Below, one piece after another: positions 1 through 64,000 of a stretch of DNA of 64,000 nucleotides. The number at the start of each line of letters is the position of its first letter. Position 1 is the stretch's first letter. The notes beneath the pieces are model-generated. The model did no database searches. It saw only the letters and a list, made by a program, of their open reading frames with translations, and had not been told where the DNA came from. The position numbers and the translations under genes were made by a program. This DNA is from Acidobacterium sp. (GTDB lineage Bacteria > Acidobacteriota > Vicinamibacteria > Vicinamibacterales > UBA2999). The stretch is from positions 1 through 64,000 of the forward strand of contig NSIL01000010.1 of the NCBI GenBank assembly GCA_002737365.1. The letters run 5' to 3'.

Positions 1-234
1 GCTGCCGCCGTGGGCCTTCGGCTGCTTCGCCAGCGCAGCACGCACCGCTCCGGCCACCGCCGAGGGCTCGACGTCCAGCTTGCGAAACACGCTCGGCACC
101 ACGCCGTTCGGTTGCTCGACGAGCGTGACCAGCAAGTGCTCGGGCTCCACCTGGGCGTGGCTCAACTCCGACGCCAATTGCGGCGCCGCCAGCACGGCCT
201 CCTGGGCCTTCTCGGTGAACTTGTTGAGATTCAT
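1..234 (-). CDS. clpB: ATP-dependent chaperone ClpB, N-terminal part (truncated by window edge)
   Basis: Reverse strand reads MNLNKFTEKAQEAVLAAPQLASELSHAQVEPEHLLVTLVEQPNGVVPSVFRKLDVEPSAVAGAVRAALAKQ, the Clp N-domain of ClpB; an in-frame ATG also exists at 249. Confidence 0.88.
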   Translation of the reverse strand, partial: MNLNKFTEKAQEAVLAAPQLASELSHAQVEPEHLLVTLVEQPNGVVPSVFRKLDVEPSAVAGAVRAALAKQPKAHGGS

Positions 235-266
235 GATCGCCGCCGCCATTCACTATTCGCTGTGGG

Positions 267-1223
267 CTATTTCTTGATGCTACGCAGCGATTCATACAGC
301 GCGCGCTCTTCGTCGCTGAGCGCCTTCGGAATCTCGACGTCCACATTCGCATAGAGATCGCCACGCTCGTCGGGTTTGCCGACCGACGGCAGGCCCTGAC
401 CGCGCAGCCGAAAGCGCTGGCCGCTCTGCGTCCCGGCCGGCACCTTGAGACGCAACGTCTTGGCTTCCGGGGTCACGACGTCCACCTCGCCGCCCAGGAC
501 CGCGATCGTCACCGGCACGCGCGTCTTGGTGTAGACGTCGCGGCCCTTGATCTCGAAGATCGGGTGCGGCTTCAGCTGCACGCGTAAATACAAGTCGCCG
601 CTCGGGCCACTCCCGGTGCCTCGGCCGCCTTCGCCGGCGACGCGCACGCGCGAGCCGTCGGTGACCCCGGCGGGGATGCGCACCTCGACCGACCGCTGGT
701 GCCCGTCGTGCCGCAACTGCAAGCGCTGCACGCTACCGCGCAGCGCGTCTTCAAGATCCAGCTCGAAGGAATGTTCGACGTCCTGTCCCTTCCGACTGCG
801 AGGACGGCCGCGGCCACCGCGGCTACCGGCCGATGGCTCCGGGCCGCCCATGCCACCAAAAAAAGTCGTGAAGAAATCCGAAAATGGGCGCTCGCCGCCG
901 AACATGTCGGCCATGTCCTCCTGCGACATAGCGTGAAAGCCGCCGCCCGCGCCCTGGCTGAATGGCTGGCCGCCTCGCGGCGGGGGCGCGTTCTCGTAGG
1001 CGCGCCAGTTGGCGCCCAGGTCGTCGTATTTCTTTCGCTTCGCCGGGTCGCTCAGCACCTCGTTGGCTTCGTTCACTTCCTTGAATTTCGCCTCCGCGCC
1101 CTTGTCGCCAGGATTCACGTCGGGGTGATGCTTGCGCGCGAGCTTGCGGAACGCCTGCTTGATCTCTCTCTCAGAGGCCGTCTTCGCGACGCCGAGCGTG
1201 GTGTAGTAGTCCTTGAAATCCAC
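267..1223 (-). CDS. DnaJ-class molecular chaperone (CbpA-like, J domain + C-terminal substrate-binding domains)
   Basis: MDFKDYYTTLGVAKTASEREIKQAFRKLARKHHPDVNPGD J domain with HPD; no zinc-finger repeats. Confidence 0.92.
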   Translation of the reverse strand: MDFKDYYTTLGVAKTASEREIKQAFRKLARKHHPDVNPGDKGAEAKFKEVNEANEVLSDPAKRKKYDDLGANWRAYENAPPPRGGQPFSQGAGGGFHAMSQEDMADMFGGERPFSDFFTTFFGGMGGPEPSAGSRGGRGRPRSRKGQDVEHSFELDLEDALRGSVQRLQLRHDGHQRSVEVRIPAGVTDGSRVRVAGEGGRGTGSGPSGDLYLRVQLKPHPIFEIKGRDVYTKTRVPVTIAVLGGEVDVVTPEAKTLRLKVPAGTQSGQRFRLRGQGLPSVGKPDERGDLYANVDVEIPKALSDEERALYESLRSIKK

Positions 1224-1262
1224 TGTCTTTAGGATACGTCCGCCGACGCTGCACGCGGCAGG

Positions 1263-1514
1263 TTAGCTGGAGGGGTCGAGCTTGCGCGCGGCGAGTACCG
1301 CCTTGACGAGGTCTTCCGGGACATCCACGGGCAGCTCATCGCTCTGTTCGTCGCAGGCCATCCGGCCGGCCTTGACGCAACCCTCGTACTGAACCAGATA
1401 CTCGCGGCAGTTGCGACAGCGGGTGAGGTGCAACTCGAAGTGCTCGCGGTTCTCCGCGGGGAGCTCGCCGCTCACGTAGTCCATCAGGAATTCCGCCAGT
1501 TCGCGGCACCTCAT
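1263..1514 (-). CDS. anti-sigma factor, zinc-finger (HxxxCxxC) type
   Basis: H-L-T-R-C-R-N-C motif; ATGA overlap with upstream ECF sigma gene. Confidence 0.82.
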   Translation of the reverse strand: MRCRELAEFLMDYVSGELPAENREHFELHLTRCRNCREYLVQYEGCVKAGRMACDEQSDELPVDVPEDLVKAVLAARKLDPSS

Positions 1515-2152
1515 GACAGCTTCCCTCCCGGGGTCTCTCCCGCCTTCGCAGAGGCCGGCCCGGCCAGGTGGGGCGCCAACAACGTCCGTAGGGCCTGCCT
1601 GGCCCGGTGCAGGCGAATTTTCGCGGCGTTCGCGGTCAAGCCCAGCATTTTCGCGGTTTCCTCGGTATCCAACCCTTCGATGTCGCGCAGCACGAGAACG
1701 GTACGGTAGCTCTCGGGCAACTCGTCGATCTTGGCCCGGACCAACTGGCGGGTCTCGGCCCGCTCCATCGCGATGTCAACCGGCTCTTCCCAGCTCCTAA
1801 ATCGCTCCTCGTGGTGCCCATCGTCCAGAAAGAAGGGGAGCAGGGTCTCGATCGACTGCTCGGGCTTGCGCTTGCGGGTGCGCAGCTTCATCAGCGCCGC
1901 GTTCACGGCAATGCGGTGCAGCCAGGTGGATAACTTGGAGTTGCCCTCGAAACGGTCGACGTTCCTGAAGGCATTCAGGAAGGCGTCCTGCACCACATCG
2001 CGGGCATCTTCCTCGGAGTCGAGGATGCGGCGGGTCACGGCCAACAGGCGGCCGCCGTAGGTGCGAACGACCTGCTCGTACGCCGACTCGTCGCCGGCGC
2101 GCAGCTGGGCGATGAGGCCAGTCTCATCATCAACAGGTGTCGCGGTGCCCAC
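1511..2152 (-). CDS. ECF RNA polymerase sigma factor (RpoE-like)
   Basis: sigma2 DVVQDAFLNAFRNVDRFEG..KLSTWLHRIAVN and sigma4 LPESYRTVLVLRDIEGLDTEETAKMLGLT; start set at in-frame GTG 2152 rather than the longer ORF. Confidence 0.88.
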   Translation of the reverse strand: MGTATPVDDETGLIAQLRAGDESAYEQVVRTYGGRLLAVTRRILDSEEDARDVVQDAFLNAFRNVDRFEGNSKLSTWLHRIAVNAALMKLRTRKRKPEQSIETLLPFFLDDGHHEERFRSWEEPVDIAMERAETRQLVRAKIDELPESYRTVLVLRDIEGLDTEETAKMLGLTANAAKIRLHRARQALRTLLAPHLAGPASAKAGETPGGKLS

Positions 2153-2222
2153 CCAACGGAGCGTATCATGAGGCCAATCGCATGTTGACCGATGCACCTC
2201 ACGGCGGTCGCCCGCGAATAGA

Positions 2223-3464
2223 ATGTTAGCCACCACCATGCACCACATCGTCCTGGCCCTAGGCGGCCTCACCCTCAGCGCTGGCCTGTTCGCTGCTGCC
2301 AAGCCGACACCACGCGCCACGCCCGATGCTGTGGGCCTATCGGCCGAGCGGCTACAGAACGCCACCGCCGTCCTGCGCCAAGCGGTCGTCGATCACAAGA
2401 TTGCCGGTGCCGTGGCCCTGGTCGCGAGGCACGGCAAGATCGCGTACCTGGAACCAGTCGGCTGGCAGGATGTCACGTCGCGCGCGCCCATGGGTGAGCG
2501 CACACTCTTTCGCATCTACTCGCAGACCAAGGCGATAACGGCGGTCGCGGTCATGATGCTGCGTGACGAAGGGAAGTTCCAGCTCGCGGATCCCGTCGCG
2601 AAGTGGCTGCCGGAATTCAACCACGTCATGGTGCTGACGACGGACGGCGGATCGCGCCAGCCGTCTCGTGAGATCACGGTTGAGGATCTGTTGCTGCACA
2701 CCTCTGGCCTCAGCCATCGCAACGATGCGCCGTATCGACAGCGCCAGGTGCGGGTCCGATCGCAGGGGCTGCCGCGCTTCGTCACCAACATCACGCAGGC
2801 GCCGCTAATGGAGGATCCCGGCACCCGTTTTCGCTACAGCGAGGGCACGACGGTGCTCGGGCGCCTCGTGGAGATCTGGTCGGGCACGCCGTTCGATACG
2901 TTCGTGACCGAGCGCATCCTGAAGCCGCTGGGGATGGACGACACCTCGTTCTGGGTGGAAGGCGAGGCGCAGGCCCGTCTCGCCACGGTCTATCGCCTGG
3001 CTCCAACCGGCGGGCTGACGCCGTTCGAGATCGAAGAGGACGTGCCGTTCACCAGGCGGCCAGCCTTGATCGAGGGTGCCGTGGGCCTCGTTTCGACGGC
3101 CCCAGACTTCCTGCGCTTCTGCCAGATGCTGCTCAACAAGGGTGAACTCGACGGCGTGCGATTGCTCTCAGCAAAGACGGTGGAGGTGATGACGAAGAAC
3201 GGCTTGGCGTCGCCGGTGCTGCAGCAACGCGGCGGCGCTACGGGCTGGGGCCTTGCCAACGTCGACGTCGTCGTCACGCCGAGCCCGCGCGGGTATCTCA
3301 CGTCCGCCGGCGAGTACGGATGGGACGGATCGGCAGGCACGTTCTTTTCGATCGACCCAGAGCGGCAGCTCATCGTCATGCTGTTCGCGCAGAATATCCC
3401 GGCCAGTCCCGAAGGTCTTCGACAGCGCTTCAAGGTGGCCATCGATCAATCCGTTCGTCAGTAG
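2223..3464 (+). CDS. serine hydrolase, beta-lactamase class C/esterase family, secreted
   Basis: signal peptide; FRIYSQTKAITAV (SxxK-like) and RYSEGTTVLG. Confidence 0.85.
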   Translation: MLATTMHHIVLALGGLTLSAGLFAAAKPTPRATPDAVGLSAERLQNATAVLRQAVVDHKIAGAVALVARHGKIAYLEPVGWQDVTSRAPMGERTLFRIYSQTKAITAVAVMMLRDEGKFQLADPVAKWLPEFNHVMVLTTDGGSRQPSREITVEDLLLHTSGLSHRNDAPYRQRQVRVRSQGLPRFVTNITQAPLMEDPGTRFRYSEGTTVLGRLVEIWSGTPFDTFVTERILKPLGMDDTSFWVEGEAQARLATVYRLAPTGGLTPFEIEEDVPFTRRPALIEGAVGLVSTAPDFLRFCQMLLNKGELDGVRLLSAKTVEVMTKNGLASPVLQQRGGATGWGLANVDVVVTPSPRGYLTSAGEYGWDGSAGTFFSIDPERQLIVMLFAQNIPASPEGLRQRFKVAIDQSVRQ

Positions 3465-3478
3465 ACAGGTGTGCCATT

Positions 3479-4459
3479 GTGACCCGAGCCATTGTCGTCG
3501 CACTGTTTCTCGCTGGCGCCCTCTCACAGGTCGCGCCCTCCACCTCCGCGCAAGCGCCCGCCTCGCGGGCCCCGCGCAACGCCGAGGAGTTCGAGGTGGT
3601 GTTTCAGCAGGTCAAGAATTGGGGCCGCTGGGGCGCGAACGACCAGTTGGGCTCGGCCAATTTGCTCACCGCCGAGACGCGCAAGCGTGCCATTGCCCTC
3701 GCCAAGACGGGCGAGTCGGTGTCGCTCTCGCATAATCTGATCACCGATAAGGCCGACGACAACGCCAGCCCGTTCGAGCACACCATGCTCGGCGCCAACA
3801 ACATGGACAAGTATGGCGTGTCGTACCACGGCTACGCGCACAGCCACATCGACGGGCTGTGCCACATTCTCTACAAGGGCCAGACCTACAACGGCTACCC
3901 GACGGCGGACGTCAACACGCCCGCCGGCTGCGTCAAGCTCGGCATCGAGAACCTGAAGCAGGGCGTGATCACGCGTGGCGTCCTGATCGACATCCCGTTG
4001 CTGCGTGGGGTTCCGTATCTCGAACCGGGTACGGCGATCTACGTCGAGGACATCGAGGCGTGGGAGACGAAGGCGGGAATCAGGATCGGCCCCGGCGACG
4101 CCATCCTCCTGCGGACCGGCCGTTGGGCCCGCCGCGACAAGGTCGGAGCCTGGAACGTCGGGCGCAACGCCGCGGGTTTTCACGCCTCGATCGCGCCGTG
4201 GATCAAGGCTCGCGGCGTGGCCTTCGTCGGCAGCGACGCGGCGCAGGACGTGGTGCCTTCGATGGTCGAAGGTCTCGCCCTGCCGGTGCACACACTGCTG
4301 CTGACCGGCATGGGGATCAACCTGCTGGACAATCAGGATCTTGAGAGCCTCGCGGTCACCGCCTTGCGGCTCAAGCGCTGGTCGTTCATGCTGACCATCG
4401 CGCCGCTGGCGGTGAAGGGCGGCACTGGCTCGCCGGCCAACATCCTCGCGACGTTCTAG
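3479..4459 (+). CDS. cyclase family protein (kynurenine formamidase-like), secreted
   Basis: HSHIDGLCHI metal-binding motif; GTG start followed by a signal peptide. Confidence 0.8.
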   Translation: MTRAIVVALFLAGALSQVAPSTSAQAPASRAPRNAEEFEVVFQQVKNWGRWGANDQLGSANLLTAETRKRAIALAKTGESVSLSHNLITDKADDNASPFEHTMLGANNMDKYGVSYHGYAHSHIDGLCHILYKGQTYNGYPTADVNTPAGCVKLGIENLKQGVITRGVLIDIPLLRGVPYLEPGTAIYVEDIEAWETKAGIRIGPGDAILLRTGRWARRDKVGAWNVGRNAAGFHASIAPWIKARGVAFVGSDAAQDVVPSMVEGLALPVHTLLLTGMGINLLDNQDLESLAVTALRLKRWSFMLTIAPLAVKGGTGSPANILATF

Positions 4460-4515
4460 CTGACCGCGATCGGGAATTTCGCCAGGTAATCTGGCGTCTT
4501 GAGGTAAGGAATCGA

Positions 4516-5409
4516 ATGGGTCGAAAAGCCAAGGGCAAGAAAGCGGCAACCGCGGACATCTCCGGATCGTTCCGGCCGTCACCCAACTGGCCGCTGCTGG
4601 CGCTCAGTCTGGTCGGCGTGGCACTGGCCGGCTATTTGTCGTGGACCGCGGTGACCAGCACGGCCGTGCAAGGCTGCGCCGAAGGCGGCGGTTGCGATGC
4701 GGTGCTGGCGAGCCGATGGGCGACGCTGCTAGGTGTGCCGACAGCGGTGTGGGGCTTGCTGACCTACCTCGCGCTGGCGGGCACTGCGTTCATCCGGCGA
4801 GCCGAGACACAGTGGCGGTGGGCCTGGACCATGGCTTTCTTCGGCGCGCTCTACAGCATCTACCTGACGACGATTTCACTGACCATGCTCGGCGCGACCT
4901 GCCCATATTGCCTGACCAGCCTGGCCCTGATGACGTCGATCCTGGTCGTCGTCACCCTCCAGCGGCCGTTCACCATCAAAGGCTTCTCCTGGCAGCGGTG
5001 GTTCACCTGGCGTGGCGCGGTGTCAGCCACCATGATCGGGTTCCTGCACCTGAACTACATCGGCGTCGTGGGCCGGGTGCCGGGCGTCGAGGACCCCATG
5101 TCGCGCGCCCTTGCCGTTCACCTGGCCAAGAGCGGCGCGGTCATGTACGGCGCCCACTGGTGCGACCACTGCCGGCAGCAGAAGCAGCTGTTCGGCGAAG
5201 CCTCGAAGCGTCTTCCGTACGTCGAGTGCAGCACGGGTGGACAGGGCACGCCGCAGACGGCGGAATGCAGCAGCCGAGGGATCAAGACCTACCCGACGTG
5301 GGTCATCAACGGCCAACGCTACGCCGAGGTCCTCACCCAAACCCGGCTCGCGCAACTCACCGGCTTTCAGCCCCCGGCCGCGCCAGCCTCGGGCAGTGGG
5401 GAACCGTAG
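4516..5409 (+). CDS. vitamin K epoxide reductase (VKOR) family protein with C-terminal thioredoxin-like domain
   Basis: 4-TM VKOR pattern with CPYC, then GAHWCDHCRQQKQLF. Confidence 0.85.
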   Translation: MGRKAKGKKAATADISGSFRPSPNWPLLALSLVGVALAGYLSWTAVTSTAVQGCAEGGGCDAVLASRWATLLGVPTAVWGLLTYLALAGTAFIRRAETQWRWAWTMAFFGALYSIYLTTISLTMLGATCPYCLTSLALMTSILVVVTLQRPFTIKGFSWQRWFTWRGAVSATMIGFLHLNYIGVVGRVPGVEDPMSRALAVHLAKSGAVMYGAHWCDHCRQQKQLFGEASKRLPYVECSTGGQGTPQTAECSSRGIKTYPTWVINGQRYAEVLTQTRLAQLTGFQPPAAPASGSGEP

Positions 5410-5737
5410 GCGGCCCGCAGGGATTTCGACGACCCTTTGCCGCGCTGGCGGCCACATAGTACCTGACTAACATCCGCGACTACCGCGCCTGCAACAACAC
5501 CGAGAGCTTTCGGCACGGTGTCGCGCACGGTGCCGATGGCGACGTGGGATGAGGCATTTGCATCGGAGTGGGGCATTGCCCGGCGACACAACACCCGCGC
5601 GTTCCTGCTGAGCCTCTACGCGAGCGTCACCAACAGTGAGAATGCTGGCGTCCGGCGGTTGCTGCCACCAATTCGCGAGGGGCTGAAGCGCCTATCTTGA
5701 TGTCGGGGTCCGGCTAAAGCCGGACGCCATCTCGCCC

Positions 5738-6736
5738 TTAGATCGTTCGCAGGTACGTGGCGCGCGCCTCTTCGAGGCTCTCGAGGATGCGGTCGGCAAA
5801 GGCCTGCGGCGCGACCACACGCGCCGCCGGCCCAAAGCCCATCACCCACGCCTGTAGTTCCCAATCAAGCACGACGTTCAACGTCAGGCGAAGGCACCCA
5901 TCGGCGCGTTCCTCAATGGCTTGCGACGCATGCCATTGGCGCTCGCGCACGTACGGCGCTTCAGCGGCCGTGAATTCGATCACGACGGGCTCTGGCGTCC
6001 CCGAGAACGCCCCGAGTGAATGCGGAAACACCGCGGCAGGGGAGTCGGCCACCGGACTGAAGCGCTCTTCGAGTGCGACCGCCTGCTCGATACGCTGCAC
6101 TGCGAACGTCCGCATCTCCGCGTAGGCGGGTACGAACGCCTGCAGATACAAACCGCCCTGCGCATACGCCAGCCGGTAGGGTTCGACGATGTAGTCCTTG
6201 AGCTGCTTGCTGGAAAAGGAGTGATACCGCATGCGGACGCGGCGGCGGCCGAGAATGGACGACATCAGCGTGTCCACCGCCTTGGCCGCAGTCGTGCCGG
6301 CCAGCGGTCGGGAGCCATGCTCCTTGGCGCCAAGCGCGTCGGGCAGGCTCTCGATGAACTTCCAGAGCGCGGGCGGCAGCGCTTCGTAGAGCTTGTCGAA
6401 GGCCGAGGCGAGGCTGTCCTGGAACGGCCCTCCGGCCACCGCCGACAGCACCGTTCGGCTGAGATACAGCGCGCACAGTTCCGACAACGAGAACCCCGCC
6501 GCTGCCACGCCCTTGAACACCTCGCGGTTCAGCGTGAACGCGGTCTTGCCATCGCGCTTGATGGCCTCAATGGGGAAGCCGGCCTGGGTCAGCGCGTCGA
6601 GGTCGCGCCGGATGGTCCGTTCCGAGACCCCCTCGCCGACGACGTCCTTGGCCTCGGCGAGGGACAACCCCCGGGCCCGCCCCTCCAGGGTCAGCAAAAT
6701 GCGCCACTGGCGGACTATCTCGGTATGACGTTCCAT
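5738..6736 (-). CDS. HTH + WYL domain transcriptional regulator
   Basis: N-terminal HTH (VSERTIRRDLDALTQAGFPIEA), WYL-like core (YHSFSSKQLKDYIVEPYRLAYAQGGLYLQAF). Confidence 0.85.
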   Translation of the reverse strand: MERHTEIVRQWRILLTLEGRARGLSLAEAKDVVGEGVSERTIRRDLDALTQAGFPIEAIKRDGKTAFTLNREVFKGVAAAGFSLSELCALYLSRTVLSAVAGGPFQDSLASAFDKLYEALPPALWKFIESLPDALGAKEHGSRPLAGTTAAKAVDTLMSSILGRRRVRMRYHSFSSKQLKDYIVEPYRLAYAQGGLYLQAFVPAYAEMRTFAVQRIEQAVALEERFSPVADSPAAVFPHSLGAFSGTPEPVVIEFTAAEAPYVRERQWHASQAIEERADGCLRLTLNVVLDWELQAWVMGFGPAARVVAPQAFADRILESLEEARATYLRTI

Positions 6737-6777
6737 GGGGTCCTGGAATCAGGCAGAGAGGTGAACTTTAAGGGCTG

Positions 6778-6790
6778 GCACACCGTGTGC
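6778..6790. promoter_or_regulatory. candidate operator: perfect inverted repeat GCACAC-C-GTGTGC between divergent genes
   Basis: 6-bp arms, 1-nt spacer, in the intergenic region upstream of the WYL regulator. Confidence 0.35.
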
Positions 6791-6894
6791 ATCAGCAGGC
6801 AGCAGTGTGCAAGTTGATGAAACGGCGTCCCGCCAATGCGCGACGGGAAACCCTGCTGACCTGATCTGTCACGCGCAGCCAATAAGGTGTCGTT

Positions 6895-7152
6895 ATGACG
6901 ATTCGCATCCGCTTCCGCCGACCCGCTCCCGCCGCCAAGAAGGTGTGCCAGCACTGTGAGAACCGGCGCAGCCTGTTCCGCCAAGAGGGCATTGCCAAGT
7001 GGGATCCCTACTACGCGCTCTGCTACAAGTGCTACCAGCGCTACGTCACTCGCGCCCAGGCGGCACCGGTACTGCGGGACGCAGCGGCCATTGCCGCCCG
7101 TCCCCCTCGTAAAACACTCGCTCTAGAAACAGGCCTGATGACGGCGCAGTAA
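6895..7152 (+). CDS. small protein with CxxC...CxxC (probable zinc-binding), unknown function
   Basis: VCQHCENRRSLF...YALCYKCYQRY; 3' end overlaps truA tail-to-tail. Confidence 0.55.
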   Translation: MTIRIRFRRPAPAAKKVCQHCENRRSLFRQEGIAKWDPYYALCYKCYQRYVTRAQAAPVLRDAAAIAARPPRKTLALETGLMTAQ

Positions 7153-7891
7153 GCTCCGCCGGTGTCGGCTTGCCGACACGCGGTGTCGACTTCGAATGTA
7201 GAGGCGGGCCTTCAGGCCCGCCTGCGGCAAGGAGGCGGTCGATGTCCTCAACGGCCATCCCGCCCTTGCCGATCGCCGCCAGCACGCCGACCATGCGCCG
7301 CACCATCTTCCAGATGAAGTGCGAGCCGGCCACACGGACCAGGATGAGGTCACCGTCCTCGATAAGGGTCACCTCGTCCACCAGGACTTCGGTCGACTTC
7401 TCATCTGGATCATCGTCGCTGAAGGCCTGGAAGTCGTGCATCCCCGTGAGCCGGCCTGCCGCGGCCTGCATGCGGGACAGATCCAGTGGCTCGCGCACCC
7501 ACCACACGAAAGGCTTGGCAAACGCGCTGCGCCGGCGCGACAACTGATACAGGTAGCTGCGCGCCACCGCGCTATGTCGCGCATGAAAGCGATGCGGCAC
7601 CGTGTCCACGGCGAGAACGTGAATGTCGGCCGGCAAGGCGTCGTTGATCCCGCGGCGAAGGGTTTCAGCCGGTAACGGCTTGCGCAGGTCGAGGTGGGCC
7701 ACCTGACGCAAGGCATGGACGCCCGCGTCCGTGCGGCCGGAGCCGTAGAATTCGAAGGTCTTGTCGCGCGTCAGCTCGCCGATCGCCCGTTCGATCTCAC
7801 CCTGAATGGTCTTGGCGTTCTTCTGCTTTTGCCAGCCGCTGTAGCGCGTTCCCGCGTATTCGATCGTGAGCTTGTATCTGGGCACGAACAA
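7046..7891 (-). CDS. truA: tRNA pseudouridine(38-40) synthase TruA
   Basis: YKLTIEYAGTRYSGWQKQKNAKTIQGEIE..GSGRTDAGVHALRQVAH; carries an extra repeat-encoded segment near the C-terminus. Confidence 0.95.
   Translation of the reverse strand: MFVPRYKLTIEYAGTRYSGWQKQKNAKTIQGEIERAIGELTRDKTFEFYGSGRTDAGVHALRQVAHLDLRKPLPAETLRRGINDALPADIHVLAVDTVPHRFHARHSAVARSYLYQLSRRRSAFAKPFVWWVREPLDLSRMQAAAGRLTGMHDFQAFSDDDPDEKSTEVLVDEVTLIEDGDLILVRVAGSHFIWKMVRRMVGVLAAIGKGGMAVEDIDRLLAAGGPEGPPLHSKSTPRVGKPTPAELTAPSSGLFLERVFYEGDGRQWPLRPAVPVPPGRE
7162..7179. repeat. palindrome GTGTCGGC-TT-GCCGACAC (within truA)
   Basis: perfect 8-bp arms, 2-nt loop. Confidence 0.8.
7198..7223 (+). repeat. REP-like element GTAG + AGGCGGGCC-TTCA-GGCCCGCCT (within truA)
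   Basis: GTAG head followed by perfect 9-bp hairpin; related copy at 16898. Confidence 0.8.
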
Positions 7892-7906
7892 TCATGATAA
7901 TGCCGC

Positions 7907-8296
7907 ATGTCGATTCACAGACCTGTTCACGCCGCAAATCTTCCGAAACCCGCCGGCCCGTACTCCCCGGGGGTCAATTTCGAGCGCCTGATCTTCGTCT
8001 CGGGCCAGGGTGCCACCGACCCAGCCACTGGCGAGCTGGCCGGCGCCGACGTCGAGACTCAGACCGAGCAGTGCCTCAAGAACCTGCAGGCCATTCTCAA
8101 GGCCGGCGGCTCGGACCTGCCGCACGTGCTGCGCTGCGGCGTGTTCCTGCTCGACATGAAGGAGTTTCAGCTCATGAACGGGGTCTACGCCCGCGTGTTC
8201 GGCGAGCATCGGCCGGCACGCACCACAATTCAGGCGGCCGGCCTTCCGGGCGTCGGCCTACGGGTGGAGATCGACTGCATCGCCTACGTCCCGTAG
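7907..8296 (+). CDS. RidA family protein (YjgF/YER057c/UK114)
   Basis: GPYSPGVNFERLIFVSGQGATDPATGEL..RPARTTIQAAGLPGVGLRVEIDCIAY. Confidence 0.92.
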   Translation: MSIHRPVHAANLPKPAGPYSPGVNFERLIFVSGQGATDPATGELAGADVETQTEQCLKNLQAILKAGGSDLPHVLRCGVFLLDMKEFQLMNGVYARVFGEHRPARTTIQAAGLPGVGLRVEIDCIAYVP

Positions 8297-8340
8297 GGCG
8301 TCAGACACCGTTCCAGAATTTGCCACGGTGTCTGGCACCC
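8293..8340 (+). repeat. REP-like element: GTAG head + long imperfect hairpin (GTCAGACACCGT...ACGGTGTCTGGCAC)
   Basis: about 16-bp stem with 1-2 mismatches; GTAG includes the TAG stop of the RidA gene. Confidence 0.75.
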
Positions 8341-8346
8341 TATAAT
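8320..8346 (+). promoter_or_regulatory. candidate sigma70-type promoter TTGCCA-N15-TATAAT
   Basis: consensus TATAAT directly abutting the hairpin; spacer short. Confidence 0.4.
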
Positions 8347-8436
8347 CGGTCCCTGTCACCCGAGGGGATGCGGGCGAAGGCGTTCGGCTGGCACGCGGCC
8401 GTCCAGGGCTTTGGGGCCCTGGCCTTGGTGGCTGCG

Positions 8437-9366
8437 CTACTTCTTGTTTTGAGCCAAAACACTCATGGCCGTCGTGATCATTGACGCCACATCGCTGAGG
8501 TTCGACGGCAGGATGATGGTGTCGGCGCTGTTGATCACCTTGCCGAACTCGGCGATGTACTGCTCGGCCACCTTCAGCTGAATTGCCTCGGCGCCGCCAG
8601 GCGCTCGCGTGGCTTCGGCGACGCGCCTGATGCCCTCGGCGTTCGCGGTGGCGACCGCGAGAATGGCTGACGCCTGGCCTTCGGCCTCGTTGATCTGCTG
8701 CTGACGCCGCGCCTCGGACGCCTTGATCACCTGCTGCTTTTCGCCCTCAGCCGAGTTGATGGCCGCATCGCGCTGACCTTCGGACGTCAGAATCACGGCG
8801 CGCTTCTCGCGCTCGGCTCGCATCTGCTTTTCCATAGCGGCCAGAATGTCGGCCGGCGGCGTAATGCTCTTCACTTCATACCGCAGCACCTTCACGCCCC
8901 ACGGCTCGGTGGCCTTGTCGAGTTCCGCAACAACTGAGATGTTGATGTTGGTGCGTTCCTCGAACGTCCGATCGAGGTCGATCTTGCCGACTTCACTGCG
9001 CAGCGTCGTCTGCGCCAACTGCGAGATGGCGAACATGTAGTCGGTGATGCCGTACGAGGTCCGCTCGGGATTCAGCACCTTGAGATACAGCACGCCATCG
9101 ACCTGCACCTGCACGTTGTCGCGCGTGATGCAGATTTGTGCGGGGATATCGAGGGCCATCTCCTTGAGCGAATGCCGGTAGCGAATGACGTCGATGAACG
9201 GCACCAGGATGTGAAAGCCGGCATCGAGCACTCCCGCAAAGCGGCCGAGCCGCTCGACCACGAACGCGCTTTGTTGCGGGACGACGATCGCGGTCTTGGC
9301 CAGGATGACCAGCGTGATGATCGCGAGCAAGACGATGACGAACAGTCCGCCTTCCATTTCATGCAC
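8437..9366 (-). CDS. SPFH/band 7 (stomatin/QmcA-like) membrane protein
   Basis: VPQQSAFVVERLGRFAGVLDAGFHILVPFIDVIRY..., coiled coil EAEGQASAILAVATANAEGIRRVAEA. Confidence 0.92.
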   Translation of the reverse strand: MHEMEGGLFVIVLLAIITLVILAKTAIVVPQQSAFVVERLGRFAGVLDAGFHILVPFIDVIRYRHSLKEMALDIPAQICITRDNVQVQVDGVLYLKVLNPERTSYGITDYMFAISQLAQTTLRSEVGKIDLDRTFEERTNINISVVAELDKATEPWGVKVLRYEVKSITPPADILAAMEKQMRAEREKRAVILTSEGQRDAAINSAEGEKQQVIKASEARRQQQINEAEGQASAILAVATANAEGIRRVAEATRAPGGAEAIQLKVAEQYIAEFGKVINSADTIILPSNLSDVASMITTAMSVLAQNKK

Positions 9367-9391
9367 TCCTTATGGGGCTTGGGGCTTGCGC

Positions 9392-9820
9392 CTACTCCGG
9401 AACGACGGTCAGCAGCAGGCCGTCAATGCCCGACACCTTGGCGCGCTGGCCCACCGTGAGCGTCACGTCGCTGGTGTTGCGTGCGCTCCACGAGGCGCCA
9501 CGTACTTCGACTCGGCCAACCACCCCCGGCGTGAGGCTCTCCTGCACCACAGCGAGGACGCCGACGAGAGAGTCAATGTTGGGGGGCGGAGGGGCCTGGA
9601 AGGTCTTCTCGAGCCGGCCCCGAAAAATCACCAGCGAGAGCACCGAGAGAACAGTGAACAACAGACCTTGAATCCACAGGGACTCAACCAGGCCGCTGGC
9701 GGCCAGCAGGCCGACGGCAATCGCGCCAATCCCAAAGAAGATGATGAAGAAGCCGCTGGGAGTGACCAGTTCAGCCACCACCAACGTCAAACCGCCAGCG
9801 AGCCACAGCCACCATTCCAT
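9392..9820 (-). CDS. NfeD family protein
   Basis: TM segments then OB-like LVGVLAVVQESLTPGVVGRVEVRGASWSARNTSD; upstream of and co-oriented with the SPFH gene. Confidence 0.85.
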   Translation of the reverse strand: MEWWLWLAGGLTLVVAELVTPSGFFIIFFGIGAIAVGLLAASGLVESLWIQGLLFTVLSVLSLVIFRGRLEKTFQAPPPPNIDSLVGVLAVVQESLTPGVVGRVEVRGASWSARNTSDVTLTVGQRAKVSGIDGLLLTVVPE

Positions 9821-9867
9821 AGTTGGGATTATAGCGAGTTCGGCGGTCGGGTATGATCAGAGGTTCC

Positions 9868-10605
9868 ATGCCCTTGATTCTGGTCACAAATGACGACGGA
9901 GTGCAGTCGGAGGGGATTCACGTCCTCGCCGAAGCCATGAAACCCCTCGGCGACGTGGTCGTCGTCGGCCCCCTGCAGGAGGCGAGTGCGATCGGTCACG
10001 CGCTGACGCTGCGGCGGCCGCTGCGCATTGAAACCATCCGCGACGGCGTCTATGCTGTCGACGGAACGCCGACCGACTGCGTGAACCTGGGCTGCGAGAT
10101 CATCCTCAAGCGCCTGCCGGACCTGGTGGTGTCAGGCATCAACAAGGGCTGGAACCTCGGCGACGACATCACCTACTCGGGCACGGTGTCGGGCGCGCTC
10201 GAAGGCGCGCTGCTTGGCGCACCGGGTATTGCCGTGTCGTTGCGGCGCACCCCGAGCTACGACTTCGGACCGGCCGCAGCTGTCGCTGCGACGGTGGCGC
10301 AGATGGTCCTGTCAAAGGGCATCCCGCCGCGTTCGTTTCTGAACATCAACGTCCCGACTGGAATTCCTAAGGGCCTGCGCGTCACGACGCAGGCCAAGCG
10401 CAATCACGTCACGCAGATCAATTCCCGCACGGATCCGCGCGGCAACGCGTACTATTGGATTGAAGAAGCGCTCGATGAGTACCACCCCGACAGCGGCCGT
10501 TCAGACTACGAGGCGGTGATGGAAGGTTACGCGTCGGTGACGCCGTTGCAGCCCGACATGACAGCCTACGACATGCTCGAGCGGCTCGTCAGAGATCTGA
10601 AGTAG
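9868..10605 (+). CDS. surE: 5'/3'-nucleotidase SurE
   Basis: MPLILVTNDDGVQSEGIHVLAEAMKPLGDVVVVGPLQEASAIGHALTL; longer ORF from 9853 less likely. Confidence 0.95.
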   Translation: MPLILVTNDDGVQSEGIHVLAEAMKPLGDVVVVGPLQEASAIGHALTLRRPLRIETIRDGVYAVDGTPTDCVNLGCEIILKRLPDLVVSGINKGWNLGDDITYSGTVSGALEGALLGAPGIAVSLRRTPSYDFGPAAAVAATVAQMVLSKGIPPRSFLNINVPTGIPKGLRVTTQAKRNHVTQINSRTDPRGNAYYWIEEALDEYHPDSGRSDYEAVMEGYASVTPLQPDMTAYDMLERLVRDLK

Positions 10606-10658
10606 CGGGAGGGCATACCTTGTCGGGAGGGCACTTCTTGTCGGGACGGGAATGCTTG
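10605..10658 (+). repeat. three tandem imperfect 18-bp repeats (GCGGGAGGGCATACCTTG / TCGGGAGGGCACTTCTTG / TCGGGACGGGAATGCTTG)
   Basis: exact 18-nt period; related copy in reverse orientation at 11742-11765. Confidence 0.85.
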
Positions 10659-11741
10659 ACGGGGTGGTGCCACGGTGCGGCTGCGTGCCTGGGCGTCGCC
10701 GTGCTGCTGTGGTCGCCGCTACAGGCTCAGTCGACCCGCATACCGACGGCTCGCCTCCTTTCCGCTTCACGCATTGATTTTCCCGGAGAGATCGACTCCA
10801 GCAACCCGATGGCGTGGGCGCTCGTGGACGGCGTGAACCGGCTATTCGTGCTGACGTCGTGGGGCGGCGTGCCGGTGCGATCGGCCGGCGGCACACTCGA
10901 ATCGCTACAGCGCGATGCGCCGGTGGCCTTCACGTCGCATCCCGGCGATGGGGTGTGGATGGAGGCGATCGTCCCGGACGAGGCAGGGGCGTGGTACGGC
11001 TACTACCATCACGAGCGGCCGGCGGACTTGTGCGGGCGGCCCGAGCGGCAACTGCCGCGGATTGGCGCCATGCGCTCCACCGATCAGGGCGCGACTTGGG
11101 AAGACCTCGGCATCGTCCTCGACGCGCCGCCCGGCAGCGAGGCGTGCGATTCGAACAATCGCTTTGTGCTCGGCGGCGTCGGCGACGTGACGGCGGTGCT
11201 CGATACCAACAGCCAGGACCTGTACCTCTACTTCAGCCAGTACTCGCGCGATGCCGCCGGGCAGGGCGTGGCGGTGGCGCGGCTGGCGTGGGCCGATCGC
11301 CACCAGCCGGTGGGGAAGCTGACCATCTGGAACGACGGCGCGTGGCTGCCCACCTCGCGGACCGACGAGAGCGCGCCGTACACCTATCCGGCCGGGACGC
11401 CGCTGGTGAAGGCGAGCCGGCCCTTTCACGATCGCTCGGCCACCAACGACGTGTTCTGGGGCGCCGCCATTCACTGGAACACCTACCTCGAGCAGTACGT
11501 GATGCTGCTGAACCGGGCGAAGGACAATCAGTTCGGGCAGGAGGGCATCTACGTGTCGTTCGCGCCGACAGTGGCCGACCCGCGCGCGTGGTCGGCGCCG
11601 GCGAAGATCCTGAGCGGCGGGCAGTGGTATCCGCAGGCCGTGGGCGTCGAGGCCGGCTCGGGCACCGACCGCCTGGCCGGCCGCCGCGCCCGGTTCTTCA
11701 TGACCGGCAAATCCGAGCGAATGATCGAGTTCGAAAAATAA
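10620..11741 (+). CDS. secreted sialidase/BNR-like hypothetical protein
   Basis: predicted signal peptide, repeated propeller-like aromatic motifs (GAMRSTDQGATWEDLG); start could be TTG 10620, 10638 or 10656. Confidence 0.65.
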   Translation: MSGGHFLSGRECLTGWCHGAAACLGVAVLLWSPLQAQSTRIPTARLLSASRIDFPGEIDSSNPMAWALVDGVNRLFVLTSWGGVPVRSAGGTLESLQRDAPVAFTSHPGDGVWMEAIVPDEAGAWYGYYHHERPADLCGRPERQLPRIGAMRSTDQGATWEDLGIVLDAPPGSEACDSNNRFVLGGVGDVTAVLDTNSQDLYLYFSQYSRDAAGQGVAVARLAWADRHQPVGKLTIWNDGAWLPTSRTDESAPYTYPAGTPLVKASRPFHDRSATNDVFWGAAIHWNTYLEQYVMLLNRAKDNQFGQEGIYVSFAPTVADPRAWSAPAKILSGGQWYPQAVGVEAGSGTDRLAGRRARFFMTGKSERMIEFEK

Positions 11742-11765
11742 TCCCGAAGGAAGGTGCCCTCCCGA
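11742..11765 (-). repeat. inverted copy of the 18-bp repeat unit (TCGGGAGGGCACCTTCCT TCGGGA on - strand)
   Basis: matches the unit at 10605-10658. Confidence 0.75.
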
Positions 11766-11770
11766 CCAGC

Positions 11771-11784
11771 ACGGGATCTCCCGT
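11771..11784. terminator. palindrome ACGGGA-TC-TCCCGT between convergent genes; possible bidirectional terminator
   Basis: perfect 6-bp arms, abuts the ThuA-family stop codon; no T-tract. Confidence 0.35.
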
Positions 11785-12677
11785 CAGTTTTCGAGCCTAA
11801 GGCTCCACCTGATTCCTCCCAGAATGTGAGCTAGAAAAACCGGATCATTTGACCAGATGTCGTCGCGATGCCCCAGCGAGGTGTAGAACGACCGCCCCTT
11901 GCCGTAGTCGCGGGTCCAGGCCTGCGGGTAGTCGCCGCCTTTCACCACGTCGGGCATGCCTTCCATGTTCGTCTTCGCCGTATCGAGGCTGAGCAGCACG
12001 TGCACGCGATCACGTGAGAACCCCATCGGGATGTGATTGCCGAACAGCACGTCGATGTTGTCTGTGGGCCGCGCCGCGTCCCACGGCGCCGTGCCGAAGT
12101 GATAGAACTCGTCGACCAGCGGCCAACTGCCACCGAGCATCTTCGTCGCGGGGTGGTTCGGATCCTCGACCTTGAGCACGCCGATTCGGTTCTGCAGAAC
12201 AGAACGCCGGTAGTAGCCGCCCAGCATCTCGCCGAACTCGGGATAGTTGTAGAAGGTGAGCGCGGCGCAGTGCGCGCCGATGAAGCCCTTGCCGCTGCGC
12301 ACGAAGTCGAGCAGTGCCTTCTTCTGCGCGTCGGTCATCGGCAGGTTGCCGTTGGTCATCAACATCAGGCCGTCGAAGCCGGCGAGGTACTCGGGCGTGA
12401 AGAACGAGAAATCCAGCTTCGCGGCCTCCTGCTTGTAGCCCTCGACGGTGGTCACATCGAAGCCGCCGTTTTTGCCGAGCTCGATCACGGCCTTCTCGGC
12501 GGGCCCCAGGCTGGTGTGCTTGTAGAGCCCGGCGTGGGTCAGGAAGAGCAGTTTCTTGCGGACAGGTTGCTGGGCGCCCAGGCTGGATATACCGGCCAAG
12601 ACGACCAATCCGACGACGACGGCTCGAGAGCGAAGAGTCATGGGGCGAATACTACGACGCCCCGGGGCAATTCCCAA
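11784..12677 (-). CDS. ThuA domain-containing protein (trehalose-utilization-like), secreted
   Basis: KKLLFLTHAGLYKHTSLGPAEKAV...GFIGAHCAALTFYNYPEFGEMLGG. Confidence 0.88.
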   Translation of the reverse strand: MGIAPGRRSIRPMTLRSRAVVVGLVVLAGISSLGAQQPVRKKLLFLTHAGLYKHTSLGPAEKAVIELGKNGGFDVTTVEGYKQEAAKLDFSFFTPEYLAGFDGLMLMTNGNLPMTDAQKKALLDFVRSGKGFIGAHCAALTFYNYPEFGEMLGGYYRRSVLQNRIGVLKVEDPNHPATKMLGGSWPLVDEFYHFGTAPWDAARPTDNIDVLFGNHIPMGFSRDRVHVLLSLDTAKTNMEGMPDVVKGGDYPQAWTRDYGKGRSFYTSLGHRDDIWSNDPVFLAHILGGIRWSLRLEN

Positions 12678-12754
12678 CCACAGCCGTCACCAGCCCAACA
12701 AATGTCTTTTGGTGCCTTTTGAGGCCACATTGGGTTATGCTCTTGAGACGTCGT

Positions 12755-12831
<77 letters not shown>

Positions 12832-12926
12832 ACTTATCGCTGCAAAGGCCCGGGAAACCGGGCCTTTCGCACGTACAGCTGTGCTGGCCCTGGCGGGCAG
12901 ACACTCGGGCGACGCGCCCAGTCCTT

Positions 12927-14963
12927 TCATTTTGGATACCAATCGGCGAGTCGCACGTCGATCTTCTTCGGCGTGAGCGCCGCCTTCAGTTCCTGCAGTC
13001 CGCGCTTCGTCGGCGTCGGCCTGGCGCCGCCAGCCGGTACCGGCCGCACCCACTCCTGGTCGTAGTGATAGGGATAGACCACCTTCGGCGCCATCTCGGT
13101 GAGGCACTCAATAGCGGCCGCCGGCTCCATGCGGGCCAGTGGCAGGTTGAGCGGGAAGAACGCCACGTCGACGTTCTTGACCGCCCTGACCTCAGGCACA
13201 CATTCAGTCACCCCGACCACGTAGATCCGCTGGCCACCGACCGTGATGACATAGCCATTGGCCTCGCCCTTGGGGTGATACGGCTCACCAGGCTTGATGT
13301 CGTAGGCACCGATCGCCTCGACGCGGATCGCGCCGAACTGCTTCGTATCGCCGTTGTTCATGACGATGCCGTCGGGCACCTGCTTCTGGCCGTTGGCGGC
13401 AATCACCACCGGCGCGCCGGCCTTGCGCAGCTGTCCGATCGCCTTCACATCCAAGTGATGCCCCACATCGTCAGTGATCAGGATCAGGTCGGCGGGCTTA
13501 GCCTTCGACAGGTCGCCGACGCTCCACGGGTCAACCTGGATCACCGTGCCGGCGTGTTCGATCTGGATGCTCGAATGCACACCGGGGTTGATCACCACCT
13601 GGCGTTGCTTGAACTCGGCCGTCACGTCGGCCTCCCAGCCGGCAACGAGCTGCCGCAGTTCGCGCAGCCTGGCTGGTTGCGTTTGCGACAGGTCGTGACG
13701 CTCACCAGGATCGGCCGTGAGGTCGAACAGGAACTCGTGATAGCCCTCCACGGTGCCGCTGCCTTCCTGCAGGAACTTGAAGGCACCGCGCCGCACGGCC
13801 TTTTGAACAAAGCCATTGGCGTTGACCCGCCAGAACAGTGTGCGATCGATGGTCGTACCCTTTGCGAGCGATGGAAACAGGTCGATGCCGTCCGGACGGT
13901 AACTGCCGGGCGGCGTCACGCCGGCCGCGGCAACGATTGACGCGGTCAGGTCCATGGTCATACCCACCTGCCGCGACACCGAGCCGGGGCGCATGTGCCC
14001 GGGCCACCGCACCAGGAGCGGCACGCGGATGCCGCCCTCCCACACCGATGACTTGCGGTTGAAGAACGGCGCGTTGCGCGACAACCATTCGCCGCCGTTG
14101 TCGCTGGTGAAAATGACGATGGTGTTGGAGGCGAGCTTCTTCGCGTCGAGCAGCGCGAGAATCTCGCCGACGCCCTTGTCAGCGTGTTCCACCATCGCCA
14201 CGTACTCGGCTCGCGTGCCCTCGAGCAGTGGTGCCCTCCGGTCGCGTTGACCGGGCGGCAGGTGCGGCCCTTGAAACGGGAAATGCGGAGCGTTGTAGGT
14301 CACCTCGAGGAAGAACGGCGCGACTGGCTGCTGCGCCTCCAGAAAGCGCTTGGCATTTACCGTGATGCCGTCGGTCAGGTAGCCGTCGAAGGTCACGGGC
14401 TCGTCGTTATGAAACAGCGCCGACGTCAGCTTTTCGGGATCGATGCGTCCCGCCGCATCGGCCGCTGCCCAGCCATGCCGGTAGTAGTCGGCGCTCGAGC
14501 CGAGGAACCCCCAGAATTCATCAAAGCCGTGGCGACCCGGACGAAATTGCGGTCCGGCACCGACGTGCCACTTGCCGACCAGGCCGGTGGTGTAGCCGGC
14601 GGTCTTCAGTAATCGCGGCAGGGAGCTCTCGCTCGGCAGCAGACCGATGTCGGTGTTACCAATCGGGATGGGCTGCTCAATGCCATAGCGCTGCTGGTAG
14701 CGGCCGCTGATCAGTCCCGTGCGCGTCGGCGAACAGTTCGGCGCGTTGGCGTAGAAGTCGGTCAGCCTGACACCTTCGCGGGCCAGGCGGTCGAGGTGCG
14801 GCGTCTTGGCGTCAGGAACCCCGTAGCTGCCGAGGTCACCGTAGCCAAGGTCGTCCATGATGATCAGGACGACGTTGGGGCGCGACTGGGCGGCCGATGA
14901 CTGCGGGAGCACGACCGCCGAAAGAAAACAGGAGATAAAGAGAGCAGGAGAAAGCGCTCTCAT
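12927..14963 (-). CDS. sulfatase (type I, CSPTR) fused to C-terminal metallo-beta-lactamase-like domain, secreted
   Basis: RPNVVLIIMDDLGYGDLGSYG, NCSPTRTGLISGRY; residues ~456-678 resemble UlaG/MBL fold (VVINPGVHSSIQIEHAGTVIQVDPW...LILITDDVGHHLD). Confidence 0.85.
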   Translation of the reverse strand: MRALSPALFISCFLSAVVLPQSSAAQSRPNVVLIIMDDLGYGDLGSYGVPDAKTPHLDRLAREGVRLTDFYANAPNCSPTRTGLISGRYQQRYGIEQPIPIGNTDIGLLPSESSLPRLLKTAGYTTGLVGKWHVGAGPQFRPGRHGFDEFWGFLGSSADYYRHGWAAADAAGRIDPEKLTSALFHNDEPVTFDGYLTDGITVNAKRFLEAQQPVAPFFLEVTYNAPHFPFQGPHLPPGQRDRRAPLLEGTRAEYVAMVEHADKGVGEILALLDAKKLASNTIVIFTSDNGGEWLSRNAPFFNRKSSVWEGGIRVPLLVRWPGHMRPGSVSRQVGMTMDLTASIVAAAGVTPPGSYRPDGIDLFPSLAKGTTIDRTLFWRVNANGFVQKAVRRGAFKFLQEGSGTVEGYHEFLFDLTADPGERHDLSQTQPARLRELRQLVAGWEADVTAEFKQRQVVINPGVHSSIQIEHAGTVIQVDPWSVGDLSKAKPADLILITDDVGHHLDVKAIGQLRKAGAPVVIAANGQKQVPDGIVMNNGDTKQFGAIRVEAIGAYDIKPGEPYHPKGEANGYVITVGGQRIYVVGVTECVPEVRAVKNVDVAFFPLNLPLARMEPAAAIECLTEMAPKVVYPYHYDQEWVRPVPAGGARPTPTKRGLQELKAALTPKKIDVRLADWYPK

Positions 14964-16939
14964 GGCAGACGATACGCCATCAACTCGCCGGGCCTGATCG
15001 AGCTGCTCGACGCGACCACGATGTACTGCTTCCCGCCGAGCATGTAAGTCATCGGCGATCCGGTCTGGGCGCCGGACATCTGCACCGCGCCCACTTCGGC
15101 GCCGGTTTTCTTGTCATACGCGCGCAGCATGGCGCCTCGTTGTCCATCTGGCATGGCCACGGTGCCGCCCTCGCCGGAGATCAGCAGCGTCTTGGTGACC
15201 AGCGTGCCGATGCCGCCTGAGCTGCCGCCGGCACCGCCCGGCCGTCCCGTTCGCGGAATGGTGACGCCCTTCAGGGCGGGGTGGTTCTTGATCGCATCGG
15301 GCGTGTCGCCGTGCGCGATCTGCCAGGCAATTTCGCCCTTGTTGAGATCGATCGCCGTGATCCGGCCCCACGGCGGTTTGATAATCGGAATGCCGTTCAC
15401 CGACAGACCGCCGCCGCCATCTTCCGACGCGCTGCCGGCACTGATGTAGGCCATGTCAGACCGCTTCGGGTCGTTGACCATCGACAGCACGCGGACCAAG
15501 GTGTGGGAGTAGACGTAGAGCATTCCCGTTTCTGGATCGAACGAGCCGCCCGGCCAGTTGGCGCCATTCGGGATGAACAGCAAGCCTTCTTTGCCGTTCT
15601 CGCCGCGCACGATCGGCGGCGTGAACAGCGGGCCAATCTTGTACTTCGCCACCAGCGCCAGCGCCTCGGCCTTGATCTCGGGCGTGAAGTCGATCACGTA
15701 GTCTTCGAGAAAGCCCTGGCGCTCGAAGGGTGGCGGCTTGGTGGGGAAGGGCTGCGTCGGCGAGTACCACTCGCGCGGCACCGTGCCCTTCTCGACCGGT
15801 CGTTCTTCGATGGGCCACACCGGCTCGCCGGTCTTGCGATCGAACACGTAGACGAAACCCTGCTTGGTCGGCTGCGCCACTGCGGCGATCTTGCGACCGT
15901 TCACGGTGATGTCGACCAGGATCGGCGCGCACGGGATGTCGTAGTCCCAAATCGGATGATGCACGAGCTGGTAGTGCCAGATGCGCTTGCCGGTCTGCAG
16001 ATCAACCGCGAGCAGGCTCTCACCGAACAGATTGTTGCCAGGACGATGACCGCCGAAGTAGTCGCCGGTGGGAATCTCGACGGGCAGGTAGGCAATGCCG
16101 AGCTGCTCGTCGACCGTCATCTGGGTCCACACGCCGGTGTTGCCGGTGTACTCCCACGAGCCTTCATTCCAGGTGTCGTTGCCGAACTCACCGGGCAGCG
16201 GGATGGTGTGGAAAATCCACAGCCGCTTGCCGGTGCGCGCGTCGTAGGCGCGGACGTAGCCCTTCGCGTTTTTCCGGCTGCGCGGGATCGAGCCGGCGCG
16301 GTGGGCGGCGCCAACCAGCACGACGTTCTTGGCGACCACCGGCGCGCCGTTCCACGCGATCTCGCCCTCAACGGGATCGAGCTCCTGGTCCGCATCTTTC
16401 TTCAGATCGACGACGCCGTCGATGCCGAAGTCTTTGAGTGGTCGACCGGTCTTCGCATCGAGCCCGACCAGTTGATAGCCAATGGTGACGTAGAAGACGC
16501 GCTCGTCGCCCTTGCCGTCGGTCCAGTAGCCGACCCCGCGACCCGACAGGCGGCGGGATGACCGCAGCGCGCGCGGACCTTCCTCGAGCCGATGCATCCA
16601 GAGCATCTCGCCAGTGGCGGCGTTCAGCGCCACCGCATTGCGATGCTCGCCGGCCGTGAGGTACAGCACGCCGTTGATCATCAGCGGCGTGGTTTGCAGA
16701 TTGAAGTCGGGGCGCGAGCCGAGATTATCGGTCTTGAAACGCCAGGCTACGTCGAGCTGACTGAAGTTGGTGGCGTTGATCTGATCGAGCGGGGCATAGC
16801 GGGTGACGCCGAGATCGCCACCCCACGTGCGCCACTCGCCGCCGGTGGTGCCGTACTGCGCGGCCAGCGTCGCCGGCACGAAGAGCAGAAGTAGAACGTA
16901 GAAGCGGGTCTTCAGGCCCGCCTTCGACGATGCCCTCAC
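14960..16939 (-). CDS. PQQ-dependent dehydrogenase (quinoprotein glucose dehydrogenase-like), secreted
   Basis: EWRTWGGDLGVTRYAPLDQINATNFSQLDVAWRF; GTG start overlapping the upstream TGA; ATGA overlap with downstream sulfatase. Confidence 0.88.
   Translation of the reverse strand: MRASSKAGLKTRFYVLLLLFVPATLAAQYGTTGGEWRTWGGDLGVTRYAPLDQINATNFSQLDVAWRFKTDNLGSRPDFNLQTTPLMINGVLYLTAGEHRNAVALNAATGEMLWMHRLEEGPRALRSSRRLSGRGVGYWTDGKGDERVFYVTIGYQLVGLDAKTGRPLKDFGIDGVVDLKKDADQELDPVEGEIAWNGAPVVAKNVVLVGAAHRAGSIPRSRKNAKGYVRAYDARTGKRLWIFHTIPLPGEFGNDTWNEGSWEYTGNTGVWTQMTVDEQLGIAYLPVEIPTGDYFGGHRPGNNLFGESLLAVDLQTGKRIWHYQLVHHPIWDYDIPCAPILVDITVNGRKIAAVAQPTKQGFVYVFDRKTGEPVWPIEERPVEKGTVPREWYSPTQPFPTKPPPFERQGFLEDYVIDFTPEIKAEALALVAKYKIGPLFTPPIVRGENGKEGLLFIPNGANWPGGSFDPETGMLYVYSHTLVRVLSMVNDPKRSDMAYISAGSASEDGGGGLSVNGIPIIKPPWGRITAIDLNKGEIAWQIAHGDTPDAIKNHPALKGVTIPRTGRPGGAGGSSGGIGTLVTKTLLISGEGGTVAMPDGQRGAMLRAYDKKTGAEVGAVQMSGAQTGSPMTYMLGGKQYIVVASSSSIRPGELMAYRLP
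16898..16922 (+). repeat. REP-like element GTAGAAGCGGGTCTTCAGGCCCGCC
   Basis: GTAG head, near-perfect hairpin, near-identical to 7198-7223; lies in the N-terminal coding region of the PQQ dehydrogenase. Confidence 0.75.
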
Positions 16940-18402
16940 TGTTGCTGCCGCGCCTCAGTCGTGGCTGCCTTGCGCTGGGCCTTGCGGGCGGCAAGCTCTT
17001 CCTGATACTGCGCGTCGGTCAGAAACGCCACGTCCGTCCAGCCATGTCCCATCTCGTCCATCGTCCGGCTGCCCCAACCGATCCACGCCGTCGGATCAGG
17101 GTTGTGCTTGTTGTTGGCGGTGTTGTCGTGAGTCGACACGGTGTGCAGGATGGTGCCGGCGGGGAACAGGTGTGGCGTCTTGTACTTGTAGGTGACCTGC
17201 CAATTCTGCTCGTAGTGGGTGGCGCTGGTCAGCATCTCGCGGCGACCGTCGGGGTGAATGGCTTCGAGATACAGCTTCGAGCCACGGAAATGCATGTGCG
17301 GCTGAAAGCTGACGATCAGCGCCGGCTTCGGTAGCGGCCAGAAACGCTCGTGCTGAACCACGGTGTTTGGCGGGATGCTGAGCAACGCCGCCGCGTGCAG
17401 CGGATTCTCGGCAATCAGGGAACCGGTCGGCATCGACGGCTCATCGATAGCGATCTTCTGGCCGGCGCGCAGCAGCAGGTCTTCGATGCGCTCGCGGTTG
17501 AGCGCCCAGTCATTGCCGACGCCGGTGCGGATGCGGTGCGACGTGACCACCCGCGACGGCACGACGCCCTTGGGATAGAACTTGATGCCGACGCGCATGC
17601 GATCGAACGTCGCTTCGCCGTAGGGGTGATAGTGCGCCTCGAAACGAAACTGCGCGCCCTTCTTGAGGATCTTAGCGGTGCCGTCCGGAAAGATGTCGGC
17701 GTCGTTGCCGGCGCCGTACTCAATCAGGTCGAGCGAGTTGCCGACATTGGAGCCCATGCCCAGGTTCACGCCACTGGTGTCGACGCCCTCCGGATGATCC
17801 ACATACACGTGCGCATGATGCACGGCACGGAACGCATCGGGGATGATCTGCACCCACTTCACGTAGCGGTCCTCGGTCAGGCCGGGATCGACGTGTTCTT
17901 CGGGAATGAAATCGGGGCCGTCAGCGGGAATCTTGAAGCCCTTGGCCATGCGGACGATCAGGTCCGGCGCGCCATAAGTCCATTCGGTATTTGAGGAGAA
18001 GGTGCGCGCCGGCGGCGCGTCAGCTGCGCGGCCCTCAACGGCACCGCCGTCTGCCCAGGCCGCGATCAGGTTGACCTCGGCGTCACTGAGCGACGGGTCT
18101 TCGAGATACTCGCCGATGCTACGGTCGATGTGCCACGGCGGCATCTCGCGGCTGGTGACCTTCTGCTTCATGCTGCGCGCCCACGGCCGCGCATCGCGGT
18201 AGGTGACGAGCGACATCGGCGCGTGTGTCCCGGGCCGATGGCACGTCTGACACGAGCGCTGAAGAATCGGAAGCACGTCCTTGTGGAACGTAGGGGCCGG
18301 CGTGGCGGGAGCCTGCGCATGGGTGACCGGCGCCGGGTAGAAGACGATACTGGCGGCAAACGCCAGGCTAGCAACGCCGGTAAGCTTTCCAACGGTGACC
18401 AT
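16936..18402 (-). CDS. cytochrome c domain (CQTCH) + copper type II monooxygenase (PHM)-like protein, secreted
   Basis: FHKDVLPILQRSCQTCHRPG; HHAHV, AHYHP, QPHMHFRG motifs; start at ATG 18402 with AGGAGG upstream. Confidence 0.7.
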   Translation of the reverse strand: MVTVGKLTGVASLAFAASIVFYPAPVTHAQAPATPAPTFHKDVLPILQRSCQTCHRPGTHAPMSLVTYRDARPWARSMKQKVTSREMPPWHIDRSIGEYLEDPSLSDAEVNLIAAWADGGAVEGRAADAPPARTFSSNTEWTYGAPDLIVRMAKGFKIPADGPDFIPEEHVDPGLTEDRYVKWVQIIPDAFRAVHHAHVYVDHPEGVDTSGVNLGMGSNVGNSLDLIEYGAGNDADIFPDGTAKILKKGAQFRFEAHYHPYGEATFDRMRVGIKFYPKGVVPSRVVTSHRIRTGVGNDWALNRERIEDLLLRAGQKIAIDEPSMPTGSLIAENPLHAAALLSIPPNTVVQHERFWPLPKPALIVSFQPHMHFRGSKLYLEAIHPDGRREMLTSATHYEQNWQVTYKYKTPHLFPAGTILHTVSTHDNTANNKHNPDPTAWIGWGSRTMDEMGHGWTDVAFLTDAQYQEELAARKAQRKAATTEARQQQ

Positions 18403-18441
18403 CAAGCCTCCTGTGGGGCATACTCTAGCATCGCGGCACTC

Positions 18442-18467
18442 GTAGGGCACCCCTTTTAGGGGGTGCC
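18442..18467 (+). repeat. REP-like element GTAG + GGCACCCC-TTTTAG-GGGGTGCC
   Basis: perfect 8-bp hairpin with GTAG head in a divergent intergenic region. Confidence 0.75.
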
Positions 18468-18487
18468 GACAACCTGGGGAGGGATAG

Positions 18488-19228
18488 ATGACGGCACGAG
18501 CGGTCGCGTGGGCGCTGGCAGTGGCACTGGGAGCCACCGCCCATGGCCAGCAAAACCAGCCTGTTTACCCGGCCTACGACGGCTTCCTCAAGAACCCAGA
18601 CGGCAGCTACACGCTGTCGTTTGCCTACTTCAGCCACAACGCCGACGTCGTCACCATCGCCCCAGGCCCGGCCAACAGCTTTGGGCCGGCGCCCGCCGAC
18701 CGTATGCAGCCCATGACTTTCAAACCGGGCCACTGGCGGTTTCAGTGCGTGATGGTGGTCGGCCCGGAGTTCGACGGCAAGATGAAATGGACTCTGGGCT
18801 ACGCCGGAACGACCACCGGCACCAGCGAGCGGATGCTGCAGTCGAACTGGAATCTCGTGGAAGGCGCGCCCGCGCTGTCGAAACTCGACTACGCCAAGGT
18901 ACCGAAGGGCGTCTGCCTGAACCAGCGGCCCACGGTCCGCGTCCTCGGCGTCACGGCGCGACCGAACAACCCGCCGGTGCTGACCGTGGCGCCGAACGAG
19001 GAACTGAACCTGTTCGGCAGCGCGCACGACGAAGGATTGCCAAGAGGCAAGGGCCTGGTGGTTGAATGGAAGATGCTGACCGGGCCAGGCACGGTGACGT
19101 TCACGATCCCCGGTGCCGCCCGCACCAAGGCGACGTTCTCGGCGCCGGGGCTGTACGAACTGGAACTCACCGCGTCAGATGCAGAGTTTACGGAACGCAC
19201 CCGAGTCAACGTCCGCGTCGGCCCCTGA
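18488..19228 (+). CDS. secreted hypothetical protein with C-terminal PKD/Ig-like segment
   Basis: signal peptide; APGLYELELTASDAEFTERTRVNVRV typical of PKD-like folds. Confidence 0.6.
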   Translation: MTARAVAWALAVALGATAHGQQNQPVYPAYDGFLKNPDGSYTLSFAYFSHNADVVTIAPGPANSFGPAPADRMQPMTFKPGHWRFQCVMVVGPEFDGKMKWTLGYAGTTTGTSERMLQSNWNLVEGAPALSKLDYAKVPKGVCLNQRPTVRVLGVTARPNNPPVLTVAPNEELNLFGSAHDEGLPRGKGLVVEWKMLTGPGTVTFTIPGAARTKATFSAPGLYELELTASDAEFTERTRVNVRVGP

Positions 19229-19272
19229 GGCAAGCTCGCCATCAGGGCACTCGGATTGGAGGGGCATGGCCC

Positions 19273-19286
19273 ATTACCGTGGTAAT
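19273..19286. promoter_or_regulatory. candidate TA operator ATTACC-GT-GGTAAT
   Basis: perfect palindrome ending 8 nt upstream of the antitoxin ATG. Confidence 0.5.
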
Positions 19287-19294
19287 ATGATCCC

Positions 19295-19558
19295 ATGGCG
19301 CTGGCCCGATCAAAACTTACCGCACAGGGGCAAATCTCGGTTCCCGCCGAAGTTCGTCGGCGCCTTGGCCTCGGACCAGGCTCCGTTATCGAGTGGGAGG
19401 CCGACGGCGAGCAAGTGGTCGTCCGACGGAAGGGGCGGTACTCGTCTCAGGACATTCACAAAGTGCTGTTTCCCGGCGGCCCGCCGAAGCGGCGATCCTT
19501 GACGGAATTGAAGCAGGGCATCGCCAGGAACATGCGGGCCCGCGATGCGCGCGATTGA
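19295..19558 (+). CDS. AbrB/MazE-type antitoxin (VapB-like)
   Basis: MALARSKLTAQGQISVPAEVRRRLGLGPGSVIEWEADGEQVVVRR. Confidence 0.88.
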   Translation: MALARSKLTAQGQISVPAEVRRRLGLGPGSVIEWEADGEQVVVRRKGRYSSQDIHKVLFPGGPPKRRSLTELKQGIARNMRARDARD

Positions 19559-19925
19559 CACCAACGTCCTCGTTCGGATGATCACGCGCGACGATCCGCG
19601 CCAGGCCGCCAAGGCCGACGCCTTTGTCGCGACCGGTGCGTGGGTGTCGCTACTCGCGCTGGCGGAAGCAACGTGGGTTCTCGCGTCCGTCTATGAAATG
19701 TCACTGCCCGAGGTCGCCACCTCAGTGCGAATGCTCCTGGCTCACGAACAGCTCACCATTCAGGATCCAGACGTCGTTGAAGCAGCCTTGGCTGGCATTG
19801 AGGGCAAGCCCGCCGTGAGCTTCTCCGATGCGCTACTCCTCGAGTTGGCGAGGAAGGCAGGCCACCTGCCTGTGGGAACCTTTAACCACAGTCTCGCCAA
19901 GCGAGATGGTGCTGAAAAGCTGTAG
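19545..19925 (+). CDS. PIN-domain toxin (VapC-like)
   Basis: MRAIDTNVLVRMITRDD...SFSDALLLELARKAG; overlaps antitoxin by 14 nt. Confidence 0.88.
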   Translation: MRAIDTNVLVRMITRDDPRQAAKADAFVATGAWVSLLALAEATWVLASVYEMSLPEVATSVRMLLAHEQLTIQDPDVVEAALAGIEGKPAVSFSDALLLELARKAGHLPVGTFNHSLAKRDGAEKL

Positions 19926-19942
19926 CCTGCTGTGGTCCTCTG

Positions 19943-20905
19943 ATGCGTCCGAAGTTCTCCCTGCTCAACATCCTCGTCGCCATCATCGGCATCGCTGTAC
20001 TGATCTTCACCGTCCGCCGTGTCGGCTGGAGCGAGGTGGTGTCGGGCGTCGCCAGCGTCGGCTGGTGGTTCATCCTGGTCGTAGTTCTCGGCGCCAGCCG
20101 CATGGCGTGTCGCGCGCGGGCCTGGATAATCTGCGCCGACGATGCGAATCTGCGGTTCCGAGATGCCTTCGGCGCCATGCTCGCGGCCGATGCGCTGGGG
20201 AACCTGACGCCGCTCGGCCTGCTGGCCAGTGAACCCACCAAGATCATGCTGACGCGGTCGCGAATCTCGACCGTGACCAGCGTGGCGTCGGTCACCACCG
20301 AGAACGCGTTCTACACCGCGTCAGTCGCGGTCGTCTTATTGGCCGGGACGTGGTTCTTTTTTCAACGCGCCGACGTGCCGCCCGCCCTCGAGCAACTGGC
20401 CGAGGTCATCGTCATGGCGATCGTGATCGCCGTCGTCATCGGCGTGTGGCTCGCACGGTCGCAGCCGGCGTTGCTGTCACGATTCGCGCCGCTCATTACC
20501 AGGCTGGCCGGCCGCGCCGCCGTTCCGGCGGAAGCCATTCGCGAAGTCGAGTCGCGCATCTACGGCGTCTTGGGGTGGCGCATGGGCCGGTTGGCCCGGA
20601 TCGGATCGTGGGAGGCTATCTTTCACGTCGCCGCGGTGGCCGAGGTGTGGCTGGTGCTGCGTTTGCTACCCGGCGCGGCCGACGCCACGCTGGTTGATGC
20701 GTTCCTGCTCGAAAGTGCCGGACGGTTCGTGACCATCGCCTTCAAGTTCATCCCCTATCGATTGGGCATTGACGAGGCCGGCTCCGGCGCCGTGGCGCAG
20801 GTGATCGGTATGGGTCCCGCCGCCGGCGTTACGCTCGCGCTGGTGCGCCGCCTGCGCATCATGGTGCTCAACGTCTTTGGCCTGATCCGACTAGCCCGGC
20901 ATTAG
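19943..20905 (+). CDS. lysylphosphatidylglycerol synthase TM region/UPF0104 (flippase-like) membrane protein
   Basis: multi-TM; FVTIAFKFIPYRLGIDEAGSGAVAQVIGMGPAAGVTLALVRRLR. Confidence 0.72.
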   Translation: MRPKFSLLNILVAIIGIAVLIFTVRRVGWSEVVSGVASVGWWFILVVVLGASRMACRARAWIICADDANLRFRDAFGAMLAADALGNLTPLGLLASEPTKIMLTRSRISTVTSVASVTTENAFYTASVAVVLLAGTWFFFQRADVPPALEQLAEVIVMAIVIAVVIGVWLARSQPALLSRFAPLITRLAGRAAVPAEAIREVESRIYGVLGWRMGRLARIGSWEAIFHVAAVAEVWLVLRLLPGAADATLVDAFLLESAGRFVTIAFKFIPYRLGIDEAGSGAVAQVIGMGPAAGVTLALVRRLRIMVLNVFGLIRLARH

Positions 20906-21000
20906 TTCTGGCAGTCCACGGACGTTAGCCACCGGGGACACAGAGAACACGTTCACGCTAGAATTGAGAGAGAGCTACCGCTGTTCCGGGAGCACCCGTC

Positions 21001-21165
21001 ATGAAGCTGTTGAAAGTAACTTTAGCTGTCGGCCTGATGGCTGGCGTGGCACTCTCCGCCGTGTCATCGCTGGCCCCCGCCTTGATCGCCCAGAGCGGCG
21101 GCATGATCATGTGGGCGGCCCAGCCGCAGCGCGGCCCAGCGGCGCCGACGGCCAAGCCCCAGTGA
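21001..21165 (+). CDS. 54-aa hydrophobic small protein, coupled to kup (below the ORF-track cutoff)
   Basis: MKLLKVTLAVGLMAGVALSAVSSLAPALIAQSGGMIMWAAQPQRGPAAPTAKPQ; GGGAG upstream; stop TGA overlaps kup GTG. Confidence 0.5.
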   Translation: MKLLKVTLAVGLMAGVALSAVSSLAPALIAQSGGMIMWAAQPQRGPAAPTAKPQ

Positions 21166-23051
21166 CACATCCCAGCACCCACGCTCCTCGAGGACGGCAG
21201 CTTGCCGTCCTCACCCTCGGCGCTCTCGGCATCGTTTACGGCGACATCGGCACCAGCCCGCTGTATGCCCTCCGCGAGTGCTTCCACGGCCCCCACGGCA
21301 TCGCCCCCACGCCCGAAAACGTGTTGGGCGTGCTGTCGCTGATCGTCTGGTCGCTGTTCCTGATCATCTCGATCAAGTACCTGGTCTTCGTAATGCGGGC
21401 CGACAACGGTGGGGAAGGCGGCGTGCTGGCACTGATTGCCCTGGTGTCGCGCCAGGCCGATGCCTCGCGGCGTAGCCGTGCCGCCTTCATCAGCGTCGGC
21501 CTGTTTGGCGCGGCGTTGCTCTACGGCGACGGCATGATTACCCCGGCGTTCTCGGTCTTGAGCGCGGTCGAGGGCCTGACCATTGCCACGCACGTGTTCG
21601 AGCCCTACGTGGTGCCCATCACCGTCACCATTCTGATTGGTGTGTTCCTCCTTCAATCGCGTGGCACGGCAACGGTTGGCGCCATGTTCGGCCCCGTCAT
21701 GGTGGTCTGGTTCAGCACGCTGGCGGTTCTGGGCCTGTCGTGGATCCTCGTCAACCCTTCAGTGTTCGCGGCGTTCAACCCGATCCACGCTGTCAGCTTC
21801 TTTGTCCGCAATGGCTGGCACGGCTTCATCGTGTTGGGCTCGGTGTTCCTGGTGGTCACCGGTGGCGAGGCGCTCTATGCCGACATGGGCCACTTCGGCC
21901 CAAAGCCGATCCGCGTGGCCTGGTTCGGGCTGGCCTTTCCCGCGCTGGTGCTGAACTACCTCGGACAAGGCGCCATGCTGCTGCAACAGCCAGAGGCGGC
22001 CTCGTCGCCGCTCTTCTTGATGGCACCGGAGTGGGCTCTGTATCCCATGGTGATGCTGGCCACCATGGCAGCGGTAATCGCCTCGCAGGCCCTGATCTCA
22101 GGCGTCTTTTCCATGACGCGCCAGGCCATGCTGCTGGGCTACTGCCCGCGCATGGGCGTGGAGCACACCTCGGCCAGCCACCAAGGCCAGGTCTATATCC
22201 CGCAGATCAATTGGATCCTGATGGTGGTGTGCGTGGGCCTGGTCATCGGCTTCGGCAGTTCCACCGCCATGGCCGCCGCTTACGGCATCGCCGTCTCAGC
22301 CACGATGGTGATCACCACCCTGCTGACGTATCTGGTGGCCCGCGGTTCGTGGGGGATTGGTCGCTCGACCGCCGCTTCGCTCGCCGGTCTGATCTTGCTG
22401 GTGGAGTTTGGATTCGTCGCCGCCAACTTGACGAAATTTCTACAGGGAGGCTGGTTCCCGCTGGCGGTCGGTGTGTTGATTTACATCCTGCTCTCGACGT
22501 GGAAGCAGGGGCGGGCGCTGCTGGCGCGGCGATTCATCGACCACCTGTATCCACTCGACACGTTTCTCGCAGACATTGCCGGCCAGCCTCCGCACCGCGT
22601 CAGTGGCACCGCCGTGTTCATGACCAGCAACAGTGATGGCACGCCGCCGACGTTGCTGCACAACCTGCAGCACAACAAAATCCTGCACGAGCGAATTGTG
22701 CTGCTCACCGTGGTCACTCAGGACAGCCCGGTCGTCGCACTGGAGGACCGGCTCACCGTCACCCCGCTGCAGCAGGGCTTCTTCCGCGTGCGGGCCAGCT
22801 ACGGCTTCACCGAGACGCCCGACATCCCCGCCGTACTCGCGCAAGCCTCGCTTGCGGGCCGGCCGATCATGCCGGCCGAGACGACCTATTTCCTCGGCAC
22901 CGAGACGCTGCTGGCAACCGACCGCCCCGGCTTGCCGCTGTGGCGCGAGCGGTTGTTCGTGTTGATGTCCCGGAACGCGTTGCGCGCGACGACGTTCTTC
23001 GGCATCCCGCCGGAACGGGTCGTCGAACTGGGCATGCAGGTGGAACTGTAG
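21162..23051 (+). CDS. kup: KUP/HAK/KT family potassium transporter
   Basis: LAVLTLGALGIVYGDIGTSPLYALRECF; 12-TM pattern; GTG start 21162. Confidence 0.94.
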   Translation: MTHPSTHAPRGRQLAVLTLGALGIVYGDIGTSPLYALRECFHGPHGIAPTPENVLGVLSLIVWSLFLIISIKYLVFVMRADNGGEGGVLALIALVSRQADASRRSRAAFISVGLFGAALLYGDGMITPAFSVLSAVEGLTIATHVFEPYVVPITVTILIGVFLLQSRGTATVGAMFGPVMVVWFSTLAVLGLSWILVNPSVFAAFNPIHAVSFFVRNGWHGFIVLGSVFLVVTGGEALYADMGHFGPKPIRVAWFGLAFPALVLNYLGQGAMLLQQPEAASSPLFLMAPEWALYPMVMLATMAAVIASQALISGVFSMTRQAMLLGYCPRMGVEHTSASHQGQVYIPQINWILMVVCVGLVIGFGSSTAMAAAYGIAVSATMVITTLLTYLVARGSWGIGRSTAASLAGLILLVEFGFVAANLTKFLQGGWFPLAVGVLIYILLSTWKQGRALLARRFIDHLYPLDTFLADIAGQPPHRVSGTAVFMTSNSDGTPPTLLHNLQHNKILHERIVLLTVVTQDSPVVALEDRLTVTPLQQGFFRVRASYGFTETPDIPAVLAQASLAGRPIMPAETTYFLGTETLLATDRPGLPLWRERLFVLMSRNALRATTFFGIPPERVVELGMQVEL

Positions 23052-23075
23052 GGCTTGGGGCTTGGGTCCCAAGCC
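23048..23075 (+). repeat. GTAG + GGGCTTGGGGCTTGGG-T-CCCAAGCC; possible bidirectional terminator
   Basis: perfect 8-bp hairpin between convergent kup and KimA-like genes; GTAG contains kup stop. Confidence 0.65.
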
Positions 23076-23080
23076 AGTCA

Positions 23081-24910
23081 TCACTGTTTCAGGTGAAACG
23101 GCACTGACGTCGTCACCACGCGGGGCCGGAACAACAGCGCCGCCTTCAGCGTGAAGGCGCTCTGGTTGTGCAGCAAGTGATGCCACCAGTGCTTGACCAC
23201 GAATTCCGGTAAGACCACCGTGATGTAGTCCTCGGGATTCTCCCGCTCGAGGCGGTCGATGTACTCGAGCAGCGGCTCGGTCATCGAGCGGTACGGGGAC
23301 TGCAGCACCACCAGCTTCACGTGCGAGCCCCATTGCGGCCAGTCGCGCTTCATCGCGACCATGGAGTCGGGGTTAACATTGACGTAGACCGCGCGCACGT
23401 CCTTGGAGAGTGAGCTGGCGTAGCGCAGGGCCTCGATCACCGCTCGATGGACGCCGCCGATCGGGACAACGACGACATGCCCGTGCGGTGTGAGGTCGAC
23501 TTCATGTCCCGCCAGTGACAGCTGCGAGGCGACGTTGTCGTAGTGCAGGCGCGTCTGCTTGAACACGAACATCAGGATCGGGACCAGCACGAGCACAATC
23601 CACGCGCCCTCTGTCGCTTTGGTCACCGCCACGATGATCAGGACAATGCCGGAGACAGTCGCGCCCAGCCCGCTGATGGCGGCGCGAACCCGCCATCCGG
23701 GCGGCCGCGACCGAAACCACCGCAGCAACATCCCGGTTTGCGACAGCGTGAAGGCCATGAACACGCCGATCATATAGAGCGGGATCAGCGCGTGCGCGTC
23801 GCCGCGGAACGCCGTGATCAGGACCGCGGCTGCCAGCCCGAGCGCCACGATGCCGTTCGAGTAGGCCAGCTTGTCGCCCAGGTTCATGAACTGCCGCGGC
23901 ATGTAGCGATCGCGGGCGACGAAGTAGGCCAGGCGGGGGAAGTCGGCAAACGCGGTGTTGGCGGCAAGCACAAGGATCATCGCCGTCGCCGCCTGCACCA
24001 TGTAATAAAAGGTGTTGCGTCCGCCGAATACCGCGCGCGCCAGCTGCGACACCACGGTCTCGCGCTCGGCCGGGACGATGCCGAAGTGAAAGGCCAGCAG
24101 GCTGATGCCGACGAACATGGTGATGGCCAGGCCGCCCATCAGCACCAGCGTACGCGCCGCCGTGCGCGCGGCTGGCTCCTGGAACGCCGGCACGCCGTCG
24201 GAAATGGCTTCGACCCCGGTCATTGCGGTGCAACCATTCGCGAATGCCGTCAGCAGCAGGAACGTGGTGAGGGTGCCAGTGCCAAGGAACGCGACTGGCT
24301 CCGCCGCCTCAAAGGGCGGCGCCGTCCCAAGCCAGCCTGTCCAGGCCCCGACCACGATCAGCATGAGGACGCTGCCCAGGAAGAAGTAGACCGGGATCCC
24401 GAACAACTTGGCTGACTCGCGAACACCACGGAGATTACCGACTGCGATCAGCGTCAGGAAGGCGAGCGCCAACGGCACACGGCTCACATGCAGGTCGGGC
24501 AGGGCCGATGTGATGGCGGACACGCCCGCCGCGATGCTCACCGACACCGTGAGCGTGTAGTCGATCAGCAGCGCCGCCGCCGTCACCAGCGAGGCGTTGG
24601 TGCCAATATTCTCTTTGGTGACGATGTAGTCGCCGCCGCCCTGAGGATAGGAGAAGATCGTCTGGCGGTACGACGAGACGATGATCAGCAGGAGCAGGGC
24701 GATCAGGCTGGCGATCCACGGCCCGTCCCTCAGCGCCTCGGGGCCGGCTTGCGCCAGCACGCGCAGCACTTCCTCGGTCGCATAGGCTACCGACGAGAGC
24801 GCATCGGCGGAGAGTACGGCCAGTCCGGCGAGCATGCCGAACTTCTGGTGGTGAGCCTGAAATGTCGGGATCGGACGCCCGACCAAAAGCCGCTTCAGCG
24901 GCGGGAACAC
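23081..24910 (-). CDS. APC-superfamily permease resembling KimA (YdaO) potassium importer
   Basis: KRLLVGRPIP...LAVLSADALSSVAYATEEVLRVLA...SYRQTIFSYPQGGGDYIVTKENIGTNASLVTAAALLIDYTLTVSVSIAAG, matching KimA-type signatures. Confidence 0.75.
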   Translation of the reverse strand: MFPPLKRLLVGRPIPTFQAHHQKFGMLAGLAVLSADALSSVAYATEEVLRVLAQAGPEALRDGPWIASLIALLLLIIVSSYRQTIFSYPQGGGDYIVTKENIGTNASLVTAAALLIDYTLTVSVSIAAGVSAITSALPDLHVSRVPLALAFLTLIAVGNLRGVRESAKLFGIPVYFFLGSVLMLIVVGAWTGWLGTAPPFEAAEPVAFLGTGTLTTFLLLTAFANGCTAMTGVEAISDGVPAFQEPAARTAARTLVLMGGLAITMFVGISLLAFHFGIVPAERETVVSQLARAVFGGRNTFYYMVQAATAMILVLAANTAFADFPRLAYFVARDRYMPRQFMNLGDKLAYSNGIVALGLAAAVLITAFRGDAHALIPLYMIGVFMAFTLSQTGMLLRWFRSRPPGWRVRAAISGLGATVSGIVLIIVAVTKATEGAWIVLVLVPILMFVFKQTRLHYDNVASQLSLAGHEVDLTPHGHVVVVPIGGVHRAVIEALRYASSLSKDVRAVYVNVNPDSMVAMKRDWPQWGSHVKLVVLQSPYRSMTEPLLEYIDRLERENPEDYITVVLPEFVVKHWWHHLLHNQSAFTLKAALLFRPRVVTTSVPFHLKQ

Positions 24911-25007
24911 AGCATCAACCCTTTCACGCCCGGATATTGTAGTGGATTAGTACGGCGGTCCGACCGCGGTCACCCCGCAGGCGCGCCGGCTGGGCTAGAA
25001 TGGTGGG

Positions 25008-25280
25008 ATGCGCGTCGCCCGGAGGTTCCTGGTGAGCGGTCACGTCCAGGGCGTCGGGTTCCGGTTTTATGCCAGGAACGCGGCGCGCCGCGAAGGCCTG
25101 GGTGGCCACGTCACCAATCACGCCGACGGATCGGTTGAAGTGGTGGCGGAAGGCGAGGCTGAGGCCATGACGCGCTTTGAGCGGGCTTTGCACCAGGGGC
25201 CGTCGCGATCGCAGGTGGCGCACGTGCGGGTGAACGAGGTCGTGCCGGCAGGCCTCAACGCCGGGTTTGAGATTCGGTAG
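25008..25280 (+). CDS. acyP: acylphosphatase
   Basis: RRFLVSGHVQGVGFRFYARNAARREGLGGHVTNHADGSVEV. Confidence 0.93.
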   Translation: MRVARRFLVSGHVQGVGFRFYARNAARREGLGGHVTNHADGSVEVVAEGEAEAMTRFERALHQGPSRSQVAHVRVNEVVPAGLNAGFEIR

Positions 25281-25309
25281 GCGCAACATTCGGTAGTTAG
25301 ATACGATTC

Positions 25310-25825
25310 ATGGACCATCTGAAGGCAAAGATTCGACACGTGCCTGACTTTCCCAAGCCGGGCATCCTGTTCTACGACATCACGACGTTGCTGTGCGACC
25401 CCCAGGGGTTCCGCGACACGATTGACGCGATGGCGGCACCGTACATGGGTGAGGACATTGACCACGTGATTGGCATCGAGAGCCGCGGCTTCATCCTCGG
25501 CGCGGCGGTAGCCAACACGCTGGGGTGTGGTTTTGTACCCATCCGCAAGCCGGGCAAGCTGCCGGCCGCGACCTACCAGGAAAGCTACCACCTGGAATAC
25601 GGCACCGACGCATTGGAGATTCACCAGGACGCCTGCGGCAGCAACCAGCGCGTCCTGATCGTCGATGATGTGCTGGCGACCGGCGGGACGGCCCGCGCCG
25701 CCATCGACCTGGCCAGAAAGGCCGGCGGCAAGGTCATCGGCGCCACGTTCCTGATCGAGCTGGATTTCTTGAAGGGCCGCGACAAATTAGCGGGCGAGCC
25801 GGTTTATTCTGTTCTGCAGTATTAG
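25310..25825 (+). CDS. apt: adenine phosphoribosyltransferase
   Basis: [21 protein letters not shown]..., PRPP motif [14 protein letters not shown]. Confidence 0.95.
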
Positions 25826-25847
25826 TCCGGCTCAAGCCGGACTCTAC
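25824..25847 (-). repeat. REP-like element; - strand GTAG + AGTCCGGCT-TG-AGCCGGACT
   Basis: perfect 9-bp hairpin with GTAG head, between apt and tRNA-Arg; stem contains apt TAG stop. Confidence 0.78.
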
Positions 25848-25848
25848 T

Positions 25849-25925
25849 GCGCCTGTAGCTCAGTTGGATAGAGCGCCGGTTTCCTAAACTGGAGGTCACA
25901 GGTTCGATCCCTGTCAGGCGCACCA
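25849..25925 (+). tRNA. tRNA-Arg(CCT), CCA encoded
   Basis: acceptor GCGCCTG/CAGGCGC, anticodon loop TTCCTAA, T-loop TTCGATC, CCA. Confidence 0.95.
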
Positions 25926-25945
25926 TCGCTCATCAAAGAGACACT

Positions 25946-26692
25946 ATGAAAACTACGGAACGGCATCACCTGAAAGACAACGAACTGGCCATGGCGCTGA
26001 CCCGCGCGCAGGCCTGGGTCGAGCAGAACCAGAAGAACCTCCTGGCCCTCCTGGGATTGGTCGTCGTGGTCGGCGGCGGAATTGCCGCCTACTCCCTGTA
26101 CTCGCGGAGCACCGACACCAAGGCGCGGACGCTGCTGGCCGAAGCCATGGTGATCGAGGAATCGCGCGTGATGCCACCGGGCCCGCCGGCCGGCACCACC
26201 ACCGACCCGACGCAGACGCCCGGCCAGGCCCCGGGTACTTACCCGACGCAGCAAGCCAAGCTGGGTGCGGCGCTGCCGAAGTTCATTGCCGCGGCCGACG
26301 CCTATCCCTCATCGGAGTCGGGCTTGACCGCGCGCTATCACGCCGCGACCGTGCTGGTGTCGCTCGGGCGCTTCGACGAGGCCATCAAGCAGTACGACCA
26401 GGTGGTGGCCGGCGGCGCCAGTCTGATTCAGCGCATGGCACGGCTGGGCAAGGCCGAAGCGCAGCTTCGCGCCGGACAGTTCGACCCGGCAATTGCCACC
26501 CTGAAGGAGACCGCGGAGCAAGCGAACACCACGCTCCCGGTTGACGCGATCTTGATGGAGCTGGCCCGCGCATATCGCCTGGCCGGCAAGACCGACGATG
26601 CGCGCAAGACCTGGACCCAGGTGGTCGAAAAGCACGCCGATTCGCCGCTGGCGGCCGACGCGAAGGTCGAACTCAACAAGGTGAAGGGCTAA
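25946..26692 (+). CDS. membrane-anchored tetratricopeptide repeat protein (YfgM-like)
   Basis: single N-terminal TM (NLLALLGLVVVVGGGIAAYSLY), TPR-like C-terminal half. Confidence 0.72.
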   Translation: MKTTERHHLKDNELAMALTRAQAWVEQNQKNLLALLGLVVVVGGGIAAYSLYSRSTDTKARTLLAEAMVIEESRVMPPGPPAGTTTDPTQTPGQAPGTYPTQQAKLGAALPKFIAAADAYPSSESGLTARYHAATVLVSLGRFDEAIKQYDQVVAGGASLIQRMARLGKAEAQLRAGQFDPAIATLKETAEQANTTLPVDAILMELARAYRLAGKTDDARKTWTQVVEKHADSPLAADAKVELNKVKG

Positions 26693-28203
26693 CGCTTCGT
26701 CACCGCACGCAAGAACGTAAAGTCCGCCGAGGGCGTCAGCTTGACGCCCTCGATTCCGGTACGGGAGACCGCGACGTTGGTCTTGGTCCACAGGCTGATG
26801 TAAGGCGCATCGTGCGAGACCAGCCGCTGCGCCTCGCTGAACAACCGGCGCCGCTCGGCTTCGGTGGCGGCCGCGCCGGCGGCGTCGATCAGGCGATCGA
26901 CCTCCGGATTCTCGTAGTAGCCGCGATTGAATCCCGACGGCGGCATCTGCGTGGAATGAAACACCCGCCGCAGCATGTCGGGGTCCGAGACGCCCACCCA
27001 CTGCAGCGTGAACAACTGGAAATTGCCCTTCAACACGTCAGCGTAGAGCGTGGCGAACTCGTATGACCTGACGTCCAGTTCGATGCCCGCCTGCTTCAGG
27101 TCCTGTTGGATCACCGCAGCCTGCAACCGAATGAACTCGTTGGTCGATACCTTCAGGGTCAGCCGTAACCGCGGCTCTGGTCCATCACCGTCCGGGTCGG
27201 GGTAGCCGGCTTCGTCGAGCAGCGCCTTGGCCGTGGCGACGTCATGGGCAAACTGAAACACCTTCGGCTCGAACGCCCACGACACTGGTGGCAGTATGCC
27301 GACGGCGAGGCTGGCCAGGCCACGCCGCAGGTGATCGACAATCGCCTGGCGGTCGATGGCGTAGCCGATGGCGTGACGCACCCGGCGATCGCCGAGCACC
27401 GGGTCGCGCAGGTTGAACCCGACATACGCGTAGTCCGTGCCCGGCGACTTCGCAATCGCCATGGTCTGGTCGGTCGCCAGTTGGTGCACCACATCCGGCG
27501 ACAGGTCATTGACCACCAGATCGACCGTGCCCTTGCGCAACTCGAGCGCCCGCATGATCTCGTCGGGCACCACCTTCAGCACCACACCCGCGTTGGCCGG
27601 CGCGCCGCGGAAGTATTGCGGGAACGCTGCGAGCTCCAGGCGGTCGTCCACGGCAAAGCTGACAAACTTGTACGGCCCCGTCCCAACCGGATGATCCCGC
27701 AGGGCGGCGGTCGCCCCGTTCGGCACGACCGGCATCACCAACTGGATCGGGAACGAGCCGAACGGCTCCTTCAACGAGAATCGCGCCGTGTAGCGATCGA
27801 GCGCCGTGACCTTGTCGAGCACCCGGTAGGCGCCCTTGCGGGCCGAGATGAACGACGGGTCGATGAACGAGCTGAAGGTAAAGACGACGTCCGCGGCCGT
27901 CAGTTCGTGGCCATCGTGAAACAACACGCCTGGCCGCAGCACCACGTCGTAGGTCAGTGGATCGCGCTGCTGCCAACTCGACGCCAGACCACCGGTGACG
28001 CGCAGCTCGTCATCGAGCGCCAGCAGGTTGTCGTAGATCAGTTGATGCGCCCGCTGCGACGTTTCATCGGAGCCGACGCGCGGATCGAGACTGTTGGGCG
28101 AAGTGAGGACGGCCAGCGTGACGATGTGGTTCTGCGGTGGCGCGTCGTGGCAGGCGCTGAGCGCGAACACCAGGGCGACGGTGGCGGAGGGTCTAATCGT
28201 CAA
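26689..28203 (-). CDS. ABC transporter substrate-binding protein, family 5 (peptide/nickel type)
   Basis: lipoprotein signal; [29 protein letters not shown]...[22 protein letters not shown]. Confidence 0.9.
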
Positions 28204-30865
28204 GGGACTGCTTGAGGTCCTGCAGGATCTGCAGGGCGTCGATCGGTGTCGTGCGGTTGATATCCACCTCGCGAATCCGCTCGCGCAGTTTCTCGTCGGC
28301 CGGGGAGGCGGCCTGGAACAAACCGAGCTGCTGTTGCGGCACGACTGGCACGCCGCTCAGCGAGGGCTTGCCGCCGCGCGCCAGCTCGTCGTGCTCGAGC
28401 GAGGCCAGGATGTTGCGGGCGCGGGCAATGACGCTCGCGGGCAGGCCCGCCAGCCGCGCGACCTGGATGCCGTAGCTGCGATCCGAACGGCCCGGCAGGA
28501 TCTTGTGCAGGAAGATGATGTCGTCGTTCCACTCGCGCGCGGTCACGTGCGCGTTCACAACGCCGGGAATCGCCTCTGCCAAGTCGGTGAGCTCGTGATA
28601 GTGGGTGGCAAACAGCGTCTTCGGCCGGGCACGTTCGTTGGTGGCCATGAACTCGGCGACCGCCCACGCAATGCTCAAGCCGTCGAAGGTCGCCGTGCCC
28701 CGGCCGATCTCGTCCAGCACCACCAGGCTTTTCGAGGTCGCACCACTCAGGATGTGCGAGGTCTCCTGCATTTCCACCATGAAGGTGGACTGGCCGCGGG
28801 CGATGTTGTCAGAGGCGCCCACCCGCGCGTACAGCCGGTCGATGAGCGCCAACTTGGCTTCGCGGGCCGGGACAAACGAACCGGTCTGCGCCATCAGGCA
28901 CAGCAGCGCGACCTGCCGCAAATACGTGGACTTGCCGCCCATGTTGGGGCCGGTCAGGATCACCAGTTGGTGCGTGGTGCCATTCAGCGTGATGTCGTTC
29001 GGCACGAAGGCACCGGCGGCCAGGCGTTCCACCACCGGGTGACGGACATCCACGGCCACCATCTCGTCGCCGTCATGGACATGCGGCTTGGTGTAATTGC
29101 CCACCGTCGCCGTCTCAGCCAGGCCCGCCAGGACGTCAAGGGCCGCGACGGCGCGCGCGGTGTCGAGCACCCGCGGCGCCTCGGCGGCGACCCGCTGGCG
29201 GAGCGTCTCGAAGATTTCCAATTCGCGCGTCATGATGCGCTCGTCGGCGCCGAGGACCTTTTCTTCGTATTCCTTGAGGGCGGGGGTGATGTAGCGCTCG
29301 CCACCGGCAATGGTCTGCTTCCGGATGTAGTCCGCTGGCACCGCGTGCAGGTTCGACTTGGAGATTTCGATGTAGTACCCGAACACGCGGTTGAAGCGCA
29401 CCTTCAATGACGAGATGCCGGTGCGGGCGCGTTCGCCTTGTTCCATCTCGGCGATGACCTGCTTGCCGGACCGGCTGATGGTGCGCAACTCGTCGAGCGT
29501 GGGGTCGAAGCCGTCGCGCACGAACCCGCCTTCGCGGGAGAGCGCCGGCGGTTCGTCCATGATGGCCGCCTCGACCCACTGTCGGACGTCGCTCAAGTCA
29601 TCCAGCTCGCCGATCAGGCTCCGCACCAACGGGGCCTGGCACTCCGTCAGCATCAGCGCGAGGCGGGGCACCGCCGCGAGTGAACGGCCGAGCGCGACCA
29701 GGTCGCGCGGGCTGGCGGTCGACAGGGCAATGCGCGCGATCAGCCGTTCGAGATCGAGAATCGACTTCAGTGTCTCGCGTAGCTTGCCGCGGTCTGTCGT
29801 CCTGACGGCCAGTTCTTCGACGGCATCCAGCCGATCGCGGATCGCTTCAAGTGAGGTGAGGGGACGCAGCAACCACGCGCGCAGCAAGCGGCCGCCCATC
29901 GGCGTGACCGTGCGATCGATCTCGTCCAGCAGCGTGCCGGCACGGCCGCCGGTCATCGACTCAACGATCTCCAGGTGCTTGAGGGTCGTGGGGTCAATCA
30001 GCAGGCCATCCGCGACTTGGCGCAGGCGGACCGATCGCACGTGCGCGAGGTCGGCCTTCTGCGTGTCGCGCAGGTAGCGCACCAACGCACCGGCCGCGCA
30101 GACGGCGGCCTGCCGCCGTTCGAGGCCGAAGCCTTCAAGGCCACTGACCCGCAGTTGATCGAGCAGCGTCTGGCGGGCCGATTCCAGCTCGAAGTGCCAG
30201 CCGTCGATCTCGGTGACCGGCACCGCCTGCTGGGCGATTTCCGGCAGCAGGGCGCGGGCGTCGGCGGCTGAGGCGACGACGATCTCGCGCGGCCGCAGGA
30301 CGGCGACCTCCGCCCGCAGCGAGGCCAGTCCCTCCACGCCGGAATACTCCGCCACGTCGAACTCACCGGTCGACAGGTCAACCAGGGCGACGCCGTATTC
30401 GGCCTGTTGTCCGGCGGCCGCCCGTGTGGCGACAATCGCCATCAGGAACGCCGGTTCGCGCGCCTCGAGGTAGGCCGAATCGGTGAGTGTTCCTGGCGAG
30501 ACCACGCGCACGACGTCGCGCTTGACCAGGCCCTTGGCCTTCTTGGGATCTTCGATCTGCTCGCAGATCGCGACGCTGTAGCCCTTCTTCACCAGCCGCG
30601 CGAGGTAGCCATCTGCCGCATGGTATGGAAATCCGCACATCGGTACCGGCGTGCCGGCGGAGTCCTTGGACCGCGAGGTCAGGGTCAGGTCGAGTGCCCG
30701 CGACGCCACCAGAGCGTCCTCATAAAACATCTCGTAGAAGTCGCCCATCCGGAAAAAGACGAGCGCGTGCCGGTACTGGCGCTTGGCCTCAAAGTACTGA
30801 CGCATGGCCGGCGTCAGCTGCGCGCCGGTCGGCGGCGCAGAGGCAAAAGATGGCGGTTGGGACAC
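28193..30865 (-). CDS. mutS: DNA mismatch repair protein MutS
   Basis: [52 protein letters not shown] start 30865 preferred over 30916. Confidence 0.96.
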
Positions 30866-30900
30866 GGTCGCGGCTCGAAAAGACGCTCGTCGAGTATACG

Positions 30901-31620
30901 ATGGCCTGCACCCCAAATTACGTGGTCATTCTCTCCCTCGACACCACCACCCGCGGCGGCAGCACGGCCATCGCGCGCGACGCGCAACTGCTGGCCCTGG
31001 TGCGCGGCGACGCGACCCGCTCGCACAGCGAGCGCCTGCCAGGCGAGATCGCAGCCGCGCTCTCGGAGGCCGGCCTGTTGCGCGCGGACATTGACCTGCT
31101 GGCGGTCGCCACCGGTCCGGGTGCCTTCACGGGGCTGCGCATCGGACTGGCGGCCATGCAGGGACTGGCGATGACCCTCTGCCGCCCGGTGATCGGGATC
31201 TCCGCGCTCGACGCCCTCGCCGACGAAGTGCCCGCTGGCACCGCGACGCTGGTCGCACCGTGGATGGACGCGCAGCGAGGTGAGGTCTTCGCCATGCTGC
31301 TCGACGCGGCCTCCGGACGCACGTTGGAATCGCCGCTGGCGGCGCCGCCAGCCGTCGTCCTCGCTGCCTGGCGCGCGCACCTCGACGGCCACACGGCAGT
31401 GTTCATCGGCGATGCGGCGGAGCGCGACGCCGCGCTCGTCGCCGAGGCCGGAGCGGGGCAGTGGTCGACGCGCAGGCCGCCGCCTCTCGCACCGGCGCTG
31501 GCGCGCCTTGCCCGCATCCGTGCCGCGCGAGGCGAAGCCGGACTGCCGCAGCAGCTCACGCCGATCTATGTCCGCCGGCCCGATGTCGAGATCGAGCGCG
31601 AGCGCCGGGAGCGGCCGTGA
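30901..31620 (+). CDS. tsaB: tRNA threonylcarbamoyladenosine biosynthesis protein TsaB
   Basis: [17 protein letters not shown]...[22 protein letters not shown]. Confidence 0.93.
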
Positions 31621-32066
31621 CGGTGGAACGGCTGGCCACCGATGCCGATCTGGACGGGGTGCTGGCGATCGAGGATGCGGCCTTCAACAACCCCACGACG
31701 CGCGAGTGGTACGAGTCCGAACTGAAGCGGCCCGCGGTCTGCTTCATTTACGTGCTGCGGACGCCGGAGTGCCCGGTGGCCGCGTTCTGTGCCTTCTGGC
31801 GGGTGGTCGATCAGATTCACATTAACAACCTGGCGGTGCTGCCGGCGTGGCGAGGCCAGGGGCTGGCCAGTCACTTGCTGGCGGAGGTGATGACCGAGTC
31901 AGCCCGGATGGGGGTCGATTGCGCGACCCTCGAGGTTCGCCGTTCCAATACCGCGGCGCTGCGGCTCTACGCCAAGGCCGGATTTGTCGAGGCCGGCGTA
32001 CGGCGGAACTACTACACCCAGCCGGTGGAGGATGCCCTCGTGCTCGTCTGCAAATCCACGCCCTGA
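31617..32066 (+). CDS. rimI: ribosomal protein S18-alanine N-acetyltransferase RimI
   Basis: GNAT motif HINNLAVLPAWRGQGLASHLL...EVRRSNTAALRLYAKAGFVEAGVRRNYY; GTGA overlap with tsaB. Confidence 0.9.
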   Translation: MTVERLATDADLDGVLAIEDAAFNNPTTREWYESELKRPAVCFIYVLRTPECPVAAFCAFWRVVDQIHINNLAVLPAWRGQGLASHLLAEVMTESARMGVDCATLEVRRSNTAALRLYAKAGFVEAGVRRNYYTQPVEDALVLVCKSTP

Positions 32067-32159
32067 CCTTGTCGCTTTCTTTCACGAATTCAGGGGAGTA
32101 GACTGCAGCCGATCGGGCGGTACGCATTCCCGGACCGACCCCGCAACGGAGGCGGACAG

Positions 32160-32363
32160 ATGGCTGAGGACGTGAAGCATCAGCTCCTCGAGACCAACGA
32201 GGAATACCGCGAGTTGGCCGTCAAGCACCACACGCTCGACGATCGGCTGCGCGCACTCGAAGCCAAGCAGCACCGGTCGGACGAAGAGTACGTCGAAGAA
32301 GTCAGTCTCAAGAAACGCAAACTCCACATCAAAGACCGCATGGAGTCCATCCTGCGGCAATAG
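32160..32363 (+). CDS. YdcH/DUF465 family small coiled-coil protein
   Basis: 67-aa charged helical protein ending SLKKRKLHIKDRMESILRQ. Confidence 0.82.
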   Translation: MAEDVKHQLLETNEEYRELAVKHHTLDDRLRALEAKQHRSDEEYVEEVSLKKRKLHIKDRMESILRQ

Positions 32364-32401
32364 TTTCAGGAAAACCCGCCCGGCGTCCTATTATCAAGAG
32401 G

Positions 32402-33031
32402 ATGTTCATTGATAAGGCCGGCCTGCCCTTCATGGGGGTGGCCGTGGTGCTGGCGCTCGGCGCCGGGTTGTGGTTTGGGCGCGCCTGGTCGATCCCCTTT
32501 CTGGTTCTGGCGGCGTTCTTCGCCTTCTTCTTTCGCGACCCCAACCGCACCATCCCGACGGGCGGCAACCTGGTGGTTTCGCCGGCAGACGCCCGCATTA
32601 CGGCTGCCGGCGACCGCGTCTGGCCCGGCGCGCCTCCGGGCGACTGGCAGGTCGTCAGCATGTTCCTGTCACCGATGGATGTGCACGTCAACCGGACCCC
32701 GGTCGACGGCACGGTGACGCGGGTGGAGTATCATCCCGGCCAGTTCCTGCCCGCCTATCGCAAGGAGGCCGGGCAGTTGAACGAATGGACCGAGGTCTGG
32801 TTTGACCGGCCGGGCGGCGCGATTGTCGCCCGCCAGATCGTCGGCGTGCTGGCCCGGCGCATTGTCTGCCGGCTGCAAGTCGGGGACCGCGTCGAGCGGG
32901 GACAACGCTACGGGGTCATGAAGTTCGGTTCACGCATGGATTTGTTTCTGCCGCCGTCCGCGACCATCCGCGTGAAGGTTGGCGACAAGGTCGTGGCCGG
33001 TGAGACAACGATCGCAACACTGGAGTCGTAA
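32402..33031 (+). CDS. psd: phosphatidylserine decarboxylase
   Basis: RDPNRTIPTGGNLVVSPADARI...MFLSPMDVHVNRTPVDG...KFGSRMDLFLP. Confidence 0.93.
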   Translation: MFIDKAGLPFMGVAVVLALGAGLWFGRAWSIPFLVLAAFFAFFFRDPNRTIPTGGNLVVSPADARITAAGDRVWPGAPPGDWQVVSMFLSPMDVHVNRTPVDGTVTRVEYHPGQFLPAYRKEAGQLNEWTEVWFDRPGGAIVARQIVGVLARRIVCRLQVGDRVERGQRYGVMKFGSRMDLFLPPSATIRVKVGDKVVAGETTIATLES

Positions 33032-33032
33032 A

Positions 33033-33851
33033 GTGGAATCGCGGCACGGGTCACCTATTCGCCTGCACGCTTTCAATCGCGCCCACGATCGGCGCGCGCT
33101 GCGCCGTGGCGTGTCGCTGCTGCCCAGCCTGTTCACGCTCGCCAACCTGTTCTGCGGCTGGGCCTGCGTGGTCCACGCCATGCGCGGCGAGTTTGCCACC
33201 GCGGCGCCGTTGATCGGCGTCGCCGTCGTGCTCGACATGCTCGATGGCCGCATTGCCCGCATGACCGGGACCACCAGCGACTTTGGTGTGCAGCTGGATT
33301 CCCTGGCCGATCTGATCTCGTTCGGCATGGCGCCGGCGGTACTGGCGTTCCAGTGGGGCCTGGTGCCGCTCGGCCGCATGGGCTGGGCGGTCGGCTTCGT
33401 CTACCTGACCGCGGCGGCGCTGCGACTCGCGCGGTTCAACATCCAAACCAACACCGACAAGCGATACTTCATCGGCTTGCCAAGCCCCGCCGCAGCGGGC
33501 CTGGTCGCAGCGACGATCTTTTATTTCCCGGAAGGACTGACAGCGAAGCCGCAGGCGTGGCTTGGCTTGGTGATGCTGGCCGTGCCGGCCTTGCTGATGG
33601 TGAGCACCATCCGCTTCCAGAGCTTCAAGAGCTTCGACCTCGGCATGCAGGGTGGCTACCGAATCCTGCTGCTGGTGGCGGCCTTCATCGGCCTGCTCTC
33701 GACCTTTCCTCACGAAGTGTTACTGGTGATCGCGTATTCGTACTTCGCGTCCGGCTTCATCGGGACGCTGATGAGCAAATTGAAGAGCAAGAACGCTGAC
33801 ACGGTCCAGCCCGAGGTGTTGGCCGAGAAGCAAAGCCGCGAAGTCAGCTGA
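33033..33851 (+). CDS. pssA: CDP-diacylglycerol--serine O-phosphatidyltransferase
   Basis: CDP-alcohol phosphatidyltransferase motif LDGRIARMTGTTSDFGVQLDSLADLISFGMAPA. Confidence 0.93.
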   Translation: MESRHGSPIRLHAFNRAHDRRALRRGVSLLPSLFTLANLFCGWACVVHAMRGEFATAAPLIGVAVVLDMLDGRIARMTGTTSDFGVQLDSLADLISFGMAPAVLAFQWGLVPLGRMGWAVGFVYLTAAALRLARFNIQTNTDKRYFIGLPSPAAAGLVAATIFYFPEGLTAKPQAWLGLVMLAVPALLMVSTIRFQSFKSFDLGMQGGYRILLLVAAFIGLLSTFPHEVLLVIAYSYFASGFIGTLMSKLKSKNADTVQPEVLAEKQSREVS

Positions 33852-33859
33852 CACCTGGG

Positions 33860-36800
33860 TCATGCCAGCGGCAAGGTGAGCGTGACGCTGGTGCCCTTGC
33901 CCTGTTCTGAGGTGACGCTGATCGCTCCGCCGTTCGCCTCGACGTTGCGCTTGGCAATTGTCAGACCCAGTCCGGTCCCAATCGCCTTCGTCGAAAAATA
34001 GGGCTCGAAGATCTTGGCCAGCGCCTCGCGGTCCATGCCGATGCCGGTGTCCGTGATGCGCAGCTGCGCCATGCGATCCGGCGCCAGTGCCGCGTCAATC
34101 GTGAGCGAACCGCCACTGGGCATGGCGTGCAGGGCGTTCTCGATCACGTTGGTCAGCGCCCGTCCCACCAGCATGCGATCGACGCGCAACCGCGGGAGCG
34201 CTGCCGGCACGTGCGTCTCAATGGCGACGCGACCAGCCAGGCCGACACGGTACGGGTCGATAATCTCGGCCACCAGGTCCGCCAGGTTGGTTGCCAAGGG
34301 CCGAGGCTCGGGCGAAGCCGCGAAACTGGAGAACTCCGACGAGATCTGTCGCAACAGCCGCACCTGTCCAAGAATGTTGGCAACGCAGTCGTCGATCACG
34401 CCACCGAGCGGCCGGCCCTGGTCGCTGTGCACCCGCCGCAGGTGCTCGGCATTCAACTGGATTGGCGTCAACGGGTTCTTGATGTCGTGCGCCACCTGGC
34501 GCGCCATGTCGGCCCAGGCCGCCAGTCGATTCGTGCGTTCGAGTTCCTGCCGCTGACGCTGCAGGTCGGCCGCCATCTGGTTAAAGGCCTCCACGAGCCG
34601 CCGCAGTTCATCGGCCGAGGTCGCCAGCACCCGCGCGTCGAGGTCGCCGCGGGCAATGCGTCGCGTGGCCCGCATCAGGCGATTCACGGGGTCGGCAATG
34701 CGTTCGGCCATGTAATAGCCAATTCCGGCGCCAAGCATGATGAACAGCAGGGCTGCCAGCAGCACGCGGCGGTCGAGCTCGTCGATCTGCGCCTGCGTCT
34801 CCTGCTGACGCGAGGTCAGTGGCACTGTCAGCACGGCCTGTCGTCCGCCCTGGATGCGCACGGGCGTAGCCGCGGTCAGATACTCGAGCCCCCCGGCTTC
34901 CTCCCGGCCGACGTATGACGGCCGGCCATCGAGCACGATCGCGCGGAACACCTCGCCCGGGGTGCGGGTCGGCAGCAGACCCGACGCAAACAGGTTGCGC
35001 TCGCTCGACGCCAACAGCTCAGCGCCCTGGAAGATGTTGACGTCTTGCGCAATCACGCGGCTGAGCCAGACCACGATGTTGTCGTCGACGGCGGCCTGGC
35101 CCATCTGGACGCCGACGTCTTCGACCACGCGGCTGGCGACATTCGCCAGGCGCGTCGCCTCACTCTCGATGTCGGCATACATCAGCCGCGCCATGTACTC
35201 GCGCGACACCACCGCCAGCGCCAGCACCGGGACTACGGCCGAGAGCACGAAGGCGAGGAACAGCTTCTGATAGAAGCTGGCCCGCACCTCCGCCAACAGG
35301 GCGCGGCCGGTCATCGGCACGCGTGACGTCAACAGGTTGGCGGCGCCGCCAGCGAGCAGCAGGATGACAAAGACGGCGAACGCGAGGGTGACGAGTTCGG
35401 CGATCGTGTTGACGTGGCCGAATGCCGTCGGCTTGACCACCCCGAGCACATAGATGGCCGCGCGGTCGCTCATCACGTAGACGTCGATCGCGGCTGAACC
35501 GCGGGTAATCGTCGACCAGAACGGCTGCCGCGATTCATAGGCGCGGCGATACACCTCCTCGGTCAGCGGCGGCGGTGCGTCCACCGAGCTGTACAACACC
35601 CGCCGACTCCATCCGTAGACGTAGAGCTCGACCTCGGCCCGTGGCCGGGGCTCGGGACGAGCCTGGCCTGAACGCATCAATGCCGTGTACGGGTTCTGCG
35701 CCGAGATAAACGACAGGTTGGCGTAGTCGAGCATCGAGTGCACGACCACCGAACCCGCCACCACGCGGCGGCCACCCGCGTCGCTGGTGCAAATCGCGCG
35801 GCCGGCATGCAGCAGCCGGCGCTCTTCAGAGAAGAACGGCGAGACCTCCTCGAGCATTTCCCACTCGCAGGAGGACTCGTTCCAGATCTGTCCCTGCGCG
35901 TTGTCGGGCAGGTTCAACGCGAACCGGCTGACCATGGCCCCAGCCGGATTGTGCAGTTCGACGCTCGAGGTCAGGCGCTGCGTGGCCAACTGGGTTTGCG
36001 ACCAGACCAGGAACGCCGCGTCGGTCGACGGTGGTCCTGCCACCGGCGGTTCGCTGGCCTGCACCAGCGCATCCAGCCCTTCAATGCGATCGATTTCGGC
36101 GAGCGCCTGTGACAGCTTCAGGCGAACGTCAGGACGCTGGTTCAGCACCTCGGGCGCAAAGCGCTCGGTGACCAACTGCCGGCGCGCGCTATCGGCGGCA
36201 TCGACCAGCGACGGATAGAACACCACCGACGGCAACGTGAGTGCGAGTAGCGCCACCACCAGCCGCTGCGCCTGCGAACCGCGCGGCAAGGCGGCACCGA
36301 AGCGGTGCAGAGCCCAGGCAGCTGCGGCGGTGAACACGACCGCCGCGAGCGTCGGCCACAGTGCGGCCGGAGTCTCGGTAAGCCCGGGCCACGCGAGCGC
36401 GACCGCTGGCAGCATCCAGGCCGCCGCGCCACGCAGACGCCAGCCGATCGGCGAGGTGGTGAACACCCAGGGCGAAGCCGCGGTGCGGAGAATGAGTACC
36501 GCCAGGCCAATAACCGCGGCATTGAGTGCCAACAGGCCGATCACGACGCACAACCGCACCCAGTCACCGGGCTCGATCGCGAACCTCAGGATGTCGACCG
36601 CCACCTGGGAGAGCGACGACCGCAAGAACGTCGCCTGCCGGACCAGCAAGGCGACCACTGCGGTGCCGGCCACCACCTGCACCGCCAGGTAGCACGCACC
36701 GAGCGATGGTCGATCGACCACGACGACGCCGATGCCCGGCCGGTGCGCGCGCCGCCACTCGATGAAGGTGGCGGTCCCGAGCGCCGTCAAGCCAAGCGCA

Positions 36801-37813
36801 GTCAGGCCCGTGAGCAGAAAGTCCACCGGCGAGGCCATCAACACGGCCGAAGCCGGCGCCCACGGGGCCGCCGGCACCAATGCCGGCTCGGCCAGCCCGA
36901 GGCGCCGCGTGGTAATCCACAGCAGCGCCCGCGCGGCGACCAACAGCAACGCGATACCGGTGGTCAGGCCCGCTGCCAGCGGCAGCGAGCGCGTCGAGCG
37001 CCGCCAGTCGAGCAGCGGCCCCGCGAACAACAGCAGCAGCAGAGCCGCCAGCGTGAGCTCTGCGGCCATGCGTCGGTCGCGAATCCGCTGGCGCGACGCC
37101 TGCAGGTCCGCATCCGAGAGCTGGACCGCCGCCAGCGGCTCGCCCGACGAGGTCCTGACGATGAACGTGTCAGGTCCGGCGCTGGCCGTGTCCTCGAACT
37201 GCAGCCGCAGCGAGACGGGAACCATGCTGGTCTCGAGCGCGAAGTCCGCGCCGGCCATCGGCGTTGGTCCGTCGCGCGACAGCGGGGTTTCGGCCACGAC
37301 GGCCCCGATCTGGCGTTCGGGATCAGCGGCGTCAACGACCGGTTGCACACGGACCAGTTGCAGGCCGTAAGTGCTCTGCCCGAGGAACAGCGAGGCAGGT
37401 CCCGCGAGGCGCGCATCGGGCACGTCTTCGGACCGGCCCACCCACGCGACGGGCTGATTGCGCGCGCCGTAGATCGTGATCGCCACGGAGCCTGGTGAGG
37501 TGCGGGCACCGGCCGCCGCCAGGTCAAACAGCCGCCGCGAGGCGGCCACATCGCCCTGTTCCGCCAGCAGCACCGTTTCGGCGTCGAGGGTGACGGCCCG
37601 GACCGCTTCGTCCAGGCGATTGCCGAGCGTCACGAACTGCCCGGAGACCTCGGCCTGCAGAAGAGCCCGCGACGCGGCCAGGTCGGCCCCCAACTGCGTG
37701 CGTTCGGCGACCTCGCCGGTAATCCAGATGGCCATCGCCACCACGGCTCCGCCCAGGACCAACTTCTGGACGCTGCGCGCGACGAAGGAAGGAGAGACCA
37801 TCCGCATGACCAT
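33860..37813 (-). CDS. large multi-TM sensor histidine kinase (NtrY-like, HAMP + HisKA/HATPase)
   Basis: [25 protein letters not shown], HAMP-like [60 protein letters not shown]. Confidence 0.9.
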   Translation of the reverse strand: [1317 protein letters not shown]

Positions 37814-37821
37814 TGTAGAAT

Positions 37822-38829
37822 GTGGATCTGTCCAGCACAGCCGGTTCGTTGAAGTTCTCGCTCAAGCGCGGCGCGCTCGTCACGGCCGCCAACTGGCAAG
37901 TCGTCCTCGTCCAGTTCGTGGCTGACACCTTGTTCAAAACGCTGCTCGCCGTGCCCATTGTCGGCGGCCTGGTCCTGGTGGCGCTGGTTGTCGGCGGCGA
38001 TCCGGTTGAGATGATCCGGCTGGAGCCGAGCCAGATCGTCTCCACCATGGTCGGCGTCCTGCTGGCGCAGCCGTTTGCGCTGGCCGCGTTCCTCCTGGCG
38101 CTCGGCCTGATCTTGAGCGGTGGCTCAGTGCTGATGTTTGCGGTCAAGGCCGGCAGCGTCACGGTGCTTCTGGCCGGCGAACACGCCGCCGGACCGATCG
38201 AGCAGCCACCACTGCGGCTGTCGTCATTCGCGCAGGCCAACCGCTCGAACGTCGAGCGATTCACGACCGGCGTCCGCACGCTGTTTGGCCGTTACCTGCG
38301 TCTGGGCGTCGGACTCACCGTGGTCTATGCGTTGCTGGCCGGCGGTTACATGGCGCTCGTGTTCGGCCCTCCGGCCACGGCCACGGTTGACGGCCCGCTG
38401 GCCGTCACGCTGGCATCACTCGCCCTGATCCTCGCGGTCACGCTGGTGAACTTCCTGTATCTGCTGCTGCAGATCGTGGTCGCGTTCGAAGACTGCGGGG
38501 TGCTCGAAGCCGTGCCACACGTCGCCCGACTGTTACGACGACGGACCAAGGCCATGGGGCAGGTGCTCACGTCGATTCTCGCGCTGATGCTGATGGCGAC
38601 CGGCGTGTCGATTCTAGCCACGGCCGCACTTGGCCTGATCGCCTTCGTGCCGTTCGTCGGCCTAGCCGCGCTGCCGCTGCAGGTGTTCGCCTGGCTGGTG
38701 CGCGGCGTCGTCTTCCAGTTTGTCGGACTCACCGGGGTCGCGACCTACGTGCGCCTGCATCGCACGTTACAAGCATCGGAAGTTCTTGTCCGGCCATCCG
38801 ACGACCTTCAGCAGGTGACGCGCGCATGA
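37822..38829 (+). CDS. hypothetical multi-TM membrane protein
   Basis: several TM segments; start uncertain (GTG 37822 or TTG 37849). Confidence 0.7.
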   Translation: MDLSSTAGSLKFSLKRGALVTAANWQVVLVQFVADTLFKTLLAVPIVGGLVLVALVVGGDPVEMIRLEPSQIVSTMVGVLLAQPFALAAFLLALGLILSGGSVLMFAVKAGSVTVLLAGEHAAGPIEQPPLRLSSFAQANRSNVERFTTGVRTLFGRYLRLGVGLTVVYALLAGGYMALVFGPPATATVDGPLAVTLASLALILAVTLVNFLYLLLQIVVAFEDCGVLEAVPHVARLLRRRTKAMGQVLTSILALMLMATGVSILATAALGLIAFVPFVGLAALPLQVFAWLVRGVVFQFVGLTGVATYVRLHRTLQASEVLVRPSDDLQQVTRA

Positions 38830-40058
38830 CTACGATGACCCGTGGCGACAATCCTTTAGGTTTGTCAACCGCAGCCCAGCACTTCGAGGAATCGGCCATT
38901 CGTCGCGCCGGCATTCTCGGCGCCGCTGTGCCCGGATTGATCTCGCTGGCGGCAGGGTATCCCTCGCCGGAGGTGTTTCCGTGGGACGACCTCGCGTCGA
39001 TCACCGCCGATCTGCTGGCCAGGCGGGACGGCAACACGCTGCAGTACGGTGCGACGCGCGGCTATCGGCCGCTGCTCGAGCAACTGATCGCGAAGACGCT
39101 GCACGACCGGAGCATCACGGCCGCGTTCGAGGACATGATCATCACTACCGGCTCGCAGCAGGGCCTCGACCTGGTGGGCCGCGTGCTGATCGATCCGGGC
39201 GACGTGATCCTGGTCGAGTTGCCGACTTACAGCGGCGCGATCGCCGCGTTCCACAACTTGCAGGGACAGTTCGCCGGAGTGCCGCAAGACAGCGAAGGCA
39301 TTGATCTCGTGGCGCTCGAGACCGCCATCGCTCGCCTCAAGACCGACGGCAAGACGGCCAAATTCATTTACGTCACGCCGAACTTCCAGAACCCGGCCGG
39401 CCTGCTCATGAGCCGAGCGAGGCGACTCGCGTTGCTGGAGTTCGCACGACGGCATGAGCTGTTGATCCTCGAGGACGACCCGTACGGCTCGATCTACTTC
39501 GAGGACGTCACCACGGCCGCCGACACGCGACCGATCAAGGCTGATGACACTGACGGCCGCGTGATCTACCTTGGAAGTTTCTCCAAGGTGCTCGTGCCAG
39601 GCCTCCGTGTGGCGTGGCTCGTGGCGCCACGCGAGATCGCGCAGAGGGTCGAGCTGGCCAAGCAAGCCACCGATATCTGCAGCAGCGTCTTCGATCAGCG
39701 CATCGTCCACGGCGCCATGGACCGCGGCGTGGTCGATCGCATTGCGCCGGGACTGCGGGCGCACTACCAGGCGAAGCGCAGCGTGATGGAGCAGGCGTTG
39801 CAGTCGACGCTGGCCGGCCGCGTCACGTGGACGTCACCTCGCGGTGGCTTCTTCTTGTGGATCGCGCTGCCCGCGGGTCTGGATGATCGGGCGTTGTTCG
39901 ATCGGGCGCTGGCCGCAAAGGTCAGCTTCGTGCTGGGCAGCGCGTTCTTCGTTGACGGGCAGGGCCACGGATTTGCGCGGCTGTCGTTCGCGGGCACCAG
40001 CCACGAACAGATCACCGAGGGCATTGCCCGGCTCGCGGCCGCCATCAACAGCCACTGA
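38826..40058 (+). CDS. PLP-dependent aminotransferase, class I/II (2-aminoadipate/valine-pyruvate type)
   Basis: ITTGSQQGLDLVGRVLIDPGD, YLGSFSKVLVPGLRVAW (PLP Lys); ATGA overlap with upstream gene. Confidence 0.92.
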   Translation: MTTMTRGDNPLGLSTAAQHFEESAIRRAGILGAAVPGLISLAAGYPSPEVFPWDDLASITADLLARRDGNTLQYGATRGYRPLLEQLIAKTLHDRSITAAFEDMIITTGSQQGLDLVGRVLIDPGDVILVELPTYSGAIAAFHNLQGQFAGVPQDSEGIDLVALETAIARLKTDGKTAKFIYVTPNFQNPAGLLMSRARRLALLEFARRHELLILEDDPYGSIYFEDVTTAADTRPIKADDTDGRVIYLGSFSKVLVPGLRVAWLVAPREIAQRVELAKQATDICSSVFDQRIVHGAMDRGVVDRIAPGLRAHYQAKRSVMEQALQSTLAGRVTWTSPRGGFFLWIALPAGLDDRALFDRALAAKVSFVLGSAFFVDGQGHGFARLSFAGTSHEQITEGIARLAAAINSH

Positions 40059-40332
40059 GCAAATACCGCCGCCGATGAGACGCCGATTGTGCACCGATCT
40101 GGTTGGGGTCAGACTGGACTATCGAGATAGGCCGATCGGTCTATTCCTTCAGACGGAGGCCATGGTTAAGCTTGAAGTATCTGTGTTCAAGAGGCCGACC
40201 GCGCGTTTGACGCGAACCCGCGCCGGCACTAGACTCCGCTCGAGTGCTGAAGGTGGACTAGGTTGTTCTGCCGACTACTTGTTAGACCGGTATCTTGGTT
40301 TGGCCCGTCGGTTCTGTTAGCGTTGCAGAGTG

Positions 40333-40566
40333 ATGACGACCGCTTACTTCGAGGCGATGCGCGCGCGCCCGGATCGAGCCGTCATCAGGCTCGAATGGCT
40401 TGACCGAGCCGTCAAGTCCCCGATTCGCGAAGTGATCCAGCAAGACGGGCGTATTCGCCGGTGGGCAGTCATCCCCGAGGCTGAAGGGAAGCACCTTCGC
40501 GTGGTGCTGCTTCCGGATGGTGAGACCGTGCACCACGCGTTTTTCGACCGTGGGTTTAAATCATGA
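40333..40566 (+). CDS. small hypothetical protein, first gene of a DUF2283 pair
   Basis: MMTTAYFEAMRARPDRAVIRLEWLDRAVKSPIREVIQQDGRIRRWAVIPEAEGKHLRVVLL; ATGA overlap with next ORF. Confidence 0.65.
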   Translation: MTTAYFEAMRARPDRAVIRLEWLDRAVKSPIREVIQQDGRIRRWAVIPEAEGKHLRVVLLPDGETVHHAFFDRGFKS

Positions 40567-40760
40567 GAATTCGCTACTTCACCGACACCGATACCTTGCT
40601 GATTGAGTTCAAAGATCGCCCAGTGGCGGAAACGCGCGACCTCGATGAGAATACGATTCTCGACGTCGACGTAGATGGCAACATCTGCTCGATCACGATT
40701 GAGCACGCTTCTCAGCGGACCGATATTCCGCAGTTCTCGTACGAGCAGGTCACGGCCTAA
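40563..40760 (+). CDS. DUF2283 family small protein
   Basis: IRYFTDTDTLLIEFKDRPVAETRDLDENTILDVDVDGNICSITIEHAS. Confidence 0.82.
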   Translation: MRIRYFTDTDTLLIEFKDRPVAETRDLDENTILDVDVDGNICSITIEHASQRTDIPQFSYEQVTA

Positions 40761-40797
40761 CAGCCGCTGCAGACGACAGAACCACATCGAGGTCGGC

Positions 40798-42141
40798 ATG
40801 TCCAGGACACCGTGCACGGCTTGTAGCGTCAGGCGGCACCAAGGCCGCAGGCTCTGTACATCGCTCGTTGCGTTCGCCGTATGCGCTGTCGTAGTCTCCT
40901 GCGCCTCGCCGTCTCGCGACGAGCAGGCGAAGCCCGGCGAGCCGTCGCCATACCTGCTGGTGTCTGCCGGAGATGCCGACGACGCCGACAGCGACTTTCT
41001 CGCCGTCATCGACCTGCGGGCCGGCAGTTCCGACATCGGCACGGCAATTTCGACACTGCCGACCGGCATGAAAGCGTCGATGCCGCATCACATGGAATAT
41101 GTGATGCCGCCGGTCGGCGAGCTGCTCTTCATGAACGCCCACCACCACGAGATGAGCATGCTGGTGGATGTTTCGAACCCTCGCGTGCTTCGTTTGGCGA
41201 AGACGTTCATGCCTCCCGCGCCGCTGCGGTACCCGCACGACTACACGCGCACGCCCAAGGGCACGCGCCTGGTCGGCTTCTTGCGCAGCGAGGGCCAGAG
41301 CATCGATCCCGCTGAAACCGTCACGCCTGGCAACCACGGCGGCATCGCGGAGTACAGCGCCGACGCGGAGCTGCTGCGCACGGCGGTGGCCGGCGATGCG
41401 AGCGGCAAGCCCGTCCGCCCCTACGCGTTCGCGCTGCTCCCGGAGCTCGACCGGCTCGTGGTGACCAGTGCCCCCATGATGGAGAACGCGTCGGCCGACG
41501 TGCTGCAGGTTTATCGCTACTCGGACTTCACGCTCCTCAAGACGATCGACCTGCCGGCTGGCAGGCTTACTGACGGACAGGAGGTGGCTGGCTCTCAGCG
41601 CGCAGGTTTCGGTCCGCGCGTGCTCCAGGATGGGTCGGTCTTTCTCAACAGCTATGGCTGCACGTTCTACCGGCTGAGCGAGATCGGCAGCGACCAGCCA
41701 CGGCTAGATACCTATTTTGCGTTGGATACACCACCGCCGACGAGGCTCGGCTCGATCCGCGGCGCATGCGGCATTCCAGTGGTCTTCGGGCACTACTGGA
41801 TCAATCCCGCGGGGAAGCTGCACAGCGTCGTCGTGCTCGACATCGCCAACCCTGCGAGCCCACGCGAAGTGTTCCGCCTCAAGACACCGGACACCTTCAA
41901 CCCGCACTGGCTGGCGCGCGACCCGCAGTCCAACCGGCTGGTGCTCGGCGCCGAGCTTGGCGGCGAAGAAGGCTTCTTCATCCTGCGCTTCGATGACCAG
42001 ACCGGACAGTTGACCTTCGATCCCGCATTGAGCGGCGAGGGGCAGGCCGGCTATGTCAGTCTCAAGAAGCCGACCTGGCCGCACGGATCCTCGGGCGCAG
42101 CATGGGGGCACGCCGCGTTGTTCTTGCGGGAATCTCGCTAG
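40798..42141 (+). CDS. lipoprotein with beta-propeller resembling selenium-binding protein 56/methanethiol oxidase
   Basis: lipobox-like AVVVSCAS; GACGIPVVFGHYWINPAGKLHSVVVLDIANPASPREVFRLKTPDTFNPHWLARDPQSNRLVLG. Confidence 0.6.
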   Translation: MSRTPCTACSVRRHQGRRLCTSLVAFAVCAVVVSCASPSRDEQAKPGEPSPYLLVSAGDADDADSDFLAVIDLRAGSSDIGTAISTLPTGMKASMPHHMEYVMPPVGELLFMNAHHHEMSMLVDVSNPRVLRLAKTFMPPAPLRYPHDYTRTPKGTRLVGFLRSEGQSIDPAETVTPGNHGGIAEYSADAELLRTAVAGDASGKPVRPYAFALLPELDRLVVTSAPMMENASADVLQVYRYSDFTLLKTIDLPAGRLTDGQEVAGSQRAGFGPRVLQDGSVFLNSYGCTFYRLSEIGSDQPRLDTYFALDTPPPTRLGSIRGACGIPVVFGHYWINPAGKLHSVVVLDIANPASPREVFRLKTPDTFNPHWLARDPQSNRLVLGAELGGEEGFFILRFDDQTGQLTFDPALSGEGQAGYVSLKKPTWPHGSSGAAWGHAALFLRESR

Positions 42142-42200
42142 GGCAGGAGGCTCGTCTGGCGCTCAAGGAGTTCCTTCAGAAGTACGTCTTGAATCGAATG

Positions 42201-42223
42201 GCTGGCTAACTTCAGTTAGCAGC
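42201..42223. terminator. strong hairpin GGCTGGCTAACT-TC-AGTTAGCAGCC between convergent genes
   Basis: 11-bp stem with one bulged G; no T-tract. Confidence 0.4.
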
Positions 42224-42410
42224 CGGCGTTCGACAGCCGGGTGCTCACCGAGGCCTGGATTCGCCGCGGCTCAGGCCGAGTACGTTAAGCCGGTTGGGGT
42301 TTCGGGTAGCGGGGGAGGGGAGTCTGGGTAGAGTGAGCCCCCGAGGGAGAGATAGTCTGAGCTCCCGTGAGTGGATTGAATCGGTGTCCAATCTGCGCCT
42401 AATCGGTGGC

Positions 42411-43493
42411 CTAGGGCACGGCCGGGTGGCCCGGCAGTTCACCAAGCACCGCCGGCACCGGCTCGAATCGCTGGGCGAATCCCTGCAACTGGCCGTCGCG
42501 GCTGACCGTCACCAGCCTCACGGCCGTGGGCCGCGCCTCGCGCCGGAAGAACGGCTGCAGGCCCAGTTCACCGGCAGACTGGACAGTGACCGTGGCCTTG
42601 CCCAGCTCAAGGTCAAAACCGGCGATCGCCGAACCGACGAGCGGCATCAGCACCATGTTCGGCAGCGGCAGGGGACTGCCTGACGGCCGCGACGGCAGCG
42701 AGACACTCCACCGCAGGTTGCCGCTCTTGCGGTCGACGGCGCGCAGCACGTTGTCGCGCGCCGCGAAGTAGATGCGCTTTGAATCGGCGGCCGGCAGCCC
42801 CGACACATCGCCGCCGACGCGCCACCTCCAACGGTCGCGGCCAGTGGTCAGGCTCACGCTCACGACATCGCGACCGGCCGTGCCGAACACCAGTTGATCA
42901 TCGAGCGCGAGCAAACCCGTGATGCGAGACGCCAGCGTTCGCGTCCAGGTAGTCTCACCGGAGGCCAGCAGGACTGACACGAGCCGATTGTCGGCCAGCG
43001 GCAAGTACAAGCGGTCCAGGGCTGGCGCCGGCGCGGTGGCGAGTGGCGCGCCAAGCGGTTGCCGCCAGACCAGCGTGCCGTCCGAGGCGCGGAACGCGGC
43101 CAGATCACCATTGGGAGTCGAGGCGAGTAGCCAGCCGGTGTCCCAATAGAGCGGCACCGCCGCGCCACCCGGGAGCGGCGTGCGCCAACGCGTCGCGCCA
43201 GTCAGCGCATCGCGGGCTTCAATGGACGATTCCGTGGTGGTAAAGACCAGGCCTTCGCCAGTGGCCGGCGTGAACGCGGTCGCAAGGTCCAGGCGCCACC
43301 GCACGGTCCCAGAATCAAGATCCACAGCCACGAGTTGGCCGCCCTTGAGGGGAACGTAGGCCGTCGTCGCGTCAAACCCCGCCGCGGCCACGGGTGGCGT
43401 GTCGAAGGGAATCGACCAGCGCGGGTCGAGCGGCGCCACCGTGGTGACGGGAGCCTGAAAAATCGCGACCAGCGCCGCGAACAAAAGAGCCAT
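42411..43493 (-). CDS. PQQ-like beta-propeller repeat protein (BamB-like)
   Basis: repeated GxxRWRxxL blades (GTVRWRLDLATAF, GATRWRTPLPGG, GNLRWSVSLPS). Confidence 0.82.
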   Translation of the reverse strand: MALLFAALVAIFQAPVTTVAPLDPRWSIPFDTPPVAAAGFDATTAYVPLKGGQLVAVDLDSGTVRWRLDLATAFTPATGEGLVFTTTESSIEARDALTGATRWRTPLPGGAAVPLYWDTGWLLASTPNGDLAAFRASDGTLVWRQPLGAPLATAPAPALDRLYLPLADNRLVSVLLASGETTWTRTLASRITGLLALDDQLVFGTAGRDVVSVSLTTGRDRWRWRVGGDVSGLPAADSKRIYFAARDNVLRAVDRKSGNLRWSVSLPSRPSGSPLPLPNMVLMPLVGSAIAGFDLELGKATVTVQSAGELGLQPFFRREARPTAVRLVTVSRDGQLQGFAQRFEPVPAVLGELPGHPAVP

Positions 43494-43534
43494 CAGCCCA
43501 TATAATAGCGGCTTACCCTCTCATTCGAGATTTC

Positions 43535-45076
43535 GTGGCCCACCAAACCATCATCGTTCTGGATTTCGGCTCGCAGTTTACCCAGCTGATCGCTCGCCGT
43601 TTGCGCGAGTTGTCGGTGTACTGCGAAGTACTCCCGTTCAACACGTCACTCGACGCCATCAAGGCCAAGGCGCCCATTGGCGTCATCCTGTCCGGTGGAC
43701 CGAGTAGCGTTGATGAAGAGGGGGCACCACGCTGCGATCGTGCAGTGCTCGATCTTGGCGTCCCCGCGCTGGGCATCTGCTACGGCATGCAGTTGATGAC
43801 CGACATGCTGGGCGGCACGCTGGGCCGCTCCGCGCATCGCGAATTCGGCCATGCGCTCGTCCGACGCCAGCCGGCGACGGCCTCGCGTTTGCTGAAGGGA
43901 ATCCCGGACGAGCTGAAGGTGTGGGCCAGCCACGGCGACTTCGTCGCCACGGCGCCGCCCGGCTTTACCGTCGCCGCCACCAGTGACAACGCGCCCGTGG
44001 CCGTCATGGAAGCGCCGGAACACGGCTACTACGCCATGCTGTTCCACCCCGAGGTCGCTCACACCGATCGCGGCACCGAGCTGCTCCGTAATTTTGCGTT
44101 CGACGTCTGCGGCGGCACTGGCGACTGGACCACCGCTTCGTTCATTGATGAGGCCACGGCGCGCATCAAGGCCCAGGTGGGCCGCGGGCGAGTGGTGTGC
44201 GGATTGTCAGGCGGGGTCGACTCTACGGTCGCGGCAACGATCATCCATCGCGCCATCGGCGATCACCTGCAGTGCATCTTCGTGGACAACGGCCTCTTGC
44301 GGCTGAACGAGGCGCAGCAGGTGGTGGAGCGCTACAAGAAACTGGCGCTGCCGGTGCACCACGTGGATGCGACCGACATCTTCCTCACGCGGCTCGCCGG
44401 CGTGACTGACCCCGAGAAGAAGCGCAAGATCATCGGCGCCGCCTTTATCGACGTGTTCAACGACAAGGCTCAAGCGCTCGGCAACTTCGACTTCCTCGCG
44501 CAGGGCACGCTCTATCCGGATGTGATCGAATCGGTCTCGGTGCGTGGTCCGTCGGCCACCATCAAGAGCCATCACAACGTCGGTGGCCTGCCGGAAGGCA
44601 TGAAGTTCAAGCTGGTCGAACCGCTGCGCGAGCTGTTCAAGGACGAAGTGCGGCGGGTCGGCCGCGACCTCGGCATCGAGAAAGAATTCCTGATCCGCCA
44701 ACCCTTCCCTGGGCCGGGCCTCGCGGTCCGCATTCTCGGCGACATCACGCGCGACAAGATTGCGCTGCTGCAGAAGGCCGATGCGATCGTCGCGGATGAA
44801 GTCCGCAAGGCCGGCTGGTACGAGCGCATCTGGCAAAGCTTCGCCGTGTTGCTGCCGGTGCAGAGCGTCGGTGTGATGGGCGATGCCCGCACTTACGAAT
44901 TCACGGTGGCCGTGCGCGCGGTGGAAAGCCTCGACGGCATGACCGCCGACTGGGCGCGCCTGCCGCACGACCTGCTCGCCTCGATCTCGTCGCGCATCGT
45001 CAACGAAGTGCGCGGCATCAACCGCGTCGTCTACGACATCAGCTCCAAGCCGCCGTCAACCATTGAATGGGAATGA
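43535..45076 (+). CDS. guaA: GMP synthase (glutamine-hydrolysing)
   Basis: IIVLDFGSQFTQLIARRLREL...LSGGVDSTVAA...FPGPGLAVRILG; ends KPPSTIEWE. Confidence 0.97.
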   Translation: MAHQTIIVLDFGSQFTQLIARRLRELSVYCEVLPFNTSLDAIKAKAPIGVILSGGPSSVDEEGAPRCDRAVLDLGVPALGICYGMQLMTDMLGGTLGRSAHREFGHALVRRQPATASRLLKGIPDELKVWASHGDFVATAPPGFTVAATSDNAPVAVMEAPEHGYYAMLFHPEVAHTDRGTELLRNFAFDVCGGTGDWTTASFIDEATARIKAQVGRGRVVCGLSGGVDSTVAATIIHRAIGDHLQCIFVDNGLLRLNEAQQVVERYKKLALPVHHVDATDIFLTRLAGVTDPEKKRKIIGAAFIDVFNDKAQALGNFDFLAQGTLYPDVIESVSVRGPSATIKSHHNVGGLPEGMKFKLVEPLRELFKDEVRRVGRDLGIEKEFLIRQPFPGPGLAVRILGDITRDKIALLQKADAIVADEVRKAGWYERIWQSFAVLLPVQSVGVMGDARTYEFTVAVRAVESLDGMTADWARLPHDLLASISSRIVNEVRGINRVVYDISSKPPSTIEWE

Positions 45077-45137
45077 TCAGGGGGCGCCCCTCGGGCGTGG
45101 GCGGCGCCTGGCGCCGTAGGCCGATGGTGGGTCGGTC

Positions 45138-48100
45138 ATGACAGACTTCGTCCACCTTCACCTGCACACCGAGTTCTCGCTACTCGACGGCGCCTGCCGC
45201 ATCGACGAGTTGCTGGACGAAGCCGCACGACTGAAGATGCCGGCGCTGGCCGTGACCGAACACGGCAACATGTTTTCGTCGGTGATGTTCCACGATGCCG
45301 CGCGCAAGCGTGGCATCAACCCCATTCTCGGCTGCGAGGTCTACGTCGCGCCGGGCGATCGCCGCGATAAGAGCGGCACGCCCGGCGAGACCGCCAACCA
45401 CCTGGTGTTGCTGGCCGAAAACGAGCAGGGGTTCAAGAACTTGATCAAGCTGGTCTCTTCTGGCTACACCGAGGGCTTCTACTACAAACCGCGCATCGAC
45501 AAGCAACTCCTCGCGCGGCACGCCGAAGGACTGATTGGCCTGAGCAGTTGCCTCAAGGGTGAAGTGGCGTGCGGGATTCGCGCCGAGCAGATGCCCAAGG
45601 CCCTCGCCGCTGCCGCGCAGTATCGCGACATTCTGGGTAAGGGCAACTTTTTCCTCGAAATGCAGTTCCAGGGCATTGAGGAGCAGCGCATCGTCAACAA
45701 CGGCTTACTCCCGATCGCGCGCGACTTGGAGATGCCGCTGGTCGTCACCAACGACGTGCACTACCTGCGGCACGGCGACCACAAGCCGCACGACATCCTG
45801 CTGTGCATTGGCACCGGCAAGTCGGTCAACGACGAGAATCGCCTGAAGTATCACGGCGACCAGTTCTTCCTGAAGACCGCTGCGCAGATGGCCGAGGTGT
45901 TCGGGGACTATCCCGAGGCGATGAAGAACACGCTGTTGATCGCCGAGCGCTGCGACGTGACCATTCCGTCGGGCCAGAACCACCTGCCGAAGTTCGCTGT
46001 CCCCGAGGGCTACACGCTCGACGAGTACTTCGAGCACGTCACCCGCGAAGGCTTTAAGCTGCGGCTGGAGCGCCTGCGCCAGGTCGACGACAAGGGCGAG
46101 CTTCGCCACACCCTGGCGGAGTACGACGAACGTCTCGCCTACGAAATCGCCATGATCAAGAAGATGGAATACCCCGGGTACTTCATGATCGTGTGGGATT
46201 TCATCCGCTATGCGCGCGAGCACGGCATCCCGGTCGGACCCGGCCGCGGGTCGGCCGCCGGCAGCCTGGTGGCCTGGGCCCTGCGCATTACCGACGTCGA
46301 TCCGCTGCACTACGACCTGATTTTCGAGCGCTTCCTGAATCCCGAGCGCGTGTCGCTGCCTGATATCGACGTCGACTTCTGCGAGCGGCGGCGTGGGGAA
46401 GTGATCGCCTACGTGACCGAGAAGTACGGTCGCGAGAACGTCTCGCAGATCATCACCTTCGGCACGATGAAGGCCAAGGCGGTCATTCGCGATGTCGGCC
46501 GCGTCATGGACATGCCGTACGCGGACGTCGACAAGATCGCCAAGCAGATTCCGCCGGCGCTCGACATGACCCTCGAGAAGGCGCTGGCCGAGAATCCCAT
46601 CCTGCGCGATATGGCCCGCGCTGACAGCCGCGTCAACGACGTGCTGGAAATGGGCAAGCGGCTCGAGGGGGTGTCGAGAAACGCCGGCGTCCACGCGGCC
46701 GGCGTCGTGATCGCGCCAGGACCGATCACCGACTACGCCCCGCTCTACAAGAGCAACCGCGACGAAATCACGACCCAGTGGGCCATGAAAGAGGTCGAGC
46801 GCGTCGGCCTGCTGAAGATGGACTTTCTCGGCCTGAGCACGCTCACGCTGATCAACGACGCGCTCGCTGAGATCAAGCGCACCGAGAATATCGTCCTCGA
46901 CATTGACAACGTGCCGCTCGATGATGCGAAGACGTATCAGTTGTTTATCGAGGGCCAGACCTACGGAATTTTCCAGTTTGAGAGCTCGGGCATGCGCGAG
47001 ATTCTGCGACGCGCCAAGCCGCAACGGCTCGAAGACCTGATCGCCATGAACGCCCTGTATCGTCCCGGTCCGCTCAAGGGCGGCATGGTCGACGATTACA
47101 TCAACCGCAAGGCGGGACGCAGCGTGGTGAAATACGACCTGCCGATCCTGGAGCCGGTGCTGGCCGACACCTACGGCGTCATTGCCTACCAGGAACAGGT
47201 CATGCGCATGGCGTCGGTGGTGGCCGGCTTCACCATGGGCCAGTCCGACGTACTCCGCAAGGCCATGGGTAAAAAAGATCCCAAGGTCATGGCGACGCAG
47301 CGCGAAGCTTTTATGAAGGGCGCGCTGGAGAAGCAGGTCAACGAAAAGAAGGCCAGCAAGATTTTCGAGTTGATGGAGTACTTCGCCGGCTATGGCTTCA
47401 ACAAGTCGCACTCCACGGCCTACGCGTTCCTGGCCTACCAGACGGCATATCTCAAGGCGAATTTCCCCAGGCATTTTGCCGCCGCACTGTTGACCATCGA
47501 AGCCGCCAACACCGAGAAGTTGGCGGTCTACATCGGCGAATCGCGCGAGCGCGGCATCGCGGTACTGCCGCCCGACATCAACGTCAGCCAGTTGCACTTC
47601 ACGGTGGTCCCGGAAGGGGTGCGGTTCGGGCTCACCGCCATCAAGGGTCTGGGCGAAGGCGCCATCCGCAGCCTGATCGAGGTGCGCGAGCGGGCGGGGC
47701 GGATCACCTCCGTTCATCAGCTCTGCGAAGAACTAGACCTGCGGCTGGTGAACAAGAAGGTGCTCGAAGCACTGGTGCGCTCAGGCGCGTGTGACAGCCT
47801 GGTGCCCAAGGACATCCCGCTGACGGCCGGTCGCGCCAAGTTGTTTGGCGCCGTCGACAGCGCCATTGAACACGGCAACCGCACGCAGCGCGATCGCGAT
47901 CAAGGTCAGGCCGACTTGTTTGGCGGCGGGGAAGAGGGCGGACTCTCGATCATCCGTCTTCCCGATGCTCCGCCCTGGACCGAGATGGAGTTGCTGTCGC
48001 ACGAGAAGGAGGCGCTCGGTCTCTATCTCAGTGGCCACCCGATCAATCGCCACGCGGAGAGCCTGCGCGCGTTCGGCGCGAAGACCGTGGGCGACCTGAC

Positions 48101-48659
48101 GCTCAGCGAAATCCCGGAGGGTGTCGACGGCGCCACAGGCCGGTTGGTCCTGGACGATGTCTATGTCGGCGGTATTGTCGGCGGCATTCGCAGCCTGAAG
48201 ACCAAGAAGGGCGATCCGATGTGCGTGTTCACGCTCGAGGATCACCAGAGCTCGGTCGAAGTGGTAGTGTTCCCGGAAATGTACGGCAAGCACCGGACGG
48301 TGATCGAGAATGGTGCGCTGCTGCTGGTTCGCGGCAAGTTCGAGCGCGATGAAGAGAATTCGCGGTTCCAGTGCACCGACATGATGCCGCTGGCGCTGCT
48401 CAAGGAGCGGCTGTCGCGCGGGGTCAGGATCCGGTTGAAGGCGACCTGCCCGCGTGAGACGATTGAGGCGCTATGGGAGCTGCTGCCCAAGCACCGTGGC
48501 GACCGGCCGGTGGCTCTCGAGGTCGAGTTGAACGGCGGCGCTCACCACGTCATCGTTCGCGCCGACGTCACCGCCTCGATCCGCGTCCGGACATCGGAAC
48601 AGTTTGTGGCCGATGTGGAGCGCATTTGCGGCCCGGGCTCCGTGACCGTACATTCCTGA
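45138..48659 (+). CDS. dnaE: DNA polymerase III subunit alpha
   Basis: FVHLHLHTEFSLLDGA PHP domain; LPDIDVDFCERRRGEVIAYV; YGFNKSHSTAYAFLAYQTAYLKANFPRHF. Confidence 0.97.
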   Translation: MTDFVHLHLHTEFSLLDGACRIDELLDEAARLKMPALAVTEHGNMFSSVMFHDAARKRGINPILGCEVYVAPGDRRDKSGTPGETANHLVLLAENEQGFKNLIKLVSSGYTEGFYYKPRIDKQLLARHAEGLIGLSSCLKGEVACGIRAEQMPKALAAAAQYRDILGKGNFFLEMQFQGIEEQRIVNNGLLPIARDLEMPLVVTNDVHYLRHGDHKPHDILLCIGTGKSVNDENRLKYHGDQFFLKTAAQMAEVFGDYPEAMKNTLLIAERCDVTIPSGQNHLPKFAVPEGYTLDEYFEHVTREGFKLRLERLRQVDDKGELRHTLAEYDERLAYEIAMIKKMEYPGYFMIVWDFIRYAREHGIPVGPGRGSAAGSLVAWALRITDVDPLHYDLIFERFLNPERVSLPDIDVDFCERRRGEVIAYVTEKYGRENVSQIITFGTMKAKAVIRDVGRVMDMPYADVDKIAKQIPPALDMTLEKALAENPILRDMARADSRVNDVLEMGKRLEGVSRNAGVHAAGVVIAPGPITDYAPLYKSNRDEITTQWAMKEVERVGLLKMDFLGLSTLTLINDALAEIKRTENIVLDIDNVPLDDAKTYQLFIEGQTYGIFQFESSGMREILRRAKPQRLEDLIAMNALYRPGPLKGGMVDDYINRKAGRSVVKYDLPILEPVLADTYGVIAYQEQVMRMASVVAGFTMGQSDVLRKAMGKKDPKVMATQREAFMKGALEKQVNEKKASKIFELMEYFAGYGFNKSHSTAYAFLAYQTAYLKANFPRHFAAALLTIEAANTEKLAVYIGESRERGIAVLPPDINVSQLHFTVVPEGVRFGLTAIKGLGEGAIRSLIEVRERAGRITSVHQLCEELDLRLVNKKVLEALVRSGACDSLVPKDIPLTAGRAKLFGAVDSAIEHGNRTQRDRDQGQADLFGGGEEGGLSIIRLPDAPPWTEMELLSHEKEALGLYLSGHPINRHAESLRAFGAKTVGDLTLSEIPEGVDGATGRLVLDDVYVGGIVGGIRSLKTKKGDPMCVFTLEDHQSSVEVVVFPEMYGKHRTVIENGALLLVRGKFERDEENSRFQCTDMMPLALLKERLSRGVRIRLKATCPRETIEALWELLPKHRGDRPVALEVELNGGAHHVIVRADVTASIRVRTSEQFVADVERICGPGSVTVHS

Positions 48660-48660
48660 T

Positions 48661-48686
48661 GCCCAAGCCTCAAGGCCCAAGCCCCG
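48661..48686 (-). repeat. GGGCTTGG-type repeat copy between dnaE and accA
   Basis: - strand CGGGGCTTGGGCCTTGAGGCTTGGGC; related to 9372-9388 and 23051-23066. Confidence 0.6.
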
Positions 48687-48688
48687 TT

Positions 48689-49645
48689 ATGCCTGACTTA
48701 CTTGACTTCGAAGAACCGATCGCCATCCTGCTAAAGGAAATCGAGGCGCTGCTGACGCTCGCGGTCAGCGACGACCGCGACCGTGAGATCGCCCGGCGCG
48801 AGAAGCGCGTCTCGGCCATTCGCGGCGAGCTCTACAAGAACCTGACGCCCTGGCAGCGGGTGCAGGTGGCACGGCACCCGGGCCGGCCGACAACGCTCGA
48901 TTATGTCGAGTGGCTGTTCACCGACTTCGTCGAGCTGCATGGCGATCGCCGCTTTGCCGATGACCATGCGATTGTCACCGGCACGGCGTTCTACAAGGGC
49001 GCGCCCGTCATGGTGGTCGGTCACCAGAAGGGCAGTGACACCAAGCAGAAGATCTACCGGAACTTTGGCTACGCGCGGCCCGACGGCTATCGCAAGGCCC
49101 TGCGCACCATGCAGATGGCGCAGAAGTTCGGACGGCCGATCATCTCGTTCGTTGACACCCCGGCGGCGTTTCCCGGCATCGAGTCCGAGGAGCGCGGCGT
49201 GGCCGAGGCGATCGCGCTCAACCTGCGCGAGATGGCGATGCTCGAAGTGCCCGTGATCGTGGTCGTACACGGTGAAGGCGGCAGTGGCGGGGCGCTCGGC
49301 CTCGCGGTCGGCGACCGCATCCTGATGCATGAGTTTGCGATCTATAGCGTGATTCCGCCTGAAGGCTGTGCCGCCATCCTGTGGCGCGATGCGGCCAAGA
49401 AAGTGGAGGCCGCCGAGGCGTTGAAGATCACCGCCCCCGACCTGCTGAAGCTCGAGGTCATTGACGAGATCGTGCTCGAGCCGGTCGGCGGCGCGCATAC
49501 CAATCCCAGCCAGGCCGCCGCGCTGCTTGATGTCGCCCTGCAACGTTCGCTCGCCGAGGTCTCGGCGCTCGGCGTCGAGGAGCGGTTGGACCAGCGCTAC
49601 GCCAAGTTCCGCAAGATGGGCTCCGTCGGGATCATCGAAGCCTAG
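48689..49645 (+). CDS. accA: acetyl-CoA carboxylase carboxyltransferase subunit alpha
   Basis: ELHGDRRFADDHAIVTGTAFYKGAPVMVVGHQKGSDTKQKIYRNFGYARPDGYRKALRTMQMA; alternative upstream ATG 48659. Confidence 0.95.
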   Translation: MPDLLDFEEPIAILLKEIEALLTLAVSDDRDREIARREKRVSAIRGELYKNLTPWQRVQVARHPGRPTTLDYVEWLFTDFVELHGDRRFADDHAIVTGTAFYKGAPVMVVGHQKGSDTKQKIYRNFGYARPDGYRKALRTMQMAQKFGRPIISFVDTPAAFPGIESEERGVAEAIALNLREMAMLEVPVIVVVHGEGGSGGALGLAVGDRILMHEFAIYSVIPPEGCAAILWRDAAKKVEAAEALKITAPDLLKLEVIDEIVLEPVGGAHTNPSQAAALLDVALQRSLAEVSALGVEERLDQRYAKFRKMGSVGIIEA

Positions 49646-49646
49646 C

Positions 49647-51380
49647 GTGGTGGTTCCTCCAATCTGGAATACCCGCCCTCACGACGAGGCGCAGGCGACG
49701 GTGCTCGCGACGACGCTCGGGCTGTCACCAGTCACCGCGCGCCTGCTGGCGATTCGTGGCTTGATCGATCCGGACGAGGCGGCGCGCTTTCTCAAGCCGT
49801 CGCTCGACCAGCTGTTGGATCCCTTCCTGCTGACCGATGTCGGCAAGGCCGCTGACCGGCTCCTGGCGGCGATTGCCGCGAAGCAACGCATCGCGGTGCA
49901 TGGCGACTACGACGTCGACGGCATCACCTCCACGGTGATCCTGCGCCGGGCGCTCGAGTTGCTCGGCGCCGACGTCGGTCACTTCATTCCCGAACGGCTG
50001 ACCGACGGCTACGGCCTGCAGCCCAACACCATCGACCGGTTGCATGCGGAGGGCGTGATGTTGATCGTCTCGGTTGACTGCGGCATTCGTGGCGCCGAGG
50101 CCGCCCGTCGCGCCCGTGACCTGGGCGTCGACCTGATCATCACCGACCATCACGAGCCGGACACGGCCTTGCCCGACTGCTTTGCGGTGGTCAACCCGAA
50201 GCGTCACGACTGTCGCTATCCCGATAAGAACCTGGCCGGGGTCGGCGTGGCGCTCAAGCTGGTGCAAGCCTTGTGTCACCGCACCGGGAAGTCGTCGTGG
50301 CTGCCGGGGTTTGTGAAAATCGCTGCGATCGGCACGCTCGCCGATGTGGTGCCGCTGATTGGCGAGAACCGCGTGATCGCCAAGCTGGGCCTGCAGATGC
50401 TGACCAAGGGGCCACACAAGGTCGGCTTGCGCGCGCTGCTCGAGGTCGCCGGCCTCACCGGCAAGACGATCGATGCGTACCACATCGGTTTCATGGTCGC
50501 GCCACGCCTCAACGCCGCCGGCCGTATGAGCACGCCTGACATTGCCACCCGGCTGCTGCTGGCCTCGGACGACTCGATGGAGGAGGAGGCGCGGGCCCTG
50601 GCCGGGCAACTCGAAGCCGAGAATACGAGACGACGGACGGAAGATCAGGACATTCTAGCCAAGGCCAAAAAGATTGTCGCATCCGATCCCGAGGTCGGGG
50701 CGCGCAGCGTGCTGGTCGTCGCTGGCGAAGGCTGGCATCGCGGCGTGATCGGCATCGTCGCGTCGAAGCTGGTCGACGCGTTCTATCGGCCTGCCATCGT
50801 GTTGTCGATCGAGGATGGTATGGCGCACGGGTCCTGCCGCAGCATTCCCGGCTTCGACATGCTGGCGTGCCTGGAGTCGTGCGCACCGATGCTGAGCCGC
50901 TTTGGCGGTCATAAACAGGCGGCCGGCCTGCAGCTTGAAGCGGCACGCATCAGGGATTTTCGGCAGGCGGCCAACGCGCACGCTGACAACCGCCTGGGCC
51001 CCGACGATCTTCGCCCGCGCCTGTGGCTGGACGGTCCGCTGAAACTGAGCGAACTGACGGACCGTGTGATCGGCGAGTTTGCCGCGCTGGCGCCGTTCGG
51101 GCCGAGCAACCCGAAGCCCCGGTTCCACACCGGGCCGGTGGCGATCGTGGATGGCCCGCGCCTCCTCAAGGAACGCCACCTCAAGATGAGTCTGAAGCAG
51201 GACGGACGGGTGTTGCGCGCCATCCAGTGGAATGCCGCCGAGCGCGAATCGAAGCTCACGGCCCAGAAGGACGGCGTCGAGATCGCCTATACGGTCGAAG
51301 AGAACGAGTTCCGCGGCGAGAAACACGTGGAGCTGCGACTGGACGACTTCAGAGCCACAGAGAAGACAGCCGCCGGTTAG
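49647..51380 (+). CDS. recJ: single-stranded-DNA-specific exonuclease RecJ
   Basis: DHH motif IAVHGDYDVDGITSTVIL, LIITDHHEPDTALPDCFAVVNPKR; GTG start. Confidence 0.94.
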   Translation: MVVPPIWNTRPHDEAQATVLATTLGLSPVTARLLAIRGLIDPDEAARFLKPSLDQLLDPFLLTDVGKAADRLLAAIAAKQRIAVHGDYDVDGITSTVILRRALELLGADVGHFIPERLTDGYGLQPNTIDRLHAEGVMLIVSVDCGIRGAEAARRARDLGVDLIITDHHEPDTALPDCFAVVNPKRHDCRYPDKNLAGVGVALKLVQALCHRTGKSSWLPGFVKIAAIGTLADVVPLIGENRVIAKLGLQMLTKGPHKVGLRALLEVAGLTGKTIDAYHIGFMVAPRLNAAGRMSTPDIATRLLLASDDSMEEEARALAGQLEAENTRRRTEDQDILAKAKKIVASDPEVGARSVLVVAGEGWHRGVIGIVASKLVDAFYRPAIVLSIEDGMAHGSCRSIPGFDMLACLESCAPMLSRFGGHKQAAGLQLEAARIRDFRQAANAHADNRLGPDDLRPRLWLDGPLKLSELTDRVIGEFAALAPFGPSNPKPRFHTGPVAIVDGPRLLKERHLKMSLKQDGRVLRAIQWNAAERESKLTAQKDGVEIAYTVEENEFRGEKHVELRLDDFRATEKTAAG

Positions 51381-51492
51381 ACGCCGATTGTTCAGTCATC
51401 GGGTTCCGTCGGCTGGGTCGTCCACCTGACTCCCGGGTCGAGCCCAGTCTGCGGCTGTACTTATTGAATCTGCGGCTGGTACAATCGAGGGC

Positions 51493-53592
51493 GTGACTTC
51501 CTGGCAGACACGCGCGCAGGCGGCGCTGGCGCTGGTCGCGTTCGGCGTGGTCGGCGCGGTCGGCTACACGCTGCGCCCGCGCGAAGCGCGCCTCGCGCCA
51601 GCCGTCCTCGAGCGGCTTGATCCCAAGGCCACGATCGAGACGCGCGGCGGCGATGTCATCCAGTTAAAAGGCTCGCGGCAAGACGCGCGCATCGAGTTCG
51701 AAAGTCAGGTCACCTACGACACCGGCGAGACCAAGCTGATCGGCGTCAAGGTCTCGGTCGACAACCGCGCCGGCCGCAGCTACACCATCACCGGCAAGGA
51801 AGCCCGCGTCGGCGAGGACCAGACGAGCTACGACCTCCAGGGCGACGTCAAGCTCGAGACCAATGACGGATTGACGGCGTTCTCTGAACAGGCCACCTAT
51901 GCCGACGCCGAGAACATTGTGAAGGCGCCCGGTCCGGTCCGCTTTACTCGTGGTCGCATGTCCGGCACCGGCATCGGCTTCACCTACGACGAGCAACGTG
52001 ACACCCTGTGGCTGCTAGATCAGGCAGTGATTCACGTCGCGCCTGAGGGCACGAGCGGCCCCATGGACGTCATGGCCGGCGCTTTTGGTTTTGCCCGTAC
52101 CGACCGCTACATGCGCTTCGAGCGCACCATGCACATGGACCGCGAGGGCCAGACCATTGATGCCAACGAGGCGGTCGTGCACCTCTTCACGGATCGCGAT
52201 GAGCCGGATCTAATCGAACTGCGCGGCGACTCGCGTGTCTCGGGCGGCACGGGCATGGGCGCGCTCCAGTCGATGTCGGCGCGCGACATGAATCTGGACT
52301 ATCGCGATGACGGCCGCTCGCTGCAGCAGGCGACGTTGGCTGGGCAGAGCGCCATCCAGTTGGCGGGGAAGGGCGGTGCATCGGGCCAGGCGCTGGAGGG
52401 CGAATTTCTCGAAATCTCTCTGGCGCCTGATGGCAGTGTCAGCAGCTTGTCGTCGCGGCAGAACGTGACCGTGACGCTGCCGGCCACGCGCGATACGGCC
52501 GCCAGAACTATTCGTTCGAATGTCTTGACGGCCACCGGCGGCGCGCAGGGGCTGTCGGCCATGAACTTCACCGAGGGCGTGAATTACACCGAGGCCGCGA
52601 CGCGGACACAGGGCGCCCGTGTGGCTCGCGCGCAGAGCCTGGTGGCGGCGCTCGATCCGGCCGCCGGCACGCTGCAAGAGGCCACGTTCACCGGCACGTT
52701 CCAGTTCGCCGATGGCCCGTTGACCGCCACCAGCAACCTAGCGAAGTATCGCATCGGTGCCGGAACGCTGGCCCTGAGCGGCAAGCAGGGCACCGCCGAT
52801 CCGCAGATCAAGGACGAGGCGCTCACCATCGAGGCCACCACCATCGACGTGACGCTGAACCCCAGGAGGATGGTGGCCACGGGCAAGGTTCGCAGCGCCT
52901 TGCTGCCGCCAGGGAAGTCCGCCGGAGCCGCCGGTCCCGGCAAGCGCCCGGGTCTGCTGAGCGACCAGGATCCAGTGCAGATCATTGCCGAGTCACTGAC
53001 CTACGACGAAGTGCAGCGCCGTGGTGAATACCAGGGACAGGCGGTGTTGCTGCAGGGCCAGACGCAGATCAACGCCGACAGCCTGACGATTGACGAAAGC
53101 AAGGGCGACCTGATTGCGGTGGGCAAGGTCATCACGTCGCTCGCCATCCTCCGCAAGAACGCCACGGCCGGCACGCCGTCGCCAGCCACGATCGGCCGCA
53201 GCGGCTCATTCACCTACACCGACCAGGGCCGCCGTGCGACCTACCTGACGGCCGCGACCCTTGATGGTGAAACCGGTAACCTGCGCGCCGAGAAGATCGA
53301 GATCGTGCTGGCGCCGGAAGAGAACAGCCTGTCCCGCCTCGAGGCCATCGACAAGGTCACCGCCCTGGTCGACAAGCGCACCGTCACCGGCGCGCGGTTG
53401 TCGTACGTGCCGGCCGATGAGAAGTACGTCGTCAATGGCGCTCCTGTCACGATGGTCGATGCTGACTGCCAGGAGCTGAGCGGCAAGACGTTGACCTTCT
53501 TCAAGGCGTCCGATAGAGTCCAAGTTGACGGCAACGACGAAATCCGCACGCAGACCAAGGGCGGCGGCAAATGTGCCCCAACGCCCAAATAA
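51493..53592 (+). CDS. LptC-LptA-like fused OstA/LPS-transport protein
   Basis: N-terminal TM + LptC-like domain, then repeated OstA-like segments ([36 protein letters not shown]); TAATG overlap with lptB. Confidence 0.78.
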
Positions 53593-54320
53593 TGTCTTCG
53601 ACCCTCAGCACACACGAACTGACCAAGACCTACGGCGGACGCACCGTGGTGCGGGGCGTGAGCCTGGACGTGAATTCCGGCGAGGTGGTGGGATTGCTCG
53701 GCCCCAACGGTGCCGGCAAGACCACGACGTTCTACATGACGGTCGGGCTGACCGCGCCCGACTCGGGGCGCGTGACGCTCGACGGCAAGGACGTCACGGG
53801 CGATGCGATGTACGTGCGCGCGCGCAAAGGCATCGGCTACCTGCCGCAGGAGGCTTCGATCTTCCGCGGCCTGACGGTGGAGCAGAACATTCTCGCCATT
53901 CTGGAGACGCTGGACCTGGATGCCGCGGCGCGCCGCCGCCGTCTGCGCGAGTTGCTCGCTGAGCTTGGGCTGACGCCGCTGGCCAACTCCCCGGCCTACA
54001 CCTTGTCTGGCGGCGAGCGGCGGCGCGCTGAGATCACCCGGGCGCTGGTGATGAACCCGCGTTTCATCCTCCTGGACGAGCCGTTCGCCGGCATCGATCC
54101 CATCGCCGTCACCGAGATTCAGAAAATCATCTTCCACCTGCGCGACCGCGGCATCGGCATCCTGATCACCGACCACAACGTTCTGCAGACCCTGAAGATC
54201 ACCGACCGCGCCTACATCGTGACCGACGGGGCCATTTTCCGCAGCGGCACGCCGGCGGTGCTCGCCGCCGACGAAGAAGTCCGGCGGATTTACCTCGGGA
54301 CCGATTTCCGGCTGGACTAA
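53592..54320 (+). CDS. lptB: LPS export ABC transporter ATP-binding protein LptB
   Basis: [57 protein letters not shown]. Confidence 0.95.
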
Positions 54321-54337
54321 GATTGCACGAGCCGGAT

Positions 54338-55765
54338 ATGGGCATTCAGCAGAAGTTACAAACCAGGCTCGCGCAGAAGCTGATCCTGACACCGTCACTG
54401 CAACAGGCGATCAAGCTACTGCCGATGTCGACCTTGGAGCTGGCCGACCTCCTGAACCAGGAAGTCGTCGAGAACCCGCTGCTCGAAGAAGTGCCGACCG
54501 AAGACCTGCAGCCTGTGGATGCGCCGCCGGCGGCTGAGAAGGATGCGGAAGCCAAGGCCCAGGCCGACAAGACCGATTCCTGGGACGACGCCGACTACGA
54601 GTACTTCTTCGGCGACTACCTGGACGACAGCTATCGTCCGCGCGCGCCGCAAGAGGTCAAGGAACTCCCGCCGATCGAGAACACCCTCTCCACTAGTTCA
54701 TCGCTCACCGATCACCTCGAGTGGCAGTTGTCGCTGCAGACCGAGGCCGAAGCCATTCGCGAGATCGGCGAAGCCATCATCGGCAACCTCGACGACCATG
54801 GCTACCTGGTGGCGTCGGTGGACGAAATCGCGTCGATGGGACCGTGGCCCGCTGATGATGTCGAGGCCGCGCTGCGCCTGATCCAGAGCTTCGATCCGAT
54901 CGGGGTGGCAGCGCGAGACCTGCAGGAGTGCCTCACGCTGCAGATCAGGCACTTGCAGCTCGAGGGCACACCGACCGAGAAGATCGTCTCCGAACACTTG
55001 CGCCTGCTGCATAACCACCAGATGCCGGAGCTGGCGCGCAAGCTCGGGCTGACCATCGAAGAGCTCAAGGGCCACGTCGAGATCATCCAACACCTCGACC
55101 CCAAGCCCGGCAGCCGCTTCAACCCACAGCCATCGCAGTACGTCATTCCCGACGTCTATATCGTCAAGGTCGAGGATCAGTACGTCGCGGTCCTGAATGA
55201 CGACGGCTTGCCGCAGCTCAGGATCAGCCCCTCCTACCGGCGTCTCTTGAGCAAGGAGAACGCCGACCCCGAGACAAACGCCTACGTCAAAGAGCGGCTC
55301 AATTCGGCGAAATGGTTGCTCAAGTCGGTGGAGCAGCGCCAGAGCACCGTGCGCAAGGTCGCCACCAGTCTGTGCACCTTCCAGCGCGACTTCCTCGATC
55401 ACGGCATCGAGCACCTGCGCCCGCTGGTGCTGCGCGACGTCGCCAACGACATCGGGATGCATGAGTCAACCGTCAGCCGCGTCGTCACCAACAAGTACAT
55501 GCATACGCCCCAGGGCGTGTTCGAGATGAAGTACTTTTTCCACAGCGGCATCAGCAGTTCATACGGCGACGCCGTGTCATCGGTGACGATCAAGAACCGG
55601 ATCAAGAAAATCATTGACAGCGAAGATCACAAGAAGCCACTCAGCGACTCGAAGATCGTCAACATCCTGCAGCGTGAGGGGCTGATGCTGGCCCGACGAA
55701 CCATTGCGAAGTACCGGGAAGAGCTGAAGATTCCCACCTCGAACCAGCGCAAGGTCATGTTCTAG
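54338..55765 (+). CDS. rpoN: RNA polymerase sigma-54 factor RpoN
   Basis: LTPSLQQAIKLLPMSTLEL; RpoN box ARRTIAKYREELKIPTSNQRK. Confidence 0.96.
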   Translation: MGIQQKLQTRLAQKLILTPSLQQAIKLLPMSTLELADLLNQEVVENPLLEEVPTEDLQPVDAPPAAEKDAEAKAQADKTDSWDDADYEYFFGDYLDDSYRPRAPQEVKELPPIENTLSTSSSLTDHLEWQLSLQTEAEAIREIGEAIIGNLDDHGYLVASVDEIASMGPWPADDVEAALRLIQSFDPIGVAARDLQECLTLQIRHLQLEGTPTEKIVSEHLRLLHNHQMPELARKLGLTIEELKGHVEIIQHLDPKPGSRFNPQPSQYVIPDVYIVKVEDQYVAVLNDDGLPQLRISPSYRRLLSKENADPETNAYVKERLNSAKWLLKSVEQRQSTVRKVATSLCTFQRDFLDHGIEHLRPLVLRDVANDIGMHESTVSRVVTNKYMHTPQGVFEMKYFFHSGISSSYGDAVSSVTIKNRIKKIIDSEDHKKPLSDSKIVNILQREGLMLARRTIAKYREELKIPTSNQRKVMF

Positions 55766-55812
55766 CAGTCAACGAGGCGGGCCAGTCGCCCGCCGGGACT
55801 TTGCCCGAGACG

Positions 55813-56820
55813 ATGACGATCACCCCGGCCATCACCGTTCGCGGTCTGCTCGATGCGCAGCCCGAGTCGGTCGGCCTGACCATTGACTTGCTGGCCGGCG
55901 CCAACGGACTTGGGCGCTGCATCACCAGCCCCTACATCCAGAAGACCGGCCTCGCGCTGGCCGGCTTTCACCAGTACCTGCAGGCCGGCCGCATCCTGTT
56001 ATTCGGTGACAGCGAAGTGCGGTTCCTGGAGAGCCTGGCTCCAGCCGCGCGCGCCCTGGCGCTGGCCAAGTGCTTCAACGAGGCGTTGCCCTGCCTGCTC
56101 GTCACCGGTGGCGCCGAGTTGCCGCCTGAAGTGGTGCAGGAAGGCGAGCGCGCTGACCTGCCGATCCTGCGGACGCCGGTGCCAACCGCGACGGCGATCG
56201 GCAAGCTCACGGCCATTCTCGAAGACCGGCTGGCCGTACGCGAGATCATTCATGGCGTGCTGCTCGACATTCTCGGGTTGGGGGTACTAATCGTTGGCGA
56301 CAGTGGCATCGGCAAGAGCGAATGTGCCCTTGACCTGGTCGTTCGCGGCCATCGTCTTGTCGCCGACGACACGGTTGAGGTGCGGCGCCGCGGTGATTCG
56401 ATCGTCATCGGCACCTGTCCAGAGATGACCCGACACCACATGGAAGTACGCGGTCTTGGGTTGATCAACATTCGCGACCTGTTCGGCGTGGCGTCGACCC
56501 GGACTTCGAAGCGGGTCGAACTGGTGGTGCAACTGGATCGCTGGGGCCCTGACCGTGAGTACGATCGCCTCGGTCTCGATGATGCCTCCTACAACCTGAT
56601 CGGCCTCCGAATACCGGTGATCCGCATGCCAGTCGCGCCGGGCCGCAACCTCGCGATCCTGGTGGAAGTGGCCGCCCGCAACCAGCTGCTGCGGATGCGC
56701 GGCATCAACGCCGCGCGCGAACTGGTCAACAAGCTTGATGCCAGCTTGCTCAGCGCCACGGCCCTTGAGCACCCCTTCACTTCAACACCGAAGCATTTGG
56801 AAGAAGACGAGGAGTTGTGA
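55813..56820 (+). CDS. hprK: HPr kinase/phosphorylase
   Basis: Walker A GDSGIGKSECALDLVVRGHRLVADDTVEVRR; MEVRGLGLINIRDLFG. Confidence 0.95.
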   Translation: MTITPAITVRGLLDAQPESVGLTIDLLAGANGLGRCITSPYIQKTGLALAGFHQYLQAGRILLFGDSEVRFLESLAPAARALALAKCFNEALPCLLVTGGAELPPEVVQEGERADLPILRTPVPTATAIGKLTAILEDRLAVREIIHGVLLDILGLGVLIVGDSGIGKSECALDLVVRGHRLVADDTVEVRRRGDSIVIGTCPEMTRHHMEVRGLGLINIRDLFGVASTRTSKRVELVVQLDRWGPDREYDRLGLDDASYNLIGLRIPVIRMPVAPGRNLAILVEVAARNQLLRMRGINAARELVNKLDASLLSATALEHPFTSTPKHLEEDEEL

Positions 56821-57716
56821 ACAAAGCGCGCACCACGCCCATGACCTGGGCTCGTTTCATCGTCTTGACCGGGCTGTCTGGTTCGGGGAAATCGCAGGCC
56901 ATCCGGGCGCTCGAAGACCTCGGCTACTACTGCGTCGACAACCTGCCGGTGTCGCTGCTGCCGGTACTGGCGGAGCTCAGCGAGCGCCAGACCGAACACC
57001 ACCGTGTCGCCGTGGTGATGGATGTCCGCGAGTCACGATTCGTCAGCGACTTCCCGCGCGTGTATCGCCAACTGAAGACCAACAAGCACCTGCGGACCAA
57101 GCTGATCTTCCTGGAGGCCGGTCACGCCGAGCTGGTGCGCCGCTTCAGCGAGACCCGCCGGCCACATCCGCTGGCGCCCGACCGGCCCATCACCGAGGGG
57201 CTCTCGGAAGAGCGCGCGTCACTGCGTATTATTCGGACCATGGCCGACAAGGTCGTCGACACCTCGAAGCTGAACGTTCACGAACTGCGACAGCAGTTGC
57301 GCGAACTGGTGTCGGGGCAGAAGCAGGCTTCGCAGCTGGTGCTGACCGTTCTCAGCTTTGGGTTCCAGAACGGACCCCCGGCGGAGGCGGACGTGATGTT
57401 CGACGTGCGCTTCCTCAAGAACCCGCACTGGGTGCCGGCGCTGCGGCCGCAGTCCGGTCGCGATCCGGCGGTCGCGGCCTACATTCGGCGGCAGCCGACC
57501 GCGCGCGCGCTGATCAAGCGGCTCAACTCGCTGCTGCGCTGGATGGTGCCGTTCTACGTGCAGGAAGGCAAGTCGTACCTGACGGTGGCGATCGGCTGCA
57601 CCGGCGGGCGTCACCGCTCGGTCTACGTGGCCGAGGCGCTAAAGCGTGAACTGTCGGATCTTAAGGGCGTCTCAGCGCGTGTGGCGCACCGCGACCTGGC
57701 GAAAGGGACCCGATGA
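56817..57716 (+). CDS. rapZ: RNase adapter protein RapZ
   Basis: FIVLTGLSGSGKSQAIRALEDLGYYCVDNLPVSLLP...IGCTGGRHRSVYVAE. Confidence 0.95.
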   Translation: MNKARTTPMTWARFIVLTGLSGSGKSQAIRALEDLGYYCVDNLPVSLLPVLAELSERQTEHHRVAVVMDVRESRFVSDFPRVYRQLKTNKHLRTKLIFLEAGHAELVRRFSETRRPHPLAPDRPITEGLSEERASLRIIRTMADKVVDTSKLNVHELRQQLRELVSGQKQASQLVLTVLSFGFQNGPPAEADVMFDVRFLKNPHWVPALRPQSGRDPAVAAYIRRQPTARALIKRLNSLLRWMVPFYVQEGKSYLTVAIGCTGGRHRSVYVAEALKRELSDLKGVSARVAHRDLAKGTR

Positions 57717-58162
57717 TTGCAGTAGTCGTAATTACGCACGGGCAGTTGGCGACCGAACTGGTCAACGCCGCCGAGACGATCGTTGGCGATCTCCCGCACT
57801 TCGCGGCGGTCTCCATCGGCTGGCACGAAGACGTGCAGGATGCCCGCGACGCGATCGCTGCGGCGATTGAACGGGTCCAACAGCCCGGCGGGGTGCTTTT
57901 GGCCACCGACATGTTCGGCGGTACGCCGTCGAACCTCGGCCTGACGTTTCTCAAGGAAGACGCCGTCGAGATCGTCACCGGCGTGAACCTGCCGATGTTG
58001 ATCAAGGCCGCCAACCTGCCCGATGGTCCGCGCCTGACCGACGTCGCGCGAATGCTGCGCGAGCACGGGCGCAACGCCATCTGGGTAGCGTCTGACTTGC
58101 TGACTGGTGCCTCGGGTGCATCAGGTGCCGAGGCGACCAGTGACCGCGGTGCCACTGAATGA
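57713..58162 (+). CDS. PTS mannose-family EIIA component
   Basis: VVITHGQLATELVNAAE...LLATDMFGGTPSNLGL. Confidence 0.92.
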   Translation: MIAVVVITHGQLATELVNAAETIVGDLPHFAAVSIGWHEDVQDARDAIAAAIERVQQPGGVLLATDMFGGTPSNLGLTFLKEDAVEIVTGVNLPMLIKAANLPDGPRLTDVARMLREHGRNAIWVASDLLTGASGASGAEATSDRGATE

Positions 58163-58437
58163 CGACTCGCGAATGCGTGATTCGCAATCGGCTGGGTCTA
58201 CATGCTCGGGCGGCCGCGAAGTTCGTGCACCTCGCGGCCCGGTTCTCGTCGCACATTCGCGTCTCGCGTGATGGCAAGACCATGGACGGCAAGAGCATCA
58301 TGGGCATTTTGCTGCTGGCCGCCGGAGCGGGGATGAGCATCGTGATCACGGCCGAGGGCAGCGACGAAACCGACGCCGTCGACGCGCTCGGCCGGCTGGT
58401 CGAAAGCGGATTTGGAGAAGAGCCGTGGAGCGCCTGA
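58159..58437 (+). CDS. HPr family phosphocarrier protein
   Basis: NRLGLHARAAAKFV (active His) and DGKSIMGILLLAAGAG (Ser-46 region). Confidence 0.94.
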   Translation: MTTRECVIRNRLGLHARAAAKFVHLAARFSSHIRVSRDGKTMDGKSIMGILLLAAGAGMSIVITAEGSDETDAVDALGRLVESGFGEEPWSA

Positions 58438-60170
58438 CCGGTATCGGCGTTTCGCCGGGGGTGGTGCTCGGCCGCGCCGTCGTCCTGACCCAGCGCACCG
58501 AAGTGATGCGCTTTCCGATTCCACCCGAGCGGGTGGAGCAGGAGGTCGCCGCACTGCTTCGTTCACAGGCGGCGTCGCGGCAGCAGCTCCAGGACATCAA
58601 GGCACGCGTCGAACACGGGCCGGGCAGTGAACTGGCGGCGCTCTTCGACGCCCAGTTGCTGATGCTCGACGACCCGATGCTGGTCGGCCGCGCCGAGAGC
58701 ATTGTCCGCGCCGAGCGAGTCAACGCCGCGTGGGCCGTGCATCGCGCCTACGAAGAGCTGTATCACGTGTTCCGGTCGATGGAGGACCCGTACCTGCGTG
58801 AACGCGAGACCGACGTAGCCGATGTGGCCGGCCGGCTCAGGCTCAACCTGCGGCATGGCGCCAAGGGCCCGAAGGAGCTGCTGAGCGAGGTGGACGGACC
58901 GTCCGTGTTGATCGCCGACGAGTTAACGGCCTCGGTCGCCGCACAGCTCGACTGGTCGCGGGTGCAGGCGTTTGCCACCGATGCCGGCAGCCGCACGTAT
59001 CACACCGCTATTCTCGCACGCTCACTCAAGGTGCCGGCCATCGTCGGATTGCACGACGCGTCGCTGCGTATCGCGGCCGGTACCCCGGTGGTCCTCGATG
59101 GCACGACCGGCGAGTTGACCGTCGCGCCGACGCCCGCGCAGATCGACGAAGCGCATCGGCGAGCGACGCCGCCGCGCCGGCGGCGGGCCGCGACGACCGC
59201 GGCAGGCCCGGTCTCGACCACCGATGGCATGCGCATCCGCCTGGAGGCCAACATCGAGCTGCTCGAAGACCTGCCGTTTCTAAATGAGCATGGCGCCGAG
59301 GGGGTCGGCCTCTACCGATCGGAGTTCATGCTGTCGGGACGCCCGATTGAAAGCGTCACCGAAGATGACCAGTACGCGCTGTATCGCAGCCTGATTGAAC
59401 AGGTGGCACCGCGGCCGGTCACTATTCGGACCTTCGACGTCGACGAGCGACACTTCGCCGGTCCCGGTCGCGGTCCGGAACGGCGCCGCACTCGACCGGG
59501 CTTGCGCGGTCTGCGCCTGGGACTCGCCAATCCGGCGGTGCTGAGGACCCAGTTGCGCGCCCTGGTCCGCGCCTCGGCACACGGTCCATTGCGCATCATG
59601 TTCCCGTTCGTGACCGCGGTGGAGGAAGTGCGCGACGCCCGCAAGATGCTGGCGGAGGTTGTTTCCGGCTTCAGTGGAATTGATCCGACGCAGCTCAAGG
59701 TTGGCGCAATGATCGAGGTGCCGTCGGCGGCACTCGCCGCTGATTTGCTGGCACCTGAAGTGGACTTCTTCACCATCGGCACCAACGACCTGATCCAGTT
59801 TTGCCTCGCCGTCGATCGCACCGACGATCGCGTCTCTGATCTCTACGAACCCCTGCATCCGGCCGTGCTGCGATTGATTCGCATCGTCCGCCGCGCCGCC
59901 ACGCGCCATCACATTCCAGTGTCGTTATGCGGCGAGATGGCATCGGACCCGGCGCTGGTGGGACTGCTGGTGGGACTCGGCCTGACGGAGTTCAGCATGA
60001 CCCCCGGCGCCATTCCGATCATCCGGCACGTCGTTGAGGAATTGAGTGCCACCGAGGCGCGACGGCTGGCCAGCCACGCGCTGCGGCTGGCCACGGCTGC
60101 CGAAATCGAGCAATATCTGTTCGACGCGCTGGCCGCGTCGCCCTTTCAAAGGAGTCCGTTTCGTGAGTGA
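58425..60170 (+). CDS. ptsI: PTS enzyme I (phosphoenolpyruvate-protein phosphotransferase)
   Basis: DAGSRTYHTAILARSLKVPAIVGL; GVGLYRSEFML; FFTIGTNDLIQFCLAVDR. Confidence 0.94.
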   Translation: MERLTGIGVSPGVVLGRAVVLTQRTEVMRFPIPPERVEQEVAALLRSQAASRQQLQDIKARVEHGPGSELAALFDAQLLMLDDPMLVGRAESIVRAERVNAAWAVHRAYEELYHVFRSMEDPYLRERETDVADVAGRLRLNLRHGAKGPKELLSEVDGPSVLIADELTASVAAQLDWSRVQAFATDAGSRTYHTAILARSLKVPAIVGLHDASLRIAAGTPVVLDGTTGELTVAPTPAQIDEAHRRATPPRRRRAATTAAGPVSTTDGMRIRLEANIELLEDLPFLNEHGAEGVGLYRSEFMLSGRPIESVTEDDQYALYRSLIEQVAPRPVTIRTFDVDERHFAGPGRGPERRRTRPGLRGLRLGLANPAVLRTQLRALVRASAHGPLRIMFPFVTAVEEVRDARKMLAEVVSGFSGIDPTQLKVGAMIEVPSAALAADLLAPEVDFFTIGTNDLIQFCLAVDRTDDRVSDLYEPLHPAVLRLIRIVRRAATRHHIPVSLCGEMASDPALVGLLVGLGLTEFSMTPGAIPIIRHVVEELSATEARRLASHALRLATAAEIEQYLFDALAASPFQRSPFRE

Positions 60171-60519
60171 ACCGTTGCATCGCGTCGAAAAGCCGTGGGG
60201 ATACGAGTTGTGGTGGGCCCGCACCGATCGCTACGTCGGCAAGCAGATCCACATCAACAAGGGCCACGCCCTCAGCCTGCAGTACCACAACAAAAAGGAC
60301 GAAACGATCTTCGTGTGGTCGGGCCGGATCCTGTTCGAGCGGGAAGTGGACGGCCAGCTCGTCGGCACCGAGATGGGCCCGGGCGAGGCCGTGCACGTGA
60401 CGCCACCGACCGTGCATCGCATGACGGCCATCGAAGACTCAGATGTGCTCGAAGTCTCGACCCCCGAGACGGACGATGTCGTCCGGCTCGAGGATCGGTA
60501 TGGACGGAAGGGAACGTGA
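60163..60519 (+). CDS. cupin domain protein (mannose-6-phosphate isomerase type II C-terminal-like)
   Basis: RVEKPWGYELWWARTDRYVGKQIHINKGHALSLQYHNKKDE. Confidence 0.82.
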   Translation: MSEPLHRVEKPWGYELWWARTDRYVGKQIHINKGHALSLQYHNKKDETIFVWSGRILFEREVDGQLVGTEMGPGEAVHVTPPTVHRMTAIEDSDVLEVSTPETDDVVRLEDRYGRKGT

Positions 60520-60530
60520 CCCAGGTCACG
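60515..60530. terminator. palindrome CGTGACC-CA-GGTCACG between convergent cupin and ssb genes
   Basis: perfect 7-bp arms containing the cupin stop codon; no T-tract. Confidence 0.35.
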
Positions 60531-60544
60531 CAGTTCGGCGTGAC

Positions 60545-60988
60545 CTAGAAGGGGATGTCGTCGTCGGTGACGGGAGCGGGATCGCGCATCGGGTCCTGGT
60601 AGCCGCCGTCGCCGCCCCGTTCCACCTGGCGATCGCCGCCGCGGCTGCCGCCGCCGGCACCGCCGCCGCCGAGCAGCACGATTTTGTCGGCCTTCACCTC
60701 GGTGGTGTAGTGCTTCTGGCCTTCTTTCTCCCACTGTCGCGTCTGGAGGCGGCCTTCAAGATAAATTTGCTTGCCCTTGACCAGGTACGGCTGCAGCGAA
60801 TCGGCCGTCTTGCCCCACAGCACGATGCGATGCCACTCGGTCTGTTCCTTCTTCTCGCCTTCCTTCGACGTCCAGTTTTCCGTGGTGGCAATGCTGAAGC
60901 TCGCCACCGTCTGGCCGCCAGGTGTCACGCGCACTTCGGCATCCTTGCCGAGGTTGCCCACCAGAATCACTTTATTCACGCTGCCCAT
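60545..60988 (-). CDS. ssb: single-stranded DNA-binding protein
   Basis: SVNKVILVGNLGKDAEVRVTPGGQTVASFSIAT; acidic tail ending DDDIPF. Confidence 0.96.
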   Translation of the reverse strand: MGSVNKVILVGNLGKDAEVRVTPGGQTVASFSIATTENWTSKEGEKKEQTEWHRIVLWGKTADSLQPYLVKGKQIYLEGRLQTRQWEKEGQKHYTTEVKADKIVLLGGGGAGGGSRGGDRQVERGGDGGYQDPMRDPAPVTDDDIPF

Positions 60989-61061
60989 GTCTAGTCGCCT
61001 TTCTACCGTGCTATCGCTCTTCGATCGCTGTCGTTGTGTTGCGGTGTTGTGGTGCTCAGAG

Positions 61062-61925
61062 TCAGTCCGCCGGTGGCTTCGCCCGCGCCATCGAGTCGAG
61101 CCGCTGCCTGGCCAGTCGTGACAGGTCCGAGTCCGGGAACAATTTGATCAACGTCTCGTACGCTTCGCGGGCGCGGTCAGGCTGCTTGGTCGCCGCCAGC
61201 GCCAGGCCCATCTTGTAGTAGGCATCCGGCACGCGGTCGCCCTTCGGGTAGCTGGTGACCACGCGATTATAAGCGTCGATCGCCTCAGTGAATTTGCCAT
61301 CCGAGTAATAACAATCACCGATGTACCACTGCGCGTCGTCGGCATTATCGGTGCGGGCAAAGCTCTTGAGATAGGTGTTGAACCCATCGATGCACAGCGT
61401 CCACTGGCCGGCGGTGAAATCGGCCAGCGCGGTGCTGAACAATCGCTGGGGCGACATCCCCGGTGACATCGTCACGGGCGGCGCCGGTGTCAGGGCAGCC
61501 TGCACGTCGCTCGGTGACGCATTCGGATCCACCGGCACCGCTGGGGCTGCGGACATCTCGGGAATCGCGAGGCGCAACGCCTCGACTTCCTGCGACAGAC
61601 TGGTGATGCGCACGTTGCTCTCGTCGATGCGTTCACGGACGATCCGCAGATCTGAGCCAAACTGATCGACGGCCAGCTTCTGATCGGCAAACGACTTGCG
61701 GGTGGCGCCGGCCTGGTCGTCGACGCGAGTTGAAATTGCCTTCAGCTGCGCGCTAATGGCGTCGAGCGCGGCTTGCAGTTGCTGCTGCATCTGCTGGGTC
61801 TGTTCCTGCAGCATGCGGATGTCGGCCATCATTTGCATTTCGCGGCGTGACTGCGCCGCCGCCGGGGCGGCCAACAGCACCGCCGCCGTCAGCACCAGAA
61901 GAGTCGCCGGCAGCCGTCGAGTCAT
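61062..61925 (-). CDS. cpoB: Tol-Pal system protein CpoB/YbgF
   Basis: coiled-coil N-terminus, C-terminal TPR (AQWYIGDCYYSDGKFTEAIDAYNRVVTSYPKGDRVPDAYYKMGLAL); downstream of pal. Confidence 0.86.
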   Translation of the reverse strand: MTRRLPATLLVLTAAVLLAAPAAAQSRREMQMMADIRMLQEQTQQMQQQLQAALDAISAQLKAISTRVDDQAGATRKSFADQKLAVDQFGSDLRIVRERIDESNVRITSLSQEVEALRLAIPEMSAAPAVPVDPNASPSDVQAALTPAPPVTMSPGMSPQRLFSTALADFTAGQWTLCIDGFNTYLKSFARTDNADDAQWYIGDCYYSDGKFTEAIDAYNRVVTSYPKGDRVPDAYYKMGLALAATKQPDRAREAYETLIKLFPDSDLSRLARQRLDSMARAKPPAD

Positions 61926-61935
61926 GCGACCTATC

Positions 61936-62526
61936 TTACTTTGCTGTGATCACGAAATGCGCCCGCCGGTTCTTATCCCAGGCGGCATTGTCGTGGCCGG
62001 CAGCGAACGGAAATTCCTTGCCGTAGCTGACGATCTTGACCTTGTCGGCCGGGATGCCAAGCGAGACCATATAGGTCCGCGCGGCCAGCGCGCGGCGTTC
62101 GCCCAAGGCCAGGTTGTACTCGGCCGTGCCGCGCTCGTCGCAGTGGCCTTCAATCGTGACCTGCCACGCGGAGTACTTCTTCATCACGGCCGCGTTGGCC
62201 TGCAGCACGACCTGGCCGGCGACGCTGACCTCGGAGCTGTCGAGCTCGAAGAACAGCGGCTGCAACGGCGAGTCGCGGTTCAGATCGTCCAGCGACTTCG
62301 AGCCAATGGTGTCTTCGACCGGCATCGGCGGCATCGGCACCGGGACGGGTTCGGACACCGGCGTCGGCGGCGGGGGAGGCGCCGGAGGTGCGGTCATCGC
62401 CGCCGGGGGCGGCGGCATGGGCCGCGCGACTGGCGGCGCCTTCTTCGAACACGCGCCCACCACCACTGAAAGCAGAACCACCATCACCATCAACGCATGT
62501 GCTCGTCTGTTCATATCTGACCTCAA
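61936..62526 (-). CDS. pal: peptidoglycan-associated lipoprotein Pal
   Basis: lipobox VVGACS; OmpA-like VTIEGHCDERGTAEYNLALGERRALAARTYMVSLGIPADKVKIVSYGKEFP. Confidence 0.94.
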   Translation of the reverse strand: MRSDMNRRAHALMVMVVLLSVVVGACSKKAPPVARPMPPPPAAMTAPPAPPPPPTPVSEPVPVPMPPMPVEDTIGSKSLDDLNRDSPLQPLFFELDSSEVSVAGQVVLQANAAVMKKYSAWQVTIEGHCDERGTAEYNLALGERRALAARTYMVSLGIPADKVKIVSYGKEFPFAAGHDNAAWDKNRRAHFVITAK

Positions 62527-62580
62527 CTCAATCCCTGTCGCACTTGTGCGGGTCGTGGCACCGTAGGCACCCTAATCTTT

Positions 62581-63975
62581 CTACTGTGACCAATTCGGCG
62601 TCGTGTTGTTGCCATCCTTGGTGAGCTGTCGCAAGTTACGGCCGTCTCGGTCGACGGTGAAGATCTGGCTGCGGCCGGCGCGCGTCGACATGAAGGCCAG
62701 GTGGCGACCGTTGGGCGCCCACGCCGGGCTCTCGTTGCTGCCTTCGCCAAACGTGATCTGCCGGGTCTCGCCAGAGGCAATCCCCAGGATCTTGATGTCG
62801 AATCCGGGGCCCGTGCGCGCGGTGAAGGCGATTTCGTTGTACGGCGCCGGCGACCAGGTGGCGCGATCGGCATACGACTCGAACGAAATCTGCCGCAGAC
62901 CGGTGCCATCGACATTGATCACGAAAATCTGCGGCTGGCCGCGCCGTTCCGACGTGAACGCGATCTGCGTGCCGGTCGGCGACCAGGTCGGCGTCGAATC
63001 GATCGCCGGGCTGTTGGTGAGCCGGACCAGGTTCGAGCCGTCGCGATTAATCACATAAATCTCAGAGTTGCCATCCCGGCTCGAGGTGAAGGCGAGCCGC
63101 GAGCCGTCAGGCGAGAACGCCGGCAGCCAGTTCTGGCCCACGCCCCTGGTCGGCGACTCCATCGTCCCGGCGAAGATGTTCGAGATTAGCAGGTCGGGCG
63201 CACCCGATCGGTACGACGTGTAGGCGATCGACCGGCCATCGGGTGACCAACTGGGCGTCAGGTTCATGGTGCGGTTGATCGTGATCCGGCGCGGATTGGC
63301 GCCGTCATAGTCGGCGATGAACACTTCCTTGACGTCGCGCTTCTCAACCGTCGCCAGCACCGCTTCGCGATTGCGGTCGGAAATAAACGTCAGCTTGGTC
63401 TTGGCAACGCCGCGCAGCTGCCGCTGCGAGTCGTGCAGTTCGTCGGACATGGTGTGCGCGTAGACGCGGGGATTGGCGCCCGAGCCCGTGTACTCGCGGC
63501 CGTACGCCGACTGCCGCGCGCGGACGTTATACAGGCGCATCTCGACCCGCACACCAGTCGGCGTCTTTTGCACCGTGCCAATCAGCACCCCGTCGGCGCC
63601 CAGTTCGCGCCAGCGATCGAACGGTACGGCATCGATCGAGCCGGCCACTGGAATCGACTTGTAGGTGTCCCGCGGGATCAATGCGAACTCCCGCTCGAAG
63701 TCGAGGTCGGCATAGAGCACCTCGCTGATGACGCGGGCCGCGTCCTGCGTTTCGCGATCGGGCGACAGCGCCAACAAATCGGGAACCGCCAGGCGCGGCG
63801 GCGAGCCGGGTTCGCCAGTCAGGCGCAGTTCAACGCTGGTCGGCTGCGATGGCGTTGCGGCTTGCTGCTTGCCCGCCGTAGCCGTTGCGGAGGTGGGCTG
63901 GGCCGTCAGCACCGCGGAGGCTGCCAGCACCGCCACACCCAGGAGCTTTGTCGCAATGGATTTCGTCATACTCAC
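62581..63975 (-). CDS. tolB: Tol-Pal system beta-propeller protein TolB
   Basis: repeated WSPDGRSIAYTSYR/FSPDGSRLAFTSSRDGNSEIY/WAPNGRHLAFMSTR blades. Confidence 0.95.
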   Translation of the reverse strand: MSMTKSIATKLLGVAVLAASAVLTAQPTSATATAGKQQAATPSQPTSVELRLTGEPGSPPRLAVPDLLALSPDRETQDAARVISEVLYADLDFEREFALIPRDTYKSIPVAGSIDAVPFDRWRELGADGVLIGTVQKTPTGVRVEMRLYNVRARQSAYGREYTGSGANPRVYAHTMSDELHDSQRQLRGVAKTKLTFISDRNREAVLATVEKRDVKEVFIADYDGANPRRITINRTMNLTPSWSPDGRSIAYTSYRSGAPDLLISNIFAGTMESPTRGVGQNWLPAFSPDGSRLAFTSSRDGNSEIYVINRDGSNLVRLTNSPAIDSTPTWSPTGTQIAFTSERRGQPQIFVINVDGTGLRQISFESYADRATWSPAPYNEIAFTARTGPGFDIKILGIASGETRQITFGEGSNESPAWAPNGRHLAFMSTRAGRSQIFTVDRDGRNLRQLTKDGNNTTPNWSQ

Positions 63976-64000
63976 GTTCTCTGCTCTTTACCGAACGTAC

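Follow-up and report, generated by a model that had tools for sequence, protein, structure and literature searches.

The window, which is the whole 64,000-nt stretch analyzed, is part of contig C2 of a 3.05-Mb draft genome (G000). Among named genomes, those most closely related to it are Acidobacteria MAGs, several of which bear the label Vicinamibacteria or Vicinamibacterales. The following features of the window are considered here.

7046..7891, reverse strand: truA, encoding tRNA pseudouridine synthase A, 281 aa with the TTG start as listed (from the ORF list, alignment and a profile match)
7163..7228, reverse strand: truA loop extended relative to other genera, 66 nt or 22 codons, AAGGPEGPPLHSKSTPRVGKPT (from comparison with relatives)
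7198..7223, forward strand: GTAG-tagged REP, GTAG followed by AGGCGGGCCT-TC-AGGCCCGCCT, antisense to truA
7161..7179, no strand assigned: second inverted repeat, GTGTCGGC-TT-GCCGACAC, single-copy in the genome
14960..16954, reverse strand: PQQ-dependent dehydrogenase ORF, stop-to-stop extent, with an N-terminus that includes the REP at 16898
16898..16923, forward strand: second, slightly decayed REP copy, GTAGAAGCGGGTCTTCAGGCCCGCCT, in frame at the 5′ end of the PQQ-dependent dehydrogenase gene

The truA product matched E. coli TruA (1dj0) in a PDB profile search (E = 1e-63), and its catalytic Asp motif, R52-T53-D54, was invariant across 37 aligned TruA sequences. A sequence-only reading of this DNA had placed a palindrome in frame inside the reverse-strand gene, after the catalytic domain and ahead of the conserved C-terminal strand, and we found its sequence, coordinates, frame and location to be correct. 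The translation of the ORF contains ...DIDRLLAAGGPEGPPLHSKSTPRVGKPTPAELTAPSSGLFLERVFY, and the codons in its 3′ region are CTC CTT GCC GCA GGC GGG CCT GAA GGC CCG CCT CTA CAT TCG AAG ... CCG GCG GAG CTT ACT. The repeat unit is 26 bp long, with a perfect 10-bp stem and a 2-nt loop after the unpaired GTAG tag, and encodes the in-frame peptide (A)GGPEGPPLH. The insert follows the last long helix and precedes the conserved APxSGLFLE strand, distant in sequence from the catalytic RTD motif. In an AlphaFold model with an overall pLDDT of 89.5, only the loop, residues 224-238, falls below 50; these residues, mostly encoded by the REP, are predicted to be disordered. Judging from the frame, the REP is apparently translated as part of TruA, and its effect on the enzyme is most likely near-neutral. 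A single TruA homologue was found in the G000 genome, while most relatives have a second at approximately 40% identity; the second homologue of G000 may be lost or absent from the draft.

The truA palindrome belongs to a family with copies across the genome. Its stem pattern, with up to 2 mismatches, occurs at 2 places in the window versus 0.2 expected by chance. The search for further copies proposed with the sequence-only reading gave 4 copies of the strict GTAG form in the whole G000 genome and 0 of the reversed control, and approximately 20 near-perfect places matched a relaxed stem pattern. We compared nine genomes of the genus (G000-G008), all drafts and most of them MAGs. Allowing up to 3 mismatches, GTAGAGGCGGGTCTTTAGACCCGCC was found 8 times in G000 and 105, 97, 63, 55, 12, 5, 1 and 0 times in the eight others. 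Other families were similarly repeated, with 116 and 137 copies of GTGGGGACAAACC... in two sister genomes and 24 copies of GTGGAGGCAACCCC... in G004, and reversed-control matches were 0 for the multi-copy families counted. The GTCCGGC family occupied 30 distinct places in the sequence stretches sampled. The other families carry GTGG or GTAG tags, GTGG being as common as GTAG. These counts are based on family patterns because de novo detection of GTRG-REPs in sampled stretches yielded, in several genomes, roughly as many reversed-head controls as hits. A simple test on ORFs and GC3, used in place of proper gene calling, left 85 of the 119 distinct REP-like copies outside any credible long ORF. 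Two further elements were observed in the window: a palindrome at 25824-25847 on the reverse strand, GTAG.AGTCCGGCTTGAGCCGGACT, of the same family as that in the truA loop of G005, and a decayed GTGG.CGACAATCCTTTAGGTTTGTC element at 38842-38867, overlapping the 5′ part of the ORF 38391-40055.

RAYT genes (Y1_Tnp, PF01797) were present in all nine genomes, and in two sister species they are flanked by REPs. A 194-aa RAYT ORF of G007 (L307) lies between GTAG.AGGCGGGAC... and an inverted GTAG.AGGCGGGTC..., and one of G004 (L308) lies between inverted GTGG.AGGCAACCCC units. The flanking REPs belong to the GGCGGG and GGCAACCCC families, both of which are found in truA. G000 itself has one Y1_Tnp gene, beside which a REP was looked for and none detected; the cognate enzyme may therefore have been lost, may lie outside the draft, or may act at a distance. 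The assignment of the truA insert to a REP-type element is thus borne out, as it is multi-copy, absent from the other genera of the family, and related to repeats that flank RAYT genes. GAT precedes the tag in the GTCCGGC family and G precedes it in the GGCAACCCC family.

The repeat had also been described as a composite of two palindromes, of which only the first is a repeat. Every other match of the 7161-7179 palindrome in the G000 genome has 3 mismatches, and its right half consists of ancestral KPTPAEL codons that are present in G002 and partly in G004, G005 and G008; this coding stretch occurs also in species without the second palindrome. Because of its single copy and its overlap with ancestral codons it was rejected as a mobile element; it is probably not mobile, and it is not part of a mobile composite. 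The copy at 16898, which had been called near-identical, is real and differs from the truA REP at 2 positions. It encodes KAGLKTRFY, ahead of the signal-peptide core, and is probably translated as the positively charged n-region of the signal peptide of the PQQ-dependent dehydrogenase. The G004 orthologue (L178), which matches PF01011, has a perfect copy of the family at the equivalent place.

The sequence-only reading had proposed checking whether the inserted residues occur in this genome alone. They do not: the nearest sister (G006; L080/L005) has the same insert with the frame kept, at 94% protein and 92% DNA identity, and assembly error is therefore unlikely, the insert being shared by two MAGs. 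The two genes have 2 differences in the 66-nt loop versus 63 in the other 773 positions. In other genera of the family the loop is short and plain, e.g., LLREDSGMPARLTAPASG, as against LLAAGGPEGPPLHSKSTPRVGKPTPAELTAPSSG in the window. Within the genus, the loop is occupied as follows, always in antisense.

G000 and G006: REP GGCGGGCC
G001: REP GGCGGGTC (GTAGAGGCGGGTCTTTAGACCCGCC family) with a partial second unit
G002: two GGACAAACC units (GTGGGGACAAACCTTTAGGTTTGTCC), one of them nested, its loop invaded by another repeat
G004: REP AGGCAACCCC (GTGGAGGCAACCCCTTCTTGGGGTTGCCT)
G005: REP of the GTCCGGC family (GTGGCGTCCGGCTTCAGCCGGAC)

Five REP types thus occur in a single orientation in 6 of the 9 species. 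The REPs of G001, G002 and G004 are each abundant in their own genomes. G003 and G007 have shortened loops without an insert, and G008, which has a decayed palindrome for which no link to a REP family of that genome could be made, was for this reason counted as ambiguous. In G005, truA is interrupted by a contig break (L218, start of C69) immediately ahead of the REP loop, which is where a break would be expected if repeats disrupt assembly.

We also found in-frame REPs inside Pfam domains of at least nine genes of the genus besides truA. The interrupted domains are FAD_binding_5, MFS, M16 peptidase, tannase, P450, GH4, metallo-beta-lactamase, S58 peptidase and alginate export. Orthologues were compared for three of these genes, M16 (picked in G000), S58 (picked in G005) and GH4 (picked in G001), with the following occupancy.

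M16, G000 and G006: GGACAAACC, sense
M16, G005: nested unit of the GGACAAACC family
M16, G002: GGCGACAAACC, sense
M16, G001: a related peptide, known from protein sequence alone
S58, G005 and G004: GGCAACCCC, antisense
S58, G000: GGACCAACC, antisense
S58, G002: GGACAAACC in antisense with a nested second unit in sense
S58, G008: short loop
S58, G001, G003 and G007 (L347, L349 and L348): different tandem short repeats, e.g., CAGAAGGCAGAAGG, where others have REPs
GH4, G001: GGCGGGTC, sense
GH4, G002: GGCGACAAACC, sense

The same site was reused in all four genes (truA, M16, S58 and GH4), with five REP types in truA, three in S58, two variants of one family in M16 and two in GH4; since the genes were chosen for having a REP in one species, the occupancy in the other species is the informative part. 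Orientation was constant at each site except for the nested S58 unit of G002. A nested composite (L326, L337, L350 and L177), in which the loop of GTGG-GACAAACCTT is opened by TTGTCCGCCGAAGC...GCGAAGGTGGA and closed by AGGTTTGTC, was observed in frame in truA of G002, M16 of G005 and S58 of G002. In the GACAAACC family, the domain-internal copies that were read are in the DKPxGLS frame; of the copies in the GQTFRFV or TNLKVCPH frames, those in ORFs with a recognized domain (L134 and L143) lie outside it, and two others (L133 and L145) lie near ORF starts. These approximately ten copies, which were not gathered blind, suggest that only hydrophilic REP readings survive.

Taken together, we consider it likely, with a probability of about 80%, that a GTAG-tagged REP, which belongs to the non-autonomous palindromic elements of REP/RAYT type, entered truA in frame and is translated today into a disordered loop at the protein surface. 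In the proposed mechanism, the RAYT, an HUH/Y1 nuclease, would mobilize REP units as single strands, and most insertions in coding sequence would be purged. The survivors would be those in permissive loops, in a frame giving a hydrophilic peptide rich in Gly, Pro, Ser, Asp and Lys. Such loops would be hit or overwritten again, and different REPs and small repeats would pass through one protein site over time. We tentatively propose, at less than even odds, that a few protein loops in this genus are orientation-locked landing pads, open to repeated invasion by REP families unrelated to one another and by other small repeats. If so, the movement of REPs keeps rewriting one and the same set of surface loops in conserved enzymes, and short mobile palindromes would repeatedly add new amino acids there. 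The choice of target strand and site by RAYTs, as well as selfish DNA as a source of loop diversity, become testable from here. A further caution is that repeats are the source of loop indels in genomes of this kind and of the contig breaks that MAGs show at these loops.

Alternatively, a single REP may have entered truA in the ancestor of the occupied clade, with its stem later replaced by recombination or gene conversion, or with other REPs inserted into it. Such an ancestral filling with later turnover is possible because the TruA tree unites the occupied species with G008 in a single branch apart from G003 and G007, with moderate support (86/72); G005 is absent from this tree because only the tail of its truA was assembled. 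Nested REP-in-REP composites do occur, G000 and G005 have similar sequence adjoining the REP head but different stems, and the constancy of orientation within each site, which stop codons do not explain for all families, is also consistent with replacement. However, strand-biased insertion of single strands predicts constant orientation as well, and the stems have just the tag and the short loop in common, offering little homology for conversion. Moreover, between approximately 1 and 12 codons separate the REP head from the conserved PAELTAP, depending on the species, so that the exact nucleotide of insertion is not shared. We regard this history as conceivable, though it too falls short of an even chance. 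Under either scenario, the five REP types in the truA loop require at least four replacements or insertions after the first.

It is somewhat doubtful that the loops are instead strand-biased hot spots, stretches that RAYTs prefer as targets and that lie exposed on the lagging-strand template, which would fix the orientation of insertions there. Transposases of the IS200/IS605 type, which are HUH enzymes, target the lagging-strand template (PMC6006769), and orientation was constant at all four sites. On the other hand, the REP families are present in both orientations along the genomes, no shared target consensus was seen in the flanks of the REP tags, and in a GC-skew test of lagging-strand orientation the skew was near zero, too weak here to assign strands. 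Retention of the hairpin for a function, such as regulation of truA mRNA or tuning of TruA in the manner of a domesticated element, seems improbable: the stem of the window copy is still perfect, and G000 and G006 both retain the insert in frame and differ little in it, but hairpin sequence, length and number differ between species, and in two species the loop is shortened and lacks an insert. Hardly credible is a fast-evolving Gly/Pro-rich linker with a palindrome produced by chance or replication slippage, since, although loop length varies widely and tandem short repeats occupy the S58 loop of three species, the palindromes match, exactly or nearly so, families that have between tens and more than 100 copies in the genus and 0 reversed-control hits, which rules out both origins.

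The class of element is already known, as such cases have been described both for GTAG REPs (Di Nocera et al., 2013, PMC3733652) and for Rickettsia palindromic elements (RPEs), the classic translated palindromes (Ogata et al., 2000, discussed in PMC2229807). The likeness to RPEs drawn in the sequence-only reading holds in effect, in that palindromic mobile DNA lies in frame in housekeeping proteins, where surface sites tolerate it; PMC3733652 cites a case in truB. However, RPEs are Rickettsia-specific long-stem palindromes of 105-146 bp (PMC2229807), whereas the truA unit has 26 bp and the elements here, of approximately that length, have a GTRG tag and RAYT association, making GTAG-REP/RAYT elements the better comparison (PMC3733652). 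Protein-coding MITE fusions (Delihas review, PMC2229807) likewise join small non-autonomous elements to genes in frame, but MITEs are longer, with terminal inverted repeats and often target-site duplications; none of these was noticed here, the check for duplications being informal. In the open literature, subscription papers being mostly outside the search, we found no report of these REP families in Vicinamibacterales, nor of orientation-constant loop reuse by multiple families in multiple genes. Acidobacteria are mentioned in PMC3733652 just for transposases flanked by long inverted repeats (TIRYTs).

The closest known systems are the REPtrons (PMC3733652; Nunvar et al., 2010, PMC2817692), which share with the present elements the GTRG tag, the multi-copy palindrome of 20-30 bp, the cognate REPs on both sides of RAYT genes (here in sister genomes) and in-frame intragenic copies. 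Di Nocera et al. described GTAG REPs, RAYTs and many intragenic copies, including a REP in truA of S. maltophilia and same-site recB REPs in two Xanthomonas species (PMC3733652). Here the host differs, being a Vicinamibacterales-type acidobacterium, and several REP families turn over at one loop, in constant orientation, in all four genes examined. What is new relative to published in-frame REPs is this recurrence, which is orientation-constant and extends across several genes.
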